Shown here: piece by piece, positions 1 to 64,000 of the stretch | How positions within the stretch are numbered: position 1 is the stretch's first letter | How the letters are laid out: each line of letters starts with the position of its first letter | NCBI RefSeq assembly: GCF_009914765.1 | Contig: NZ_WYDS01000005.1 | Coordinates: 62,001-126,000, forward strand | Reading direction: 5' to 3' | DNA length: 64,000 nt | DNA from: Halodesulfovibrio sp. MK-HDV | GTDB lineage: Bacteria > Desulfobacterota > Desulfovibrionia > Desulfovibrionales > Desulfovibrionaceae | The notes under the pieces: generated by a model | What the model was told of the DNA's origin: nothing | Database searches by the model: none | What the model saw: the letters and a program-made list of their open reading frames with translations, nothing else | Translations under genes and position numbers: made by a program

Positions 1-963
1 ATGCCTGGTATAGACATGGTTCGTATGGTTAGCTCCGGTACTGAAGCTACCATGACAGCCTTACGTCTTGCTCGCGGTTACACAGGTCGTGACAAGTTCG
101 TTAAATTTATTGGTAACTACCACGGTCACGGTGATCCGTTCCTCGCAGCAGCAGGCTCCGGTTTCGCAGATCTTGCAATTCCGGGTACACCGGGTGTTCC
201 TGCCGGTACCGTTCAGGATACCTTGCTTGTTCCTTACAACGATCTTGAAGCAGTTCGTAAGCAGTTTGAAGCAAACGGCGACGAAATTTCCTGCATCATC
301 GTTGAGCCAATGGCTGGTAACATGGGTGTTATCCCTCCAGCAGAAGGTTTCCTCCAAGGTCTTCGTGACGTGTGTGACCAGTACGGCGCATTGCTTATCT
401 TCGACGAAGTAATCACCGGTTTCCGTCTCTCTTACGGTGGCGCACAGAAACGTTTCGGCGTTACTCCTGACCTCACCACTCTCGGTAAAATTATCGGCGG
501 CGGTATGCCAGTAGGCGCATACGGCGGCAAGCGTGAGATCATGGATCGCGTGGCACCAACCGGTAACATTTTCCAAGCAGGCACTAACTCCGGTAACCCG
601 GTTGTTATGGCAGCTGGTATTGCTACCCTGAAAGTGCTCCAGAATGCAGATTACGATGCACTCGAAGCCCGCGTTGCAGCGTTCGCTAAAGAACTGCACG
701 CAATCCTCGCTTCCAAAGGTGTGGACGTAACCTACAACACCATCGCATCCATGTTCACCATGTTCTTCACGAACGAAAAAGTGACACATTTTGAGCACTC
801 CAAAGCTTGTAATGCAAAAATGTACGCTTCTTTCTACCAGCAGATGCGCGCTCAAGGCATTTACCTTGCGTCCCTCGGTCTCGAGGCTGCAATGGTTTCC
901 TTCGCGCATACTGACGAACAGCTTGAGAAAGCTCTCGAAGCTGCTCGTAACGTGAAGTTTTAG
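1..963 (+). CDS. hemL: Glutamate-1-semialdehyde 2,1-aminomutase, 5'-truncated
   Basis: PLP enzyme converting glutamate-1-semialdehyde to 5-aminolevulinate in the C5 pathway of tetrapyrrole synthesis, in the cytoplasm. The visible 320 residues show the aminotransferase class III pattern: SSGTEA near residue 11, the DEVITGFR block at 135-142, and the PLP lysine at 163 in [11 protein letters not shown]. Family members are about 425 residues, so roughly 105 N-terminal residues lie before the window and the ATG at base 1 is probably internal. Downstream cobalamin genes use its product, uroporphyrinogen-derived tetrapyrrole, so the neighbourhood is coherent. The 3' end is followed by repeat-rich noncoding DNA. 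Identification is firm; the start is outside the window. Confidence 0.95.
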
Positions 964-995
964 CTTTAATATTGCCTGCGGCGCTTGTTGAGTTT

Positions 996-1062
996 TGATG
1001 CCTCCGGCGGGCAAAGGGCCAGCCCCTTGCATCCCCGCGAGAGGAACGTCCTCTCGACTGCG
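996..1062. repeat. Fragment of the mosaic intergenic repeat family
   Basis: The segment carries GCCTCCGGCGG followed by GC-rich inverted stretches, as in the other family copies. It is short and lacks the terminator core, so it looks like a remnant. The 470-base gap between hemL and cbiG holds this fragment, a terminator and a longer repeat copy, and no convincing gene. Confidence 0.4.
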
Positions 1063-1204
1063 TTGACGTACAGGTGAGTTATTGACCGTAAACAATGATC
1101 AATAACTCCAAGCTAAAAATTAGGTTACTAACAATTACAGGCGCTGCTGCGTCGTGTTAAGTCTGAACAAAAAGGACTTTGTTAGTACGTTCGAGTATAT
1201 TACG

Positions 1205-1237
1205 AAGGGTGGAGTGTTCGTCGCTCCACCCTTTGTT
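1205..1237 (+). terminator. Rho-independent terminator
   Basis: Stem GGGTGGAG / CTCCACCC with a 9-base loop, followed by a short T tract. It sits between hemL and cbiG and probably ends hemL transcription. Confidence 0.65.
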
Positions 1238-1257
1238 GTGATAAGGTAGCGACCATG

Positions 1258-1377
1258 AAGCCGCGTGAGAGCATAAGCAACGTACGCGGGTCGCAATAAA
1301 AATCGCGGTCAAGGGGGCGTCCCCCTTGCGGGTGCAGGGCAGAGCCCTTGCCCGTCGGAGACCTGCCAGAGGCGTTA
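1258..1377. repeat. Mosaic intergenic repeat copy (B tail and C module)
   Basis: Starts with AAGCCGCGTGAGAG, the motif that follows the terminators at 19.05 and 33.75 kb. It continues into the GC-rich module (CCCCCTTGCGGGTGCAGGGC, then CGTCGGAGAC) also seen at 18.9, 27.1 and 38.0 kb. It is noncoding and ends about 55 bases before cbiG. Confidence 0.75.
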
Positions 1378-1432
1378 GTTTCCTCATGCCGAAGGCAAAC
1401 AAACATTCACACTGCAAAGGCATAACAACGCT

Positions 1433-2491
1433 ATGAACAACCTAGCCGTATACGCAGTCACCCCAAAGGGCGTGGCGCTTGCTCGCACCATTGCAGACGC
1501 GCTTGGTGGCAGTGTCTTTGTACCGACACGAATGGTCGACGCTGATTCGGCTGCGCAAGAGACAGGCTTTGAGAGCCTGCGAACATGCGTTGCCGAGGGC
1601 TTCAGCGACTTTTCTGCGCATGTTTTCATCACGGCTGCTGGCATTGCTGTTCGTGCTATTGCACCACATCTGGTGAGCAAGGACGTTGATCCTGCCGTTG
1701 TTGTAATGGATCAGAACGGGCGGCACGTTGTGAGTTTGCTTTCCGGTCACTTGGGCGGCGCGAATGATCTGGCTACGGTTGTGGCGCAGCTTGTTGGCGG
1801 CGTTGCTGTTATTACCACGGCCACTGACACGGAACAGCTGCCATCACTTGATCTGGTAGCTGTTGAAGCTGGCTGCACTATTCATAATATTGGTGCAGTA
1901 AAGCACGTTAACGGCGCTTTGCTTGCGGGTGAAAAAGTTGTTCTTGATGACCCTGCGGATGTGCTTGGGTTGAAGCATGGCGCGTTTGAAAAATATTTTT
2001 TGGCAGCAGAGCTGGTGCCGTTTTCGGAAGAAGACGCTCCAAGTGTAGTTGTTTCATGGCGTAGTGCAGAATTGCTCGAGCCGGAAGAAAAAACGTTGCT
2101 GCTGCATCCTAAAGTGCTGTGCGTAGGCGTTGGTTCTAAGCGTGGTGTTCCCAAGGATGCTGTTCTCGGACTTATTCGGGATACGTTTCAGAAACGGGAT
2201 CTAGCGCTTGAGAGTATTGCGTACTTGGCTTCGGTTGATGCCAAGGCGGACGAAGAGGGCATTATTGAAGCTGCTGAAGAGCTTGGTGTGCCTTTTGTAT
2301 CGTTCGCAGCAGATGTTCTTGATGGCGTGGATGTTCCAAATCCTTCCGATGCACCGAAGCGGGCTGTAGGCACTAAGAGTGTCGCTGAGGCCGCTGCGCT
2401 TCATTGCGCGTCGCTGAAGCATGGTGCGCGGTTGGTTGTAGAAAAAGAAAAGGGTGACGGCGTAACTTGCGCTGTCGCGTTGGAGATATAA
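1433..2491 (+). CDS. cbiG: Cobalt-precorrin 5A hydrolase
   Basis: CbiG opens the delta-lactone of cobalt-precorrin-5A and releases acetaldehyde in the anaerobic cobalamin pathway. The 352 residues have the CbiG layout: an N-terminal domain starting NLAVYAVTPKG, a central region with ITAAGIAVRAIAPHLVSKD and LLSGHLGGAND, and a C-terminal domain with LCVGVGSKRGV. The stop codon overlaps the ATG of the next gene (TAATG), so the two are translationally coupled. The other cobalamin genes in the window, cbiA and cbiC, are 46 kb away. I looked for a cobalamin riboswitch upstream and did not recognise one. Confidence 0.92.
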   Translation: MNNLAVYAVTPKGVALARTIADALGGSVFVPTRMVDADSAAQETGFESLRTCVAEGFSDFSAHVFITAAGIAVRAIAPHLVSKDVDPAVVVMDQNGRHVVSLLSGHLGGANDLATVVAQLVGGVAVITTATDTEQLPSLDLVAVEAGCTIHNIGAVKHVNGALLAGEKVVLDDPADVLGLKHGAFEKYFLAAELVPFSEEDAPSVVVSWRSAELLEPEEKTLLLHPKVLCVGVGSKRGVPKDAVLGLIRDTFQKRDLALESIAYLASVDAKADEEGIIEAAEELGVPFVSFAADVLDGVDVPNPSDAPKRAVGTKSVAEAAALHCASLKHGARLVVEKEKGDGVTCAVALEI

Positions 2492-3240
2492 TGGGTTCCT
2501 CTTTGAAAGTAGTCGGGCTTGGCCCCGGCGATAGTGCATTGCTAACGCCACAGGCGCAAAAAGCAATTGAAGATGCTGACGTCATTGTCGGATACACTTT
2601 GTACGTTGATCTGGTTCCGGATGCATTGAAAGAAGGCAAAGAACTTGTTTCAACAGGCATGATGGGCGAAATGGCTCGCTGTGAAAAAGCGATTGAAATT
2701 GCTTTGAGTGGCAAGGATACTGTTGTAGTCTGTTCAGGTGATCCAGGGATTTATGCTATGTCCGGCCTTATTTACGAATTGGCGGAAGAGCATCTTGATA
2801 CGCTTGAGATCGAAGTTGTGGCGGGAATTCCGGCACTGTCTGCGGCCTCTGCCTTGCTTGGCGCACCACTGATGCACGACTTTGCTGTGATCAGCCTTTC
2901 GGACTTGCTGACAGAATGGGAACTTATTGAGAAACGCTTGAAAGCTGCCGCTGAGGCAGATTTTGTGATAGTCTTATATAATCCGAAATCCAAACGCAGA
3001 AACTGGCAAATTGGTAAAGCGCTTGAGATTGTAGGAACCGTGCGGAGTGCAGATACTCCGGTGGGTTTGGTGAAGTCTGCCTATCGTAAGGAACAGGAAA
3101 CTATAGTGTTTTCTTTAAGTTCCTTTGACACCGACCAAGTAGATATGCTTTCTACAATAATAATAGGCAATTCCACAACACGAATGATAGGTGAAAACAT
3201 CGTAACTCCCCGTGGTTACCTGAAAAAGTACCGTAACTAA
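2491..3240 (+). CDS. cbiH: Precorrin-3B / cobalt-factor III C17-methyltransferase
   Basis: SAM-dependent methyltransferase that methylates C17 with ring contraction in corrin synthesis; called CobJ in the aerobic pathway and CbiH in the anaerobic one. The 249-residue protein shows the tetrapyrrole methylase fold: the N-terminal VVGLGPGD motif, a VVCSGDPGIYAM block near residue 80, and VLYNPKSKRR in the C-terminal half. I use the ATG at 2491, preceded by GGAG and overlapping the cbiG stop; a TTG eight codons upstream in frame is less likely. The pairing with cbiG favours the anaerobic name. Confidence 0.92.
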   Translation: MGSSLKVVGLGPGDSALLTPQAQKAIEDADVIVGYTLYVDLVPDALKEGKELVSTGMMGEMARCEKAIEIALSGKDTVVVCSGDPGIYAMSGLIYELAEEHLDTLEIEVVAGIPALSAASALLGAPLMHDFAVISLSDLLTEWELIEKRLKAAAEADFVIVLYNPKSKRRNWQIGKALEIVGTVRSADTPVGLVKSAYRKEQETIVFSLSSFDTDQVDMLSTIIIGNSTTRMIGENIVTPRGYLKKYRN

Positions 3241-3256
3241 CAACTTGGAAAACGCT

Positions 3257-3673
3257 ATGTTACATCGCTACCTTATTCCTTCCGTTCCATTGATTATTTC
3301 ACTTTTTTTTGCAGCTATCTGTATAGCTGCGGCTCAGGAAGCGCCTCAGGAGCCGGTTGTAATCGGGGTTCCTGCCGGGGCAAAGATCAAGAAGCCGAAG
3401 GTAGCGTTTCAGCATGCTAAACATGCTGCGTTACAGTGCGATGCGTGTCACCACATGCTGAAGGAAAATCCAGAGGTCTACTCTTGTTCATCTAAAGGCT
3501 GCCATGATCTTGGCAACCCGACTTCATCCAAAGAACGTAAGTCTATTCGTTATTTCCGAAACGCATTCCATATGAATAGTAAAGCCAGCTGTAACGGCTG
3601 TCATAAGTCCCTTAAGAAAGAGGGCAAGCCTGCAGGACCAACCTCTTGTAAGGGGTGCCATACTGTAAAATAA
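3257..3673 (+). CDS. Periplasmic tetraheme cytochrome c, class III-like
   Basis: Small electron carrier of the cytochrome c3 family, expected in the periplasm. The 138 residues begin with an export signal (hydrophobic residues 8-24, cleavage probably near AAAQE). Four covalent heme sites are visible: CDACH at 61-65, C-x4-CH at 77-83, CNGCH at 112-116 and CKGCH at 131-135. Extra histidines (53, 56, 66, 105) could be axial ligands. The fourth site is CxxCH, where the neighbouring cycA has C-x4-CH. It starts 16 bases after cbiH and may share its transcript; the ATG at 3257 is preceded by GGAA, and a TTG at 3245 is the alternative. Confidence 0.85.
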   Translation: MLHRYLIPSVPLIISLFFAAICIAAAQEAPQEPVVIGVPAGAKIKKPKVAFQHAKHAALQCDACHHMLKENPEVYSCSSKGCHDLGNPTSSKERKSIRYFRNAFHMNSKASCNGCHKSLKKEGKPAGPTSCKGCHTVK

Positions 3674-3728
3674 TGCAGTTTGGTTTGAGCAGACAAACAG
3701 TACACATTATATACCGTCAAGTTGCTGC

Positions 3729-3752
3729 ATATTCCCTGTTTTCAGGGAATAT
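3729..3752. other. Perfect 10-bp hairpin between the cytochrome genes
   Basis: ATATTCCCTG, four T, then CAGGGAATAT. No T tract follows, so it is not a standard terminator. It lies 56 bases after the first cytochrome and just upstream of the cycA promoter, so it could stabilise the upstream mRNA or bind a regulator. Confidence 0.45.
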
Positions 3753-3784
3753 CATGTGATTACTACTGAGTAGGTCGCGTTTGC

Positions 3785-3813
3785 TTGACAGTATAATAGA
3801 GGTACAATATAGC
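3785..3813 (+). promoter_or_regulatory. Probable sigma-70 promoter of cycA
   Basis: Consensus -35 TTGACA, a 17-base spacer and -10 TATAGC, about 45 bases upstream of the cycA start. A strong separate promoter suits an abundant cytochrome c3. Confidence 0.6.
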
Positions 3814-3859
3814 CTAATGTGAAAATCATAACATGCCTTGTGAAGGAGGTTGTACTGTC

Positions 3860-4258
3860 ATGAAAAGAGTAATGGTACTCGCTATGGCCGCAATACTTTG
3901 TGTTGCTTTTGCCATGGTTGCTTATGCTGTTGATGCCCCATCTGAACCAGTTAAGATGGACGCAACCAAGAAGCCGGTTATGTTTAACCACGCTACCCAC
4001 ACTGACTACAAATGTGGTGAATGTCACCATCCTGTAGATGGTAAAGAAAACTACAAAAAGTGTGCTACAGCAGGCTGCCACTCTGCTGCTAAAGCAGACA
4101 AAAGAAAAGCTGGTTCTTACTACAAAATTGTTCATAACAAAAAAGTTGGTAAATCCGGTATTGCAACCTGTGTTTCTTGTCACAAAAAAGTTGCTGGCAA
4201 AGACAAAGCTAAGAAAAAAGCTCTCACTGGTTGTAAAAAATCTAAATGTCACTCTTAG
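3860..4258 (+). CDS. cycA: Tetraheme cytochrome c3, type I
   Basis: Periplasmic electron carrier that in Desulfovibrio links hydrogenases and formate dehydrogenases to membrane complexes. The 132 residues match the family heme order exactly: CGECH (52-56), C-x4-CH (68-74), CVSCH (104-108) and C-x4-CH (125-131), ending TGCKKSKCHS. The motifs MDATKKPVMFNHATH and HPVDGKENYKKC are close to D. vulgaris cytochrome c3 as I recall it. A signal peptide covers residues 1-23, with cleavage near AYAVDA. The ATG at 3860 has a strong AAGGAGGT 9 bases upstream; earlier in-frame starts lack this. Own promoter and own terminator suggest a monocistronic gene. Confidence 0.95.
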   Translation: MKRVMVLAMAAILCVAFAMVAYAVDAPSEPVKMDATKKPVMFNHATHTDYKCGECHHPVDGKENYKKCATAGCHSAAKADKRKAGSYYKIVHNKKVGKSGIATCVSCHKKVAGKDKAKKKALTGCKKSKCHS

Positions 4259-4283
4259 AGGACATTTTTTGATGATGAGCGTA

Positions 4284-4310
4284 AAGACCGCCTAACGGCG
4301 GTCTTTTTTT
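4284..4310 (+). terminator. Rho-independent terminator of cycA
   Basis: Stem AAGACCGCC / GGCGGTCTT with loop TAAC and seven T, 25 bases after the cycA stop. Confidence 0.9.
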
Positions 4311-4741
4311 GTGGAGAATAGGCAGAAACAGTGATATTCCGCGCTGTACCTAATGAAACACACGTGCAGACCGATGAGATATGAGGTGTGTATGCTATGC
4401 AGCGATGTATATTGTTGCACTAATCTGCTCAGGGATACCTATACAAAAGCTGTAGTGTTCACTTTACTGCGCGATAATGACATTTGTGCGTGTTAGATAC
4501 TGTTTAGTATCGTAAGAAGAATGCAGCAAAAAATATCATGCATATAACGAAGCGCATGAAAGCATAAAAATAGGGTGATTCGCTGCTTTGCATAATGTCA
4601 GTAGCGCCATCGTACCTTGCTTTATGCAGTAATGTATGGTTAATTTCCTAAAATACTGTATGTTTTGATATGTTCATTTGCATACATCAATGCACGATAA
4701 ATTTGTGTTCAAAACTGCCTAACCGAATATGAAGGTGTGTC
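4311..4741. other. Noncoding gap before the acidic protein gene
   Basis: AT-rich stretch without a convincing reading frame or repeat. At 4698-4724 there is a weak sigma-28-like arrangement (TAAATTTG, 11 bases, GCCTAACC). The -35 fits well and the -10 poorly, so I do not call it a promoter. Confidence 0.4.
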
Positions 4742-7700
4742 ATGTCCGATAATACAAAGAATGGAATTATCGATCTAACAGAAATCGTAGAGATGGGGAC
4801 TCCGCCTGATCCGGCGCCCGCGCAAAGCATCCCTACCAGCCCAGCAGGCACTGTTGATTTTGAAAGCGAACTGGAAGACCTTTTCAGTAGCACCGATTTT
4901 TCAGAGTTTACGGACTCTACCGATTCTAGCTCGCAGCCAGCAGCGTCCGCGAATGCTGACATTTTTCCAGACACACCAGCAAGTACGCCAGCAGTTGAAG
5001 ATATTTTGGCAGACTTAGCGCCGGAGGTGGCGGCTTCACCCCCTGTGCAGGATATAGCTGCTGAAGCTGCTCCGTCTTTTGAGTCTGATTTAGATGCCTT
5101 ACTTGACTCCGCTGATTCGAAGGATTCTTCGGTCGGGTTTGATGCTGACTTTGAAGATCTGTTGAGTGAATTTTCAGATTCTCCGACTTCTTCAACTGCT
5201 CCTGCATATCAACCGGATTTTGAAGAGGATTTATCCTCAATGTCTTTGGGCTCTGCTGACCCTGAGCCTGTTGTCGCAGAACCTGCTCCGCAGCCTCAGG
5301 CAGTGGCTCCGGAACCAGTGCACGCAACAGAATCTAATATTGCAGATGTGAATGCTGCGGATGTTGACGACTTGTTTGCAGATTTGGACTTTGAATTAGG
5401 CGAAGCTCCGGCTGCACCAGCTGCTGAGGCTAAACCGGCACCAGTAGAAGCTCCACCTGTTGCTCCGGCAGAGCAAAGTGCTTTTGAAGAGGATGACCTC
5501 TTCGCAGGTTTTGATTTTGAACTGGACCCGATGGAATCTGCGCCGATAGAAGCCCCTGCACCACGGGCTGCTTCTTTCACCGCTGAAGAACCACAAGCCA
5601 GCGCAGATGATGATCTGTTTGCAGATTTGGGTTTAGAGTTTGATCTGGATGAACTGGACGCAAAGCCTGCGGCAGCTCCTCAGGTAAAAGCTCCAGAGAT
5701 GGAAGCTCCTGTGGCAGCACCGACTCCTGCACCAGCAACAGAATCCAACATTGCGGATGTTAATGCTTCGGATGTTGACGATCTTTTTTCAGACTTGGAC
5801 TTTGAGCTTGGTGAAATGCCGGGTGAATCTGTACCGGCCAGTGTGCCGGCAAGTACACCGGAGCCTGTAGCGCCTCCAGTTGCAGCTGCAAGTCCATCTC
5901 CTGTTGATAACACCTCGTTAGATGATCCATTTGATGTAGACGATATTTTAAGTGAGTTCAGCGATGATGTAACTCCTCAGCCAACTGCGGAAGCTGCGGA
6001 AGATTTTGATCTTGCTGATCTTGATGAATTACTCAGAGTTGATAACGAGCCTGCACAAGCGCCACGTACTGACTTAACACCTGCTGATGGAACCACTCTT
6101 GATTCTGAAGAAGTTGAGATGGACGACATTGGCTTCTTGTTGAGTGAATTCGACGATAATGGCGGCACACAGGCTGCTGCATCAGCGCCACAGCCACAGC
6201 CGGAACCAGTGTTTGCGCCGGAACCGCCTGTTGCTCCAGAATTTGCATTTGAACCGGCTGCACCAGTAGAACCTGTTGTTTCTGAAGTGGCAGAGCCTGC
6301 CGCTCCAGTTGATGGTTCCATGTTTGATGCAGAAATTGACGCACTTCTTGATGACTTGGAAATGGCATCTGTTGAGCCAATTGCACCTATTTCGCAGGAG
6401 CCATCAGCACCTGTTGCAGAACCAATCGTGGAGTCTGTTGCAGATCCAGTAATGGAGCCTGTGGCACCACAGTTTGCGCAGCCTGACGATAGCCTGTTTG
6501 ATGCAGTTTCTGATGACGCGGCATTGTCTGCTGAACCGGAAAGCCTTGACACACTGGAAGATGATTTTGATTTAGATGCATTGCTCGATAACGATCAGTC
6601 CGACGGTGAAGTTGCTCCGGAGTTTGCGACTCCAGAAATGGGCGCTGCCTTAGATGTAGAAGACGACCTTGGTGCAGAAATTGATGCTTTGCTTAACGAG
6701 GTTCCTCAAGAAGCACCTGCCGCTCCTGAAGTTCAGGCAGTTGCCGAAGAGATGTCTGAAGAGCAGAAGACCGCTTCTCCACTCGGTTCTGCTGATGAAT
6801 TTGAGTCCATTCTTGATGAACTGGATTCTCTTCTTGATGAACAGGAAGCACTCGAACCAGCTATGGAAGCCGCATCAGTCGATCCTGTTGATGAATTGCT
6901 TGCTACACCGGTTGAAGACGTTCTTCAGGACGATGCAGGGTTTGATTTCGACTCAGAACCTGAGCTTGATTTTGATCCTGAACCAATGGTTGATATGGTG
7001 CCGGAACCGGTAATGGAAGCTGCTCCTGTTGTGCCTTCTGCGCCTGAGTTCGCACCAGAACCAGTGGCTGCTGCACCTGTGTTTGAAGAAGCGGCAACCG
7101 TTGAACCAGATTTAGAAATGGAACTGGGACAGCTGACCGACCCGACTTCATTAGAAGAAGACTTAGACTCAACTCTTGATAGAATTTTAGGCGATGAACC
7201 TCTTTCCATGGAAGATGTTGTTGAAGAAGCACCACAGCAAGCTTCAGAACAGGCCGCAGAACCGGCAGCGTTCACGCATGACGATATTGATGCCTTATTG
7301 GCTGATTCTGAGATTTCAGAAGAGCCAGTAATGGAAATGCCAGTACCGGAAGAACCAGTCTTCGAAGCAGCTATGCCAGAAGATCTACTTACGGAAGAAC
7401 TGATTGCTGAAGAAGTTCAGCCTGAAGCTCCGGCGTTTGAAGAACCGGCATTTATGGAAGAAGCTCCGGTAGTGGAAGAACCAATGTTCGACGCGCCAGA
7501 AGCCATGGAATCAACAGGACTGGAGCAAGAAATGTTTGCTCAGGATAATGCTGTTGAGCCAGAACTTCCAGTAGAGCCTGCTGTTGAAGAGATGATGGCA
7601 GCACCAGATTTCGAGGACATCGCGGGTATCGCGGAAGAGCCTGTTGCTGAATTTGCTGCGGAGCAAGTTGTTCAGCAGGAAGAACCACAGGATTCTCTTG

Positions 7701-8416
7701 AAGAGCCGAATTCCGTTTCTGAGGCAATGGATGCCATGGAAGATGACATTCCATTGGTTGACCTTGAGCAGGAAGCAATGGCAGATCTTGAATCTCTTAC
7801 CGAGATTCAGCCTGAATCTCTTGATGCACCGGAAGAATTACTCGATTCTGTCGACATGACAGAGGAGGGTTTTGATGCTGGACTGAACATGGATGATATT
7901 AATGAGAATGCCTCTCCTGTGCCGCCTAATGCGAGCATAGAGGATCTCATGAGAGAATCCTCAGTGGATGCGCCTGAATTCTCCGATGCTTCAATGGAAA
8001 TGCTGGATACTATGCCGGCAGTAAGCTCAGCTATCCAGAATGATCCTGCGTATGATGTTCCGCCTGCTCCGGCTATGACTCCGGAAGAGTTTGCAGAGCT
8101 GACAGAACGCATTTACTATCTGGAAAGCACGTTACAGAATGTTATTGCTATGCAGGAATCTTTTGTTGCTCCAGAGCCACCGGCTGTGGAGAAAAAGGTA
8201 CTTGTGAAAGCAATCGACGAGGCTTTCAATATGGATGGTCCATTAATGGCGCGTGTCCTGAGCGCTGTTGAAGTTCGAACAGAAACTCTGATTGAATCTA
8301 TGGGCACCCGCATTGAAAGCCAGATAAAAGGGGCGATTGAACAGACTGCGGCGAAGTCCGCAGCACAAGTTATTCGTGAAGAGCTTCAAGCCTTACTGGC
8401 AGAAGACTTCACCTAG
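4742..8416 (+). CDS. Large acidic, repeat-bearing protein of unknown function
   Basis: I do not recognise the family. The 1224 residues are dominated by Asp, Glu, Ala and Pro with almost no aromatic core and no cysteine, signal peptide or membrane segment, so residues 1-1105 are probably disordered. Short hydrophobic-acidic motifs recur: SDLDALLDS (115), AEIDALLDDLE (530), DLDALLDND (610), AEIDALLNEV (646), HDDIDALLADSE (846), and DDLFADLDFEL-type boxes at 209, 251, 290 and 347. A 27-residue block starting ATESNIADVN occurs at 195-221 and 332-358. The last 115 residues differ in character: TPEEFAELTERIYYLESTL looks coiled-coil, followed by a basic-acidic helical tail ending LLAEDFT. The EIDALL motif resembles the CheY-binding peptide at the FliM N-terminus. 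That similarity is the only functional hint, and it is inference. The gene stands alone, with a separate terminator. Confidence 0.8.
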   Translation: MSDNTKNGIIDLTEIVEMGTPPDPAPAQSIPTSPAGTVDFESELEDLFSSTDFSEFTDSTDSSSQPAASANADIFPDTPASTPAVEDILADLAPEVAASPPVQDIAAEAAPSFESDLDALLDSADSKDSSVGFDADFEDLLSEFSDSPTSSTAPAYQPDFEEDLSSMSLGSADPEPVVAEPAPQPQAVAPEPVHATESNIADVNAADVDDLFADLDFELGEAPAAPAAEAKPAPVEAPPVAPAEQSAFEEDDLFAGFDFELDPMESAPIEAPAPRAASFTAEEPQASADDDLFADLGLEFDLDELDAKPAAAPQVKAPEMEAPVAAPTPAPATESNIADVNASDVDDLFSDLDFELGEMPGESVPASVPASTPEPVAPPVAAASPSPVDNTSLDDPFDVDDILSEFSDDVTPQPTAEAAEDFDLADLDELLRVDNEPAQAPRTDLTPADGTTLDSEEVEMDDIGFLLSEFDDNGGTQAAASAPQPQPEPVFAPEPPVAPEFAFEPAAPVEPVVSEVAEPAAPVDGSMFDAEIDALLDDLEMASVEPIAPISQEPSAPVAEPIVESVADPVMEPVAPQFAQPDDSLFDAVSDDAALSAEPESLDTLEDDFDLDALLDNDQSDGEVAPEFATPEMGAALDVEDDLGAEIDALLNEVPQEAPAAPEVQAVAEEMSEEQKTASPLGSADEFESILDELDSLLDEQEALEPAMEAASVDPVDELLATPVEDVLQDDAGFDFDSEPELDFDPEPMVDMVPEPVMEAAPVVPSAPEFAPEPVAAAPVFEEAATVEPDLEMELGQLTDPTSLEEDLDSTLDRILGDEPLSMEDVVEEAPQQASEQAAEPAAFTHDDIDALLADSEISEEPVMEMPVPEEPVFEAAMPEDLLTEELIAEEVQPEAPAFEEPAFMEEAPVVEEPMFDAPEAMESTGLEQEMFAQDNAVEPELPVEPAVEEMMAAPDFEDIAGIAEEPVAEFAAEQVVQQEEPQDSLEEPNSVSEAMDAMEDDIPLVDLEQEAMADLESLTEIQPESLDAPEELLDSVDMTEEGFDAGLNMDDINENASPVPPNASIEDLMRESSVDAPEFSDASMEMLDTMPAVSSAIQNDPAYDVPPAPAMTPEEFAELTERIYYLESTLQNVIAMQESFVAPEPPAVEKKVLVKAIDEAFNMDGPLMARVLSAVEVRTETLIESMGTRIESQIKGAIEQTAAKSAAQVIREELQALLAEDFT
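5324..5815 (+). repeat. Two copies of an 81-bp coding repeat (5324-5404 and 5735-5815)
   Basis: The copies encode 27 residues each, starting ATESNIADVN and ending DFELGE. They differ at only three residues (A/S, A/S within the boxes and close neighbours) but at many third codon positions. The protein sequence has therefore been conserved while synonymous sites drifted, which points to selection on the peptide. Confidence 0.8.
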
Positions 8417-8460
8417 GTAACAAAGCTGTAACGCGATTGTAACACAATTGTAACAATCGC
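8417..8460. repeat. Four 11-bp direct repeats (GTAAC + 6)
   Basis: GTAAC occurs at 8417, 8428, 8439 and 8450, exactly 11 bases apart. It starts on the base after the stop codon of the acidic protein gene. The second half also forms an inverted pair, GCGATTGT (8433-8440) with ACAATCGC (8453-8460). A one-helical-turn period suggests a site for a protein binding one DNA face, as in Pho boxes, or part of the gene's 3' hairpin structure. Confidence 0.6.
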
Positions 8461-8482
8461 CCAGTTGTTAATACGTACTACA

Positions 8483-8515
8483 AGAGGGCTGCGTGAATCG
8501 CAGCTCTCTTTTCTT
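8483..8515 (+). terminator. Rho-independent terminator
   Basis: Stem AGAGGGCTGCG / CGCAGCTCTCT with one mismatch, loop TGAAT, then a T-rich tract. It ends the acidic protein transcript. Confidence 0.7.
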
Positions 8516-8679
8516 GTGGTAACGGTGATGGGAATGAGCGTGCAGCTTTTCTTGGAAACATATGGGTATCAGCAAAAAGATGTGTCATTTTGCTTGAAGT
8601 TCCAAGAAATATAGCTTAGCTGTTCGGTCAAACAGCCTTTTTATGGGGCGTACGACTTTTTAGTATCAGGAGTAGGTTG

Positions 8680-9234
8680 ATGCGTGATAATTTAGCGAAT
8701 CCAGCACCACTCGGTCTTATGGGCTTTGGTATGACCACAGTGTTGTTGAACATTCACAATGCAGGATTTTTTCCAATCTCTGCAATGATCCTTGCAATGG
8801 GTATTTTTTACGGCGGTACTGCTCAGGTAATCGCCGGCATTATGGAATTTAAAAAAGGTAATACTTTCGGTACAACCGCTTTTACCTCTTACGGATTCTT
8901 CTGGCTTACTTTGGTGGGACTTATTGTCATGCCTAAGCTTGGCTGGGCAGAAGCAACCCCTCATGCTTACATGGGCTGCTACCTTGCAATGTGGGGTGTT
9001 TTTACTTTCTTCATGTTCCTTGGAACACTTAAAAGTAACTTCTGTATTAAATTTATCTTCGGCTCCCTTACCGTTTTGTTCTTCTTGCTTGCAATCCGTG
9101 ATTTCACCGGTTCTGCACTCATCGGAACTATCGCAGGGTACGAAGGTATCGTTTGTGGTCTGTCTGCAATTTATCTTGCAATGGCAGAGGTACTTAATGA
9201 AGTTTACGACAGGGTTGTGCTGCCAATCGGCTAG
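8680..9234 (+). CDS. satP: Acetate/succinate transporter, SatP (GPR1/FUN34/YaaH) family
   Basis: Inner-membrane carrier for acetate and related short carboxylates. The 184 residues start with the family signature [14 protein letters not shown] and hold about six membrane segments, with conserved [15 protein letters not shown] near residue 45. I use the ATG at 8680, preceded by CAGGAG; an adjacent TTG is in frame. The gene is monocistronic. In a sulfate reducer, which excretes acetate when oxidising lactate incompletely, export is as likely as uptake. The exact substrate cannot be read from sequence. Confidence 0.9.
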
Positions 9235-9245
9235 CATCTCTATAT

Positions 9246-9280
9246 AAAGAGGAGTGCGCGCTGCTTCTCCTCTGCCCTTT
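9246..9280 (+). terminator. Weak terminator after satP
   Basis: AGAGGAG pairs with CTCCTCT across a 12-base loop, followed by GCCC and five T. Less convincing than the hairpin 65 bases further on. Confidence 0.4.
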
Positions 9281-9342
9281 TTCCTTGGCTTGTTTACTTG
9301 CCAAGCGGGCATTTTTCACGATCAGGACTGAGTGAAATATTT

Positions 9343-9378
9343 AAGACCGGAAAAGCTATTCTTTTCCGGTCTTTTTTT
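9343..9378 (+). terminator. Rho-independent terminator
   Basis: Perfect 12-bp stem AGACCGGAAAAG / CTTTTCCGGTCT, loop CTATT, then seven T. Strong terminator for the satP transcript. The rest of the gap up to 9758 holds no supported gene; a 93-codon frame at 9512-9793 overlaps the next gene and lacks any recognisable feature. Confidence 0.9.
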
Positions 9379-9758
9379 ATGCATTTTATAAAAAAAGGTA
9401 TGATGCGTCGCTTTTTTTATGACGATGTAACCGTTTTCATCCCTATGAAACGCTGTTTTAAAGCTTTTAAAGTGTTCCCTAGTTCTCTGTAATGTTAGGG
9501 TAAGTGGCGTTTTGGCCAAGACTTCCCCTTATATTCACACCATAGTTGCAAAAGTTTTAAAAGCACCATATAAAGCAAAAAATGAAAACAGATTGATTTG
9601 TTTGCTGCACTGTTTTCATAACACTGCACTGCAAACAGAATATTTCAGTGTAGATCGTTTTTGTCGTGAAGACATAACTTACGATGCCTCCCCTCAGTCC
9701 AAGCACGCGTTTTGGGGATTAAGCATCCAGTTTGAAAACCATAACGCGTTTATGACTT

Positions 9759-10784
9759 ATGACTATGAACAAATCTTTCCAGCCGACAATTAGGGATATT
9801 GCCCGTGAGGCAACAGTTTCCATTGCAACTGTTTCGCGTTATCTGAACATGCCTGAGAAGGTACGTAAGGAAACCGGGGAACGAATTCAACGCATCATCG
9901 ATAAGCACAACTACCGATGTAACTTTGCGGCTAAAGCACTTGCTACCCAGCGTACGAAGACAATCGGATACATTATTCCGGCTGTTAACAACCAAATTTA
10001 CAGCGAGTGCGCCCGCGGCGTGCAGGATGAAGCACAACTTCATGGCTATCAAGTTTTCATCGCCAGTGCGGAATACAACCGCCAGCGTGAAAAACAAATG
10101 GTAGAAAACTTTCTTGAGCGTCGCGTCGACGGTATTATTCTTACCGTCTCTGACTCCATGGGCGACATCGCGCAGAAACTGTTTCAGGAAAAAATTCCTT
10201 CAGTGAACCTGTTTAATAAACAGGGCTGCCTGCCATGTGTTTCTGTGGACAACGTTAAAGCCAGCTACGATGCTACTGAGTACCTGATTAAACTCGGTCA
10301 CAGAAGTTTCGCTATGCTTGGTGTGCCGTTTACTGCGTCTGACCGTTGTCGTATGCGTTATGAAGGGTTCCTTCATTGCTTGCAGGATCATGATATTCCG
10401 ACCCATCCCCAGAGTTTTGTACAAATTTCTTCTAATACTCTGGACTGCTCTGAAGGCGTCGAAAAATTAATGAACTCCTCAAATCCTCCGACAGCGATTT
10501 TTGCTTCAAACGATCTTGTAGCAATTAACACAATCAGCGCATTGCGCCGTCTCGGCTTTGAAATTCCTAAAGATGTATCTGTTATCGGGTTTGATGACAT
10601 TCCTATGGCAAAACACGTCTGGCCGCCGCTTACTACGGTATTGCAGCCGGGCTACCGCATGGGGCGTCAGGCTGCTGCGGTGCTGCTTGATATTTTACGT
10701 ACAGGCAAACATCCGGAAGAAAAAATTCCACCCGTTCAGCATGATCTCATTATTCGAGAGTCTTCTGGGGTTCCTCCTCGCTAG
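9759..10784 (+). CDS. LacI-family transcriptional regulator
   Basis: DNA-binding repressor with a sugar-type effector domain. The N-terminal helix-turn-helix is clear (TIRDIAREATVSIATVSRYLN, then hinge region to about residue 65), followed by a periplasmic-binding-protein fold with GYIIPAVNNQIYSE, DGIILTVS, VSVIGFDDIPMA and LTTVLQP. Length 341 residues is normal. The start is the ATG at 9759 or two codons on at 9765; no good ribosome binding site is visible. No sugar operon is adjacent, so its target is unknown. The BCCT transporter downstream is separated by a terminator and 340 bases but remains a candidate. Confidence 0.92.
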   Translation: MTMNKSFQPTIRDIAREATVSIATVSRYLNMPEKVRKETGERIQRIIDKHNYRCNFAAKALATQRTKTIGYIIPAVNNQIYSECARGVQDEAQLHGYQVFIASAEYNRQREKQMVENFLERRVDGIILTVSDSMGDIAQKLFQEKIPSVNLFNKQGCLPCVSVDNVKASYDATEYLIKLGHRSFAMLGVPFTASDRCRMRYEGFLHCLQDHDIPTHPQSFVQISSNTLDCSEGVEKLMNSSNPPTAIFASNDLVAINTISALRRLGFEIPKDVSVIGFDDIPMAKHVWPPLTTVLQPGYRMGRQAAAVLLDILRTGKHPEEKIPPVQHDLIIRESSGVPPR

Positions 10785-10803
10785 GCAGCTTACTAGAACA
10801 TTC

Positions 10804-10845
10804 AAAAAGCGCTTCAGGCAATTATGTCTGAAGCGCTTTTTTTAT
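10804..10845 (+). terminator. Rho-independent terminator
   Basis: Stem AAAAAGCGCTTCAG / CTGAAGCGCTTTTTT with a 10-base loop and a T tract, 20 bases after the LacI-family gene. Confidence 0.92.
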
Positions 10846-11190
10846 CTTTTGTATTTCGTGAAGGAGTTCTTTTTACAGAACAATGAGTTTTATTTAGCTC
10901 ATTGTTGGATGGTGTGTGCAATCATCATGTTGCAAGAAAACGATAGAGTGATACTGTAAAGCATTCTATTATGAACGTTATGAGAAAAAATCGAATAAGT
11001 ACGCAACTTGACTAATAAGTGTGTTTAATGTATTACTTACAATACAGCGAGTCATAACTGCGAAACACGATGCGCAATTTATTTATGCACTGTAACTAGT
11101 AATGTAGAAGTAACATTCTGCATTATTTTTTGTGCGTACAATAAGCTGTGGTTGCAAATAGTGCATTACGCATAAGCGAGAGGAGGAGTC
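10846..11190. other. AT-rich leader region of the BCCT gene
   Basis: No gene seen. The stretch presumably holds the promoter of the transporter, but I cannot fix -35/-10 boxes with confidence. The start codon is preceded by AGGAGGAG at 11181-11188. Confidence 0.35.
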
Positions 11191-12813
11191 TTGAGCTCTA
11201 CTTCAAACCTCACCAACAGTGATGGGGCGAAATTAAAATTTGATGTACATCCGTATATTTTCTTTATTTCTGCTGGATTAATTATCTTACTTGTTGGTCT
11301 TACCATCTACCTCGGTAAAGATATTAAAGACTTTTTCGGGATAATTCAGACAGGCATCTCTACATATACAGGGTGGTTTTTCGTTCTTACCATGAACGTG
11401 ATTCTAGCTTGTGTTCTTCTTTTTATGTTCTCCAGATTCGGAGACATTCGGCTTGGCGGTGATGACGCCGTTCCGGAATTCAGTACTGCCGCATGGTTTG
11501 CCATGCTCTTTAGTGCAGGCATGGGTATTGGTCTTCTTTTCTACGGCGTTGCCGAACCAATGTTCCATTTTATATCTTCACCGTTTTCAGATACTCCAGG
11601 CTCACCGGAAGCCGCACGCAGGGCAATGGATTTAACCTTCCTGCACTGGGGATTACACCCTTGGAGCGTCTACGCCCTTGTTGGCCTTTCTCTGGCATTT
11701 TTCTCATTCAACAAAGGGTATCCGTTAACAATCCGTTCTGCTTTTGTACCACTGCTTGGGGACAGAGTTAACGGACCTATCGGGTACGCCATTGATATTT
11801 CTGCAACCGTTGCTACCCTGTTTGGTGTTGCTACCTCTCTTGGTGTCGGTGTTCAGCAGGTTAATGCCGGTTTATTTCATGTCTTCGGCGTGCCGCAGAC
11901 AACCAATGTTCAGCTCATGCTCATTTGCGGAATTACGCTTATTGCAACGTACTCAGTAGTGCGCGGGCTGGATGCAGGTATTCGTAAGCTTAGTGAAATC
12001 AACATCGGCCTTGCTGTTACGCTGATGCTTTTTGTGCTTATACTTGGCCCTACCTTGTTTATCCTCAATGCTCTTGTTGAAAACATTGGTATTTACCTGC
12101 AAAACTTCATGCAGCTTTCTACTTGGAATGAAACGTACGAAAACTCCTCATGGCAGAACGGTTGGACCGTGTTCTACTGGGGTTGGTGGATCGGGTGGTC
12201 ACCATTCGTAGGTATGTTTATTGCCCGAATCTCCAAAGGTCGTACTATCCGCGAATTTATCGCCGGCGTACTTCTTGTTCCAACATTTGTTACCTTTGTG
12301 TGGATTACCGTTTTCGGTAACAGCGCATTGTACATCGACATGTTCGGTGGTGGTGGCATTGCTAAGGCCGTACAGGAAAACGTTCCTGTCTCCTTGTTCG
12401 TACTTCTGGAACACTTCCCGTTTGCTTCTTTCACAAGCGTACTCGGTATTCTTGTTGTAATCAGCTTCTTTGTAACTTCGTCGGACTCCGGTTCGCTGGT
12501 TATTGATATCATAACCGCAAACGGTAACCCTGATCCGCCTACTCCGCAGCGAGTGTTCTGGGCACTGATGGAAGGTGCTGTAGCAGCCGCGTTGTTGTAC
12601 GGTGGTGGGTTGATGGCTCTGCAAACTGCGACGATTGCGTCCGGCTTACCTTTCGGGGTAATCCTGCTCTTTATGGTCTATAGTTTGTTTAAAGGGCTTA
12701 AAGACTACTCAGGGCCGCAGCAGTTCTACATTGATACTGACAAAAAGCCTAAAAAAATGAGTATCACACCAAGAGCATTTCCGGCTAAACGTCGTCGCCA
12801 CAAAATTCGCTAG
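11191..12813 (+). CDS. BCCT-family glycine betaine/choline/carnitine transporter
   Basis: Inner-membrane, ion-coupled uptake system for quaternary ammonium compounds, used for osmoprotection or as a methylamine source. The 540 residues include about 12 membrane segments, the conserved GMGIGLLFYGVAEP near residue 110, and the tryptophan-rich signature WTVFYWGWWIGWSPFVGMF followed by ISKGRTIREF near residue 325. The start is a TTG directly behind AGGAGGAG. The C-terminus is short and basic (KRRRHKIR), without the long sensor tail of BetP. The next gene follows after 9 bases, so they form an operon. Substrate is not determined. Confidence 0.93.
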   Translation: MSSTSNLTNSDGAKLKFDVHPYIFFISAGLIILLVGLTIYLGKDIKDFFGIIQTGISTYTGWFFVLTMNVILACVLLFMFSRFGDIRLGGDDAVPEFSTAAWFAMLFSAGMGIGLLFYGVAEPMFHFISSPFSDTPGSPEAARRAMDLTFLHWGLHPWSVYALVGLSLAFFSFNKGYPLTIRSAFVPLLGDRVNGPIGYAIDISATVATLFGVATSLGVGVQQVNAGLFHVFGVPQTTNVQLMLICGITLIATYSVVRGLDAGIRKLSEINIGLAVTLMLFVLILGPTLFILNALVENIGIYLQNFMQLSTWNETYENSSWQNGWTVFYWGWWIGWSPFVGMFIARISKGRTIREFIAGVLLVPTFVTFVWITVFGNSALYIDMFGGGGIAKAVQENVPVSLFVLLEHFPFASFTSVLGILVVISFFVTSSDSGSLVIDIITANGNPDPPTPQRVFWALMEGAVAAALLYGGGLMALQTATIASGLPFGVILLFMVYSLFKGLKDYSGPQQFYIDTDKKPKKMSITPRAFPAKRRRHKIR

Positions 12814-12822
12814 GAGGATTTT

Positions 12823-13509
12823 ATGTATACTACTTCTGCAGAAAAATTCACTGGCGGCTGCATGATGCTTATGCGTCAGAATGAAGGCGGCGCCAGCTTC
12901 TTAGGGTCTTGTTTTTTGGTACACGAAGAAGGCTACATGCTTACCACAAGCCATATCTTCGGGGATAACCACGAAGACCTTTGTGTTGTACCGTACTCTC
13001 CTGAGAGCACAGAATTTCAGACTATCAGTCGTGAGCATGTTCGCTCCATTCCTGTTGAAGTAATCAATGTCGATAAGGAGCGCGATATCGCGTTGCTGGC
13101 GATTGATGTGGATGCAGATATTACTATGCCTGATTTTCTGCTCGGCAATGCCGAGACTCTGCGCCTTGGTTCACCGCTCGTAAGCTTGGGGTACCCGTTT
13201 GGTTTCCAGAACATGCATCACCTTACAGCTGTAAGCTCTGTTGTAAGTTCCAAGCTTACTTCTCCGCTCGGTAATAACCATATTCTTTTTGATACTCGAG
13301 TACATGCCGGCGATGTCGGCGGACCACTCATCAGTGTTAACGAAGATCGCATTATTGGGATTGTTTGTGGCCGTTACTGCCCTATGGCAGATGGCAGCTC
13401 TATTTCTTCCTACACACGCGAGCAAGCTCTTGATACCGACTTGTCGTATGCAATCTCCATTGAATACGGCATCGCATTGATGGAAGCAGAAGAGCTTGAG
13501 GTTCTGTAA
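12823..13509 (+). CDS. Trypsin-fold protein with lost catalytic serine (pseudoprotease)
   Basis: The 228 residues follow the chymotrypsin/trypsin-like (HtrA-type) domain. The catalytic His is at 44 (TTSHIFG) and the Asp at 88 (ERDIALL), with a conserved GYPFG block at 123-127. At the third position, where active enzymes have GNSGGP or GDSGGP, this protein has GDVGGP at 163-168, so residue 165 is Val instead of the nucleophile Ser. No signal peptide, membrane segment or PDZ domain is visible, so it should be cytoplasmic. It follows the BCCT transporter by 9 bases with a clear TAGGAGGA site and is probably co-transcribed. A binding or regulatory role is likely; proteolysis is not expected. Confidence 0.85.
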   Translation: MYTTSAEKFTGGCMMLMRQNEGGASFLGSCFLVHEEGYMLTTSHIFGDNHEDLCVVPYSPESTEFQTISREHVRSIPVEVINVDKERDIALLAIDVDADITMPDFLLGNAETLRLGSPLVSLGYPFGFQNMHHLTAVSSVVSSKLTSPLGNNHILFDTRVHAGDVGGPLISVNEDRIIGIVCGRYCPMADGSSISSYTREQALDTDLSYAISIEYGIALMEAEELEVL

Positions 13510-13653
13510 CGTACACAAGACAGGTACCCACTCTCAGTCTTTCTGAGATGGTTTTCCTGTGAGTCGGCGCTGGTAACAGTCGCAGACGAACGATTTTAGG
13601 TATGGAGCATATATGTTCCGGACAAAAAATCGCTCACTATATGTTTTGAAATA

Positions 13654-13690
13654 AAAAACGCCCGTCAGCTGGATCTGACGGGCGTTTTAA
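13654..13690. terminator. Bidirectional terminator
   Basis: AAAACGCCCGTCAG / CTGACGGGCGTTTT with a 6-base loop and A/T tracts on both sides. It separates the plus-strand pseudoprotease gene from the convergent purD-purE operon. A further hairpin, TCACGCAG / CTGCGTGA, lies at 13724-13746 beside the purE end. Confidence 0.9.
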
Positions 13691-13778
13691 TTTTTACGCA
13701 GCTTGGGGAAGCCTTCTGCTATCTTCACGCAGTTGCAGCTGCGTGAGGGGCAATAAAGACCTTGCTACGAAATATGTT

Positions 13779-14279
13779 CTACTTGGCGTAACGTGCTTCG
13801 AGTTCTTCCGCGCTTTTGATAACAGCGGCTTTACCGTCTTCACGTGCGGCTTTGAGGTTTGCTGCGATGCTTTCGTCTTTAAGAGCGATGATCTGTGCAG
13901 CAAGCCATGCAGCGTTTTTGGCACCAGCTTTATCAAGTGCAACAGTTGCAACAGGGTATCCCGGAGGCATCTGTACGGTTGCGAGCATTGCGTCCAGACC
14001 GGAAAGGTTGGATGCAGTCACAGGTACACCGATAACAGGTTTAAGGGTACGTGCAGCTACAGCACCGGCAAGGTGTGCAGCCATGCCAGCAGCGCAAATA
14101 AATACCTGACAACCGTCTGCTTCGAGAGAGTCCACCAGATTTTCTGTGCGTTCAGGTGTTCTGTGAGCAGAGCTCACGGTGAAGATGTACGATATCTTAA
14201 GTTGATCTAATAGCTGTGTACACGGGCGCATAGTGTCTTCGTCTGAAGCACTGCCCATGAATATAGCAACTTGAGGCAT
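13779..14279 (-). CDS. purE: N5-carboxyaminoimidazole ribonucleotide mutase
   Basis: Moves the carboxyl group from N5 to C4 of the imidazole ring in purine synthesis. The 166 residues carry the PurE signature: [10 protein letters not shown] at the N-terminus, SAHRTPER near 40, [10 protein letters not shown] near 63, and [23 protein letters not shown] in the second half. The MPPG motif is usual for class I (bacterial) PurE, which needs PurK; no purK is in the window. It lies 21 bases behind purD in one operon, with CAGGAG before its ATG. Confidence 0.95.
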
Positions 14280-14300
14280 AATGTCTGTCTCCTGAATGTC

Positions 14301-15569
14301 TTATTTAAACCCTTTAAAACCAATGTCTTTACGGAAGTATGCGTTATCCATTTTGACAAATTCAAGGGCTTCGTAAGCACGTTTTTGTGCCGCAGCAAGG
14401 TCAACACCAAGGGCTGTTACACAAAGAACGCGTCCGCCATTAGATACGGTCTGACCATCTTTGATGGTCGTTCCACCCTGAAATACTTTTACATTGCCGA
14501 GTGCTTCTGCTTCTGCAAAGCCAGAGATAGCCATACCTTTAGGGTAGCTTCCCGGGTAGCCGTCAGCAGCAACAACAACGCCAAGAGTTGTTTCATCTTT
14601 GATTGGGAGCGGGGTTTCCGCAAGTTTGCCCTGAACACATGCCATCATAACTTCCGCAAGGTCGCAATCAAGGCGCATCAGCAGTGGCTGACATTCCGGA
14701 TCACCAAAACGAACGTTGAATTCAAGCACGTACGGGCCGTTTTCGGTCATCATGATACCTGCGTAGAGGATGCCGATAAACGGTTTATCTTTTTTACCCA
14801 GCAGATTCACAACCGGCTTCATGACGGATTCAATAATCTCATCATAGCGGCTTGCAGGCAGTACTGGTGCAGGGCTGTAGGCACCCATGCCGCCAGTGTT
14901 AGGGCCGGTATCGCCCTCGAACACTGCCTTGTGATCCTGAGAAGATGGAAGAGGTTTTACAGTATTGCCGTCGCAGAAGCAGATAAATGATGCTTCTTCA
15001 CCAACAAGACACTCTTCAACAACAACATGTTTCCCTGAGTCGCCAAAGGACTTCTGCACCATGATTTCTTCAAGCGCCTGAATGGCTTCATCCGTGGTCT
15101 GGGCAACGATAACACCTTTACCTGCTGCAAGGCCGTCTGCCTTAACAACGATAGGTGCGCCTTTTTCCAGGACGAAATCACGGGCTTCAGAAAATTCTTC
15201 AAATACTCCGAACGCAGCAGTGGGTACACCGGCTTCCTGCATAATCTTTTTGGCAAATGCTTTAGAGCCTTCTAGCTGGGCTGCAAATGCATTTGGGCCA
15301 AAGCAGGGAATCCCTTCCAGATCGAGAGCATCTTTGATTCCGAGAACCAAAGGTAATTCAGGACCCGGAACAACGAGATCAATAGCCTTTTCCTTGGCGA
15401 AAGCCACCAGTGCGGGCAGGTCGTCTGCATTAATTGGTACGTTTGTACCTTCGAGCGCAGTACCACCATTACCCGGGGCGATGAAGATTTCTTCAACTGT
15501 TGCACTCTGACGAAGTTTCCATGCGAGGGCGTGTTCACGTCCACCGGAACCCACGATAAGAATCCGCAC
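14301..15569 (-). CDS. purD: Phosphoribosylamine-glycine ligase
   Basis: ATP-grasp enzyme making glycinamide ribonucleotide, the second step of purine synthesis. The 422 residues begin VRILIVGSGGREHALAWKL and include the ligase blocks PGPELPLVLG, KADGLAAGKGV, GPNTGGMGAYSPAP and EFNVRFGDPECQPLL. I chose the GTG at 15569: it is behind AGGAGG with a six-base spacer and gives the standard N-terminus. An upstream ATG in the same frame would add 21 unrelated residues. It is co-transcribed with purE. Confidence 0.95.
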   Translation of the reverse strand: MRILIVGSGGREHALAWKLRQSATVEEIFIAPGNGGTALEGTNVPINADDLPALVAFAKEKAIDLVVPGPELPLVLGIKDALDLEGIPCFGPNAFAAQLEGSKAFAKKIMQEAGVPTAAFGVFEEFSEARDFVLEKGAPIVVKADGLAAGKGVIVAQTTDEAIQALEEIMVQKSFGDSGKHVVVEECLVGEEASFICFCDGNTVKPLPSSQDHKAVFEGDTGPNTGGMGAYSPAPVLPASRYDEIIESVMKPVVNLLGKKDKPFIGILYAGIMMTENGPYVLEFNVRFGDPECQPLLMRLDCDLAEVMMACVQGKLAETPLPIKDETTLGVVVAADGYPGSYPKGMAISGFAEAEALGNVKVFQGGTTIKDGQTVSNGGRVLCVTALGVDLAAAQKRAYEALEFVKMDNAYFRKDIGFKGFK

Positions 15570-15754
15570 GTCTGGCCTCCTAATTGGGAATGGGTTGTCA
15601 TTCCTGTTTATGGTGCGTGTAAAATGCACCATTAAAAATTCTTGATGAGCGCCTGATACCGTGTTTCGGCGTTTGCTTCAAGATAGTTGCTTTTTTTGTC
15701 TCGTATCGTCTCAAGCAATAAAAGTACTGAAAGAAAAGTGGGTTGCGTATTTTT

Positions 15755-16567
15755 CTATTTATCCATGTGGATATCCATTTGAGGAAATGGAATGGAAATA
15801 CCCTGTTCTGTCAGCGCATTTTTACTTTCCTCGAGCAGTTCAAATTTTGTGGAAAGATATTGAGCAGTCGGCACCCATGCGCGCACTGTGATGTTTACGC
15901 TGCTGTCTGCAAGGGCTTCTACCGCAACAACAGGTTCAGGCGTGGAACGAATAACAGGGTGTGTTTCGAGAATGGTGAGTAGAGTTTTTTTCGCTGTAAT
16001 AATATCAGCATTGTAATCAATGCCAATGGAAAGATCTAATCTACGGGTCGGATTGGCGCTGTAGTTGGTAATAATATTGTTCATCACAAGGCTGTTAGGG
16101 ATGAATACTTTTTTGTTGTCTGCGGTGTTGAGTACTGTGCTGAAAAGGTTTGTTGCTTCGATAGTTCCTGTTGCGCTTGAAACTTCAACAAAATCGCCTT
16201 TGGTGAACGGACGGAAAAAGACAAGCAACATGCCGGATGAAAAGTTTGAGAGGTTGTCTTTTACAGCAAGACCAATGGCCAGAGCAGCGGCACCGAATAC
16301 CGCAATAAGTGACGTAATGTTGATGCCGACTTGTGATGCGGCGGCTAGAATTACCGCGATGATAATCCCGTAGCGGACAATGGTTGCTATGAAACCTGCT
16401 TGCAGCGGGTCCATACGAGATCGATCAAGTGATGCTCGAAGAAGCTTGGCGATGTAACTGGCAGCCCACCAACCGACAACAATGATTACAATTGCATACA
16501 GCAAATTTTTTCCGCCATTAAGTGCCCATACGGATGCCATGGAATACAGGGTCTGCATATCAAACAT
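15755..16567 (-). CDS. mscS: Small-conductance mechanosensitive channel, MscS type
   Basis: Inner-membrane channel that opens under tension and releases solutes after osmotic downshock. The 270 residues have three N-terminal membrane helices. The third is the pore helix with the Gly/Ala pattern AVFGAAALAIGLAVKDNLSNF, and the cytoplasmic beta domain follows (GDFVEVSSATGTIEATNLFSTVL). Length is typical of E. coli-type MscS (286). The ATG at 16567 has GGAAGG five bases ahead. It is upstream of purD on the same strand but 185 bases away, so probably a separate transcript. It fits functionally with the osmolyte transporter nearby. Confidence 0.93.
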   Translation of the reverse strand: MFDMQTLYSMASVWALNGGKNLLYAIVIIVVGWWAASYIAKLLRASLDRSRMDPLQAGFIATIVRYGIIIAVILAAASQVGINITSLIAVFGAAALAIGLAVKDNLSNFSSGMLLVFFRPFTKGDFVEVSSATGTIEATNLFSTVLNTADNKKVFIPNSLVMNNIITNYSANPTRRLDLSIGIDYNADIITAKKTLLTILETHPVIRSTPEPVVAVEALADSSVNITVRAWVPTAQYLSTKFELLEESKNALTEQGISIPFPQMDIHMDK

Positions 16568-16711
16568 AGAGACCTTCCTACTGTGTGATGGTTAATTTGT
16601 TGTTTAATAAAAAATATTTCATTGAAACTAGCATGATAGGATGAAACAAAAAAGTGTTTGCCCGACAAGGGGATTAAAGTTTTACGGACGATACTGTATT
16701 GAAAAAGATTC
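16568..16711. other. Intergenic region between divergent mscS and uspA
   Basis: No gene seen; expected to hold the mscS promoter on the minus strand, which I could not place. Confidence 0.3.
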
Positions 16712-16741
16712 TTGAACCTGCTAGCGTTACTGCTGTATAAT
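16712..16741 (+). promoter_or_regulatory. Probable sigma-70 promoter of uspA
   Basis: TTGAAC, an 18-base spacer and a consensus TATAAT, about 100 bases upstream of the uspA start, implying an untranslated leader of about 90 bases. Confidence 0.6.
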
Positions 16742-16839
16742 AAGGAATATCTATGTGCGTTGTAGCATACAATAATAATATTTTTTAGCTTTATTGAATT
16801 AAACGCACCCTAAGAAAATAAGCATGCGGAGGCTTACTC

Positions 16840-17262
16840 ATGTTTTTCGAAAAAATTCTTGTTCCGGTAGACGGCTCTAAACATGCTTTACTTGCAAAAC
16901 GTAGAGCTCTTGCTATTGCTGAAAGCATGGATGCTGAAATCGTTTTAGTACACGTACTTGATCGTATTCCATCTATCATCGGCGGTAGTGCTCGTGAAGA
17001 GCTGCGTAAAGAAATGAAAGCTGAAGCACAGAAAGTGTTTGACCAGTACATTCCGGGCTTAGAAGCAAAAAACATCAAATACAAAACACGTATTGAATCC
17101 GGTCGTCCTTTTGATGCTATTTGCACTGTTGTAAAAGATGAAGGTTGCGACCTGATTTGTATCGGAGCACGTGGATTGAGCGAAGTAGAAGGATTACTGC
17201 TGGGCAGCGTATCTTCTGCAATCATCTCTCACTGCACAACACCAGTTCTGGTTGTTCGATAG
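16840..17262 (+). CDS. uspA: Universal stress protein A family
   Basis: Small cytoplasmic stress protein, 140 residues with a single Usp domain. It starts FEKILVPVDGSKHAL and ends with the ATP-binding pattern G-x2-G-x9-G-S: GARG, LSEVEGLLL, then GS at about 120-134. It is therefore probably the ATP-binding subclass. CGGAGG lies 8 bases before the ATG. The gene has its own promoter and a strong terminator. Confidence 0.93.
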   Translation: MFFEKILVPVDGSKHALLAKRRALAIAESMDAEIVLVHVLDRIPSIIGGSAREELRKEMKAEAQKVFDQYIPGLEAKNIKYKTRIESGRPFDAICTVVKDEGCDLICIGARGLSEVEGLLLGSVSSAIISHCTTPVLVVR

Positions 17263-17277
17263 TTAGTTGACGATAGA

Positions 17278-17308
17278 AACGCGGGATAATTATTATCCCG
17301 CGTTTTTT
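17278..17308 (+). terminator. Rho-independent terminator of uspA
   Basis: Stem ACGCGGGATAA / TTATCCCGCGT with loop TTA and six T. Confidence 0.93.
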
Positions 17309-17431
17309 ATATTCTGCTTCTGAAAGATAATAAAACTTGCAAATACTGACTGCTCAACGATATTGATAACAAGCTGTGTTTTGTGTTTTCTCTATTAAAC
17401 ATTCAGCAGTTATGATCACTATGGAGAGTAA

Positions 17432-18853
17432 ATGTCTCCTTACGTTTTATTATTCAATTTCTTTTTCATACTGTCTCTTCTCGGAGCCGGACATGCGTTG
17501 CTGACTCGAAAGCAGCCGAATTCAGCTCTGGTATGGGTCACGCTTTGTCTATCGCTTCCCGTAGTCGGAGTGCTCGCGTACGTGGTCTTCGGCGTAAACC
17601 GTGTAAGGCGAAGTGCTACAAGGCTGCGCGAAGAATTTGAACAGCAAAACATAACAGGGTATCTCAAGCCGCCGGATCACAGGGCGCACACCTGTTTACT
17701 TAAAGAGTTGCCCGAAGAGCTTATCATGATGGAAAAGATCGGTCGCGCAGTGACTGGTACTTTTCCCCTCAAGGGAAACAATATTGAGCCCTTGTACAAT
17801 GGGCAGCAAGCATATCCCGCCATGCTCGATGCGATTAAAAACGCAAATGAGTCTGTTTACCTCTCCACCTTTCTTCTTGATAAAGACCCCGTCGGAAGGC
17901 GTTTCATAAATAGCCTTGTTGCAGCCCACAAACGTGGCGTGCACGTTGCCGTCCTCATAGACGGGTTCGGTCTCTTACTTTCATGGCGATCTGTAATTCG
18001 GATTCTAAAAAAACACGGCGTTCCTGCCACAGTTTTCCTCCCCTTAAGTCTCGTTCCGCCACAAATTCGTTTGAACTTGCGCAATCACAGAAAGCTACTT
18101 GCAGTTGATGGCAAAGTAGGGTTCACGGGCGGGATGAATATCGGCGGAACCCGCAATTCCAAAGGGAATCGTCGGCTTACAGACATGCACTACAGGCTGA
18201 CAGGGCCTATCGTCTCTCAGCTTCAGCAAATTTTTATGGAAGACTGGGCGTACGCAAAAGGTGCAGCACACCAGCCGCTTCCAGCTCCTATGGATCATAC
18301 CGGAGATATTCTCGCGAGAGTGATAAAAGACGGGCCGGACAATCCAAACAATCCTCTTCATACATCCATCATTGCGACAATCAGTGCAGCCAAGCATTCA
18401 GTACGAATCATAACGCCCTATTTCCTGCCTTCAGCAGAGCTTATAAGCGTGATTTCAGTAGCAGCGCTGCGTGGGATAGCCGTGACCATTATTCTGCCCG
18501 TCAAGTCCAATTGGCCGTTCGTACATTGGGCAAGCCGAAACTATTTTAAAGATCTACTCGAGGCAGGGGTACGCATTTTCTATCAGCCGCAGCCATTCTG
18601 TCATACAAAGCTATTCGTTGTAGATGACTGTTACGTTCAGTTCGGTTCCGCCAACATGGATCCGCGCAGTCTACGGCTCAATTTTGAGCTGAATGTCGAA
18701 GTGCTCGACATGGGGCTTGCGCAGCAGCTCATTACGCACGTTGACGAAATCGTCCTTCGGTCTGAAGAAGTGACGCATCGCGAAATTGTGCTGCGGCCGC
18801 TCCCCGTCCGCATTCGTGACGCCTTCTTTTGGCTTTTTTCCCCGTATCTGTAG
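17432..18853 (+). CDS. cls: Cardiolipin synthase, phospholipase D family
   Basis: Membrane enzyme joining two phosphatidylglycerols to cardiolipin and glycerol. The 473 residues start with two membrane helices (residues 5-22 and 32-53). Two HKD active sites follow: HRKLLAVD with H219 and K221, and HTKLFVVDD with H391 and K393, each followed by the usual GG or GSANMD block. Length and layout match ClsA-type enzymes. The ATG at 17432 follows GGAGAG. It is followed by repeat DNA and terminators. Confidence 0.93.
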   Translation: MSPYVLLFNFFFILSLLGAGHALLTRKQPNSALVWVTLCLSLPVVGVLAYVVFGVNRVRRSATRLREEFEQQNITGYLKPPDHRAHTCLLKELPEELIMMEKIGRAVTGTFPLKGNNIEPLYNGQQAYPAMLDAIKNANESVYLSTFLLDKDPVGRRFINSLVAAHKRGVHVAVLIDGFGLLLSWRSVIRILKKHGVPATVFLPLSLVPPQIRLNLRNHRKLLAVDGKVGFTGGMNIGGTRNSKGNRRLTDMHYRLTGPIVSQLQQIFMEDWAYAKGAAHQPLPAPMDHTGDILARVIKDGPDNPNNPLHTSIIATISAAKHSVRIITPYFLPSAELISVISVAALRGIAVTIILPVKSNWPFVHWASRNYFKDLLEAGVRIFYQPQPFCHTKLFVVDDCYVQFGSANMDPRSLRLNFELNVEVLDMGLAQQLITHVDEIVLRSEEVTHREIVLRPLPVRIRDAFFWLFSPYL

Positions 18854-18872
18854 GAGTGAGGTGTCTTCGACG

Positions 18873-19020
18873 AGCCTCCGGTAGGCTTCGGTGTTTGTTA
18901 TGTCTCCGACGGCTCTCCGAGGGGCAAGGGCTCTGCCCTGCACCCGCAAGGGGCTCGCCCCTTAACCCCAGTTATACGCGGTTCACTCCATCCTTAATCG
19001 CGTTGGTAGCCGCGAAAACG
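18873..19020. repeat. Mosaic intergenic repeat, module C
   Basis: GC-rich segment with CTCCGAGGGGCAAGGGCTCT, then CTGCACCCGCAAGGGGCTCG, then a tail TCGCGTTGGTAGCCGCGAA. Near-identical blocks occur at 26.83 and 38.03 kb, and inverted at 1.3 and 27.1 kb. Noncoding; lies just after cls. Confidence 0.85.
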
Positions 19021-19044
19021 CTAACTTTCCTTTGTCTCATTACA

Positions 19045-19083
19045 AAAAAAGGGCTGTCCTTCTTTATGAAGGACAGCCTTTGC
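19045..19083. terminator. Terminator with shared GGCTGTCC stem (copy 1)
   Basis: GGCTGTCCTTC, loop TTTAT, GAAGGACAGCC, flanked by A and T tracts. The same GGCTGTCC/GGACAGCC stem core recurs at 27.0, 33.75 and 44.49 kb, each time in the middle of the repeat family. It ends cls and may work in both directions. Confidence 0.9.
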
Positions 19084-19087
19084 TGTT

Positions 19088-19245
19088 CGAGTCAGTGGCG
19101 GTTAAGCCGCGTGAGAGCTTTAAAAAAAGTTCGGTATCGCATAATAAAGAGTTTTGAAGGGGGGCTGGGGGAAACTTTGCAAAAGTTTCAGCCCAGCCGT
19201 CGGAGACAAGTCCCGCAGGGTCGCCGAAGCCTCCTATACGCGCCG
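19088..19245. repeat. Mosaic intergenic repeat, modules B and A
   Basis: Starts GTCAGTGGCGGTTAAGCCGC, continues to TATCGCATAATAAAGAGTTT, and ends with a hairpin-like block GGGGGAAACTTTGCAAAAG followed by CAGCCCAGCCGTCGGAGAC. The same modules occur inverted at 26.87-26.99 and 44.3-44.48 kb. Confidence 0.85.
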
Positions 19246-19267
19246 TTGGCACCGACAGACAGGCAAC

Positions 19268-19303
19268 TAAAAAAAGGGCGACATTTTCATGTCGCCCTTT
19301 TGT
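19268..19303. terminator. Terminator between cls repeats and kdsD
   Basis: AAAAAAAGGGCGACAT, short loop, ATGTCGCCCTTTT. A and T tracts on both sides; on the minus strand it terminates the carB-purF-kdsD operon. Confidence 0.88.
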
Positions 19304-19328
19304 GTAGCTTGTAGACTGAGAAGCTTAG

Positions 19329-20327
19329 TTACCTACTGAATTTCACGCGCCCTTTGCCGAGCAGGTCGTGCATGTGCACGATGCCGCAGAGGGTACCGTT
19401 CTCATCCACTACTGGCAGAACGGTAATAGCTTTCTCTTCCATGAAGTCGAGAAGTTCCGCTACGGAAGAACCCTTTTTGGCTCTGTAGGGATCTTTGACC
19501 ATGATGTTAGATGAAGGCTGTTTCATATCGAGTGCACCTTGACAGATAAGACGGCGAAGATCGCCATCAGTGAGGATGCCGGTGAGGCAACACTTGTCAT
19601 CGGTGAATACGACAGATCCGAGATGTCCTTTATCCATAACGAGCAGTGCTTCAGCGAGTGGTGTTTCCTGTCGTACAACAGGATCAGATTCGCGAAGAAT
19701 GAGTGCATCGATGGACATGGTCAGACGCTGTCCTAACGCTCCACCTGGGTGGTAGCGTTTAAAGTCTGCCGCGGTAAATGCTTTTGCTTCAATCAGGCAC
19801 GCTGCGAGTGCATCACCGATGGCGATGGTTGCAGTTGTTGAGCTTGTTGGAGCAAGGTCAAGCGGGCAGGCTTCTTTAGGCACACCGGTATTAATGACGA
19901 TGTCTGAAAGACGCGCCATTGTCGATGTGGTGCCGCCAGTTAAGGAGATCACGGACACTCCGAGGGAGCGCATTGACGGAAGAACTGCGTTAAGTTCGTC
20001 AGTTTCTCCGGAGTTAGATATGGACACCACAACGTCTTCTTCGCGAATCATGCCGAGGTCGCCGTGGGCGCCTTCGACTGGATGCAGGTAGAAAGACGCA
20101 GTCCCTGTGGAAGACAGGGTAGCTGCAAGCTTACGTCCGACAAGGCCGGATTTGCCAAGACCGGTAATAATAACACGGCCCTTACATGCTGCAAGCAGTT
20201 CGACAGCGCTTACAAAGGATTCATCAAGGTTAGCCTTAACGGTTTCCAGACCTTCAATTTCGATCTGGATAGCTTGACGGCCTTTTGCCAGCCAGTCGCC
20301 AGCGGGTGTGCAGATACACTTATTCAT
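19329..20327 (-). CDS. kdsD: Arabinose-5-phosphate isomerase, KpsF/GutQ family
   Basis: Interconverts ribulose-5-phosphate and arabinose-5-phosphate, the first step to KDO for lipopolysaccharide. The 332 residues contain an SIS domain (about 40-190: ITGLGKSGLVGRKLAATLSSTG, VEGAHGDLGMI, SNSGETDEL) and two C-terminal CBS domains (about 215-330). It follows purF by 28 bases in a carB-purF-kdsD operon, an unusual mix of nucleotide and envelope functions. The Shine-Dalgarno sequence is weak. Whether it serves KDO or a capsule cannot be told from sequence. Confidence 0.92.
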   Translation of the reverse strand: MNKCICTPAGDWLAKGRQAIQIEIEGLETVKANLDESFVSAVELLAACKGRVIITGLGKSGLVGRKLAATLSSTGTASFYLHPVEGAHGDLGMIREEDVVVSISNSGETDELNAVLPSMRSLGVSVISLTGGTTSTMARLSDIVINTGVPKEACPLDLAPTSSTTATIAIGDALAACLIEAKAFTAADFKRYHPGGALGQRLTMSIDALILRESDPVVRQETPLAEALLVMDKGHLGSVVFTDDKCCLTGILTDGDLRRLICQGALDMKQPSSNIMVKDPYRAKKGSSVAELLDFMEEKAITVLPVVDENGTLCGIVHMHDLLGKGRVKFSR

Positions 20328-20355
20328 TATTTATTAAGCTCCAGCGTGTCAGCAA

Positions 20356-21741
20356 CTAGCAGCTGCATGACCCGCAATTGCTGCCAGGACAAGGGATTGC
20401 GTAATCCCCGTTAAAGCAAGCAAGACAGTAATCATCAGGAGACGAAACCGATTTGAGCAGTCCTTCAATAGAAAGGTAATGAAGGCTCTCAATACCGATG
20501 AAATCTTCGATGTCTTTTACGGAATTATTGGCAGCAATGAGTTCTCCCTTGGAGGAGAAGTTGATGCCGTAGTAACACGGGAACCTGATTGGCGGGCAAC
20601 TCACTCTAAAGTGAATTTCCTTTGCACCAAGTTCGCGCAGCTTTTTAACACGGGAGCGAATAGTGGTACCGCGAACAACAGAGTCGTCCACGATGACAAT
20701 TCGCTTACCTTCAATAAGGCTTCTTACTGGGTTGATTTTAACACGAGTGCTAAAATCACGCATGCTCTGCGAAGGCTGAATAAAGGTTCGTCCCACGTAG
20801 TGGTTTCGAATCATTGCATGCTCGTAGGGTAAGCCGGAAGCCTGTGCGTAACCAACAGCACAGTAGATACCGGAATCGGGGAACGGCATAACAAAATCAG
20901 CATCCACATGTGACTCCAGCGCAAGCTGGTGTCCCATTTCTTTTCGACAGGTATATACGTTTTCGCCAAAGACAAGGGAGTCCGGACGGGAGAAATATAC
21001 AAGCTCAAAGATACAATGACGTTTTTTCTCTACTTCAACATCCATTTTGTAGGATTCCATAGAGTTGCCATCGATAACGAGCATTTCTCCCGGCTCAATG
21101 TTACGCACGAGATCTGCTTCGAGTAAATCGAAAGCACATGTCTCAGATGCGATGACATGAGATTCTCCAAGACGTCCGAGTACTAAAGGACGAATTCCGA
21201 GTGGGTCACGTACCGCGATAAGCTTATCGTTTACCATAAGCAAAAGCGAGTAAGAGCCCTGGGCTTCTTTGCAAGCAGCAAGCACCGCTTCTTCAAGCGG
21301 CATTGAGCGCAAATTTTGAACAATCAGGTGCACAATGACTTCACTGTCAATTGTGGTCTGAAAAATGGAGCCGCGCGCTTCAAGTTTAGCACGTAGTTCC
21401 ATAGTGTTTACAAGGTTGCCGTTGTGCGCAATTGCGAGTTCCAGATCTTTATACTGAACCATAAATGGCTGAGCGTTTCTTAGGCGTGAACCACCGGTAG
21501 TTGCATACCGGACGTGTCCCATGCCAATGTTGCCCTTCAGTTCTCTGCTGAGATGCTCTTCATTAAACACATCGGGAACAAGTCCCATGCCACGTTCTTC
21601 ACGAAGCTTTGTGCCGTCCCATGTTACGATACCGGCACTTTCCTGTCCTCTATGCTGCTGAGCATATAGACCAAAGTAAGTAAGGCGGGCTGCCTCTTCG
21701 TGATTATAGATCCCGAACACACCACAATATTCACGTTTCAT
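20356..21741 (-). CDS. purF: Amidophosphoribosyltransferase
   Basis: First committed step of purine synthesis, making phosphoribosylamine from PRPP and glutamine. The 461 residues begin MKREYCGVFGIYN, so Cys6 is probably the glutaminase nucleophile exposed after removal of five residues. The PRPP loop is IVIVDDSVVRGTTIRS. The last 30 residues are cysteine-rich (CLACF, CPGSNCGSCSC), which together with C in HCIFELVYFSRPDS fits the iron-sulfur-containing Bacillus-type enzyme and suggests oxygen sensitivity. It lies 28 bases after carB. Confidence 0.95.
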   Translation of the reverse strand: MKREYCGVFGIYNHEEAARLTYFGLYAQQHRGQESAGIVTWDGTKLREERGMGLVPDVFNEEHLSRELKGNIGMGHVRYATTGGSRLRNAQPFMVQYKDLELAIAHNGNLVNTMELRAKLEARGSIFQTTIDSEVIVHLIVQNLRSMPLEEAVLAACKEAQGSYSLLLMVNDKLIAVRDPLGIRPLVLGRLGESHVIASETCAFDLLEADLVRNIEPGEMLVIDGNSMESYKMDVEVEKKRHCIFELVYFSRPDSLVFGENVYTCRKEMGHQLALESHVDADFVMPFPDSGIYCAVGYAQASGLPYEHAMIRNHYVGRTFIQPSQSMRDFSTRVKINPVRSLIEGKRIVIVDDSVVRGTTIRSRVKKLRELGAKEIHFRVSCPPIRFPCYYGINFSSKGELIAANNSVKDIEDFIGIESLHYLSIEGLLKSVSSPDDYCLACFNGDYAIPCPGSNCGSCSC

Positions 21742-21769
21742 GGCATCCCTTCCAGCCTTTGACGGAGAA

Positions 21770-24700
21770 TTATTCCCCAGCGTAGTATTCCTGCAAACTT
21801 TTAACAGTCAGTTCGCAGTTTCTTTGTTCTGCTATAGCCATAGATATCGCACGAGCTCCGGAAACGGTTGTGGAGTAAGGAACTCCGTATATCAGCGCTT
21901 CCTGTCTAATGGACTTGGAATCCTGTACAGTGCGTTTACCTGAAGCCGTGTTCAAGAGGAGAGCTACTTCACCATTCTTTATAAAGTCAACTATGTTTGG
22001 TCGCCCTTCGTACACTTTTGAAACTCTGGTTGCCGGAATGCCGTTCTCTATGAACAGTTTAGCGGAACCAGAAGTTGCGAGTACTTCGAATCCAAGGTCA
22101 ACAAAACGCTTAGCAACATCCAAAATATACGGCTTGTCACTATCGTTAACTGAAATGAAGACTTTACCTTCCTGAGGGAGAACCTGTCCAGATGCGACCT
22201 GTCCTTTCATGAATGCTTCTTCCACTGTTTTTGCAATACCCATTACTTCACCGGTTGAACGCATTTCAGGTCCGAGAAGGATATCAACACCAGGGAAGCG
22301 GGAGAATGGGAATACGGATTCTTTAACAGATACGTAACCGTGTTTGCGCATGGACCAAGGATCAAGATCGGCGAGTTTTTCGCCCATCATAACCTGAGTA
22401 GCCAAACGCGGCAACGGTACGCCGGTTGCTTTTGATACAAACGGTGCGGTTCGGGACGCACGAGGGTTAACTTCGAGAACGTAGATCTGCATGTCTTTTA
22501 CCGCAAACTGAATGTTCATAAGACCGACAACACGAATCTCTTTAGCAAGTTCGATGGTCTGTCTGCGAATTTCACCTACGATTTCAGCAGGCAAAGTGTG
22601 CGGAGGAAGGACACATGCAGAGTCACCGGAGTGGATACCAGCTTCTTCAATGTGCTCCATGATGCCTGCAACATATACTTCATCACCGTCACTAACCGCA
22701 TCCACGTCAACTTCAATGGCGTTCTCAAGGAACTTGTCCAGAAGGATAGGGTGCTCAAGGTTAGCAGGAACGTGTTTGGTAAAGTAAGCAGCAAGCTGCT
22801 CTTCATCAAATACGATTTCCATTGCGCGTCCGCCGAGTACGTAGGAAGGACGAACAACCAGTGGGTATGTAATGTCTGTAGCAACTTTGCGAGCTTCGTC
22901 GAAAGACAACACGGTTGCGTTGGCAGGCTGCATAAGATCAAGCTTTTTGATCAGCGCCTGAAAACGTTCGCGGTCTTCTGCACGGTCAATGGAGTCCGGA
23001 TGGGTGCCAAGGATTGGCACACCGGCGCGTAACAACGGAACCGCAAGGTTCAACGGAGTCTGGCCGCCGAACTGAATGATAACTCCGTCCGGTTTTTCCA
23101 GTTCTACGATGTTCATTACATCTTCAAAGGTGAGCGGCTCAAAGTAGAGTCGGTCAGATGTATCGTAGTCTGTAGAAACTGTTTCAGGGTTGGAGTTAAC
23201 CATGATGGACTGAACGTCCATGTCGCGCAGTGCAAAGGATGCATGACAGCAGCAGTAGTCAAACTCAATGCCCTGACCGATACGGTTAGGACCACCACCG
23301 AGGATGATTACTTTTTTCTTGTCCGTAACTTCAATTTCATTACCTGTTTCGTAGGTTGAGTAGTAGTACGGGGTGTATGCTTCAAATTCAGAAGCGCAGG
23401 TATCTACAAGGTAGTATACTGCTTCGAGTCCGAGTTCTTTGCGGAGCTGACGGATAGCTGTTTCCGGCTGTTTCCACATTTCAGCAAGCTGGCGATCAGA
23501 GAAACCGTACTCTTTAGCGCGCTTCATGAGCGGGTACAGTTCTTCATTTTCAGGAGCAAGAGAGTTAGCAAGACCGAAATCTTTAATCTCTTCTTCCATA
23601 ATAATGATATCTTTCAGCTGGTGAAGGAACCAAGGATCGATATGGGTAATTTCGTACATCTCTTCAATGGTCATACCAAGAAGGAATGCATGGCGCAGAG
23701 CAAAAACACGTTTGGAGTTTGGTGTGCGCAGCAGACCCATGATGTCTTCCATTTCTGGAAGTTTGCCACGGTAGTCGCTACCAAATCCTGCAACACCAAC
23801 TTCGAGAGAGCGCATACCTTTCTGGAAGGATTCTTTGAAGGTACGTCCGATAGACATAGCTTCGCCAACACTCTTCATAGCGGTGTTCAGTTCGTCTTTA
23901 GCACCCGGGAATTTTTCAAAAGTAAAGCGAGGAAGCTTGGTTACACAGTAGTCAATGGTTGGTTCGAAAGAAGCCATTGTCTCACGTGTAATGTCGTTAG
24001 GGATTTCATCAAGTGTGTAACCCACAGCAAGCTTTGCCGCAATTTTAGCAATAGGGAAGCCGGTTGCTTTAGAAGCAAGGGCAGAGGAACGGGAAACACG
24101 CGGGTTCATTTCGATAACCACGAGGTCGCCGTTCTTAGGGTTAACACCAAACTGTACGTTTGAACCGCCTGTTTCAACACCAATTTCGCGCATGATGGCG
24201 ATAGAAGCGTCACGCATCTTCTGGTATTCAACGTCAGTAAGTGTTTGAGCTGGTGCTACGGTAATGGAGTCACCGGTGTGAACGCCCATTGCGTCAAAGT
24301 TTTCAATGGAACAAATGATAACGCAGTTGTCTGCTTTATCACGCATAACTTCCATTTCGAACTCTTTCCAGCCGATGATGGACTGTTCAAGGAGTAACTC
24401 TGATTGAATAGACGCAGAGAGACCCTGTGAGGCAATATGCTCAAGGTCTTCCATGTTGTACGCAATACCGCCGCCTTGACCACCCATGGTGAATGCAGGA
24501 CGGATAATAATCGGGAAGTTCATTTCTTCGCCGATACGACGCACGTCGTCCATGCTTCTAGCAATATGAGAAGCTGGTACGCTGAGGCCGATATTCGCCA
24601 TTGCTTCACGGAATAGTTCACGGCTTTCCGCTTTTTCAATAACCGACTTGGTTGCCCCGATAAGTTCAACGCCACACTCTTCAAGCACGCCTAATTCGGC

Positions 24701-25006
24701 CACTGCAAGCGCAGTGTTCAGACCGGTCTGGCCGCCAAGTGTGGGCAGAAGAGCACAAGGTCGCTCTTTTCGAATAATTTCAGCAACCGTTTCAGGTTCA
24801 ATTGGCTCAATGTACGTCCGGTCAGCTAGGTCAGGGTCAGTCATAATCGTAGCTGGGTTGGAGTTAACCAACACAACTTCGTACCCTTCTTCTTTCAAGG
24901 CTTTAACAGCCTGAGTGCCGGAGTAATCAAATTCACAAGCCTGACCAATAACAATTGGTCCGGAGCCAATGACCATAATGCGCTTTAAATCTGTCCTTTT
25001 TGGCAT
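21770..25006 (-). CDS. carB: Carbamoyl phosphate synthase large subunit
   Basis: Makes carbamoyl phosphate from bicarbonate, ATP and ammonia for pyrimidines and arginine. The 1078 residues contain the duplicated ATP-grasp halves. The first begins [30 protein letters not shown], with a matching [20 protein letters not shown] near residue 560. A C-terminal MGS-like domain begins around 940. I chose the ATG at 25006, which gives the family N-terminus; the reading frame extends 47 codons further upstream without similarity. The ribosome binding site is weak. carA is not in the window. First gene of carB-purF-kdsD. Confidence 0.95.
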
Positions 25007-25396
25007 GGTGGCAAAAATCTCTGGGTGTAAAAGTTGCACCTTCTCGGTGGAGACAGAAAATACTGTCGGGCATAAAAATAGCGAGAAAGAATTCCCCGCA
25101 AGATTAATGACGTAAGAATCCGAGATTACCGTCAACTTATAAGACAAAGAGCGGGTTGAACCTCGTGCTCTCGCCAGAAATCTCCGTGTCTTACGCTAAC
25201 GAAATTTTAAAAGCAAATAATAAAATAAATCTGGAAAAAATATATCCTGCTGTGCAATGTAATGCAAGCTGAGTCCTAAATACTTGCTCTTCTTGTTTCT
25301 GACTGTTACTTCCAGAAATTGAGTCATTGTAAACTACTGCTGTATCCGACAATTATACAGTGTAGAACAACATCATACTATAAGGAGGCCGCTCAC
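25007..25396. other. Divergent intergenic region carB/hisH
   Basis: 390 bases with no gene, containing the promoters of both operons. A GC-rich hairpin (AGAGCGGG to CTCTCGCC region, 25150-25182) lies in the carB leader side and could be regulatory, but I recognise no known pyrimidine or histidine element. Confidence 0.4.
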
Positions 25397-26038
25397 ATGC
25401 TCGCGATTCTTGAGTACAAAGCGGGAAACCAGACAAGCGTTAAACGCGCGCTTGACCATCTTGGTATCCCAAATAAAATTACAGCAAACCCTGATGAAGT
25501 GTTGGCGGCTCATGGAATTATTTTCCCTGGCGTCGGTGCCGCAGGTCAGGCAATGGAAGAATTAGAAGCTTCCGGCCTTGAATCTGTGCTTCGTAAAGCT
25601 ATTGAACAGGGAAAGCCGCTGCTCGGTATCTGTGTTGGTTGTCAGATTATGCTCGATTACAGTCAGGAAGGTAACACCAAGACTCTTGGTATTATCCCTG
25701 GTCAGTGCAATCTGTTTAATGATGAATGGAAAGACATGAACGGTGACCCGATTCGTGTTCCTCATATGGGTTGGAATAAGCTTACGCAGCATAAGCCATG
25801 CGAACTGCTTAAAGGCATCAGCGACGAAGATGAATTCTACTTTGTACATTCATATTTCCCTGAGCCAGATCCTGAATACGTTATTGCCACAACACAATAT
25901 GGTTATGAGTTCTGTTCTATCCACGGTGGCCCCGGTTTGTGGGCCGTTCAGTTCCATCCGGAAAAAAGTGGTCGTGCAGGACTTCGCCTGATCAAAAACT
26001 TCTACAACTACTGTGAGGAGGCCGCTAATGCTAAGTAA
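25397..26038 (+). CDS. hisH: Imidazole glycerol phosphate synthase, glutaminase subunit
   Basis: Supplies ammonia from glutamine to HisF in histidine synthesis. The 213 residues show the class I amidotransferase triad: Cys in [11 protein letters not shown], His and Glu in VQFHPEKS. The residue after the nucleophile region is Cys (GCQ) where GMQ is more usual. I chose the ATG at 25397, behind AAGGAGG; the frame is open 26 codons further up. It overlaps hisF by 11 bases. Confidence 0.95.
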
Positions 26039-26807
26039 GCGTATTATCCCGTGCCTCGACGTACGCGATGGAAGATTGACAAAAGGTATCAAATTTAAAG
26101 GTAACGTCGATATCGGTGACCCCGTAGAAACTGCCAAGAAGTACTACGAAGAAGGCGCCGACGAAATCGTATTTTACGACATCACAGCGTCCCACGAAGG
26201 CCGCGGTATCTTCCTTGATGTTGTAGAAAAAGTTGCTTCAACTATCTTTATCCCGTTCTCCGTAGGCGGCGGCATCAACTCAGTGCAAGATATGCGCGAT
26301 GCCCTTAACGCCGGTGCAGAGAAGGTTTCCGTGAACTCCGGTGCCGTTAAAAATCCTGATATTATCAGTGAAGGTGCAGCACGTTTCGGGAATCAGGCAA
26401 TCGTACTCGGTATGGACGTAAAGCAGGTTCCAGTAACCGCTGAGCTCCCTTCCGGCTACGAAATCGTTATTCATGGTGGCAGAAAGCACATGGGTATGGA
26501 TGCAATCGAATGGGCAAAAACCGCTGAAGCACTCGGTGCTGGCGAAATTTGCGTTAACTCCATTGATGCAGACGGTACCAAAGACGGCTACGAGCTTAAC
26601 CTCACCCGCACCATAGCAGACGCTGTAAACATCCCGATCATCGCCTCCGGCGGTGCAGGGAATCCTCAGCACATGTACGATGCCGTGACCGAAGGCAAAG
26701 CAACAGCCGCGCTGATAGCCTCTATCGTTCATTATGGTGAATACACCATCCCTGAACTTAAGCGCCAGATGGCTGCCATGGGCGCAAAAATGCGCATGAG
26801 CTGGTAA
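26028..26807 (+). CDS. hisF: Imidazole glycerol phosphate synthase, cyclase subunit
   Basis: TIM-barrel enzyme closing the imidazole ring and releasing AICAR, which feeds the purine pathway. The 259 residues have the catalytic Asp11 ([10 protein letters not shown]), the PFSVGGGI phosphate loop and the second Asp in LGMDVK near 130. The start ATG at 26028 sits inside the hisH end behind GAGGAGG. No other his genes are in the window. Confidence 0.96.
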
Positions 26808-26819
26808 GTTATATAGCCT

Positions 26820-26995
26820 TCGGCGACTCTCCGAGGGGCAAGGGCTCTGCCCTGCACCCGTAAGATGTTTGCCTCCGGCGGCTGGGCTGAAACTTTTGCA
26901 AAGTTTCCCCCAGACCCCCTTCAAAACTTTTTGTTATGCGATGAAATTCCGTAGAAATAGTTTTCACGCGGCTTAACTTCACTGACTTGAATAGT
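26820..26995. repeat. Mosaic intergenic repeat, inverted A/B with C fragment
   Basis: A C-module fragment (CTCCGAGGGGCAAGGGCTCT) is truncated at 26860 and joined to GCCTCCGGCGGCTGGGCTGA, then CTTTTGCAAAGTTTCCCCCA, then GTTATGCGATGAAATTCCGT and TTCACGCGGCTTAACTTCAC. This is the 19.1-kb copy in reverse. The abrupt junction shows the modules recombine. Confidence 0.88.
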
Positions 26996-27034
26996 AAAAA
27001 GGCTGTCCTTCTTCAGAGGGACAGCCTTTTTTTG
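26996..27034. terminator. Terminator with shared GGCTGTCC stem (copy 2)
   Basis: AAAAAGGCTGTCCTTC, short loop, GAGGGACAGCCTTTTTTT. Ends hisHF; lies between two repeat arms. Confidence 0.92.
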
Positions 27035-27049
27035 TAATAAAATAAAGGA

Positions 27050-27225
27050 AGGTCAGCGTATTCGCGGCTTCCAACGCAATTAATGGTGGAAAGAAACGCG
27101 TATAATCGGGGTTAAGGGGACGTGTCCCCTTGCGGGGGTGCAGGGGGCAGAGCCCGCCTGCCCGTCGGAGACATCCTGCCGATAGGCACCGTCGGAGACA
27201 TCCCGCTGATAAGCGTCACCACCGA
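27050..27225. repeat. Mosaic intergenic repeat, module C inverted
   Basis: TTCGCGGCTTCCAACGCAAT, then GGTTAAGGGGACGTGTCCCC, then CTGCCCGTCGGAGACATCC and a second CGTCGGAGACATCC 20 bases on. Reverse of the 18.9- and 38.0-kb blocks. Confidence 0.85.
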
Positions 27226-27231
27226 AGGTAG

Positions 27232-27999
27232 CTAAATATCTAATTCAAGCCATACAGGGCAGTGATCGGAGCCGAGCTGCGTGTCTTCGATCCACGCGTC
27301 CTTGATGACGTCTTTGAGTTCTTCAGACACAAAGAAGTAGTCGATACGCCAACCGGTGTTGTTTTTGCGTGCACTGAAGCGGTAAGACCACCACGAGTAC
27401 TTGTCTTTGGCGTCTGGGTTAACGTGCCGGAAGGTGTCCACGTAGCCAGCAGCTACGAGCTTGTCGAGCCATTCGCGTTCGATTGGCAGGAAGCCGGAGG
27501 TGCCTTCGTTCGGCTTAGGCCGTGCGAGATCGACGGGCTTGTGCGCAGTGTTGAAATCGCCGCATACGACGATAGGCTTGGTTTTGCGTAACTCTTCTGC
27601 GTGCTCGAGGAAAGCATCGTAGAAACCAAGCTTGTATTCGAGCCGCTCTTCGCCTGCCTGCCCGTTCGGGAAATATATGTTGAAGTAGTGGAACGCCTCG
27701 AATTCGAGGTGGATCACACGCCCTTCACCCTGATACTTGGAATCGGGAAGATCGTAACTTACACTGAGCGGTCTGATCTTGGAAAAGACTGCTGTGCCTG
27801 AGTATCCCTTTTTGACGGTGGAACCGAGCCAATAACTGTAGATGCCTTCGGGATGCCGGTCTTCTTCGGCAATCTGCTCAGGCATAGCCTTGGTTTCCTG
27901 CACGCCGACAACGTCTGCGCCGTTTTCTTCGAACCACTGCCACTCGGGCTTTTTCCGCACGGCACGAAAGCCGTTCACATTCCAGGATGTAAGTTTCAT
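27232..27999 (-). CDS. xth: Exodeoxyribonuclease III
   Basis: Base-excision-repair AP endonuclease and 3'-5' exonuclease. The 255 residues carry the exonuclease-endonuclease-phosphatase motifs: TSWNVNGFRA at the N-terminus, VQETK near 35, YFPNGQ near 110, CGDFNTAH near 148, and GSDHCPVWLELDI at the end. GAGGAA lies six bases before the ATG. It is convergent with hisHF and divergent from the peptidase gene. Confidence 0.95.
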   Translation of the reverse strand: MKLTSWNVNGFRAVRKKPEWQWFEENGADVVGVQETKAMPEQIAEEDRHPEGIYSYWLGSTVKKGYSGTAVFSKIRPLSVSYDLPDSKYQGEGRVIHLEFEAFHYFNIYFPNGQAGEERLEYKLGFYDAFLEHAEELRKTKPIVVCGDFNTAHKPVDLARPKPNEGTSGFLPIEREWLDKLVAAGYVDTFRHVNPDAKDKYSWWSYRFSARKNNTGWRIDYFFVSEELKDVIKDAWIEDTQLGSDHCPVWLELDI

Positions 28000-28230
28000 A
28001 TATATTTCCTCAAGCTGGTATATTTTGCTGCTCAGAAGGTATATCAGCGACTGTAAGTCGTCAATTAGGAATTATTCCTAGTTTGTACTCATTGCTTGAT
28101 ACAAAACGCAGGTATATGGTGGCGGTTTGAATTACTAAACTGATTTGGATCGTAGTCAGAATCGAATGACAACGCGATCTAGTTTTTTCTTCTCGTTTTC
28201 AAATCCCTCTTTGAAGGAGATAGATACATT

Positions 28231-29298
28231 ATGATTCAGGCATGCGAAGCAAGACGCGAAAAATTACGCGCACTCATGGATGAAAAAGGGATTGATGCTC
28301 TTTTTATCAGTCACGAAGCAAACCGCTATTACTTGTCCGGCTTTGAATTACATGACGGACAAAAGAATGAATATGCTGGCTATCTGCTGATTACAAAGGA
28401 TGGAAAGGACTGGCTGTTTACTGATTCCCGCTATTGGGACGCAGCTAAACGGTTGTGGGATGCGTCGCGGGTATTCATTTACCGCTCGAATCCTGCTGGC
28501 TCTATTAATGCGCACATTAAGCAGCTTGGGTATAAGAAGGTCGGGTTCGAAGCTCGCACTATTCCGTATGCCTTCCAGAAAGCCTTTGCAGAAGACTTGA
28601 ATTGCATAGAGGGCGACGGCCTTGTGGAAGAGCTGCGTATTATTAAGGACGCGCATGAAATTGCGTGTATGAAAAAGTCTTGTGCGTTGAACCATAAGCT
28701 TATGCAGTGGGTTCCTTCTGTTTGCCGACCGGGGCGCACAGAACGGGCAGTGGCATGGGATATTGAGAAATTTTTCCGTGATAACGGCGCAAGCGAATTG
28801 GCATTTGCCTCGATTGTTGCTGTTGGACCGAACGCGGCGCTGCCGCATGCTATTCCGGGTGACACTGTGATCTCTGAAGAGTGTCCTGTTCTTATTGATG
28901 TAGGGTGCCGTTTAGATGATTATTGCTCTGACCAGACCAGAACCATCTGGGTTGGCTCGAATCCGACTGACGAGTTCAAACGGACGATGGAGTTTGTTCG
29001 AACTGCACAGGATGCAGCCATTGCATCCATGGAACCGGGACAGCCTGCAAAAGCGGCACATGGTGTTGCAGTTAATGTATTTAAAGATGCAGGTGTTGCA
29101 GAATATTTCACACATTCTCTTGGGCATGGTGTCGGGCTGGAAACGCATGAAGCACCATCTGTAAATCCACGTTCAGAAGCTATTTTACAACCGGGAATGG
29201 TCATCACTGCCGAGCCTGGATTGTACTATCCGGAATGGGGTGGAATTCGCTGGGAACACATGATCCATGTGACTGAAAATGGTGTCGAAAGAATGTAA
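28231..29298 (+). CDS. pepP: Xaa-Pro aminopeptidase (M24B family)
   Basis: Cytoplasmic metallopeptidase releasing N-terminal residues before proline. The 355 residues have an N-terminal creatinase-like domain (about 1-125) and a pita-bread catalytic domain. Metal ligands are visible in LIDVGCRLDDYCSDQTRTIW, HSLGHGVGLETHE, ITAEPGLYYP and IRWEHMIHV. GAAGGAGA precedes the ATG. It could equally be called YpdF- or PepQ-like; the family is certain, the exact specificity is not. Confidence 0.88.
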   Translation: MIQACEARREKLRALMDEKGIDALFISHEANRYYLSGFELHDGQKNEYAGYLLITKDGKDWLFTDSRYWDAAKRLWDASRVFIYRSNPAGSINAHIKQLGYKKVGFEARTIPYAFQKAFAEDLNCIEGDGLVEELRIIKDAHEIACMKKSCALNHKLMQWVPSVCRPGRTERAVAWDIEKFFRDNGASELAFASIVAVGPNAALPHAIPGDTVISEECPVLIDVGCRLDDYCSDQTRTIWVGSNPTDEFKRTMEFVRTAQDAAIASMEPGQPAKAAHGVAVNVFKDAGVAEYFTHSLGHGVGLETHEAPSVNPRSEAILQPGMVITAEPGLYYPEWGGIRWEHMIHVTENGVERM

Positions 29299-29358
29299 CT
29301 GACAGCATGGTACGTATCCGTATCATATTGTTTCCATTAGTTTTCTAGACTTTATAAC

Positions 29359-29394
29359 GTCCACGGTGCTTTATAGGCATCGTGGGCTTTTTTG
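29359..29394 (+). terminator. Rho-independent terminator of the peptidase gene
   Basis: CCACGGTGC / GCATCGTGG with one wobble pair, 7-base loop and six T, 60 bases after the stop. Confidence 0.8.
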
Positions 29395-29529
29395 TAATCC
29401 TGATACTCCCTAGAATCCTTCCAGTTATCCTACCCCTAACTCTGTTTATCAACGTCCAGCCGTATTCTGAGTGCTACACTTATGCGTACTTAGAACAGGT
29501 ACTCGTACGTGACCACGGGAGGGCATGGT

Positions 29530-30162
29530 ATGACAAAGATATTTCAATGTTTCGCACTTGTTTCATGTTTGTGCTTAGTCAGCGCAACAATTTCTTCTGC
29601 AGCATATACTCAGCAGCAATGTGACAAATTTTACTTTTCCGCTCAGTATGACGAAGCGTTTCAATGCATTGAGTTTATGGCAACAGAAGGCGACCCGCAG
29701 TCACAGTTTAATTTGGCCGTATTGTATCATTTAGGGCAAGGTGTTGAGAAAGATACATCTAAGACCATTCTTTGGCTGACACGTGCCGCAGAGAACGGAC
29801 ATCCTAATGCTCAGTTCGGTGTTGGTGCTGCATATGAAGCAGGCTTTGGTGTTGATAAAGACTTAACCACCGCTGTTATGTGGTACATTAAAGCCGCGAA
29901 TCAGGGGCATGCAGCAGCTCAGACGAACTTAGGCGTTATGTATGGAAACGGTGAAGGTGTTGAGCGAAATTCTATTGAAGCGTTAAAGTGGTTTAGACTT
30001 GCTGCATCAAGCGGAAGTGACAAGGCAAAACGCAACGCAGAAGTTCTTGCAGAGCATATGTCTCATGAAGAGATTTTAGAAGCAGATGCCATGGCAGCAG
30101 CGTGGGAACCGGTATTCGCAGATAATGCTAATTCGCTTCCAAATTCATCAGTACGTAAGTGA
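29530..30162 (+). CDS. Exported Sel1-repeat (TPR-like) protein
   Basis: The 210 residues start with a signal peptide (about 1-25) and hold at least three Sel1 repeats. These are alpha-helical hairpins with the pattern A-x2-LG-x2-Y-x2-G-x-GV; examples are SQFNLAVLYHLGQGVEKD, AQFGVGAAYEAGFGVDKD and AQTNLGVMYGNGEGVERN, spaced 36 residues. Such proteins are protein-interaction scaffolds in the periplasm or envelope; the partner is unknown. I chose the ATG at 29530 behind GGAGGG, since earlier in-frame codons spoil the signal peptide. The next gene starts 7 bases later. Confidence 0.85.
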   Translation: MTKIFQCFALVSCLCLVSATISSAAYTQQQCDKFYFSAQYDEAFQCIEFMATEGDPQSQFNLAVLYHLGQGVEKDTSKTILWLTRAAENGHPNAQFGVGAAYEAGFGVDKDLTTAVMWYIKAANQGHAAAQTNLGVMYGNGEGVERNSIEALKWFRLAASSGSDKAKRNAEVLAEHMSHEEILEADAMAAAWEPVFADNANSLPNSSVRK

Positions 30163-30169
30163 GGTTGGT

Positions 30170-30529
30170 ATGTTAAAGCTTTTAGAAGGGTTTGATGACG
30201 CAACAATCGCCGTTGAAGCAACTGGCGAAATCACACATAAAGATTACGAAGAAGTGATCATTCCCCGTGTGAAAGAAATTTTGAAAACGTATGACAAGGT
30301 GAGTTGCTTTATGCACTTTACGGAAGACACAAAGTACTCCGCAGGCGCAATGGCAACCGATGCCGTGTTTGGAATCAGGCATTTGTTCTCTTGGCATAGA
30401 GTCGCCATCGTAACTGATATCCCTTGGGTTCATAAATCCGCAGGATATATTCTGCCGATTATGCCGTTTGAAGCAAAAGTTTTTGTAGAAGATGAATATG
30501 AATTCGCGAAGACGTGGTTGGAAAGCTAG
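30170..30529 (+). CDS. SpoIIAA-like (STAS/SEC14) domain protein
   Basis: A 119-residue cytoplasmic protein matching the SpoIIAA-like family by its pattern: a short first strand pair ending IAVEATGEITHKDYEEVIIPRV, a central FMHFTEDTKYSAGAMATDA, then WHRVAIVTDIPWVHK and a C-terminal FVEDEYEFAKTWL. Family members have been linked to lipid or nucleotide binding, but the role is not established. Co-transcribed with the Sel1 gene; the ATG at 30170 follows GAGG. Confidence 0.75.
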   Translation: MLKLLEGFDDATIAVEATGEITHKDYEEVIIPRVKEILKTYDKVSCFMHFTEDTKYSAGAMATDAVFGIRHLFSWHRVAIVTDIPWVHKSAGYILPIMPFEAKVFVEDEYEFAKTWLES

Positions 30530-30565
30530 CAATCTTTCACTGTGTGATACAGTGTTTATATATAA

Positions 30566-30604
30566 AAGAGGCTGCTCCGATTAGATCGGAGCAGCCCTTT
30601 TTCT
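30566..30604. terminator. Bidirectional terminator
   Basis: GGCTGCTCCGA / TCGGAGCAGCC with loop TTAGA and A/T tracts, between the convergent SpoIIAA-like gene and sdaA. Confidence 0.92.
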
Positions 30605-31818
30605 TATTTCTTTTTGCAGCGCCCTGCGTATGCCTTCGCGAGTCCCCCTGTGGAAGTTTCGCGGTACAGGCTTGGCAGATCGTGCCCTGTTTGCTTCATA
30701 ACGTGCACCACTTCATCAAAGGTGATGTGGTGTGTGCCGTCAGAAAGAATAGCCATCTGTGCACAAGAAAGTGCACGGGTGGCGGCACAGGCGTTACGTT
30801 CGATGCAAGGAATCTGCACCAAGCCGTCAACGGGGTCACATGTGAGCCCTAAATGGTGCTCAAGACCCATTTCTGCTGCGTATTCAATTTGTCTTAATGT
30901 TCCGCCCAGTAATTCTGCGGCAGCTCCTGCCGCCATCGCACATGCGGAACCAACTTCGCCCTGACAACCAACTTCTGCACCGGAAATTGAGCCATTAAAT
31001 TTAATGACATTACCAAACAGACCTGCGGTTGCCAGTGCCCGCAGAATATCGCGACGGTTGAGCTGCTGTTGTTTCTGCAAGTAATAGAGAACTGCTGGAA
31101 CAACGCCGCTTGCGCCGCATGTAGGTGAGGTGACGATAATGCCGCCACCTGCGTTTTCTTCAGACACAGCAAGCGCGAAGGCCGTAATAAGCCCTGTCTG
31201 CTGCATCTCACTTGAGGCATTTTGACATCTTCTATGGAAGCGCCATGCCTGCCTGCTAAGCCCGATAGAACCCGGTAATACACCTTGGTTTTCAAGCCCG
31301 CGTTTTACTGCTGTTTCCATTGTTTCCCAGACAGTTTCCAGAAAATCAAAAATAGTTTGCCCTTCGCATTCCACTACATATTCCCAGTACGTGATGCCTT
31401 TTTGCGAACAGTAATCCATAATTTCTTTGACTGTCGTGAGCGGGTAAACAGCGTCGCTTTCTTTGTCTTCCTCACCAAGCTCGCGGATTGCTCCGCCACC
31501 TATACTGAAGAAGGTGCGAGAACCTAAAAGTTCTCCCTGTTCATCAAACGCTTCAAATGTCATGGCGTTTGGATGTTCCGGCAAACATTTTTCAGGATGC
31601 CATTTAATGGTTGTGTACTCTTCGCCGAGAACTTCTAGCACTGCCTGATCAGTAAGGTGGCCTTTGCCTGTTGCTGCAAGACTTTCGTACAGGTGCACAA
31701 CATACCGGAAAGCATGTGTGTACTGCTGTAAAAAGAGTTCTGCAGCCCGTTTTGGGCCCATAGTATGGCTAGAAGAAGGTCCGACACCAATTCTGTACAA
31801 TTCACGAATGGATTTCAT
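30604..31818 (-). CDS. sdaA: L-serine ammonia-lyase, iron-sulfur type
   Basis: Deaminates L-serine to pyruvate. The 404 residues are a single-chain enzyme: a beta domain starting SIRELYRIGVGPSSSHTMGP, then an alpha domain from about residue 165 with TSPTCGASGVVPAVLYY, FNGSISGAEVGCQGEVGSACA and LTCDPVDGLVQIPCIERN. The cysteines in these blocks ligate the oxygen-labile 4Fe-4S cluster. The total is shorter than E. coli SdaA (454) but complete at both ends. It supplies pyruvate to the central metabolism of a sulfate reducer. Confidence 0.93.
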   Translation of the reverse strand: MKSIRELYRIGVGPSSSHTMGPKRAAELFLQQYTHAFRYVVHLYESLAATGKGHLTDQAVLEVLGEEYTTIKWHPEKCLPEHPNAMTFEAFDEQGELLGSRTFFSIGGGAIRELGEEDKESDAVYPLTTVKEIMDYCSQKGITYWEYVVECEGQTIFDFLETVWETMETAVKRGLENQGVLPGSIGLSRQAWRFHRRCQNASSEMQQTGLITAFALAVSEENAGGGIIVTSPTCGASGVVPAVLYYLQKQQQLNRRDILRALATAGLFGNVIKFNGSISGAEVGCQGEVGSACAMAAGAAAELLGGTLRQIEYAAEMGLEHHLGLTCDPVDGLVQIPCIERNACAATRALSCAQMAILSDGTHHITFDEVVHVMKQTGHDLPSLYRETSTGGLAKAYAGRCKKK

Positions 31819-32310
31819 AACAGTTCATCTCCATCTCAAATGTAGAATCGTCTGCCGCTCGACCTCAACATTGCGGTTTAAACAATTTTTTACATTTGCG
31901 AGAAAACAATTTTTTTGTATTCAGCACCATTGTCTAGCACACAATCAAAATACCGCCTGAGAAGCAAGCTTTTCCAAAACGTTTTTTCTATCTCATTAAA
32001 ATCGCTGAACACTGTTTACTATGTATGCACAAGCAAATACTAACAAGGCTAATGGTAACGGTCTTAAAAAAGAAGCAATTACTCTTTTTTTAGACGATAT
32101 GAGTAACACTCTCAAAGGTGTGTGCGGCTGTGGTTTACAGTGTTTACGCGTTTGTAATTACCTGATTTTTCTTGCAAATCTTGAAGCTTGCTATTAGGTG
32201 AGTGCTACTTCAATTGCATAAAAACGACTGAATTGAACGAGGGACGATACACTTTTTGAAGCAGCCAAGGGGAATGGTTGCTTTATCCTCAAATCACATC
32301 AGGAGAGAAT
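31819..32310. other. Noncoding region between divergent sdaA and the FadL-like gene
   Basis: About 490 AT-rich bases with no supported gene. It must carry both promoters; I could not place either convincingly. AGGAGAGA at 32301 is the ribosome binding site of the porin gene. Confidence 0.4.
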
Positions 32311-33537
32311 GTGACACGTCGTGTAATCCAACTTATTGTTATTTGTTCTATGGTGTTAGCTTCTGTTGCTGCTCAGGCGGCGGGCTTTGGTATTTACGAG
32401 TTCAGTGCTCGCGCTAACGCGCTTGGCAACTCCGTAATGGCTGGTAAAGCAGACCCATCTTCTATGGCTCTTAACCCTGCCCAGTTGACTCAGCTGGAAG
32501 GAACTCAAATTGCTGTTGGTGCAACCGGGATTTATCCGAGAGCAACAGTAGAAATTGATGCTCCGGCAGCAGATGCTGGTTCATATGATGGCGAAAGTAC
32601 TTTGTGGACTATGCCACATCTGTACGTAGCTCATAAGCTTAACGAGAAATTTTCTTTAGGCATTGGTGTTTTTTCTCGCTTTGGTCTTGGTACTGAATTC
32701 GACAGTACATGGCCTGGTGCAACCGATGTGTATAAAGTTCAAATTAAATCTGTCTCCATTAATCCGCTTGTTGGCTATAACATTACCGACAATCTTTCTA
32801 TCGCTATCGGCCCGGAAATTATGTGGTTCGATTTTAATTTAGAAAAGAAACAGCCTTTGGGCGCTGTTTTTGGTGATACAGAGATGGGCGGTGATAGTTG
32901 GGGAGCGGGTCTTTCCCTTGGTGTTCGTTACCAATGGACAGACTGGTTATCACTCGGTGCCAGCTATCGTTCAGAGATTACGCAGAAAGTTAAGGGTGAC
33001 ATTAAAACAACTTTCGGTAGTGCTACTCTTAAAGATACCAGCGCATCCGGAAAGATCACTCTGCCAGAGCAGATCGGCTTTGGTATTAACGTAAAGCCAA
33101 TTGATAAGCTGAGTGTTGAAGTTGGTGCCACTTGGATTGGATGGAGCAGCTACGAAGAGCTGACAGTCGAATTCGAAGGTGGACCATTCACCAAAAAAAG
33201 TGACTACAAAGATACTTGGCGTTACAACATTGGTGCAGAGTACAATCTTACAGAAAATTGGGATTTACGTGCCAGTTATGTGTACGACAACTCTCCGCTT
33301 AATGGCGACAGTTTGAGTTACATGGTTCCTGCGAACGATCGTCAGATTGTCGGTGTGGGCGTAGGTTGGCATAACGAAACATGGTCTGTTGATGCAAGTT
33401 ACTCATACCTTTTCATGGCTGATAGTTCCAGATCGGTAGAAGTATCGAATGCTGATACTACCAAATATACTCAGGATGCAGAGTTTAAAAACGGTGATGC
33501 GCAGCTTGTTGCGTTGACTGTTGGCTATAAATTCTAG
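32311..33537 (+). CDS. Outer-membrane transport protein, OmpP1/FadL/TodX family
   Basis: Outer-membrane beta barrel that admits hydrophobic compounds such as long-chain fatty acids or aromatics. The 408 residues start with a signal peptide ending VAAQA, then the family N-terminal hatch AGFGIYEFSARANALGNSVMAG and SMALNPAQLTQLEG. They continue as alternating amphipathic strands and end with the aromatic barrel terminus VGYKF. I chose the GTG at 32311 behind AGGAGA. The frame is open 11 codons further up. The acyl-CoA synthetase at 42-43.8 kb would be a natural metabolic partner, but it is not linked in an operon. Confidence 0.9.
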   Translation: MTRRVIQLIVICSMVLASVAAQAAGFGIYEFSARANALGNSVMAGKADPSSMALNPAQLTQLEGTQIAVGATGIYPRATVEIDAPAADAGSYDGESTLWTMPHLYVAHKLNEKFSLGIGVFSRFGLGTEFDSTWPGATDVYKVQIKSVSINPLVGYNITDNLSIAIGPEIMWFDFNLEKKQPLGAVFGDTEMGGDSWGAGLSLGVRYQWTDWLSLGASYRSEITQKVKGDIKTTFGSATLKDTSASGKITLPEQIGFGINVKPIDKLSVEVGATWIGWSSYEELTVEFEGGPFTKKSDYKDTWRYNIGAEYNLTENWDLRASYVYDNSPLNGDSLSYMVPANDRQIVGVGVGWHNETWSVDASYSYLFMADSSRSVEVSNADTTKYTQDAEFKNGDAQLVALTVGYKF

Positions 33538-33559
33538 CCAGCTAGGCTTTTATACTTTT

Positions 33560-33735
33560 AAGAGCCTCCGGCGGCTTAAGAACCCTGTTACACTGTCGCT
33601 AGCTGTAATCTCTCATTCTTTGAGAACAGCTACCGCTTTGGAAAAGGGCTTCTTAAGAATCTCCTAAAACTTTTACGTGCGAGCTTAGCATGTTGTTTCC
33701 TTAGCCTCGCGGCTTACGCTCCACCACCTTTCATA
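33560..33735. repeat. Mosaic intergenic repeat, inverted arm with nested 56-bp insert
   Basis: Begins GCCTCCGGCGGCTTAAGAAC, is interrupted at 33585-33640 by a 56-bp segment also found at 44331-44386, and resumes with GGGCTTCTTAAGAATCTCC. The outer parts are the reverse complement of the arm at 33.85-33.92 kb. Confidence 0.82.
33585..33640. repeat. Nested 56-bp insert, copy 1
   Basis: 47 of 56 bases match the copy at 44331-44386. It contains the hairpin AGCTGT ... ACAGCT, with TCTCA / TGAGA inside. In the other copy the outer stem changes to CCGT / ACGG, so one base pair has changed on both sides. Confidence 0.75.
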
Positions 33736-33740
33736 AAACA

Positions 33741-33781
33741 TAAAAGGGCTGTCCTATTTAAATAGGACAGCCCTTTTTTAT
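33741..33781. terminator. Terminator with shared GGCTGTCC stem (copy 3)
   Basis: AAAAGGGCTGTCCTATTTA, then AATAGGACAGCCCTTTTTT. The fully paired inner stem differs in sequence from copies 1, 2 and 4, yet the GGCTGTCC core is the same. Lies between the convergent porin gene and asnS. Confidence 0.92.
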
Positions 33782-33785
33782 TATT

Positions 33786-33935
33786 TAAGTCAGTGACGTT
33801 AAGCCGCGTGAAATAATAATCAACGAGCGTTCTTCGCAGAATAAAGGTTTCTGGAGATTCTTAAGAACCTCTTGCAAGAGGTTCTTAAGCCGCCGGAGGC
33901 AAACGTCGTAGACTCGCCAAAGGCATTTCTACGAT
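33786..33935. repeat. Mosaic intergenic repeat, forward arm
   Basis: GTCAGTGACGTTAAGCCGCG, then CGTTCTTCGCAGAATAAAGG, then a hairpin TTCTTAAGAACCTCTTGCAA ... GGTTCTTAAGCCGCCGGAGG. Module B is conserved, while the A hairpin stem is replaced by a different palindrome. Confidence 0.85.
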
Positions 33936-33950
33936 CTTACCAAAGACAGC

Positions 33951-35336
33951 TTAAAATTCAATATGCTGCGGTGTGCGTGGGAACGGGATAACGTCGCGAA
34001 TGTTGGTGATACCGGTCACGAGCATAAGCAAACGTTCGAAGCCCATGCCGAAGCCAGCGTGCGGCACAGAGCCAAAGCGACGAAGATCGGTGTACCACCA
34101 GTAGTCTTCAGGATTCTGACCCATTTCGTTGATGCGCTCGAGGAGCACGTCCATACGCTCTTCACGCTGTGATCCGCCGATGAGTTCACCAATGCGCGGT
34201 ACGAGAACGTCCATTGCAGCAACGGTCTTGCCGTCATCGTTCATGCGCATGTAGAATGCTTTAATGTCCTTAGGGTAATCGTATACGATTACAGGGCGCT
34301 TAAAGTGATCTTCTGCAAGGTAACGCTCGTGCTCTGTCTGGAGATCGATGCCCCATTCAACAGGGAATTCCCATTTTTTCTTGGTAGCTGCGAGCAGTTC
34401 TACTGCTTCGGTGTAACTTACGCGTGCAAATGGCTCGTTGATGATGTTTTCAAGACGACCCATGAGCTCTTTGTCGACGAATTTGGCGAAGAGGTTGATG
34501 TCTTCTGCGCAGTTCTCAAGAATGTGCTTAACAACATACTTGGTCATTTCTTCTGCGAGATCCATGTTGTCTTCGTTATCAGCAAACGCAACTTCCGGTT
34601 CGATCATCCAGAACTCAGCAGCGTGGCGCGGAGTGTTGGAGTTTTCAGCACGGAAAGTTGGGCCGAATGTGTATACCTTGCCAAGACCCATAGCGAGCAG
34701 TTCTGCTTCGAGCTGACCGGATACGGTAAGGTTTGCTTCGCGACCGAAGAAGTCTTCGTCGAAAACAGAACCTTCTTTAGGAGCCTCTACACCGGTTACT
34801 GGAAGGGTAGAAACGCGGAACATTTCGCCAGCGCCTTCGCAGTCTGAACCTGTGAGAATAGGGGTGTGTACGTTGAAGAAGCCCTTGTCGCGGTAAAATT
34901 TGTGTACAGCGAATGCTGCTTCGGAGCGGATACGGAAAGCAGCACCGAATTTGTTGGTACGAGGGCGAAGATGCGCAATCTGACGAAGGAATTCATCGGA
35001 GTGACGTTTTTTCTGCAACGGGAAATCGTCTGCATCAGCAGCGCCGAGCAGCTTGAGTTCTGTAGCGCGAACTTCCCATTTCTGTCCTTTACCCGGAGAT
35101 GGTACAAGTTCACCGTGTACTTCAACAGCTGCGCCTGTGCTTACATCTTTAATAATCTCGTAGGTCGGTACTGATTCGTCGACGATGGCTTGCAAGTTTG
35201 TGAGGCAAGAGCCGTCATTCAGCTCAAGAAAAGAAAATCCTTTTGCGTCACGGCGGGTACGTACCCAGCCGCAAATTTTAACTTCTTTAGAAGCCTCTTC
35301 TGCCTGCAATGCATCAACAATGGGGGTTCTACGCAT
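33951..35336 (-). CDS. asnS: Asparaginyl-tRNA synthetase
   Basis: Charges tRNA-Asn. The 461 residues show an N-terminal OB-fold ([25 protein letters not shown]) and a class IIb catalytic core with motif 2 [21 protein letters not shown] and motif 3 [27 protein letters not shown]. The HAAEFW context distinguishes AsnRS from AspRS. AAGGAG precedes the ATG. Monocistronic. Confidence 0.96.
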
Positions 35337-35752
35337 GTCCCTGTCTCCTTACAGTCGTATGGCGGTATACAAAACCATGGTTGGTTTCGTTATTTACTTG
35401 GTATTGAAGCTCTATAACTGACTTGCAAGTCCACTGCAATTTGATATTACTTGCATTCGCAAAGATGATTCAGATTCGTGGAGTGGTAGAAATGTTATTC
35501 AAAAATACAAAATGACCATCTGTTTATGTAAAGACAGGCGCTGAGGTGGCTATTTTATAACGGAAAAGCCCCGCGTGCTGTGGAATTGGTGTTAATATGA
35601 TAAGAAAGGGCTTGCGTACTTGCAACAGCTTGGGGCAAACAGTACAAAAAATGTCGGATGTGAAACAAATTTAAAAAATCACACTGACCCGCCTGTCACG
35701 ATGATTCTTGTTTATGCACCTTAACCTTCTGAAAGACCGGTCCGGAGGACGC
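35337..35752. other. Noncoding region upstream of asnS and the DsbA-like gene
   Basis: About 415 bases without a supported gene. It contains the divergent promoters. TCCGGAGGAC at 35741 is the ribosome binding site of the DsbA-like gene. Confidence 0.4.
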
Positions 35753-36532
35753 ATGGTTCAAAGAATTTTAATGGCAGTATTCGCATTACTGCTTCTTATT
35801 CCGCAGAGTGCTTCTGCTGCCACCCCTGAATTAAATGCTCAAATAGAATCTATCCTGCGAGAAAAGCCGGAGATTTTGCTCAACATTATTCGTGAAAACA
35901 GTGAGCAGGTGCTGGTTGCACTGCGTGAAGGTAACTCAAAAGCTAAGATTGCTGCCATGAAGGCACAATGGAAGCAGGATGTTGCAGTTACTAAAACCGT
36001 TGCAACAAATAACCGCGCTATTCGTGGTAATGCAGACGCACCGGTAACTATTATTGCATTTTCAGATTTCACATGCCCTTACTGCGAACGAGCTGCGTTT
36101 ACATTAAACAGCCTCATGTCGCATTACGGCAAAACCGTGCGTTTCATTTTTAAGAACTACCCGCTTGCATCGCATGAAAATTCACGCCTTGCATCGCAGT
36201 ACTTTGTTGCTGCAAATAATCTTGATTCTGGAAAAGCATGGAAATTGTACGACGAATTTTTCGCAAACCGCGAAGCTCTCATGGCAGAGGGTGAACCGTA
36301 TATGAAAAAAGCTGCGGAAAAAGTAGGGCTTGATCCTGAAGAACTCGCAAAAGAAGCTCGTACAGCATCTGTTAACGCTATTATTGATGAAGATATGGCA
36401 GACGCAAAAGGTCTCGAACTTGAAGGCACTCCATACTTCCTCGTTAACAATATCCTTATCCGTGGCGCGTTGCCGCTTGATTTGTACTCTGAAGCTGTAG
36501 AGATTGCTTTGGATTACGAAAACAAAAAGTAG
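35753..36532 (+). CDS. Periplasmic DsbA-family thiol-disulfide oxidoreductase
   Basis: Exported thioredoxin-fold protein, 259 residues. A signal peptide covers 1-22 (cleavage near ASAATP), then a helical N-terminal extension to about 95. The DsbA fold carries active site CPYC at 108-111 in IAFSDFTCPYCERAA and the cis-proline in LEGTPYFLVN. The CPYC dipeptide and extension resemble the Com1/BdbD-like subgroup. Roles could be disulfide formation or isomerisation, relevant to the many periplasmic c-type cytochromes here, but this is inference. ATG chosen at 35753 behind GGAGG. Confidence 0.88.
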   Translation: MVQRILMAVFALLLLIPQSASAATPELNAQIESILREKPEILLNIIRENSEQVLVALREGNSKAKIAAMKAQWKQDVAVTKTVATNNRAIRGNADAPVTIIAFSDFTCPYCERAAFTLNSLMSHYGKTVRFIFKNYPLASHENSRLASQYFVAANNLDSGKAWKLYDEFFANREALMAEGEPYMKKAAEKVGLDPEELAKEARTASVNAIIDEDMADAKGLELEGTPYFLVNNILIRGALPLDLYSEAVEIALDYENKK

Positions 36533-36575
36533 TACTTGCCGCAAACCGTGCTTTGTCGCGGGAGCAACTGAATAT

Positions 36576-36611
36576 GAAAAGCCTCCGAGTATTTACTCGG
36601 AGGTTTTTTTA
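36576..36611 (+). terminator. Rho-independent terminator
   Basis: GCCTCCGAGTA / TACTCGGAGG with a short loop and seven T. Confidence 0.9.
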
Positions 36612-36625
36612 TACACAGTTCACGA

Positions 36626-36639
36626 TTACAAAATTGTAA
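36626..36639. promoter_or_regulatory. Palindrome TTACAA-N2-TTGTAA upstream of icd
   Basis: Perfect 6+2+6 palindrome 125 bases before the icd start. Two close relatives lie upstream of amt at 38342 and 38393. It looks like an operator for a dimeric regulator I cannot name. Confidence 0.45.
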
Positions 36640-36763
36640 CAAAATGGCGATATTAAGCAAAAACAGTAAAATAGTGGGGCAAGAACTCTTGCAAAGTAGA
36701 TAACGTTCGGGCTATCTTCCCGTCTCGAATTAGAAATTTAGCATGTACAGGGAGAGTTCATCC

Positions 36764-37906
36764 GTGCAGAAAACAGTGTATTTTATCGAAGGCGACGGGA
36801 TCGGAAAAGAAGTGTGGGCATCCGCACGTCCGGTTCTTACTGCTGCGATTGAAAAAGCGTACGGCAAAGAACGTTCCTTGGAATTTAAGGAGCTTCTCGC
36901 CGGAGAAAAAGCATTTAACGAGACAGGTGAATACCTGCCGCAGGCTACGTTGACCGCATTACAGAATGCAGAGCTCGCCATTAAAGGCCCGCTTACAACT
37001 CCTGTCGGTAAAGGATTCAGAAGCCTGAACGTTACCTTGAGACAGACGCTCGACTTATACGCATGTATTCGTCCTATCCGTTACTATGATGGTATCATTT
37101 CACCGGTTAAGCGTCCGGATCTTGTTGATATGGTTGTATTCCGCGAAAATACTGAAGACGTTTATGCTGGTATCGAATTTGAATCCGGCAGCGACGAAGC
37201 AAAGCGCCTTATTGCATTTTTCCACGACGAGCTTGGTGTCACTGTGGACCCTACTGCCGGTGTGGGCTTAAAGCCGATTACACCGAACGGTTCCAAGCGC
37301 CTTGTACGCAAAGCGTTGGAATTTGCTGTGGCACATGGCAAGCCGAGCGTAACTCTCGTGCATAAAGGTAACATCATGAAATACACCGAAGGCGGCTTCC
37401 GCCAGTGGGGATATGATGTTGCTGCTGAAGAGTTTGGCGCGCATACCACCACAGAAGATGCACCAGCAGAAGGCAAAGTGATCGTAAACGATCGCATTGC
37501 AGACGCAATGTTCCAGGAAGCACTGATTCGACCTGAACAGTATTCCGTACTTGCGACCACCAACCTTAATGGTGACTACCTTTCTGACGCACTTGCAGCG
37601 CAGGTTGGCGGACTCGGTCTAGCACCGGGCGTTAACATGTCTGATAAGCTTGCGCTCTTTGAAGCTACACATGGTACAGCGCCTACTATTGCCGATAAAG
37701 ACATGGCAAACCCGGGTAGCCTTATTCTTTCCGGTGCAATGATGCTTGAGCATCTTGGCTGGACTGAAGCAGCAGATTCTATTCATTCCGCTGTGAGCAA
37801 AGCTATTTCCGCTAAAACCGTAACCTGTGACCTCGCAAGCCAGATGGAAGATGCAAAAACCGTCGGTTGTAAGGCATTTGGTGAGCTGGTGGGAAGTCTC
37901 TTGTAG
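36764..37906 (+). CDS. icd: Isocitrate dehydrogenase
   Basis: Oxidatively decarboxylates isocitrate to 2-oxoglutarate, supplying the carbon skeleton for ammonium assimilation. The 380 residues contain FIEGDGIGKEVW, the substrate loop GFRSLNVTLRQTLDLYACIRPI, the block DMVVFRENTEDVYAGIE, the catalytic Lys in VHKGNIMKYTEG, and EATHGTAPTIADKDMANP. I chose the GTG at 36764, since GGGAGAG is placed correctly for it; the ATG at 36743 would add seven residues and lies before that site. The co-factor (probably NADP) is inferred from the family. The amt-PII pair, whose regulator senses 2-oxoglutarate, is 600 bases downstream. Confidence 0.94.
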   Translation: MQKTVYFIEGDGIGKEVWASARPVLTAAIEKAYGKERSLEFKELLAGEKAFNETGEYLPQATLTALQNAELAIKGPLTTPVGKGFRSLNVTLRQTLDLYACIRPIRYYDGIISPVKRPDLVDMVVFRENTEDVYAGIEFESGSDEAKRLIAFFHDELGVTVDPTAGVGLKPITPNGSKRLVRKALEFAVAHGKPSVTLVHKGNIMKYTEGGFRQWGYDVAAEEFGAHTTTEDAPAEGKVIVNDRIADAMFQEALIRPEQYSVLATTNLNGDYLSDALAAQVGGLGLAPGVNMSDKLALFEATHGTAPTIADKDMANPGSLILSGAMMLEHLGWTEAADSIHSAVSKAISAKTVTCDLASQMEDAKTVGCKAFGELVGSLL

Positions 37907-37927
37907 TCGTACTGATCTATATAATAC

Positions 37928-37966
37928 GCAAAAGGGTGGTCTCGCTAGAGGCCACCCTTTTTTTAT
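37928..37966 (+). terminator. Rho-independent terminator of icd
   Basis: AAAGGGTGGTCTC, loop GCTA, GAGGCCACCCTTT with one wobble pair, then T tract. Confidence 0.9.
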
Positions 37967-37982
37967 GGCCTGTTTCGTCATT

Positions 37983-38150
37983 TAACGACGGGGTAGCCTT
38001 TGGCAACTCTCCGAGGGGTCTCCGACGGGCAGGCAGGGTTCCACCCTCCTGCACCTCCCGCAAGGGGCTCGCCCCTTGACCCCTTTTTATCGCGATCAAG
38101 CCCGTTCTTTATCGTGTTGGAAGTCGCGAAGAGGCTACCTTTCGTGGGCG
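37983..38150. repeat. Mosaic intergenic repeat, module C
   Basis: CTCCGAGGGGTCTCCGACGG, then CCCGCAAGGGGCTCGCCCCT and ATCGCGATCAAGCCCGTTCT, ending TTGGAAGTCGCGAAGAG. Same order as the 18.9-kb copy, with an extra GGGCAGGCAGGG stretch. Confidence 0.85.
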
Positions 38151-38194
38151 GCCATGACAGGCTTCCTCTATTCTCAAATATAGTGCGGGAAAGG

Positions 38195-38325
38195 TAATGG
38201 AGCATAAGCCGCGAGGCAATTTTAAGAAAAGAAAGAACTCGCAAATAAAAAAAGTTTAAAGGGGGGTCTGGGGGGAAACTTTTTAAAAGTTTCCAGCCCA
38301 GCCGCCGGAGGCAAAAAGATGCTCT
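38195..38325. repeat. Mosaic intergenic repeat, modules B and A
   Basis: CATAAGCCGCGAGGCAATTT, then GAACTCGCAAATAAAAAAAG, then GGGGGGTCTGGGGGGAAACT and CCAGCCCAGCCGCCGGAGGC. Here no GGCTGTCC terminator separates B from C, so this copy is incomplete. Confidence 0.85.
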
Positions 38326-38341
38326 TCCGAAAATGTCATTT

Positions 38342-38357
38342 TTAACAATTTTGTAAA
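38342..38357. promoter_or_regulatory. Palindromic site 1 upstream of amt
   Basis: TTAACAA-TT-TTGTAAA, one mismatch from a perfect 7+2+7 palindrome. Centre about 103 bases upstream of the sigma-54 -24 element, the range of an enhancer. Confidence 0.4.
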
Positions 38358-38392
38358 TAATGACAAAAAAACAAGCTTAAAAAACACAAGAA

Positions 38393-38408
38393 TTGACAAA
38401 ATTGTAAA
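38393..38408. promoter_or_regulatory. Palindromic site 2 upstream of amt
   Basis: TTGACAA-AA-TTGTAAA. Centre is 51 bases from site 1 and about 52 bases upstream of the -24 element. Could bind the enhancer protein or a separate repressor. Confidence 0.4.
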
Positions 38409-38451
38409 ACAGCAAAAAGTGGGGTGTAGTAAAAACAGCTAGTTACGCTTT

Positions 38452-38466
38452 TGGCACAGAGTCTGC
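38452..38466 (+). promoter_or_regulatory. Sigma-54 promoter of amt
   Basis: TGGCACAGAGTCTGC: GG at -24 and GC at -12 with the required 10-base separation, close to consensus TGGCAC-N5-TTGC. Located 38 bases before the amt start. It implies nitrogen-controlled transcription with an NtrC-like activator. Confidence 0.82.
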
Positions 38467-38503
38467 TTAATATTATGCAAAATCTAAAAAGCAGGAGGTT
38501 ACT

Positions 38504-39874
38504 ATGTCTGTGTACAAAAGCACGTTGTCCCGAACAGGGTTGATTACAGTAATGACAGTTTTGGCGCTTGGCGCAAGCGCAACAGTAGTACATGCCGAAG
38601 ACGAGGTTATGTATCTGACACAAACAAACGCGAACATAGTATGGACTCTGCTCGCTGCCATGCTCGTGATGTTTATGCAGGCCGGATTCACTTTGGTTGA
38701 ATGCGGACTAACTCGATCAAAGAACGCTGGTAACATTCTCATGAAGAACATGTTGGATTTTGCCGTTGGAACTATGATGTTCCTTATGTTTGGTTACGGG
38801 TTAATGTTTGGCGGAGATTTTTTTGGGTTGTTTGGAACTGACGGGTTCTTTCTCTCTTTCATCGATGTTCCGTCTGTCACTAGGGATTTCGATATTACAT
38901 TCTGGCTGTTCCAGTCTGTATTTGCAGCAACAGCGGCAACAATCGTTTCCGGTAGTGTTGCAGAACGTACTAAATTTCAGGCGTACATTTTGATTAGTGT
39001 CGTCATCACAGGTCTTATCTACCCTGTAGCAGGCCATTGGGCTTGGGGTGGTCTTACCGGAAGCACGGGCTGGCTCGAATCTTTTGGTTTTGTAGATTTT
39101 GCAGGATCAACAGTTGTTCACTCCCTCGGCGGCTGGGTTGCATTAGCAGGTGCCATGGCTGTAGGTCCGCGAATTGGTAAATACATGCCGGACAAAAAGC
39201 CGCGTGCGATTCTTGGGCACAATATGCCTATGGCTGGTCTCGGTGTATTTATTCTTTGGTTTGGCTGGTTCGGATTTAACGCCGGATCAACAACCGTAGC
39301 TGACGGTAGCATTGGCTACATTGCAATGAATACCAGCTTGGCTGGTTGCGCAGGTATGATTGCAGCCATGATCACAGTATGGATACGTTTTGGTAAGCCG
39401 GAAGCATCCATGACTATGAACGGCATCCTTGCCGGACTTGTCGGTGTTACCGCTGGTTGTAGTGAACTTTCACCGTTCGGTGCAATCGCTATCGGCGCAA
39501 TTTGCGGCGTAGTAGTAGTTCTGGCCATACAGTTTATTGATACCGTTCTGTGCATTGATGACCCTGTAGGCGCTATCTCTGTTCACGGTGTCTGCGGTGC
39601 TGTCGGCACCCTCGGCGTTGGTTTATTTGCATCACCAAATTTTGGCTCTGTAACTGGATTTTTCTATAACGGAGATCTGTCACAGTTCGGAGTTCAGCTT
39701 TTAGGGGTTGTCGTCTTCTTTGCATGGGCATTCGGCGTCGGCACCGTCTGTTTTAAACTGATTGATAAAGTAGTTGGATTACGCGTTTCCAGCGTTGAAG
39801 AAATTAAGGGACTGGATATTACCGAGCATGGTTCTGAAGCCTACAACGGATTCCAGATTTTCAGTGTCGAATAA
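38504..39874 (+). CDS. amt: Ammonium transporter
   Basis: Trimeric inner-membrane ammonium channel. The 456 residues begin with a signal-like segment ending VVHAEDEV, then 11 membrane helices. Conserved blocks include GFTLVECGLTRSKNAGNI, the Phe-gate and S1 region, and the twin histidines in STVVHSLGGWVALAGA and AISVHGVCGAVGTL. The C-terminal tail (GLRVSSVEEIKGLDITEHG) contains the region that contacts PII. GGAGG precedes the ATG. Followed by a PII gene after 18 bases, the usual pairing. Confidence 0.95.
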   Translation: MSVYKSTLSRTGLITVMTVLALGASATVVHAEDEVMYLTQTNANIVWTLLAAMLVMFMQAGFTLVECGLTRSKNAGNILMKNMLDFAVGTMMFLMFGYGLMFGGDFFGLFGTDGFFLSFIDVPSVTRDFDITFWLFQSVFAATAATIVSGSVAERTKFQAYILISVVITGLIYPVAGHWAWGGLTGSTGWLESFGFVDFAGSTVVHSLGGWVALAGAMAVGPRIGKYMPDKKPRAILGHNMPMAGLGVFILWFGWFGFNAGSTTVADGSIGYIAMNTSLAGCAGMIAAMITVWIRFGKPEASMTMNGILAGLVGVTAGCSELSPFGAIAIGAICGVVVVLAIQFIDTVLCIDDPVGAISVHGVCGAVGTLGVGLFASPNFGSVTGFFYNGDLSQFGVQLLGVVVFFAWAFGVGTVCFKLIDKVVGLRVSSVEEIKGLDITEHGSEAYNGFQIFSVE

Positions 39875-39892
39875 CCTGATTGGAGAAAAACA

Positions 39893-40219
39893 ATGAAGAA
39901 TGTCGTTGCTTTTATCAGACCAGAACGTCTCCCGCAGGTTAAGCAGGAGTTGTTCGCCAAAGATCTTTTCGGATTGTCTGTTAACAATATTCTTGGGAGC
40001 GGACAGCAGAAGGGTTTTACAGAAACGTACCGTGGTGTAACTGAGGAAGTGAATCTTCTTAAGAAGCTGCGTATTGAACTGGTTGTTCATGAAGAACGTT
40101 TGAACGACGCTATCTCTGCCATTGAACAAGGCGCCAGAACTGCAACAGAAGGTGATGGTATCATCTACTTCCATAGCATCGAAGGCGTCCGAAGAATTCG
40201 AACAGGCGAGGACTTATAG
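39893..40219 (+). CDS. glnK: Nitrogen regulatory protein PII, non-uridylylatable variant
   Basis: Trimeric 2-oxoglutarate/ATP sensor that blocks Amt when nitrogen is plentiful. The 108 residues keep the PII core: NNILGSGQQKGFTETYRGV around the T-loop base, KLRIELVVHEERL and the C-terminal GDGIIYFHSIEGVRRIRTGE with basic ATP-binding residues. The T-loop position equal to Tyr51 of E. coli GlnB is Glu (RGVTEE in place of RGAEYM), so uridylylation there is impossible. Tyr46 is present. Pairing with amt supports the GlnK name. Confidence 0.9.
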   Translation: MKNVVAFIRPERLPQVKQELFAKDLFGLSVNNILGSGQQKGFTETYRGVTEEVNLLKKLRIELVVHEERLNDAISAIEQGARTATEGDGIIYFHSIEGVRRIRTGEDL

Positions 40220-40280
40220 GGACAGAAGAAAGTAGTTTAAAAACTGCGTCTGAGTGCCAGACATACAATTGAAAAAAACA

Positions 40281-40328
40281 GAAAGGGTAGAGTGTAAAAA
40301 ACTCTACCCTTTCATTTATTTTTTTTTT
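40281..40328 (+). terminator. Rho-independent terminator of amt-glnK
   Basis: GGGTAGAGT, loop GTAAAAA, ACTCTACCC, then a T-rich tract including nine T. Confidence 0.88.
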
Positions 40329-40440
40329 GAAATCGTAATGATCGGGTCACAGCGTAAAAAAAATGAGAGACAGCTTACGCTTCATGTTCTTGCAGACGTT
40401 TCATTGAAGAAAAAATACTGCTAGTTATGCACTCGGTCTG

Positions 40441-40588
40441 GCTCGAAAGATTAAAGACGCAGAAGAGTTGAAACAAGTTTGCGGATATGCTCGTGTGGAC
40501 TGTTTTTGCCAGTCCATAGTTTGAACTGTTTTGCACCCTGTGCTGCGAACATATGCAGGCCGTCTATGTTTTCCAACCTGCTTCTTCT
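40441..40588 (-). pseudogene. Decayed duplicate of the aroE 3' end
   Basis: About 148 bases repeat the 3' end of aroE (40602-40750) in the same orientation at an offset of 161 bases, with roughly nine in ten bases equal. The copy preserves the reading frame from IDGLHMFAAQGA to a TAA stop at the same place. It has lost one base in the run at 40568-40573, and no start or upstream part is present. It lies directly behind the intact gene and is a remnant of a tandem duplication. Confidence 0.85.
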
Positions 40589-40611
40589 ATCCACTTGACT
40601 GGCTCGAAATT

Positions 40612-41433
40612 TTAAAGACTCAGAAGGTTTGAAACGAGTTTACGGATATGCTCGTGTGGAATGTTTTTACCAGTCCATAGTTTGAACTGTTCTGCACCCT
40701 GTGCTGCGAACATATGCAGGCCGTCTATGGTTTCCCAACCTGCTTCTTTTGCGGTGCGAAGGAAAGTTGTTTCAAGAGGATTATAAACAAGGTCATACGC
40801 CGTGCCGTGCTCTTGAAACATTTCTGCTGTGAACGGAGTCGCATCTACATGCTCGCCGGACATGCCCATAGGGGTTGTGTTTATGACGAGATCTGCATCA
40901 ACGGAACCGCGATTTTCCCACGCAACGGCGTCAATATTGAACTGTGTTGCAAGATTTTCCGCTCTTTGCGCTGTGCGGTTGCAAATCGTGATGTTGCTGA
41001 TGCCGAGTTCTTGTAATCCCGCCAAAACAGCCTTTGCAGCTCCTCCTGCACCAAGTACAAGAGCCTTTTTAAGAGTCTTCTTTTTATCTTTGAGCGGCGC
41101 CATGAAGCCGAGAACGTCAGTGTTGTCACCAACAATAGCATCATCTTTCCAGTAAAGTGTATTTACTGCGCCGACCTTTTCTGCCCGAGGTGTAATTGTA
41201 TCAACGTATTCCATGACTGTTTCTTTGTGCGGAATAGTGACGCTTGCCCCATACATAGGCAAAGTTCGGAAGCTTTCCATAAATTCAGCAAGTTTTTCAG
41301 GCGGGGTAGGGAATGCCATGTACACGGACTGAAGGGAAAACATATTGAACCCGCTATTGTGCAGGGCGGGGCTCATGGTGTGACCTAGCGGGTGTCCGAT
41401 GATTCCGTATAATTTTTTTTGAGGAGCAGTCAT
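40612..41433 (-). CDS. aroE: Shikimate dehydrogenase
   Basis: NADP-dependent reduction of 3-dehydroshikimate in aromatic amino acid synthesis. The 273 residues contain YGIIGHPLGHTMSPALHN, SVTIPHKE with the catalytic Lys, AVNTLY, DNTDVLGFM, the nucleotide loop VLGAGGAAKAV, the NRT motif (CNRTAQRAE) and INTTPMGM. I chose the ATG at 41433 behind AAGGAA, which gives the standard N-terminus; the frame is open 48 codons further upstream. Confidence 0.95.
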   Translation of the reverse strand: MTAPQKKLYGIIGHPLGHTMSPALHNSGFNMFSLQSVYMAFPTPPEKLAEFMESFRTLPMYGASVTIPHKETVMEYVDTITPRAEKVGAVNTLYWKDDAIVGDNTDVLGFMAPLKDKKKTLKKALVLGAGGAAKAVLAGLQELGISNITICNRTAQRAENLATQFNIDAVAWENRGSVDADLVINTTPMGMSGEHVDATPFTAEMFQEHGTAYDLVYNPLETTFLRTAKEAGWETIDGLHMFAAQGAEQFKLWTGKNIPHEHIRKLVSNLLSL

Positions 41434-41540
41434 TGTTTTTCCTTCTATGGGCAGCAGGTTGTGCAGTGCGTTGTTCTGTGTGCCATAGAGTGTAGCTAAG
41501 AAAAAACTGAAGGTACAGGGCGGGAATTGAGTGAAGACAA

Positions 41541-41582
41541 CAAAAAAGCGGAGTGCAAACCAAGCACTCCGCTTCAAAAATT
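41541..41582 (-). terminator. Terminator or attenuator hairpin upstream of aroE
   Basis: AAGCGGAGTGC / GCACTCCGCTT with a 7-base loop and, read on the minus strand, a run of six T. It lies 110 bases before the aroE start and 445 bases after the acyl-CoA synthetase stop. It is either a distal terminator of that gene or a leader attenuator of aroE. Confidence 0.7.
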
Positions 41583-41808
41583 CGGGTTTGGGGAGCCACC
41601 CCTTGCCATGAATGACCTATGAAAGAAAGAAGGTACTTTAACTATAGCAACCTGCGTGCCAACTTTTGTTTATAGTTTTTATTTTTTAAAAACACAGCAA
41701 AATCAACAGGTAGCAGGAAGATGCTCAAAAGGTCGAATGTCGGCGAACGTAAAGTAATTTTTACTCCGGAAAAAGCTTCCGCTATTGGCAAGGGGATTGT
41801 GCAAAAAA

Positions 41809-41868
41809 TTTGAACCTCATTTGAATTTGCAAAGTTCGTATTTTCTGCAAATTCAAATGAGGTTCAAA
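41809..41868. repeat. Perfect 23-bp inverted repeat
   Basis: Left arm 41809-41831 (TTTGAACCTCATTTGAATTT + GCA), 14-base loop, right arm 41846-41868 fully complementary. No T tract follows. As RNA it would be a very stable hairpin; as DNA, a binding site or cruciform. Confidence 0.85.
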
Positions 41869-41879
41869 TAAAGTTCAGC

Positions 41880-41989
41880 TATCGACCGACTATGAGTTAA
41901 ATATCGACCGAATATGCTTCAATTATTGACTAACTATGGACTAAATATAGTTAAAATATGGATTAAATAAGGTTTAAGTATGGGATAAA
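41880..41989. repeat. Five degenerate 22-bp tandem repeats
   Basis: Units start at 41880, 41902, 41924, 41946 and 41968, each exactly 22 bases. Shared pattern: TAT-x-GAC near the start, then TATG in the middle and TAAA at the end. Neighbouring units share 12-16 bases. The array ends 35 bases before the acyl-CoA synthetase stop codon and starts 11 bases after the inverted repeat. Confidence 0.75.
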
Positions 41990-42024
41990 AGTAGTTACAT
42001 GTCTGCTTTTATGCAGATCGAAAA

Positions 42025-43761
42025 TTAGTTGATGTACAAGTATCGTTTAATTTTCTGTGTGGGAGTTTTTTCAAACGGCTCAGTTTGTTCAGTAACTTTC
42101 ATAATTCGGGAGAAACCGGCAACTTTGTTGTTTACGGTGGAGCGGATTTCTTCCAGCAGTTTAAGAACTTTTTCTTCAAGCTTGCTCGCATGCAACGAGC
42201 CGAATTCGTCGTCCACTTTACTTCTATCAAGGTGAATACGGGCGATAAGTTTTCTATCTTGTTCGTAGACGATGGTTTCCAGCACCCACGGGGACTGCAT
42301 AATCATGCCTTCAAGTTCTTCAGGATAAATATTTTCACCACTCGGGCCTACAATGACATTTTTAAGGCGACCTCGAATGTAAAGGAAGTCATCGCTGTCA
42401 AATTTACCGAGATCACCAGTTCGGAACCAACCATCGTCTGTGAATACAGATTTCGTAATCTCAGGAGCTTTATAGTACTCCTGCATGACGCATGGGCCTT
42501 TTGCGAGGATTTCACCTTCACCAGTTTCTGGGTGCGGATTATCAATCTTCAGCTCGACACCTTCAAGTTTGTACCCTGTAGAGTATAAACGAGTCTGTGC
42601 GGGGCCTGTGCCAGCCAGTAACGGGCTGGTTTCAGTCAGTCCGTATCCGATAGCATACGGGAAGTTTGCTTCCTTTAAAAAGCGTTCAACTTCCGGCGCA
42701 ATAGCTGCGCCGCCGATACAGAAAACACGCAAGCTGCCGCCGAATGTTTCCAGCAACTTTTTTCCGGCAAGGGCGTGCAGTTTAGGACGTGCAGCTTTAT
42801 ATAATAGGCGTTTTGCCCAGCTGCTTGTCAGCTTTGGTAATATTGCAGCTTTAAAAATTTTCTCAATAACAAGTGGAACGGACAACATGACAGTCGGTTT
42901 AACTAACGCCATAGCAGGCAATAAGGCGCGCGCTGTAGGCGGCTTATCCATGTAGTTAATATGCGCACCGTTCATAATCGGTAGGATTAATCCGAGTGTG
43001 CATTCATATGTATGGGAAAGCGGAAGGATAGAGAGCAGTCTGTCGCCGGGGCCGACTTCAACAATGGAACGAACGGCATATGCATTTGAAACAATGTTGC
43101 CATGGGTAAGGACAACCCCTTTGGAATGCCCAGTAGTACCGGAAGTGTAGATGATTGCAGCAACATCGTCTTGAGATACGGTATTTCCAGCAGAAAAAAG
43201 ACTGACTGAGCCTTTAATTTTCTCTGCGTGTTCCCGCTCAATAAATTTTTGTGTCAGATCACGTGCCTTGTCCAAAAGAGAACGGAATTCACGAAGACCT
43301 GCCTTTTTTAATTCCTTCAGCTTTTGCGGCTCTTCGTCAAATGCAACCGGAGAGAATGTTTCCATCAAGAAAAGAATTGGCAGCTCATCATACTGGCCGT
43401 CTTCAACTTTATTAAACAGCTTTTGGGAAACAATAACTGCGCTTACTTCAGAATGACGGATGATGTGGTGCACTGCGTCCGGATGAAAATCTGGAAGAAT
43501 AGGTACAGCGATTGCGCCCATGGCAGTAATTGCAAAATAAGCAATGCCCCAGTTTGGTGTACTTTCACTTAAAATAGCAACCTTGTCGCCAGCATTGATA
43601 CCATGCTCAACAAGTAGTCCCTGCAACCCCTGAACGGCAGTAGCAAATTCTTTGTAGGTAATGGGGGTTCCGCCAGCATTCGAAAGTGCCGGTTGATCTG
43701 GGAACAAATCAGCACTGCGTTCGAGCACAGCGGTCAGTGTATACGTAGAAAGTGGGTACAT
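42025..43761 (-). CDS. AMP-dependent long-chain acyl-CoA synthetase family protein
   Basis: Adenylates a carboxylic acid and transfers it to CoA; long-chain fatty acids are the likely substrate. The 578 residues contain the AMP-binding motif IIYTSGTTGHSKGVVLTHGN, the block GYGLTETSPLLAGT, DGWFRTGDLGKFD and the C-terminal IRGRLKNVIVGPSGENIYPEELE, with the catalytic Lys in KTPTQKIKRYLY. I chose the ATG at 43761 behind CGGAG; an upstream in-frame ATG adds seven residues. FadD-like, but the chain-length preference cannot be read off. Confidence 0.9.
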   Translation of the reverse strand: MYPLSTYTLTAVLERSADLFPDQPALSNAGGTPITYKEFATAVQGLQGLLVEHGINAGDKVAILSESTPNWGIAYFAITAMGAIAVPILPDFHPDAVHHIIRHSEVSAVIVSQKLFNKVEDGQYDELPILFLMETFSPVAFDEEPQKLKELKKAGLREFRSLLDKARDLTQKFIEREHAEKIKGSVSLFSAGNTVSQDDVAAIIYTSGTTGHSKGVVLTHGNIVSNAYAVRSIVEVGPGDRLLSILPLSHTYECTLGLILPIMNGAHINYMDKPPTARALLPAMALVKPTVMLSVPLVIEKIFKAAILPKLTSSWAKRLLYKAARPKLHALAGKKLLETFGGSLRVFCIGGAAIAPEVERFLKEANFPYAIGYGLTETSPLLAGTGPAQTRLYSTGYKLEGVELKIDNPHPETGEGEILAKGPCVMQEYYKAPEITKSVFTDDGWFRTGDLGKFDSDDFLYIRGRLKNVIVGPSGENIYPEELEGMIMQSPWVLETIVYEQDRKLIARIHLDRSKVDDEFGSLHASKLEEKVLKLLEEIRSTVNNKVAGFSRIMKVTEQTEPFEKTPTQKIKRYLYIN

Positions 43762-43960
43762 GGGCGCTCCGTAAAAAATCATCCATTAAAAGCAGTGAAT
43801 ACTGTTCACTGCTAAACGAATTGTCTGTACGCGAAGATGGAGAAGTCTGCAATGCTGCTGACCTCTTTCTAGCTGTCTGTAACAGCATGTCAATTGACCT
43901 TTTTGGCTCTTTAAGCATATGAAAATGAGTACAACACTATTTTATAGAAAGGATAATCTC

Positions 43961-44266
43961 ATGATTAAACATATCGTTTGGTTTACTCTCAAAGAAGAAG
44001 CTGAAGGCGCATCCGCAGCAGACAACGCAGCTAAGACTGTAGCAATGCTCCGTGATCTTGAAGGAAAAATTCCTTCCCTCAAAACTCTCGACGTTTCTAT
44101 GGAGTTTACAAGCACCACCACTGAAGACGTGCAGGTGATTCTCCTCTCTACCCACGATGACGAAGCAGGGCTCGCAGATTACGCGAACCACCCGCTGCAT
44201 GTTGAATGTGTGGGCTTTATCAAAAAAGTTATCTCAGGTCGCAAAGCTATCGATTTTGTAGTTTAG
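43961..44266 (+). CDS. Stress-responsive alpha/beta-barrel (Dabb) domain protein
   Basis: A 101-residue dimeric ferredoxin-like barrel protein. It starts MIKHIVWFTLKEEAEG, the usual Dabb opening, and has the central EFTSTTTEDVQVILLSTHDDEAGLADYANHPLHVE typical of the family, where Y and HP are conserved. The function of such proteins is mostly unknown. ATG chosen at 43961 behind AAAGGA; an upstream in-frame start would add 14 unrelated residues. Confidence 0.82.
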   Translation: MIKHIVWFTLKEEAEGASAADNAAKTVAMLRDLEGKIPSLKTLDVSMEFTSTTTEDVQVILLSTHDDEAGLADYANHPLHVECVGFIKKVISGRKAIDFVV

Positions 44267-44274
44267 CAATCGGG

Positions 44275-44480
44275 CATTGTCTCCGACGGCGCTTGCCAGC
44301 GGGGCTTTGCCTCCGGCGGCTGGGCTGAAACTGTTCCACTGTCTTTATCCGTAATCTCTCATTCTTCGAGAACGGCTAAAGCTTTGCAAAGTTTCCCCCA
44401 GACCCCCATCAAAACTTTTTATTATGCGATGAAATCCCGTAGATATATTTCTCACGCGGCTTGATTCCACTGACTTGAAT
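44275..44480. repeat. Mosaic intergenic repeat, inverted arm with nested insert
   Basis: GCCTCCGGCGGCTGGGCTGA is split from GCAAAGTTTCCCCCAGACCC by the 56-bp insert, then ATTATGCGATGAAATCCCGT and CTCACGCGGCTTGATTCCAC follow. Apart from the insert it is the 26.87-26.99-kb copy. Confidence 0.88.
44331..44386. repeat. Nested 56-bp insert, copy 2
   Basis: Matches 33585-33640 at 47 of 56 bases. The unoccupied version of this exact site exists at 26.89 kb, so the insertion boundaries are visible to within a few bases (CTGAAAC / CTTTTGCAAAG). Confidence 0.8.
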
Positions 44481-44481
44481 A

Positions 44482-44524
44482 GCAAAAAGGCTGTCCTTCA
44501 TATGATGGACAGCCTTTTTTTTAT
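44482..44524. terminator. Terminator with shared GGCTGTCC stem (copy 4)
   Basis: AAAAAGGCTGTCCTTCATA, then TGATGGACAGCCTTTTTTTT. One T-T mismatch inside the stem. Lies between the convergent Dabb gene and the cytochrome b gene. Confidence 0.9.
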
Positions 44525-44529
44525 TTTCA

Positions 44530-44735
44530 GAAAGGTAGTGTCGATAAGCCGCGAGGTAACATAAAAAACGTGCGCACCTCGCAAAATAAAAGTCTTTGGA
44601 AAGGGGTCTGGGGAAGAACCTTTCTACAGAAAGGTTTTCCCCAGCCGTCGGAGACAAAAAAAGCGTCGTCGAAGACCTGCCAGAGGCTAAAAAAATGCCT
44701 TAGAAAAAAAGCGTCACAGACTCGCCGAAGGCAAC
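44530..44735. repeat. Mosaic intergenic repeat, forward arm
   Basis: GATAAGCCGCGAGGTAACAT, then CGCACCTCGCAAAATAAAAG, then a hairpin block GGTCTGGGGAAGAACCTTTC ... AAAGGTTTTCCCCAGCCGTC and GGAGAC. The stem bases differ from other copies but pairing is kept. Confidence 0.85.
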
Positions 44736-44738
44736 CGC

Positions 44739-45173
44739 TTATTCTTCAATGTACGCTTTTCGTCCAGTTCGCACACACCAAACGGCGGCAATACCGAGCA
44801 GCATGGCGAAGAGGAGATGCGACCAGTCTATGAGCATGGTGATCATTGGCGAGAAATGTACGTCAGGTAAATTTTTCATCACACGCACGTAGCCTGTGAC
44901 GACGAGTAGCGCGAGAAGTATGATGCGGAGGATTCCTGATGTTGTCAGTTTGGGCTGCTTTGCTACCCATAGCGTTACGAACCATGCGATTATGAACATG
45001 AGCACGGCTGCGCCTATGTAATGCACCCAGTGGACGGTAAAAGGCTGTCCCAGCCATGCAAGGCCGGGGATGTCGGCAATGTAGTAACGCTTGAAGATGG
45101 GCATTTGTCCCATGCCTGTTATGGCCATAAGTGCCATGAGCGGCACCCAGAGTCTGCGGATGATGTTAGTCAT
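44739..45173 (-). CDS. Cytochrome b-type membrane anchor subunit
   Basis: A 144-residue integral membrane protein with four predicted helices: about 8-24, 48-70, 80-97 and 113-133. Histidines in TVHWVHYIG and DWSHLLFA are placed like the heme b ligands of formate-dehydrogenase gamma/NarI-like anchors. It starts within the end of the ferredoxin gene (ATGACTAA, 8-base overlap), so the two form one unit that would pass electrons between quinone and the periplasmic iron-sulfur protein. I cannot assign the complex. Confidence 0.72.
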   Translation of the reverse strand: MTNIIRRLWVPLMALMAITGMGQMPIFKRYYIADIPGLAWLGQPFTVHWVHYIGAAVLMFIIAWFVTLWVAKQPKLTTSGILRIILLALLVVTGYVRVMKNLPDVHFSPMITMLIDWSHLLFAMLLGIAAVWCVRTGRKAYIEE

Positions 45174-46164
45174 TGTTCTTCTCCTTGCGTGCGTCAGAGA
45201 GAACTTTAAGGACGCCTGCTGCGACACCCGCAATTGGCGCGGCTATGAGTGCAGACGTTAATGTTTCTTCATTCGCCATGGAATTTTCTACCGGTGCGAG
45301 ATGCGGCTTTCCTTTGCCCTTGTCGATGGCGTTGTTGAGCTTATCGAAAGGCACTGGTGATACATAAATTGTGTTTGTTCCGCCGTTTTCTTCCAGTCCG
45401 TATATGTAGCCGTTTGTGGCGGCTGCGAGCTCTTTTGCGTATGCGATCATTTCGCTGCGCTTACCGATGCGTTGCACATTCTCCGGGCAGGCTGTGATGC
45501 ATGCAGGCTGCTCGCCTTGGGCGATTTTGTCGTAGCAGCGGTCACACTTGAGCATGGTTCCATTTCCGGCAAAGCGCGGGAGCAGGTCGAGATAGAGGCC
45601 TGCACCACTTTGTCGTTGGGGGATGTGCCAAGGGCATACCGTTCGGCATTTAGCGCCGCCAAGACAGATGTCTTCATGTATGCGGACTACACCTGTATCT
45701 TCTTTGCGTGCAGCGCCCCACGGACAGAGGTTGGCGCACGGTGGGTTTGTGCAGTGCAGGCATCGGCGTGGAATGTTAATTTCGTGTGCTTCGCCGTTGT
45801 GTTCCACTTCTGCAGTCTGGATGAAAAGCCAGTTGTAGGGAGTGAGTCGGTCATCAACATCTTTTTTGTCTGACCAGTCTTCAACTTTTACGCGTGGTGG
45901 GAACATTTTCGGAATTGGCTTGCGAACCGTGGGGTATTTGTGTGCGTTCGATTCTGTACAGGCGGTTACGCATTCCCCACAGCCAATACATTTTGATATG
46001 TCGAGCACAGTCATGAGCTCTTCTTTTGGTGCTGAATTCTGTGCCTCAGCGGGATGCACCGAAGAGGCACAGGCTGTAGCTCCGGCAGCTCCGAAAACTT
46101 TCAGAAAGGTTCGTCGGGAGATAGGCGTATTGGGTGATGAGTTTTTTTTCGGGGACTTCTTCAT
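45166..46164 (-). CDS. Tat-exported four-cluster ferredoxin subunit
   Basis: The 332 residues begin with a twin-arginine signal (SRRTFLKVFGAAGA, cleavage near AEAQ). Four [4Fe-4S] binding blocks are visible: CIGCGECVTACTE, CLHCTNPPCANLCP, CLGGAKCRTVCP and CDRCYDKIAQGEQPACITACP. This is the HybA/NrfC/DmsB-type arrangement. A hydrophobic stretch near the C-terminus (ALIAAPIAGVAAGVL) suggests membrane anchoring. It is translationally coupled to the cytochrome b gene. No molybdopterin or hydrogenase catalytic subunit is adjacent, which is unusual for this family. Confidence 0.85.
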   Translation of the reverse strand: MKKSPKKNSSPNTPISRRTFLKVFGAAGATACASSVHPAEAQNSAPKEELMTVLDISKCIGCGECVTACTESNAHKYPTVRKPIPKMFPPRVKVEDWSDKKDVDDRLTPYNWLFIQTAEVEHNGEAHEINIPRRCLHCTNPPCANLCPWGAARKEDTGVVRIHEDICLGGAKCRTVCPWHIPQRQSGAGLYLDLLPRFAGNGTMLKCDRCYDKIAQGEQPACITACPENVQRIGKRSEMIAYAKELAAATNGYIYGLEENGGTNTIYVSPVPFDKLNNAIDKGKGKPHLAPVENSMANEETLTSALIAAPIAGVAAGVLKVLSDARKEKNND

Positions 46165-46528
46165 ATGTATACCTATGAATGAACCTTGCGGCTAAGAGTG
46201 TTCGGGCTGTCGTATGCTGACGAGATGTTCTGCGGAGTAAACCGCATGTATGGCGCACCACCGGCAGTATGACGGCTACAGCGAACTTACATGGTGGGGA
46301 ATTCGAGAATCTGTTGCAATGATCTAGGTTAAGAATCTGTGCAAGATGCAGTGTTTTGTTACGTACTCAAGTGATGTGCTAGCCGTTATGGGCGTGGAGA
46401 AATAGTTAAAAAAATGCGCACGAGTTGAGTAGCTCTGAGTAGCAAAGAATTGGCTTTGTTTTTTGATGAATACGGAGATTGCGAAGGATGTGGCGAAGCC
46501 ATATTTTTTTGGTTAGAGATATGGGTGG
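46165..46528. other. Noncoding gap upstream of the Tat ferredoxin operon
   Basis: About 360 bases with no gene or repeat I can support; presumably holds the operon promoter. Confidence 0.35.
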
Positions 46529-46684
46529 TTAACTAGTAAAGCCGTGCTGCTTTGCATTATCCAAACATTCTTGTTTGCTTTTGTACCCTTGTGGAGAGGC
46601 ACCAATAGTTTTGCCGCTGGCTGTTTTTCTGCGCCAACGCCATTCTTTTGCGTAATCTTTGTAGAAGTCCCACTTTTCATCCAT
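46529..46684 (-). CDS. Small DUF1508 (YegP-like) protein
   Basis: 51 residues, MDEKWDFYKDYAKEWRWRR onward, with GKTIGASPQGYKSKQECLDNAK. The pattern aromatic-x-F/Y-KD-x3-EWRWR-x10-GYKSK fits the YegP/DUF1508 module, usually found in tandem copies; here there is one. Function unknown. AGGAG lies eight bases before the ATG at 46684; the frame continues ten codons upstream without support. Confidence 0.7.
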   Translation of the reverse strand: MDEKWDFYKDYAKEWRWRRKTASGKTIGASPQGYKSKQECLDNAKQHGFTS

Positions 46685-46831
46685 GCAGTTTTCTCCTGAA
46701 GTCAAGCTTCCCATTGTTATACGGGATATACTTCGGGACGATATTATATGCGTGGAGTTTTAGGGAAATGTGAGGGTGTGTAGAGCTTGAGGGACGTTGT
46801 AGAAAGGATATAGACGCAGTGTGAAAAGCAT

Positions 46832-46866
46832 AAAAAAAAAGCTTACAGATTTCTCTGTAAGCTTTC
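46832..46866 (-). terminator. Terminator of tRNA-Ala
   Basis: Minus-strand stem AAGCTTACAG / CTGTAAGCTT, loop AGAAAT, followed by nine T. Confidence 0.9.
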
Positions 46867-46877
46867 GAAGATCAATG

Positions 46878-46953
46878 TGGTGGAGCTAAACGGGATTGAA
46901 CCGTTGACCTCTTGACTGCCAGTCAAGCGCTCTCCCAGCTGAGCTATAGCCCC
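46878..46953 (-). tRNA. tRNA-Ala (anticodon GGC)
   Basis: On the minus strand: GGGGCTATAGCTCAGCTGGG at the 5' end, anticodon arm CTTGA-CTGGCAG-TCAAG giving anticodon GGC, T arm with GGTTCAATCCC, and an encoded CCA. 76 bases. The G3-U70 identity pair of alanine tRNAs is present (GGGGCTA opposite TAGCTCC). Confidence 0.96.
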
Positions 46954-46972
46954 ACATTGTGTGAAGTCGGTG

Positions 46973-47000
46973 TTTATCGGACTGCGAGTGTTTTTGTCAA
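46973..47000 (-). promoter_or_regulatory. Probable sigma-70 promoter of tRNA-Ala
   Basis: Minus strand TTGACA, 16-base spacer, GATAAA, about 20 bases before the tRNA 5' end. Confidence 0.6.
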
Positions 47001-47175
47001 TATTAAAATGAAAAAAATCAAAAAAATAGGCGGAATAATCAGCAAAAAAGACCGTCGATAGTGAAAAACGGTAGTGTGTCAAAAAAATAGCAGAAAAAAG
47101 TAAAGGCAAGTTTCAGCATGCCGATATGCTTTGTAACTAAAGACGTTTTATCACCTATGGGGATAACCTCCCAAG

Positions 47176-47210
47176 AAAAGGCGACCTGTTGCGAGGCCGC
47201 CTTTTTTGGG
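47176..47210. terminator. Terminator after the unknown gene at 47.2-47.7 kb
   Basis: AAAAGGCGACC / GGCCGCCTTTT with an 8-base loop and one mismatch. T tracts on both strands; on the minus strand it ends the helicase/unknown-protein transcript. Confidence 0.75.
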
Positions 47211-47243
47211 ATCTTCTGTTCAACATTCACGACAATGAGGACG

Positions 47244-47717
47244 TTAATTTGCAATAAGCTTTTGGAAAATAAGGTTGTATGTTGAGCGGATAGAAAGCGC
47301 CAACTTTAGTGTGATGTGCTCTTTACGGTCAGATTCATTAACAAGTTGATCTGTTAAAAAATCCGCTACGTTTGAAAAGTTCGTCGTTCCATGTTCCGCA
47401 AGCAAAGTGTTGTACACTTCAACGCTACGGTACATCATCGTCGCATTTCCAGCAGCATCCATTTCCAGCTTTTTAACGTTGCAGTAATTTGCAAAATGGT
47501 TTTCATATTCATCGGGAAAAGATTGTTTTAACGCAAGCTTCCACAATGCATAAAACAGTGCAGTAAGTTCGTGTTTTGCTTTCTTTTTACGAAGAAAATG
47601 AAATTTTCCCATCTCAAATACCGTGAGTTCGTTGCTTACATCGTATGTATCAAGCAGTGCGTCAAAATTTTCAAATAAATCTGATTCAGAGTAAGTCTTC
47701 AGCACTAATTGCACCAT
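47244..47717 (-). CDS. Uncharacterised cytoplasmic protein
   Basis: I do not recognise this 157-residue protein. It has no signal or membrane segment and looks largely helical. A basic patch (FLRKKKAKHE) near 42-50 is followed by ALFYALWKLALKQSFPDEYENHF, and the C-terminus ends TYNLIFQKLIAN. It starts 21 bases after the helicase stop on the same strand, so the two are likely co-transcribed. ATG at 47717; the ribosome binding site is poor. Confidence 0.65.
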   Translation of the reverse strand: MVQLVLKTYSESDLFENFDALLDTYDVSNELTVFEMGKFHFLRKKKAKHELTALFYALWKLALKQSFPDEYENHFANYCNVKKLEMDAAGNATMMYRSVEVYNTLLAEHGTTNFSNVADFLTDQLVNESDRKEHITLKLALSIRSTYNLIFQKLIAN

Positions 47718-47738
47718 CCTGTAAGAAGTAATGAATAA

Positions 47739-49301
47739 TTAGTCGGCGCTGTTCTGTGTAGGTTTTCTGCGGCGTGGACGAGTATGGCGTCGCTGCTGCC
47801 CCTGAGTATTGCGCTGTTCTTTTTGACCATTGCTATCCTGCTTTTTTTCCTTGGCAGCTTCTGGAGCTGGTGGAGGAGTGTGCAGGGTTTGCTGGTACAG
47901 ATCGTCGAGGAGCTGTGCGGCCAGAAGAAGCTGTTCGTCATCTTGAGCAAGCTCTTTAAGAAGCGGAATAAACCGTTTCATACGTTCTTTTTCAAGGTTG
48001 GTTTTATCGCGGAGACTACCTTCCAGCATTGCTGTCAGACGTAGACCTGCAACCTTAGCAACGTCTTCGTCTGTAGGTGTTTCGCGTTCCTGAAGAGAAA
48101 TTTTGTAATGGGCACCGATGCGCTTCAACTCCAGCTTCTGCATAATATCTACAAGAGATATTACTTCGCCGCTGGCACCAGCACGGCCTGTACGGCCTGC
48201 ACGGTGAATGTATGATTCACGATCTTCCGGTGGTTCATATAAAATTACGTGGGAAAGATCCGGGATGTCGATACCGCGTGCTGCAACGTCTGTTGCTACG
48301 AGGAAGCGAACACGGCCTTCACGCAGTTTTGTAAGAACCTGTTCTCGTTTGGACTGAGAAAGGTCGGCAGAAAGTTCGTCTGCATCATAGCCGAAGCCTT
48401 TGAGGACTGCTGCTACGTAATGCACGTTGGCTTTTGTGTTACAGAAGATAATGGCGGAAGATGGGTTTTCTACTTCCATTACGCGAACAAGCACACGGTC
48501 TTTATCCATTGGTTTTGCGTTGTAGAATACGTGTGGCGTATCAATAACGTGTACCTGCTGGTGTGAAAGACTCAGCATGGAAGGTTTGTGCATGAACTCC
48601 CCTGCGAGCTGGATAACGCGCGGAGGATAGGTTGCGGAAAGAAGGAATGTAGAACGGCTACGGGGCAGGTATCCTTTGATTTGAACCATGTCCGGGTAGA
48701 ACCCGATGGAAAGCATTCTGTCTGCTTCGTCAAATACAAGAATACGCGCTTTTGAAAGATCCAATGTGCGGCGGATAAGGTGGTCAAGTACGCGACCTGG
48801 TGTGCCGATGATAACATGGGCGCCACTGTTGAGCTTATCTACCTGTTTTCCGTATCCGACGCCGCCGTATACTGCGCAGGAAGTGATTCCGGTGCCTTCA
48901 AAAAGGGTGGCTGCTTCGTATTCAACCTGCAAAGCGAGTTCGCGGGTAGGAACAAGTACGAGCATCTGCGCATGTTTTTTGGAGGTGTCTACTCGATCCA
49001 ACGCAGGAAGGATATATGCACCAGTTTTACCGCTACCAGTGCGGGACTGAATCATAATATCTCTGCGAGCAAGCTGGTACGGCATAGCATGTGCCTGAAC
49101 AGGCATAAGCTTATTCCATCCTGCACGAGCGCAGGCTTCGCGGACTCTTTCAGGAAGATCTTCCAGTGTGATTGGTGGCAGCGCATCTTCCGGTTCAGTG
49201 ATGCCGGAAATCTCCGCGGCAATTCTATCCGCAGGGTCTACGAATTTCTTTTGTTTTGCTGGGGCATCTTCTGAAGCGCTGTTGCGAGGGTCGTCTGTCA
49301 T
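47739..49301 (-). CDS. DEAD-box ATP-dependent RNA helicase
   Basis: RNA unwinding enzyme for ribosome assembly, decay or cold adaptation. The 520 residues contain the motifs in order: Q-motif region MPVQAHAMP, SRTGSGKTGAY (I), PTRELALQ (Ia), GTPGRVLDHL (Ib), VFDEADRM (II), LLSATYPP (III), IIFCNTKANV (IV), FLVATDVAARGIDIPD (V) and YIHRAGRTGRAG (VI). A charged tail rich in Gln, Arg and Lys (residues 480-520, RRHTRPRRRKPTQ) is typical of RNA-binding extensions. AGGA precedes the ATG. RhlE/DeaD-like; the exact orthologue is unclear. Confidence 0.92.
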   Translation of the reverse strand: MTDDPRNSASEDAPAKQKKFVDPADRIAAEISGITEPEDALPPITLEDLPERVREACARAGWNKLMPVQAHAMPYQLARRDIMIQSRTGSGKTGAYILPALDRVDTSKKHAQMLVLVPTRELALQVEYEAATLFEGTGITSCAVYGGVGYGKQVDKLNSGAHVIIGTPGRVLDHLIRRTLDLSKARILVFDEADRMLSIGFYPDMVQIKGYLPRSRSTFLLSATYPPRVIQLAGEFMHKPSMLSLSHQQVHVIDTPHVFYNAKPMDKDRVLVRVMEVENPSSAIIFCNTKANVHYVAAVLKGFGYDADELSADLSQSKREQVLTKLREGRVRFLVATDVAARGIDIPDLSHVILYEPPEDRESYIHRAGRTGRAGASGEVISLVDIMQKLELKRIGAHYKISLQERETPTDEDVAKVAGLRLTAMLEGSLRDKTNLEKERMKRFIPLLKELAQDDEQLLLAAQLLDDLYQQTLHTPPPAPEAAKEKKQDSNGQKEQRNTQGQQRRHTRPRRRKPTQNSAD

Positions 49302-49422
49302 TGTACATCCTGTCAGTCAATAAAGACTGTAATTAGCAAAAGTCAAAGTACCACAGAACACTATAGCAACTGTAGTGGATTACTGCAACTTGCTGAAAAG
49401 TTAGTTAATAAAGAATAGTGAT

Positions 49423-50070
49423 CTATGTGGTTGCGGCAAGGATCGCCAAAGCATTCACTGTTGCGGCTGCAAGTGGCGAACCACCCTTTCGTCCGCGAAT
49501 GGTTATATAAGGAACAGTAGATTGTGCAAGAAGTATTTCTTTGGATTCAGCGGCATTAACGAAGCCGACAGGCATTCCTACTATGAGTGCAGGAGGTGTT
49601 CCGCCGTTTTCTAAGTGCTGCATAAGCCGGATTAAAGCTGTCGGTGCATTGCCGATAACCATGATAGAATCGCCGATTTCCGGAGCTGCTGCATCCATTG
49701 CAGCCTGTGCACGGGTAGAGCCGGTTTCCTGTGCTTTTTCTACAACGTCAGGACGGTTGAGCAGGCACTGTGTTGTGCAGCCGAACGGCGTTGTGCGTCG
49801 AACAGGAATACCAGAGCGCGCCATTTCTGTATCCGTAAAAATTGTACAGCCGTTTTTGATTGCGTTCACACCCGCAGCAATAGCTTCAGGGTGGATTATA
49901 ATATGGTTCAGCAAATCAAAATCCGCAGTGGTGTGGATAAGGCGACGGGCGATAGTCCATGTGTCACCGGCAAAAGGACGCGGTTCCGGCACTTCGCTGT
50001 CGATAATTTCAAAAGAGCGTTGCTCAATGTTGTCTGGCGAAAAATATGGTTGCAACGGAGTCTTAGTCAT
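49423..50070 (-). CDS. cbiC: Cobalt-precorrin-8 methylmutase
   Basis: Moves a methyl group from C11 to C12, giving cobyrinate in corrin synthesis. The 215 residues show the family blocks: SFEIIDSEVP, FDLLNHIIIHPEAIAAG with the catalytic His, CTIFTDTEMARSGIPVR, GNAPTALIRL and IVGMPVGFVNAAESKE. The start overlaps the cbiA stop by 8 bases (ATGACTAA), coupling the genes. Same as CobH in the aerobic pathway. Confidence 0.93.
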   Translation of the reverse strand: MTKTPLQPYFSPDNIEQRSFEIIDSEVPEPRPFAGDTWTIARRLIHTTADFDLLNHIIIHPEAIAAGVNAIKNGCTIFTDTEMARSGIPVRRTTPFGCTTQCLLNRPDVVEKAQETGSTRAQAAMDAAAPEIGDSIMVIGNAPTALIRLMQHLENGGTPPALIVGMPVGFVNAAESKEILLAQSTVPYITIRGRKGGSPLAAATVNALAILAATT

Positions 50071-51457
50071 GGAGATCCCTTGTTCGTAAGCAAGCTTCTA
50101 CAATGGCTTTTGCAACGGACGGTTGCGAAGCAAAGTGTAAATGTACATATGAGCCGACTGTGTTTTGTGTGGCATAGCCGGAGGTTGATGTTTCTGAGCC
50201 TTTTCTATCAGTCACTTTGTAGAGTGAGGCGTGTGCAGTGCTTTCTTCTGTAAATGAGTAGTGAAACTCGTGACCGCGCGCTGTAGTGCCTTTGTTACCT
50301 AAAATGGAGTCAGCAGTTGTTGTTATTTCTCTGTAGCCAAGCGCTCTGTGTCGTTTGTCCATAGTGCAATGTATGTTGAATACGTCACACATGGGGTATG
50401 TGGCTGCTTCGGTTGTAATTTGTTGTGCAAGGTACATAAAGCCGCCGCATTCGGCGTACACAGGGTTTCCGGATTTAGAGAATGTGCGGATGGAAGAACG
50501 CATAGAGGCGTTGAGTCCCAACCGCTCTGCATATAATTCAGGATAGCCCCCCGGCAAGTATAATCCATCAATTTTTTTTGGCAGAGCTGTATCTGCAAGC
50601 GGTGAAAAGTGGACAATTTCAGCACCGTTTTCTTCAAGAATGCGTAAATTATCCGGATAGCAAAAGCAGAAGGCCGCATCTTTGGCCACCGCAATGCGCA
50701 CCTTTTTCCGCGATGCCGACTTGCTATGCTTTTTTGGGGGAGTTGAAAATTTATGTTCCGGCAGTTGAGAAAGCATCTGATCAAAATCAATGTTTTCTTC
50801 TGCCCAGTCAGCAAGCGCTGTAATGCGCTCTGCGTTGAGAACACCTTCTTCCGCCGTGATCAGTCCGAGATGGCGCGAAGGAAGGGTAATGGCATCATTA
50901 CGCGGCATACAACCGGCAAGCAGAATGTCCGGACAGTATGTCTTCATAGCTTCGCGGACAAGTGATGTGTGGTTCGGACTGCTCACCCTGTTAGCAATGC
51001 ATCCTATGAAGGTAAGCTCGGGATCGAGAGTTGTAAAGCCATGGGCAATGGCAGCAAAGGATCGAGCCATGGAACGGCCGTCAATAACCAGCAGTACCTG
51101 CGCGTTGAGCCATTTAGCAATCTGTGCAGTTGAGCCTGCGTCCTCGCTGCCGCTGGCTCCGTCGAAGAGCCCCATGACTCCTTCGATAACTGCAATGTCG
51201 GGCGATGTCTTTTTTGCAGGAGACATGGCGTTTTCGTAGGCGGCGATACAGGCTTTCTTTGAAAGCATCCATCCATCAAGGTTAATGCTTGCATTGCCTG
51301 TGACAACAGCATGCAGTCCGGGGTCAATAAAGTCTGGCCCGCATTTAAACGGCTGAACATTGAGTCCCCGGCGTGTAAGAGCTGCCATAACAGCAAGGCT
51401 GATGAGTGTTTTACCACTGCCGCTTTGTGTACCGCCAATTACGATGGTTTTTGTCAT
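50063..51457 (-). CDS. cbiA: Cobyrinate a,c-diamide synthase
   Basis: ATP-dependent amidation of the a and c carboxylates of cobyrinate with glutamine. The 464 residues have an N-terminal P-loop domain (TIVIGGTQSGSGKTLISLAV, KCGPDFIDPGLH, EGVMGLFDG) and a C-terminal glutaminase domain with GLYLPGGYPELYAE and nucleophile Cys in VYAECGGFMYL. Start is the ATG at 51457 or the GTG at 51463; both are placed imperfectly to CAGGAG. The ATG gives the family N-terminus MTKTIVIGG. Confidence 0.94.
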   Translation of the reverse strand: MTKTIVIGGTQSGSGKTLISLAVMAALTRRGLNVQPFKCGPDFIDPGLHAVVTGNASINLDGWMLSKKACIAAYENAMSPAKKTSPDIAVIEGVMGLFDGASGSEDAGSTAQIAKWLNAQVLLVIDGRSMARSFAAIAHGFTTLDPELTFIGCIANRVSSPNHTSLVREAMKTYCPDILLAGCMPRNDAITLPSRHLGLITAEEGVLNAERITALADWAEENIDFDQMLSQLPEHKFSTPPKKHSKSASRKKVRIAVAKDAAFCFCYPDNLRILEENGAEIVHFSPLADTALPKKIDGLYLPGGYPELYAERLGLNASMRSSIRTFSKSGNPVYAECGGFMYLAQQITTEAATYPMCDVFNIHCTMDKRHRALGYREITTTADSILGNKGTTARGHEFHYSFTEESTAHASLYKVTDRKGSETSTSGYATQNTVGSYVHLHFASQPSVAKAIVEACLRTRDLHD

Positions 51458-51463
51458 ATGCAC

Positions 51464-52377
51464 AATTCTCCTGAAAATGTTGCAGCATATTAGGGTGTAG
51501 ATGATTTTTGACAGGTACGCAGAAACGCACTTCTTAAGACATAGAGTCTATAGAAAATCTAAACAAGATAGAAGCTGTTTAACGATGTGCGAGGACATCT
51601 TTGTAAATGATTTGAGATGTAAACTCTGTTTAGTGTGATGAAAAGCAAGAAACTTGAATCGCTAACAAATTGTGTATGAAGACGAAAAAATAGTTCATTG
51701 TGCTATATATAGTTACGTTTGTATAACATTCCAGAGAACTTACATCGAAAGATTGTGTTGTCTGTTGTTATAGCTACAGACAATGCTAAGTGAAAATATA
51801 TACAAACATATGAGTTGGGGATTCGGCTCCATGAATAGTGAGTGATTTCGATATCTTTTTTTTCTTTTTCTACTGGTTTGGCAGAACAATGAACATGTCT
51901 TTATAAAAAGTAACAATGCTAGAATGAAGGTTGTTATGCTTTTTTTGTAATAGAAAAAATGTGTGGTCATGCAGAAGAGGAATTTTAACTCAAAAAAACA
52001 TTTTCCATTACTAATGAATATAAAAATGCATAGAAAATTGAAAAGTTAACATGTTTATAGATGTCACCATTATGCTTACTGTTGCTTCAACTGTACAATG
52101 TACAGTAATGTTGCATTTATGATGATAGAAAAGTGTAATTTGTCTGTGATAGTATTATAAAAAAAACTGCAAAAAATTCTATTGTGTGCATATGCAGTTC
52201 TGTAGTATATCTTCGGTGCATTTAACATGAGTTTAATAGTGCTTATGTGCGATTTAGTAGTTCTCTCAAGTCGACATTTGAATATGTAAATCGTGCTTCG
52301 GCGATACTATTTTAAATATTTTTTCATTTTCTGGGTATAATACTTGTTCATTTAATGGATAGGAGGGGTAGTTTTAC
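51464..52377. other. 900-base AT-rich noncoding region upstream of mucR
   Basis: Clearly richer in A and T than the surrounding genes, with no supported reading frame or repeat. A minus-strand frame at 51740-51970 has no recognisable content. A TATAAT at 52336-52341 is a likely -10 box for mucR, 37 bases before its start, with no good -35. MucR-type proteins bind AT-rich DNA and often repress their own genes, so this may be its own regulatory region. Confidence 0.5.
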
Positions 52378-52764
52378 ATGGAAAGTTATTTGAAGGAAGC
52401 TCTGGAGATTGTCAAAGCACAAGCTAGTGTACGGACAATGACAGAAGAAGAAATCACAACAATGGTTCGTAAGCTTGCTGGGGGAATTAAGGAAATTAGT
52501 GCAAGCTGCTCCGTTGATGATGATTCTACAAGTAAGATGATTGATCCTAAAAAGGCGATTAAGGAAAAATCAATTACATGTGTTGAATGTGGAAAGTCCT
52601 TTAAAATAATAACAAAAAAACATCTTGCAACACACGAACTTACACCAGAAGAGTACCGTGCACGTTGTGGATATAAGAAAAACACTCCGTTGGTTTGCAA
52701 GTCACTCCAGCGAGAGCGTCGAAAGAAGATGAAAGACATGAGACTGTGGGAACGCAGGACATAG
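52378..52764 (+). CDS. MucR/Ros-family zinc-finger transcriptional regulator
   Basis: 128-residue DNA-binding protein. An N-terminal helical part (1-45) probably drives oligomerisation. The zinc finger is C68-x2-C71-x10-H82-x3-H86 in ITCVECGKSFKIITKKHLATH, followed by the family signature LTPEEYRARCGY. The basic tail (QRERRKKMKDM) fits DNA binding. In alphaproteobacteria MucR acts as an H-NS-like silencer; that role here is inference. AGGAGGGG precedes the ATG. Confidence 0.92.
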   Translation: MESYLKEALEIVKAQASVRTMTEEEITTMVRKLAGGIKEISASCSVDDDSTSKMIDPKKAIKEKSITCVECGKSFKIITKKHLATHELTPEEYRARCGYKKNTPLVCKSLQRERRKKMKDMRLWERRT

Positions 52765-52781
52765 ACAGAATCTGAGAGTGT

Positions 52782-52811
52782 AAAAAAAGGGTCATTTGAC
52801 CCTTTTTTTAC
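52782..52811 (+). terminator. Rho-independent terminator of mucR
   Basis: AAAAAAAGGGTC, loop ATTT, GACCCTTTTTTT. Confidence 0.92.
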
Positions 52812-52991
52812 GCAAAGTTATTGAGAAAGAATACAGTTAGTATTGTCTAGCTGTGAGAGTCGTATTGAAGAAGCTATAAAATTGAAAAAAGTATTGTTAC
52901 AGTACTTTTAAAGTGCTTGGGCGTGCCGACACAGTGATTTCTAGGGGATATGAAGGAGAGTCTACGGATCTCCCTATATATGAAACCGGTT

Positions 52992-53522
52992 TTATGTGAG
53001 TTCTGCCACAGAAAAAAGTGTGGACTCGTTTAAAAGACGTATGCGCACACCTGCTCGGTAGAGTTCTTCACTCACAAATTTTCGAATAGCTTCCCGAGAC
53101 TGTGTGTATGCTGCCGAATTTTGTCCCAACTGATTGTTTTTAGCTGAGCAAGTACTGAATGGAATATTTTTTCGCTTGATTGTCTCAGAACTTTTGTACT
53201 GAACAATTTTTCCGAATCTCTCAACAAGTAAAGCTAGTTGCATTGTTTCGTCTTCAATAATAGTATTGATGATGATTGCCGGATGATGAACGCGGATGGA
53301 CGGCGCTGCAAGGCAAAGCTTTTTGCTTATGTCCAGTACGGAAATTGTTTCAGAGCCATAGGTCAAGATACCTGCCATAAAGGCAGGTGCTTTGGGTACT
53401 CTGGTGATGTGTTCGGGATAAATGACTTCGTGCAGAAGGTGCAGCGGAAGTCCGAACGTTTCGGAGCCGGCAGAAAAAGTAAATATTTTTTTAAACGCCT
53501 GTGGGCTGGTCTGGGTAAGCAT
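52992..53522 (-). CDS. Orphan CheW-like protein
   Basis: The 176 residues match the CheW fold in their first two thirds: FTFSAGSETFGLPLHLLHEVIYPEHITRVPKAPAFMAGILTYGSETISVLDISKKL, the typical order of strands and the glycine near residue 55. After about residue 110 it continues into a Ser/Lys/Asn-rich segment and a short helical tail. CheW proteins join receptors to CheA kinases; this one has no chemotaxis operon beside it. Start is the ATG at 53522 or a GTG three codons up; no clear ribosome binding site is visible. Confidence 0.75.
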   Translation of the reverse strand: MLTQTSPQAFKKIFTFSAGSETFGLPLHLLHEVIYPEHITRVPKAPAFMAGILTYGSETISVLDISKKLCLAAPSIRVHHPAIIINTIIEDETMQLALLVERFGKIVQYKSSETIKRKNIPFSTCSAKNNQLGQNSAAYTQSREAIRKFVSEELYRAGVRIRLLNESTLFSVAELT

Positions 53523-53531
53523 ATTTTGCAC

Positions 53532-53845
53532 CGTGTATTTCTTTGAAGTGTGGGTGTTGTATCGTAGTTTTGGTGCTTTGAAAACTAGTAGCTTTTTCTG
53601 ATAACATTATGAAACGACAATGAATTTTTTAACAAAATTCTTTTTGTAAAGGTTACATACTGATTTGATTGAGAAATCAAACAAAAGAACTTTGATAGTC
53701 ATAACATACCGTTATTTTTCCTGAATGCAGGGCTCTCTGAGCCTTTTCAAAAATGGAAAAATGTTCTAGATAAAAGGCGCCAACAGACTATCTCTTTCCC
53801 TTACTCGGCCGGTCGGGTTTAACACCAGTATCAGGAAGGTGTGCC
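53532..53845. other. Noncoding region between the CheW-like gene and the Rnf operon
   Basis: About 310 AT-rich bases with no gene, holding the promoters of both divergent units; none could be placed firmly. CAGGAAGG at 53832 serves the cytochrome gene. Confidence 0.35.
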
Positions 53846-54247
53846 TTGCCAACGAGATACTTTCCAATCGCAATTTTTACTGCGATTCTTATTGCCGTTA
53901 CATGCTACGGCTTTTTGCGTCCCGCAGAAACTGCGGCCGTACCTATGCGTGTGCTGTTAGATAACAGCGCAGGGATGGTTATTTTTGACCATGCCAAACA
54001 CGTAGATGAGTACGGTGCAGGCTGTGTGGAGTGCCATCATGAGCTTTCAGACGAAGTTGATGATGATGGCAATCTACCGGACGACGCTGAGCCTACATCA
54101 TGTGCCGACTGCCATTCTAAAGTTTCCGATGATCCGGATGTACCTAACTTGATGGATGCTTATCATCAGTCTTGTATGGGTTGTCACGAAGAAAACGGTT
54201 CTGGTCCTTACGAAAAAGATCAGTGTAACCAGTGTCATTTCAAATAG
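53846..54247 (+). CDS. Rnf-associated tetraheme cytochrome c
   Basis: Periplasmic electron carrier placed first in the rnf operon, as known in Desulfovibrio, where it is thought to exchange electrons with Rnf. The 133 residues have an N-terminal membrane/signal segment (6-23) and four heme sites: CVECH (60-64), CADCH (86-90), CMGCH (110-114) and CNQCH (127-131). All are CxxCH, unlike cycA. A very acidic insert (EVDDDGNLPDD) lies between the first two. Start is a TTG behind AGGAAGG; no ATG or GTG is available in frame nearby. The signal may stay uncleaved as an anchor. Confidence 0.85.
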   Translation: MPTRYFPIAIFTAILIAVTCYGFLRPAETAAVPMRVLLDNSAGMVIFDHAKHVDEYGAGCVECHHELSDEVDDDGNLPDDAEPTSCADCHSKVSDDPDVPNLMDAYHQSCMGCHEENGSGPYEKDQCNQCHFK

Positions 54248-54256
54248 GGATGTCTT

Positions 54257-55453
54257 ATGAATAAGAATATTTTCATTCTGACTCATGGGGACACAGGAGC
54301 ATTTGAGACTGGTACAGTTCCTTTCGAAGTGCGCATTCCCCTTAACGGACATGGTAAAAAATCGGTAAAGAAAAAAGCAGAAGTATACCCGGGGCTTCTT
54401 GTGGCAGACCACGAGAACGCTAAAAGCGGTGATATGCATTCTGGCATTACCGGTATTGTAACTGAAGTTACAGACACTCACATCACCATCAAAGCACAAG
54501 AACTTGCTGCTCCGGCGGAAGGTGAAGATCCTAAACCTACGGGTGTGGAACCTGTTGCTCTTGCTTCTTTGGAAGACGCTGAGCTACAGGCTGCGCTTAA
54601 AGGTTTGGGCGTGGACGTTCGTCCGCTCATCAAACGCTGTGATTTGCTTATTGTTAATGCGTTGAACCCTGAACCGGGTATCTCTTACGCAGAAAGCATG
54701 CTTGTACACGCAAAAAGTACCATCAATGCCGGCCTTGATATGCTCAAGCGCCTTTCCCCTGCTGCTAGAACCGTTGTAGCTTTGCCTACCGCTTCTACTG
54801 CAACATTTGATGGTTCAGACATCGCCTTTATCAACCCTCAGTATCCTAACAGCCTTGATGAACTGCTTGTTGCCAACATTACCGGCAAAGAAAGCATGAA
54901 GGGCGTAAATGTTGTTGACCTGCATGCGCTCTATAATCTGGGTGCAGTCGCAGAAAGCGGCATGCCTCTTACACACACTGTTGTTTGTGTAGAAGGTAAA
55001 AACATCGTTGCACCAATTGGTACCCCTGTAGGTGCGTTGCTGAAAGAAGCTTCTATCGAAGTAGCAGACGGCGACACAGTTATTGTGGGCGGCCCAATGC
55101 GCGGTGAAGCCACAGGTGATTTGAACAAAGGCATTGGTAAAAATACCAACGCACTGTTTGTAATGCCTGCAGGTAGTACTGAACCGATTTCCGACCATGC
55201 CTGTTTTAGTTGTGGCGCATGCATAGAGCATTGCCCGTCACGCATTCAGCCGAATATGATTTCCCGATATGTTGAATTCAACGAGCTTGATTTCTGCCGT
55301 CAGGAAAACATTGGCGCATGTATGGAATGTGGATTGTGTACTTACTACTGTCCGGCTCGTCGTCCGATGCTCCAGTTCATCCGTCTTGGAAAACACAAAA
55401 TAGCCCTTGAAGAATCACAGGTTACGGCTTGTGCTCTGCAGGTTGAAGAGTAG
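54257..55453 (+). CDS. rnfC: Rnf complex subunit C
   Basis: Peripheral subunit of the ion-translocating ferredoxin:NAD oxidoreductase. The 398 residues contain the SLBB-like middle part (CDLLIVNALNPEPGISYAE, DGDTVIVGGPMRGEA) and two C-terminal 4Fe-4S sites at C316/319/322/326 and C355/358/361/365. The N-terminal GG-x-HP block that opens most RnfC proteins is not apparent here (it starts NKNIFILTHGDTGAFE), and GGPMMG reads GGPMRG. NADH binding may therefore differ. Ten bases after the cytochrome gene. Confidence 0.9.
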   Translation: MNKNIFILTHGDTGAFETGTVPFEVRIPLNGHGKKSVKKKAEVYPGLLVADHENAKSGDMHSGITGIVTEVTDTHITIKAQELAAPAEGEDPKPTGVEPVALASLEDAELQAALKGLGVDVRPLIKRCDLLIVNALNPEPGISYAESMLVHAKSTINAGLDMLKRLSPAARTVVALPTASTATFDGSDIAFINPQYPNSLDELLVANITGKESMKGVNVVDLHALYNLGAVAESGMPLTHTVVCVEGKNIVAPIGTPVGALLKEASIEVADGDTVIVGGPMRGEATGDLNKGIGKNTNALFVMPAGSTEPISDHACFSCGACIEHCPSRIQPNMISRYVEFNELDFCRQENIGACMECGLCTYYCPARRPMLQFIRLGKHKIALEESQVTACALQVEE

Positions 55454-55462
55454 GGGGATACT

Positions 55463-56422
55463 ATGGCGAAAAAATCTTTGCCCACCGCTCCATTCCTGAC
55501 GGTTGCCTCCGCTCCGCATTTGCATTGCGGTGCTTCCATCAAGGGAATGATGAGTACCATCCTGTTAGCTTTGCTTCCGGCCGTAATCGGCGCGGTATAC
55601 TGGTATGGCATGGACGCTATGCGCGTTATGGCGCTGTCCATTGCTACGGCAGTTATTGTTGAAGCGTTATGCTCCAGGATCATGGAAAAGGAAGTGCGTG
55701 TAGACGATTTTCACGCAGTCGTAACCGGTTTACTTTTTGCGTTTATCCTGCCTGCCGGCGCCGAATGGTGGCTGGTTGTTTCAGGTTCTGCCGCAACAAT
55801 GATTCTTGGTAAAATGCTCTGGGGTAACTTCGGCGGCGCACCTATTAGTGCTATCGCAGTTGGCTGGGCGTTCTGTACCGTATCATGGCCGGTATATATG
55901 AATGTTGATGCTACCATGCTGAATACTACTCTGGTAAACCCGCTTTCCCAGCTTAAGTACTTCGGCATTGATTCCATTGTGGATGCATCAATGTATAACT
56001 ACTTTATTGGCGATCAGCTCGGTGCCCTTGGTGCTGTGCAGGTTGGTGCGTTACTGCTTGGCGGACTTATCTTGCTCGCCCGCCGTGTCATTACATGGGA
56101 AATTCCTGTTGCAACCATCGCAGCTGTGCTGGTTGTAGGCGGAATCTACTATGCAATCGATCCGGAATTGTACGCGAACCCGCTGTTCCATTTGTTTACC
56201 GGCTCTACCATGCTCGCAATCTTCTTTTTGCTGACTGACTTTACTTCCACACCGAATACTCGTGGTGGTAAAATCGTGTTCGGACTCATGGCCGGTTTCC
56301 TTATCATACTCATTCGCACGTACGGTCAGTACGCTGACGGTGTTTTGTTTGCAGTTTTACTCGCAAACATGATCACTCCGCTTTGTGATATGATTAAGCC
56401 TAAACCATTTGGAGCGAGGTAA
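55463..56422 (+). CDS. rnfD: Rnf complex subunit D
   Basis: Membrane subunit with about eight to ten helices in 319 residues, the NqrB/RnfD fold: SAPHLHCGASIKGMM at the N-terminus, VTGLLFAFILPAGAEWW, and LLTDFTSTPNTRGGKIVFGLMAG near the C-terminus. RnfD normally carries FMN on the threonine of an S/T-GAT motif in DAVTGAT. The matching stretch here (149-166, starting DATMLNTTLV) has no GAT, and none occurs elsewhere in the protein. It follows rnfC by 9 bases behind GGGGGAT. Confidence 0.92.
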   Translation: MAKKSLPTAPFLTVASAPHLHCGASIKGMMSTILLALLPAVIGAVYWYGMDAMRVMALSIATAVIVEALCSRIMEKEVRVDDFHAVVTGLLFAFILPAGAEWWLVVSGSAATMILGKMLWGNFGGAPISAIAVGWAFCTVSWPVYMNVDATMLNTTLVNPLSQLKYFGIDSIVDASMYNYFIGDQLGALGAVQVGALLLGGLILLARRVITWEIPVATIAAVLVVGGIYYAIDPELYANPLFHLFTGSTMLAIFFLLTDFTSTPNTRGGKIVFGLMAGFLIILIRTYGQYADGVLFAVLLANMITPLCDMIKPKPFGAR

Positions 56423-56425
56423 GCT

Positions 56426-57007
56426 ATGCGTGAAATCTTAAAGATGATCGTTGTGTTGACCTGCATCGCTGGTATTTCAGGCTTTGCGTTATCTTCTCTT
56501 AAGCAGATGACCGCACCGACCATTGAGTTGCAGTTGCTTACATTTGTACAGGGACCGTCCCTGAAGCAGATCTTGCCTGACTACACGAACGATCCTGTGA
56601 AGGAACGCAAAAAATTCACTAATCCTCTTACCAGCAAGCTTGTAAACGTATTTCCGCTTAAAGTAGATGGACAGCTTAAAGCTGTTGCTATTGAAGGCTT
56701 TGGCGGCGGTTACGGCGACAATATTGGTGTTATGGTCGGGTTCGACCTTGAAAACAATAAGCTTGTCGGTATCGGTATTACCACAATGAAAGAGACTCCG
56801 GGTATTGGTTCACGTATTGCCGAACCCGAATTTCTCAACATCTTCCCGGGGCTTTCTGAAGCCGAAGCCAAGTTGAAGTCTCAAGGTGGCGTGATTGATG
56901 CCCTTTCCGGGGCAACAATTTCCTCCGAGGGTGCTGTGGTAGCTGTTCAAGATGCTGGTAAAATATACAGCGTATTGAAAGAAGAGATTCTTCAAGCCTT
57001 TAAATAG
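56426..57007 (+). CDS. rnfG: Rnf complex subunit G
   Basis: Periplasmic FMN-bearing subunit with one N-terminal membrane helix (about 6-26), 193 residues. The flavinylation site is intact: SGAT at 161-164, with Thr164 the FMN acceptor for ApbE, in the sequence VIDALSGATISSEGAV. Other family blocks are GFGGGYGDNIGVMVGFD and MKETPGIGSRI. Three bases after rnfD; GAGG precedes the ATG. Confidence 0.93.
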   Translation: MREILKMIVVLTCIAGISGFALSSLKQMTAPTIELQLLTFVQGPSLKQILPDYTNDPVKERKKFTNPLTSKLVNVFPLKVDGQLKAVAIEGFGGGYGDNIGVMVGFDLENNKLVGIGITTMKETPGIGSRIAEPEFLNIFPGLSEAEAKLKSQGGVIDALSGATISSEGAVVAVQDAGKIYSVLKEEILQAFK

Positions 57008-57060
57008 GCACTGGAAGAAGAACGTGAACGCGCGGTAATACGCGCTGTGAGGAGAAAAGC

Positions 57061-57732
57061 ATGGCCACCGTATGGAAAGAGTTTTCCAAGGGCCTATGGG
57101 CAGAATTGCCACCGTTTCGACTCCTGTTAGGTTTGTGTCCGACTCTTGCGGTCACCACAACGGCGGAAAACGGTTTAGGCATGGGCATGGCGGTAGTATT
57201 TGTTATTACCTTGTCCAGTTTCCTTGTCTCATTGATCCGTAAAGTTATTCCTAAAAAAGTACGTATTGCTTGTTATATTACCATTGCTGCATCTCTTGTT
57301 GTAGCTGTGGAATTGCTGATGCAGGCATACGCTTATCCTTTATATCAGCAGCTTGGTATTTTCGTACCACTTATTGTTGTTAACTGCCTTATCTTAGGCA
57401 GGGCGGAAGCATTTGCAGGTAAAAACCCTGTGCACATGGCTGTTGCAGATGGCCTTGGCATGGGTATCGGTTTTACTCTGTCACTTACTTTCCTTGGTGC
57501 AGTTCGAGAATTATTCGGTACCGGCTCCGTGTTCGGTATAGAGATTCTCGGTGGTTCCTTCGAACCTGTTGGTTTTATGATTGCTGCTCCGGGTGCATTT
57601 GTTGCGCTTGGTCTTATTCTCGCAGGCATGAACTACCTGAGCATTGTTCAGGCAAAACGCCGCGGTGAACCAGCACCGGAAAACCCGTCTACAGGTTGCG
57701 CCGCTTGTCGTGCCTGTGCAGGCCACAAGTAA
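57061..57732 (+). CDS. rnfE: Rnf complex subunit E
   Basis: Membrane subunit, 223 residues with six helices. The family N-terminus FSKGLWAELPPFRLLLGLCPTLAVT holds the cysteine that helps bind the membrane-buried iron-sulfur centre shared with RnfA, and the second site NCLILGRAEAFA is present. The C-terminus carries a cysteine-rich tail (TGCAACRACAGHK) after the last helix. GAGGAGA lies before the ATG. Confidence 0.93.
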   Translation: MATVWKEFSKGLWAELPPFRLLLGLCPTLAVTTTAENGLGMGMAVVFVITLSSFLVSLIRKVIPKKVRIACYITIAASLVVAVELLMQAYAYPLYQQLGIFVPLIVVNCLILGRAEAFAGKNPVHMAVADGLGMGIGFTLSLTFLGAVRELFGTGSVFGIEILGGSFEPVGFMIAAPGAFVALGLILAGMNYLSIVQAKRRGEPAPENPSTGCAACRACAGHK

Positions 57733-57748
57733 CTGGAGGTAGTATAGT

Positions 57749-58324
57749 ATGGATTATTTCCTGATTTTTATCTCCGCGATCTTTGTTAACAACATCGTTC
57801 TTGCTCAGTATCTGGGACAGTGCCCGTACCTTGGTTGCTCCAAGGAAAAGGGTGTCTCTCTCGGTATGGGTGGTGCGGTTATCTTTGTTATGGTTATTGC
57901 GACCCCGCTTACATGGCTTATTCAGGAGTACGTGCTCCTGCCGCTTGATCTCGGGTACTTGCAGACCATTATGTTTATTCTCGTCATCGCATCACTTGTA
58001 CAGCTTGTTGAGATGTTCCTGAAGAAATCTGTTCCGCCGCTTTACAACGCGCTCGGTATTTTTCTTCCGCTCATTACAACAAACTGCGCGGTGCTTGGTG
58101 TGGCAATTCTCGTTCAGCGTAAAGAATTCGACCTCGGCCTTTCTATCTTCTACTCATTCGCTTCCGGCTTAGGTTTTTTACTCGCTCTCGTTTTACTTGC
58201 CGCCATTCGCGAACGACTGGAAGTTACCCATCTGCCAAAGTCCATGCAGGGCGTTCCTGCTGCACTGGTGATGGCTGGTATCATGTCTCTGTCCTTCATG
58301 GCCTTTAAGGGCATGATCTCTTAG
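57749..58324 (+). CDS. rnfA: Rnf complex subunit A
   Basis: Membrane subunit homologous to RnfE, in inverted topology; 191 residues and six helices. Conserved blocks: NNIVLAQYLGQCPYLGCSKEKGVSLGMG and PLITTNCAVLGVAIL, each with the cysteine for the shared iron-sulfur centre. It usually starts ILISAVLVNNFVL; here LIFISAIFVNNIVL. TGGAGG precedes the ATG; 16 bases after rnfE. Confidence 0.95.
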   Translation: MDYFLIFISAIFVNNIVLAQYLGQCPYLGCSKEKGVSLGMGGAVIFVMVIATPLTWLIQEYVLLPLDLGYLQTIMFILVIASLVQLVEMFLKKSVPPLYNALGIFLPLITTNCAVLGVAILVQRKEFDLGLSIFYSFASGLGFLLALVLLAAIRERLEVTHLPKSMQGVPAALVMAGIMSLSFMAFKGMIS

Positions 58325-58381
58325 GCGCAGGGTTCTATGCATGTGACTCCCCTTGCGGGATAAACCAACAAGGATAGCATT

Positions 58382-59284
58382 ATGGTTTTGACATCTGTCC
58401 TTTCATTGCTAGCTCTGGGCTTTTTCTGCGCGGTTGTGCTGTCTGCAGCATCCCGTGTCTTCTATGTAGAAGAAGATCCAAGAGTAGAGGCAATCTGCGA
58501 AGCGCTTCCGGGTGCTAACTGCGGTGGTTGTGGTTATGCAGGCTGTGAAGCCTACGCCATCGCCGTAATTACTGACCCAGATGTATCTGCCGGCCTTTGT
58601 TGTGCTGGTGGTGCAGACGTTTGCGTCGCAGTTTCAGAACTCTCCGGCAAATCTGCCGGTGGCGATGATCCGGAAATCTCCTTCCGCCGTTGTGTGAAGG
58701 ATGAAGGCAAAGTACAAAAGAAATTCGGGTATCAGGGTGTTCTGTCTTGTACCGCAGCCAGTTTGCTGCAAGATGGCTCTGACGCTTGTAAATACTCCTG
58801 TCTTGGCTACGGCGACTGTGTAACAGCATGTCCGTTTGATGCCATGTACATTGAGAACGATCTGGTTGTGATTGATCCTGATAAGTGTGTCGCTTGTGGC
58901 GCATGTATCAACGTTTGTCCGAATCAGGTTCTCGAAATGATTCCGCGTCGCGCACGCGTTCAGGTTTTCTGTTCTACCCAGGACAAAATGAAAGCTGTTA
59001 TGGATGTGTGTGAAGCCGGTTGTATCAACTGCATGAAGTGCGTGAAGAAGTGCCCTGCAAAGGTTATTTCCCACGTTAACGGTCAGATTAGAATCGATCA
59101 GGCAGCTTGTCTTGCCTACGGTCCTGATTGTGAAGAAATATGTGTTGATGTGTGCCCGCGTGACATTCTGCGTCTCATGTGTCCTGTTGGCATTACCGCC
59201 AAAGCGCAGGAAGCTGCAGTTGCTAAAAAAGCAGCTGAAGTTGCCAAGGCTGCAGAAGCAGAAAAACCACAGGCAAACGCCTAA
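58382..59284 (+). CDS. rnfB: Rnf complex subunit B
   Basis: Ferredoxin-accepting subunit on the cytoplasmic side, 300 residues. It begins with a membrane helix (4-24), then the RnfB cluster site ANCGGCGYAGCEAYA with C47, C50, C55 and a further Cys at 73. Ferredoxin-type sites follow: C136/140/146/150, C169/172/175/179, C214/217/220/224 and C243/250/254/258. This gives more clusters than in E. coli RnfB. The tail is Ala/Lys-rich (AKAAEAEKP). CAAGGAT precedes the ATG. Confidence 0.93.
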   Translation: MVLTSVLSLLALGFFCAVVLSAASRVFYVEEDPRVEAICEALPGANCGGCGYAGCEAYAIAVITDPDVSAGLCCAGGADVCVAVSELSGKSAGGDDPEISFRRCVKDEGKVQKKFGYQGVLSCTAASLLQDGSDACKYSCLGYGDCVTACPFDAMYIENDLVVIDPDKCVACGACINVCPNQVLEMIPRRARVQVFCSTQDKMKAVMDVCEAGCINCMKCVKKCPAKVISHVNGQIRIDQAACLAYGPDCEEICVDVCPRDILRLMCPVGITAKAQEAAVAKKAAEVAKAAEAEKPQANA

Positions 59285-59298
59285 TAGGAGCGAAGACT

Positions 59299-60309
59299 AT
59301 GACTACTTCTCGTCGACAGTTCCTGCAGGCCTGCGGTATGCTCGGTCTTGGTGCCGCCGTAACCGGCATGCCAGCAGTAGCATCAGCCGCACGTGTGGGT
59401 GACGAATACAAAGTGCAGGAAACCCGTTTTATGATGGGTACTGTGGTAACTATTACTGCGCTGCATCCTTCCAAACAGCTTGGACAGGAAGCAATCGGTC
59501 GCAGTTTTGAAGAGATGACACGCCTTGAGGCGCTTCTCAGCCGTTACCAGAGTGACTCTCCTATTTCTGTGTTAAACAGAGACGGTCGTGTTTCCGGCAT
59601 TCCACAGGAACTTGCAGAAGTTGTGCGCAGCGCACGGTTAATCAGCAGGCTTTCTGATAAAGCATTTGATGTTACTATCAAGCCAGTTGTTGATCTCTAC
59701 AACGAGAAAGCCAACCTTAATGGCGAAATGGTACTTTCAAAAGCTGAGTTCGAAGAAGCACTGTCTCTCGTAGATGCTGATTCCCTTATCCAGAAACGTG
59801 ATTCTATTCGCCTTAACCGCGAAGGAATGGGCGTTACTCTGGATGGTATCGCAAAAGGCTACATCGTGGATAAAGCATCCGCAGTTCTTGCTGCATATGG
59901 TGCTAAGAATCACATGATCAACGCTGGTGGCGATATTCGAACAATGGGTGAAAAAGCTGGCAGCAAGCCTTGGGTTATTGCTGTGCAGGACCCGGAAAAG
60001 AAAGGCAACTACCCTGCGGTTATTCAAATGACGACAGGCGCGCTTGCTACTTCTGGTGGCTACGAAGTGTTCTACGACAAGAACCACATGTACCACCATC
60101 TGGTAAGTCCTCAGTCCGGCATGAGCCCGAACAATGTGGCTTCTGTCTCTGTTATGGCTCCAAGCGTAATGGAAGCGGACGCCCTTGCAACAGCAGCATT
60201 TATTATGCAGTCCCGTCGCGGTCTTCAGTTCATTGAGTCTCTTAATGGACGCGAAGCCCTTTTTGTGACGAAAGACGGTATGAAAATGAGTACGCCTCAG
60301 TTCGGCTAG
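59299..60309 (+). CDS. apbE: FAD:protein FMN transferase
   Basis: Attaches FMN covalently to the threonine of RnfG-type proteins in the periplasm. The 336 residues start with a twin-arginine-like signal (SRRQFLQACGMLGLGAA, cleavage near ASAA). The ApbE domain shows METRFMMGTVV-like opening (QETRFMMGTVVTI), NAGGDIRTMG, LATSGGYEVFYDKNHMYHHLVSPQSG and ASVSVMAPSVMEADALATAAF. Last gene of the rnf operon, with AGGAG before its ATG. Its presence fits the intact SGAT site of RnfG. Confidence 0.94.
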   Translation: MTTSRRQFLQACGMLGLGAAVTGMPAVASAARVGDEYKVQETRFMMGTVVTITALHPSKQLGQEAIGRSFEEMTRLEALLSRYQSDSPISVLNRDGRVSGIPQELAEVVRSARLISRLSDKAFDVTIKPVVDLYNEKANLNGEMVLSKAEFEEALSLVDADSLIQKRDSIRLNREGMGVTLDGIAKGYIVDKASAVLAAYGAKNHMINAGGDIRTMGEKAGSKPWVIAVQDPEKKGNYPAVIQMTTGALATSGGYEVFYDKNHMYHHLVSPQSGMSPNNVASVSVMAPSVMEADALATAAFIMQSRRGLQFIESLNGREALFVTKDGMKMSTPQFG

Positions 60310-60330
60310 TTGTTGTACTAGTAAGAAACG

Positions 60331-60369
60331 TAAAAATGCCAGTCTGCAATGCAGACTGGCATTTTTTTA
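60331..60369 (+). terminator. Rho-independent terminator of the rnf operon
   Basis: AAAAATGCCAGTCTGC, loop, GCAGACTGGCATTTTTTT. Confidence 0.93.
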
Positions 60370-60503
60370 TATGTAGTAAATTTTATGTAGGAAATATGGC
60401 GCGATAGTAACATTAAGTTGTACATGTATTACATTGAAAATAGAAACGTTTAACAATCAAACAATAATTTTTAGCATTTACTTATTATATTTTACAGTAG
60501 CAC

Positions 60504-60530
60504 TATAGTTTCTAATTCTTCTGCCGATTA
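60504..60530 (+). promoter_or_regulatory. Sigma-28 (FliA) promoter of the chemoreceptor gene
   Basis: TATAGTTT, 11 bases, GCCGATTA; consensus is TAAAGTTT-N11-GCCGATAA. The match is 7 of 8 at both elements and the spacing is exact. It lies about 30 bases before the start codon, so the gene belongs to the late flagellar class. Confidence 0.8.
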
Positions 60531-60560
60531 AATTCTGTGAAATTTTAGGGGGAAGATATA

Positions 60561-62702
60561 ATGAGATTAGATTCAATTAAAGTACGAATAACATCATTCG
60601 CAGGTGTTACTCTGTTTATTGTTATGGCTGCATTAATTACTGTATCCGGTGTTACATTGTGGAACACATCTTCAAAGGACGCGCTTGTAAATGCGGAAGC
60701 TTTAGCGACTGCCTATTCCAGTAAGACTCAGGATCAGATGAATCAGGCAATTACTATAGCCCGTACTGTAGCTGTTTCTCTGGGCGGCATGAGAGAATCC
60801 ATGTATCTGAGCAGAGAAGCGGTTGATACGATGCTGCAGAACATTTTGGGTGCAAACCCTGCCGCCCTGGCTTCTTTTACCTTGTGGGATACGGATGCCT
60901 TTGATGGACGCGACAGCATCTATGCGAATGATGAAGGTCACGACAGCACAGGCAGGTATCTTCCGTATTGGTCGCGTGGAGCAGGCGGTACATATATTGT
61001 TGAACCACTAGTGGATTATGATACGTCCGATTACTACCAGCTTCCTAAGCGGACTAGACAGGAAGCTGTGACGGACCCTTATTTCTATAGCGTACAGGGA
61101 AAAGACGAATTCATTACTTCACTGGTAAGTCCTATTTTGGTGAAAGAAAAATTTGTTGGCATCGCAGGAATCGATATTAATTTAGGATTTCTTGAAGAAG
61201 CAGCTGAACAACAACACATGTTTGATGATACCGGTGAAGTGGTCGTTATTGCCAATCATGGGGCGATTGTTGCTCATTCAGGCCAACCAGAATCCATTGG
61301 ACGCAAGATTAACAATATCTATCCAGAATTGCCTGAGCTTGGTCGGTTGGTGCAAAATGGCGAAGCACGTGTTTTATTCAACAAAAATTTACATAGATAC
61401 CAGATTGTAAAACCTATCCAGATTGGTAAATCGCCGACTCCGTGGAGTGTTATGGTGACCTTGCCGGAAAGCTACATTGCCGACAAAGCCACAGAAGAAG
61501 TAACAACCCTTGTTCTGACAGCAATCGGATTAATTTTTCTCGGGCTTATCACAATGTGGTTTGTTGCTTCCCGCGTTGCAAATCCTATGATTCTTATGTC
61601 TAAAGCTGCAAATGATGTGGCGAAATCTTCATTTCAAGATCTGTCGACGATTCCAGATGAAAGTAACTTTTCTGGTGAATTACTCGATATGCATAGTGCC
61701 TTGAAGAGCATGTGCACACAGGCCGTGGATGCCCTTGCAGATGCAGACGCACAGTCGCGTGAAGCAAGAGATAAGGCACGCATTGCAGAGCAGGCAGTTC
61801 GCGAAAGTGAACAGGCTAAGCTGGAAGGTGAGCAAGCGACTCAGCGCGGTATTGCAGAAGCTGCTTCACGAATTCAACATATTGTTGAGCGTGTTTCTTC
61901 AGCTTCTGAACAATTGTTTGCGTTGGTAAATCAGTCCAGTCAGGGCGCAGAAGTTCAACGTGACCGTATGACTGAAACTGCTACAGCCATGGAAGAAATG
62001 AACGCTACGGTTCTTGAAGTTGCTAAAAACGCCTCCGAAGCCGCTGGTAACGCGGATGCAGCAAAAGGGCGGGCAGCTGAGGGCGCCACAATAGTGAACC
62101 ATGTTGTGGGCTCCATCACTGAGATCAATCGTCAGGTTGTGGATATGAAATCAGGTCTCGATGATTTGGGGATTCAGGCTGAAGGCATTGGTCAGGTCAT
62201 GGATGTTATTTCAGATATTGCAGACCAAACCAACTTGCTAGCTCTGAACGCTGCCATTGAAGCAGCGCGCGCAGGAGATGCAGGACGCGGGTTCGCCGTT
62301 GTTGCTGATGAAGTGCGCAAGCTGGCAGAAAAAACCATGACAGCCACACACGAAGTCGGCAAATCCATCGCTTCAATTCAGGCAGGAACACGTCATAATA
62401 TCAAAAGTATGGAAGAAGTTGCTGTTGTGGTGAAAAGCAGTACAGAACAGGCGCAGCAGTCTGGAACTTCTCTCACAAATATTGTGACAATCGCTGAATC
62501 CACAGCGGATCAGGTTCGGGCTATCGCAACAGCATCGGAAGAGCAGGCTGCTACTTCTGAACAAATTAATCGCGGTACTGAAGAAGTGAACCGCATCAGT
62601 GGTGAGACTAATGAATCCATGGGGCAGGCTTCCAGCGCTCTTGTGGAACTTTCTGCATTGACAGATGAATTAGCTTCAATCGTACGGGAAATGCAAAAAT
62701 AG
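60561..62702 (+). CDS. Methyl-accepting chemotaxis protein, dCache type
   Basis: Membrane chemoreceptor of 713 residues. A helix at about 8-32, a periplasmic double-Cache sensor (about 33-310, with [21 protein letters not shown] and [14 protein letters not shown]), and a second helix at 317-337. Then come a HAMP domain and a long cytoplasmic signalling rod with the hairpin tip [42 protein letters not shown]. It ends SIVREMQK, without a CheR-binding pentapeptide. dCache domains often bind amino acids or other small carboxylates; the ligand is not known. ATG behind AGGGGGAAG. Confidence 0.93.
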
Positions 62703-62732
62703 TAGCCCGTAGGGTGTAATCTCACTATATCT

Positions 62733-62772
62733 CAAACGGGATTGTCTGAAGGTATTCAGATGGTCCCGTTTG
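62733..62772 (+). terminator. Rho-independent terminator of the chemoreceptor gene
   Basis: CAAACGGGA ... TCCCGTTTG with an inner stem GTCTGAA / TTCAGAT and a T-rich tail. Confidence 0.8.
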
Positions 62773-63282
62773 TTTTGTTTTTGACGGGTGCCGGAATCGT
62801 GCTTACAACTCTTGATGTGCATCAATGAAAGCTGAAAATGGATGATGTAAGAGTTGGAACCGACAAAGTGGTATTCTCGTAAGCATGGAACTATCCATGC
62901 GATCGATAAATGTCCTACTTTGTTGGTAGTATATAGCTGGGTGGTGCAATCACTACTTGCAAAAATAGCCAAACATGCTAGTCCTACCCTCACGCGATAC
63001 AGCTTGGTCGTATGTGCTCGTATGGTTGGTTTTAACCGTAAATGTGAGTACGTACAGACATGCACCTGCGCCTCGTTATTATTGAGGCATAGAATAGATT
63101 TACTGCACCGGCGGTTACTAATTAGCTTTTTACTAACCTGCTGCTACATGGTGTTTAGTTGTATCACGCGCACGTATTAACTGACTTGTTTCTTTTTATT
63201 ATTACAGTAAATTGTGCGACAGACAGTTCAATGTAAGAGCGAGCCTGCCGCCGACTTACACATCTTTTGCGGAGGATGTCTT
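62773..63282. other. Noncoding region before the flavoprotein gene
   Basis: About 510 bases with no supported gene; two overlapping short frames on opposite strands (around 62676-63180) show no recognisable content. GCGGAGGA at 63269 is the ribosome binding site of the next gene. Confidence 0.4.
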
Positions 63283-64000
63283 ATGTCTAAGCACGTAATT
63301 GTTATTGGTGCTGTTGCCCTTGGTCCAAAAGCTGCCTGTCGTTACAAACGTCTTTGTCCAGACGCGAAAGTAACCATGATTGATCAGGCTCCACGTATTT
63401 CATACGGTGGTTGCGGCATCCCTTACTTTGTTTCCGGTGAAGTAAATACCGTTGTAGACCTCCAGTCTACTCCTTACCATATCGTTCGTGACGCTGCGTT
63501 CTTCAAAACAAACAAAGACGTAGACGTTCTTATCAACACCCGCGCAACTTCTATTGATCGCGAAGCCAAAACTGTTTCTATCGAAAATGTTTTGACCTGT
63601 GAAAAAGAAGTGCTTTCTTACGACGAACTCGTAATCGCAACCGGTTCTAAACCAAACTTGCCTCCGTTTGAGGGAATTAACCTCAAAGGCATTACTCCTG
63701 CTACCAACCTCGAAGAAGCTGAACTGATTAAAAATGCTGTTGCAAACGGCGAAGTTAACAATGCAGTTGTAGTTGGTGCTGGTTTTATTGGTCTTGAAAT
63801 GGCAGTTGCTTTTGCAGATATGTGGGGCATCAACACCAGTGTTGTTGAGCTTCAGAGTCAGATACTTCCTGGTTTCCTGCCTAAGTCTTTATCTAGAATG
63901 GCACAGACTGATCTCGAGAAGAACGAAGTAAAAGTTTACCTCGAAGAGTCCGTTGTTCGTTTCGAAGGCGTAGACGGTAAAGTTACTAAAGTTATCACCA
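63283..64000 (+). CDS. FAD-dependent pyridine nucleotide-disulfide oxidoreductase, CoA-disulfide-reductase-like, 3'-truncated
   Basis: The frame runs open to the window edge, giving 239 codons. It begins MSKHVIVIGAVALGPKAACR, an FAD-binding Rossmann motif in which the usual GGVAAG is GAVALG. The redox-active cysteine of the CoA-disulfide reductase/NADH oxidase family is in SYGGCGIPYFVSG (Cys47). YDELVIATGSKPNLP and the NAD(P)H loop VVVGAGFIGLEMAVAF follow. The family reduces CoA disulfide, persulfides or oxygen; a C-terminal rhodanese domain is common, but that part lies beyond the window. ATG chosen behind GCGGAGGA. Confidence 0.88.
   Translation, partial: MSKHVIVIGAVALGPKAACRYKRLCPDAKVTMIDQAPRISYGGCGIPYFVSGEVNTVVDLQSTPYHIVRDAAFFKTNKDVDVLINTRATSIDREAKTVSIENVLTCEKEVLSYDELVIATGSKPNLPPFEGINLKGITPATNLEEAELIKNAVANGEVNNAVVVGAGFIGLEMAVAFADMWGINTSVVELQSQILPGFLPKSLSRMAQTDLEKNEVKVYLEESVVRFEGVDGKVTKVIT

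Follow-up and report, generated by a model that had tools for sequence, protein, structure and literature searches.

The window, which is the whole 64,000-nucleotide stretch of Halodesulfovibrio sp. MK-HDV DNA analysed here, contains a forward-strand gene for a highly acidic protein of 1224 residues. Upstream of it lie hemL, cbiG, cobJ and a cytochrome c3 gene, counterparts of which exist in relatives. A terminator-like stem-loop follows the cytochrome c3 gene, suggesting that the acidic protein gene forms its own unit. Aspartate and glutamate account for 26% of the protein and lysine and arginine for 1.7%, giving a net charge of -297; there is no cysteine or tryptophan. The protein had no match among the Pfam and NCBIfam models. 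The features of the locus are listed below.

4283..4306, + strand: terminator-like stem-loop 3' of the upstream cytochrome c3 gene (pattern only)
4742..8416, + strand: gene for the acidic, putatively hub-like protein (open reading frame, ATG start, 1224 aa)
4766..4792, + strand: N-terminal motif IIDLTEIVE, residues 9-17, inside conserved island 1-25
4868..4885, + strand: motif ELEDLF, residue 43, the copy closest to the N-terminus; identical in 6/6 orthologues; AF2 helix 40-50
5087..5104, + strand: motif DLDALL, residue 116; [DE][ILV]DALL site, orthologue alignment; AF2 helix 113-126
5147..5164, + strand: motif DFEDLL, residue 136; identical in 6/6 orthologues; AF2 helix 130-145
5324..5414, + strand: duplication copy 1, 91 nt, containing a DVDDLF; 80% identical to 5735-5825
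5360..5377, + strand: motif DVDDLF, residue 207; orthologue alignment; AF2 helix 205-214
5735..5825, + strand: duplication copy 2, containing DVDDLF at residue 344 (5771-5788)
5933..5950, + strand: motif DVDDIL, residue 398; orthologue alignment
6017..6034, + strand: motif DLDELL, residue 426; orthologue alignment
6332..6349, + strand: motif EIDALL, residue 531; [DE][ILV]DALL site in conserved island 522-546
6569..6586, + strand: motif DLDALL, residue 610; [DE][ILV]DALL site, absent from 1/6 orthologues
6677..6694, + strand: motif EIDALL, residue 646; [DE][ILV]DALL site, orthologue alignment
6797..6835, + strand: double motif EFESIL..ELDSLL, residues 686-698, in conserved island 684-703
7283..7300, + strand: motif DIDALL, residue 848; [DE][ILV]DALL site, orthologue alignment
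8081..8410, + strand: C-terminal helical domain; AF2 helices at residues 1114-1141, 1148-1161 and 1167-1223
8309..8404, + strand: PopZ-resembling terminal segment with AA..IREE, residues 1190-1221 (family alignments, PopZ profile match)
8482..8510, + strand: terminator-like stem-loop 3' of the acidic protein gene (pattern only)

The sequence-only reading of this locus had placed EIDALL-like sites at residues 115, 530, 610, 646 and 846. All are present within two residues of those positions, as [DE][ILV]DALL sites at 116, 531, 610, 646 and 848, and so are the looser variants it named (DLDELL at 426, ELDSLL at 693 and VDELL at 716). Composition does not account for these counts. The five [DE][ILV]DALL sites compare with 0.007 expected after global shuffling and 0.011 after shuffling within 40-residue blocks, with a maximum of one site in 2000 shuffles of either type; a looser pattern found 13 sites, against 0.12-0.14 expected and a shuffle maximum of 3. 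At the DNA level, a degenerate pattern for [DE]-Phi-[DE]-A-[LF]-[LF] matched the whole genome 24 times, compared with 18 times for a reversed control; five of the 24 matches fall in the acidic protein gene and one in FliM. The core that holds across the protein's family is [DE]-[ILVF]-[DE]-x-[LI]-[LF]. The alanine is not the conserved position, a point absent from the sequence-only reading. Phenylalanine or leucine occurs at -3 in 53 of 146 family sites, and leucine at +3 in 30.

The window protein is a member of an unnamed, unstudied family of the Desulfovibrionales, as judged from sequence searches. Full-length orthologues occur in five other genomes of the window genus. A search with the full protein matched 6/59 relatives, and the C-terminus of the window protein alone matched 22/59 at 23 places; four of the latter matches proved false on reading (L054 and L055, chemoreceptor-like; L057, FAD-oxidase-like; and L058). 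A 19-row profile of the C-terminus recovered the family in 56/59 Desulfovibrionales genomes, with one match per genome except for a weak extra in one (G049). The family plan consists of an IIDLTDIVE-like N-terminal motif, an acidic disordered chain with 0-15 motifs, and C-terminal helices ending in AAxxIREEI; chain length reaches 1383 aa. The Desulfovibrio vulgaris counterpart may be DVU3172, a tag for which the literature search was empty; the identification was not used.

Both ends of the protein are well kept. The N-terminal motif is found near the protein start in 50/56 members in a loose form and in 34/56 in a strict form, and a degenerate DNA pattern for it has its sole genome match in the acidic protein gene. 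Counterparts of ELEDLF (FEQELEDLF, LDEELDDLL and others) lie no more than 80 residues from the N-terminal motif in at least 44/56 members by a loose pattern, a lower bound because the anchor pattern does not always place the N-terminal motif correctly; among the members affected, G013 and G030 do carry FEQELEDLF/FEQELEELF. At the other end, AA..IREE is invariant in the 19-row alignment, and its AA, R and E reach at least 90% in a 56-row alignment.

Predicted structures agree with the earlier picture of a disordered multivalent chain with a helical tail. For residues 1-240, AF2 predicted a helix at 4/4 strict sites and gave six linker segments a pLDDT below 50, consistent with local helices at motifs along a flexible chain. 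The model of the C-terminal domain, built from a 6-sequence alignment, has a mean pLDDT of 81 and a pTM of 0.32, which favours the helical tail. A PDB sequence search with the whole protein returned no match. The nine PDB matches of the C-terminal profile (E 0.0019-0.96) were for the most part designed or coiled-coil helical proteins, and Foldseek of the C-terminal model against the PDB gave a single match at E 9.5.

It might be argued that the gene encodes an ordinary low-complexity acidic protein without docking function, the hydrophobic patches of which arise from compositional bias. The extremely skewed composition and poor conservation of the linkers fit this explanation. For the motif count, however, it is refuted by the global and local shuffles, which yield almost no motifs, and conservation sits in the motifs and ends. 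Among the six full-length orthologues, identity is 87% in the motif 6-mers, 63% in their flanks and 42% in the rest of the disordered region, and none of 5000 random placements matched the identity of the motif 6-mers. These values bear out the expectation that motifs would be conserved while linkers drift. In addition, the family is near-universal in the order and holds 250 strict sites in its 56 members, against 15.7 by shuffling. This explanation is highly improbable. Homologues with the acidic linkers but without the motifs, which the sequence-only reading named as counting against it, do exist to some extent: the members in G019 (1153 aa) and G024 (1343 aa) have a single site each, where chance would give approximately 0.6 and 0.5, respectively.

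PMC9126983 describes EIDALL as a motif that is conserved in FliM/FliY and binds CheY. The sequence-only reading took the window protein as a possible multivalent scaffold for response regulators or a related receiver. Spelled out as a CheY docking array, a specific form of a hub, this would mean that each [DE]-Phi-[DE]-x-L-L helix would bind the CheY face recognised by FliM and CheZ, and CheY-P would be concentrated or buffered. In the same genome, the FliM N-terminus (ILAQDEVDALLRGL) and the CheZ C-terminus (SQSDVDNLLASLGL) carry the motif core in the form [DE]-V-D-x-L-L. They do so as one copy at a chain end, whereas family members have up to 15 internal copies. Moreover, glutamine occupies position -2 in 10/10 FliM and 11/11 CheZ sequences but in 8/146 family sites, a criterion taken from those 21 sequences rather than from a published one. 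With this glutamine absent from 138/146 sites, the claim of direct CheY binding was not supported.

The presence of the motif does track CheW, which is consistent with receiver docking. Members from CheW-less genomes have the motif in 1/5 cases compared with 59/61 for genomes with CheW (Fisher p 1e-4, with relatedness ignored and genomes, not independent losses, counted; of ten additional family loci, six are truncated 5', making motif counts there lower bounds). G235 was excluded from this count, its match being a receiver-domain protein. The CheW-less genomes (G015, G021, G034, G036 and G293) represent five genera in two families. One of them, G293, falls in genus g40, where six other genomes do have CheW and encode members with 3-8 sites; the short motif-free protein of G293 was already known when its CheW was looked up. 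The number of CheW copies is not correlated with motif number (Spearman 0.18, p 0.19). The family is kept in four genomes that lack both FliM and CheW, the FliM search having left out G293. The binding of a receiver, CpdR, by residues E7-E23 of the PopZ N-terminus (PMC11519897, excerpt) also favours docking of receivers. Against it, one genome without FliM and CheW (G036) retains a good motif (DFEDIEDLF), and two CheW-positive genomes (G040 and G045) have zero strict sites. No chemotaxis gene was found among the seven window neighbours and ten neighbours in relatives that were scanned, although in one subgroup the genes downstream include some for flagellar export: fliP, convergent to the family gene, in L043, L044, L046 and L047, and fliQ in three of these (calls by Pfam in L043 and by clustering in the others). 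Taken together, an array dedicated to CheY is possible but doubtful.

Alternatively, the motifs may be stickers rather than docking sites, binding one another or the C-terminal helices of the same chain. They would then set how a self-assembling acidic polymer condenses, with copy number tuning material properties. The variation from 0 to 15 copies among family members and growth through duplication, seen as the 91-nt pair in the window gene and a 264-nt unit present three times in L041, are in keeping with such a role, and amphipathic helices within an acidic chain would be plausible stickers. However, single motifs hold both position and identity in the orthologues, beyond the needs of a tunable array, and the association with CheW is not predicted. 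Stickers are thus a rather doubtful explanation.

The terminal segment resembles that of PopZ, the polar organiser of Alphaproteobacteria. PopZ combines a short helix that binds clients with a disordered region rich in acidic residues and proline and with a helical domain for oligomerisation (PMC9512792). The window family likewise has a short N-terminal motif region, an acidic proline-containing disordered chain and C-terminal helices, and its terminal segment appears to share with the helix-turn-helix segment of PopZ the register of hydrophobic positions, a proline and REEI (LP....R..REEI). Alignment of the family C-terminus to PopZ C-termini by hhalign gave E values of 0.00035 and 0.0021 (probability 37.5 and 13.5%) with a shallow 5-row PopZ alignment. 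The match spans 32-33 columns in a single register, and none of 400 shuffles (200 column and 200 heptad-block) or 88 decoys, which were partly overlapping windows from unrelated alignments, scored as well. With the window genus only, the E value was 0.14 and the signal was gone. LELTD/LELSD in the disordered region of Caulobacter (PDB 6XRY) and Sphingomonas PopZ resembles the family IIELTDIVE, but the Shinella and Sinorhizobium PopZ sequences read showed no LTD stretch.

Other comparisons separate the two. The Pfam PopZ model (DUF2497, PF10691) had no match above cut-off in 39 relative genomes, and none of the 13 weak matches listed was at a family gene; nor was PF10691 among the 25 commonest weak matches of the 56 family C-termini (25 listed of 347 families with any weak match). 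PopZ of L188 and L190 scored 89 and 83 bits with the model. A PopZ-type N-terminal client helix (MEEILASIRRII type) was matched by pattern in 0/56 family members versus 3/4 PopZ loci, the fourth (L189) being read as a late-starting 106-aa open frame. In a Sinorhizobium record valS adjoins popZ, whereas a part of valS used as query had no match in the family loci, each a few kb to 18 kb. The family further differs in its up to 15 helical motifs and chain of up to 1383 aa. It is unlikely, though conceivable, that the family is a highly divergent PopZ-type organiser in which the one client helix of PopZ was replaced by as many as 15 FliM/CheZ-like helices that gather phosphorylated CheY-family receivers at the pole and couple chemotaxis signalling to cell polarity.

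HubP and FimV are polar landmarks of Gammaproteobacteria. The window family shares with them a very long acidic cytoplasmic chain; that of HubP has imperfect acidic repeats in a species-dependent number (PMC12918733, PMC8789113, excerpts). Unlike them, the window protein lacks a periplasmic LysM domain, a transmembrane helix and a C-terminal TPR (FimV) domain: the highest 19-residue hydropathy is 0.82, with no transmembrane-like segment, and no LysM or TPR/FimV domain was recognised because there was no Pfam match. We give an even chance to the explanation preferred here, that the gene product is a cytoplasmic hub, or scaffold, with a mode of action similar to that of PopZ and HubP as polar organisers. 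By analogy, the hub would be placed at the cell pole. The C-terminal helices would self-assemble, the repulsive acidic chain would hold the assembly open, and the motifs would capture clients through weak multivalent binding, while the two ends of the protein may carry an older core function. Chemotaxis or flagellar proteins would be the likeliest clients of the motifs, with receiver domains as the leading candidates, because the motifs tend to be absent where chemotaxis genes are absent while both ends stay.

No description of a polar organiser of Desulfovibrio-type bacteria was found among the open-access literature matches listed. Should this family be such a hub, a role would be assigned to an order-wide gene without a Pfam name, and the PopZ-like plan of short motif, acidic chain and self-assembling helices would extend to another phylum. 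The family would also offer a natural series, from 0 to 15 motif copies with or without chemotaxis, for client choice by multivalent disordered hubs.

The gene neighbourhood gave no clear partner and was set aside as a functional clue. In some other genera, menG/ubiE, a UDP-sugar dehydrogenase gene and a polyprenyl synthase gene lie downstream of the family gene.

The open frame at 4742-8416 on the forward strand starts with ATG and encodes a protein of 1224 amino acids that had zero matches in Pfam and NCBIfam. Asp and Glu make up 26% of its residues and Lys and Arg 1.7%, Cys and Trp are absent, and the net charge is -297. The gene lies downstream of a tandem pair:

3245-3673, class III cytochrome c gene, first of the pair (Cytochrom_CIII, E 1.7e-20)
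3833-4258, class III cytochrome c gene, second of the pair (Cytochrom_CIII, E 3.8e-21)
4742-8416, forward strand, gene for the acidic, hub-like protein

The array of EIDALL-like motifs that the sequence-only reading saw in this protein is real and beyond chance. The form [DE][ILV]DALL occurs five times, against 0.007 expected from whole-chain shuffling and 0.011 from shuffling in 40-residue blocks, with a maximum of one in 2000 shuffles of each kind; a looser core occurs 13 times against 0.12-0.14. The gene contains a 91-nt duplicated pair. In a relative's locus (L041, 7046-7837), a 264-nt unit carrying a DLDDLF motif, 88 codons long, occurs as three tandem copies. Motif copies multiply through duplication, the in-frame triplicate indicating that the array grows in frame.

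Full-length orthologues are present in five of nine other genomes of the genus; the remaining four encode shorter, divergent members, which were left out of the comparison of motif conservation (window protein plus five orthologues). Identity to the window protein was 87% in 13 motif 6-mers, 63% in their flanks and 42% in the rest of the disordered region, and none of 5000 random placements matched the motif value. Conservation inside versus outside the motifs was 0.91 versus 0.54 for Leu and 0.90 versus 0.59 for Asp, and the motif at residue 610 is missing from one orthologue. Conserved islands comprise residues 1-25, most motifs, a few more acidic-hydrophobic stretches and the C-terminus. 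Conserved motifs on variable linkers, which the earlier reading had named as support for a scaffold, were therefore borne out. AlphaFold2, run on shallow alignments (four rows for residues 1-240, six for the C-terminus), modelled each of the four strict motif sites in residues 1-240 (43, 116, 136 and 207) as a short helix, in ten-residue blocks with pLDDT of about 72-82, and gave six linker segments pLDDT below 50. This picture is consistent with a disordered chain that bears helical recognition motifs. The last 124 residues were predicted to form helices at 1114-1141, 1148-1161 and 1167-1223 (mean pLDDT 81), the packing of which is not reliable because pTM is 0.32.

Of 59 Desulfovibrionales genomes searched with a C-terminal profile (A1), 56 contain a family member, among them 50 of the 52 good-quality genomes; each has one match except G049, which has a second weak one. 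In a sample of 297 genomes from across the phylum, the profile found 12, comprising 11 of the same family, the window's own included, and one outside, a receiver-domain protein. Across the 56 members, the first 110 residues and the final 75 follow a single plan. Near the N-terminus stands a sequence like IIDLTDIVEEG, present loosely in 50/56 and strictly in 34/56, and a second motif of the FEQELEDLF or LDEELDDLL type comes next in at least 44/56. After these come an acidic chain whose length varies and a C-terminus of approximate consensus L..EL...IEK.VP.AAARIIREEI.AL. The family-wide motif core is [DE]-[ILVF]-[DE]-x-[LI]-[LF]. Strict motif sites number 250 across the members, against 15.7 by shuffling, and range from 0 to 15 per member. 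The family is near-universal in the order. In one member (L166, genome G033) 19-residue hydropathy reaches 2.01 at residue 345, possibly a membrane segment; no other of the 56 exceeds 1.6.

The family stretch DDIIELTDIVE resembles DDEVLELTDPI in the disordered region of Caulobacter PopZ (PDB 6XRY sequence) and VLELSD in Sphingomonas PopZ, whereas the Shinella and Sinorhizobium sequences lack an LTD-type stretch. The N-terminal part of another member (L160, genome G025) repeats an LTD-like motif (IIELMDVME, VLELTEALDED, ILDLTDPLEDD) close to PopZ's EVLELTDP. PopZ C-termini from L188-L191 were aligned (A4) with that of Caulobacter. Compared by hhalign with the family C-terminus (A3), this alignment matched over 32-33 columns, at E 0.0021 in one direction and 0.00035 in the other, with one register of hydrophobic positions, proline and REEI; the proline stands in 27/56 rows as anchored by script, which misplaces some rows. 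The controls were 200 shuffles of columns, 200 of seven-column blocks and 88 decoy windows, partly overlapping, from neighbouring-gene alignments; none scored as well. The real scores were 23.3 on the columns used for shuffling and 24.7 on the full alignment, against 20.0 for the best shuffle and 17.2 for the best decoy. Rows from the window's taxonomic family (E 0.0019) and from other families (E 0.0011) each retained the match, which was lost with rows of the window's genus alone (E 0.14). That the family protein works like PopZ can be proposed with moderate confidence, and without PopZ membership, because the Pfam PopZ model did not detect the family and neither a PopZ-type N-terminal helix nor a valS neighbour beside family genes was found.

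According to PMC9512792, PopZ condensate properties arise from attraction by the helical oligomerisation domain versus repulsion by the disordered region. PMC11519897 describes PopZ binding the receiver CpdR, with NMR changes largest at E7-E23 and an interaction weakened by phosphorylation, and so offers a precedent for a receiver-binding hub. PMC8789113 and PMC12918733 describe HubP as a recruiter of polar proteins whose acidic repeats vary in number. No PopZ-like or polar-landmark protein of Desulfovibrio or Deltaproteobacteria was described among the matches listed from the open-access literature. We read the protein, with moderate confidence, as an acidic disordered hub. Its conserved motifs are predicted to be helical and its acidic linkers disordered. 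The C-terminal helices would oligomerise, the acidic chain would space out the assembly, and the motifs would catch clients weakly and in numbers, by analogy at a cell pole.

The window genome's CheZ, a known CheY ligand, ends SQSDVDNLLASLGL, and its FliM starts MNKILAQDEVDALLRGL; both ligands share the core of the array. The FliM motif is given as a CheY ligand in PMC9126983. Counting against a link to chemotaxis, Gln stands two residues ahead of the core in all 21 FliM and CheZ sequences examined (10 and 11), and in only 8 of 146 family sites. These sites come from 48 genomes, eight near-duplicates within the window's genus having been dropped from the 56.

Motif presence tracks CheW. Members from the CheW-less genomes G015, G021, G034 and G036, which also lack FliM, have 0, 0, 0 and 1 strict sites, and 50 of the 52 others among the 56 have at least one. 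The four are shorter, at 174-284 residues, where the others have a median of 568 and span 242-1375. Lengths start at the N-terminal motif, or cover the full protein where the pattern for that motif failed. Length alone does not explain the absence, since eight of nine short CheW-positive members (256-356 residues) have at least one site. Beyond the 56, a short member from the CheW-less genome G293 (185-residue frame) has no site, and nine further members all combine CheW with at least one site. Strict sites thus occur in 1/5 members without CheW versus 59/61 with it (Fisher p 1e-4, ignoring relatedness). Other observations also count against a link to chemotaxis. G036 has a good motif despite having neither FliM nor CheW; G040 and G045 have CheW and no strict site; G019 and G024 exceed 1100 residues with a single site each, near chance expectation. 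CheW copy number and motif number showed no correlation. Chemotaxis cannot be the core function, because the protein's ends persist without it.

In the genus's second subgroup, fliP lies just downstream of the family gene and convergent with it in L043 (8576-9672) and its counterparts in L044, L046 and L047 (4/4), as does fliQ in L043, L046 and L047 (identified by Pfam in L043 and by clustering in the others). Finally, in a genome outside the order (G235), L084 1477-2142 on the reverse strand encodes a receiver domain (Response_reg, E 5e-8) followed by a C-terminus resembling the REEI module, ...TAEKVIREEMERL, a natural fusion linking the REEI-type tail with response regulators.
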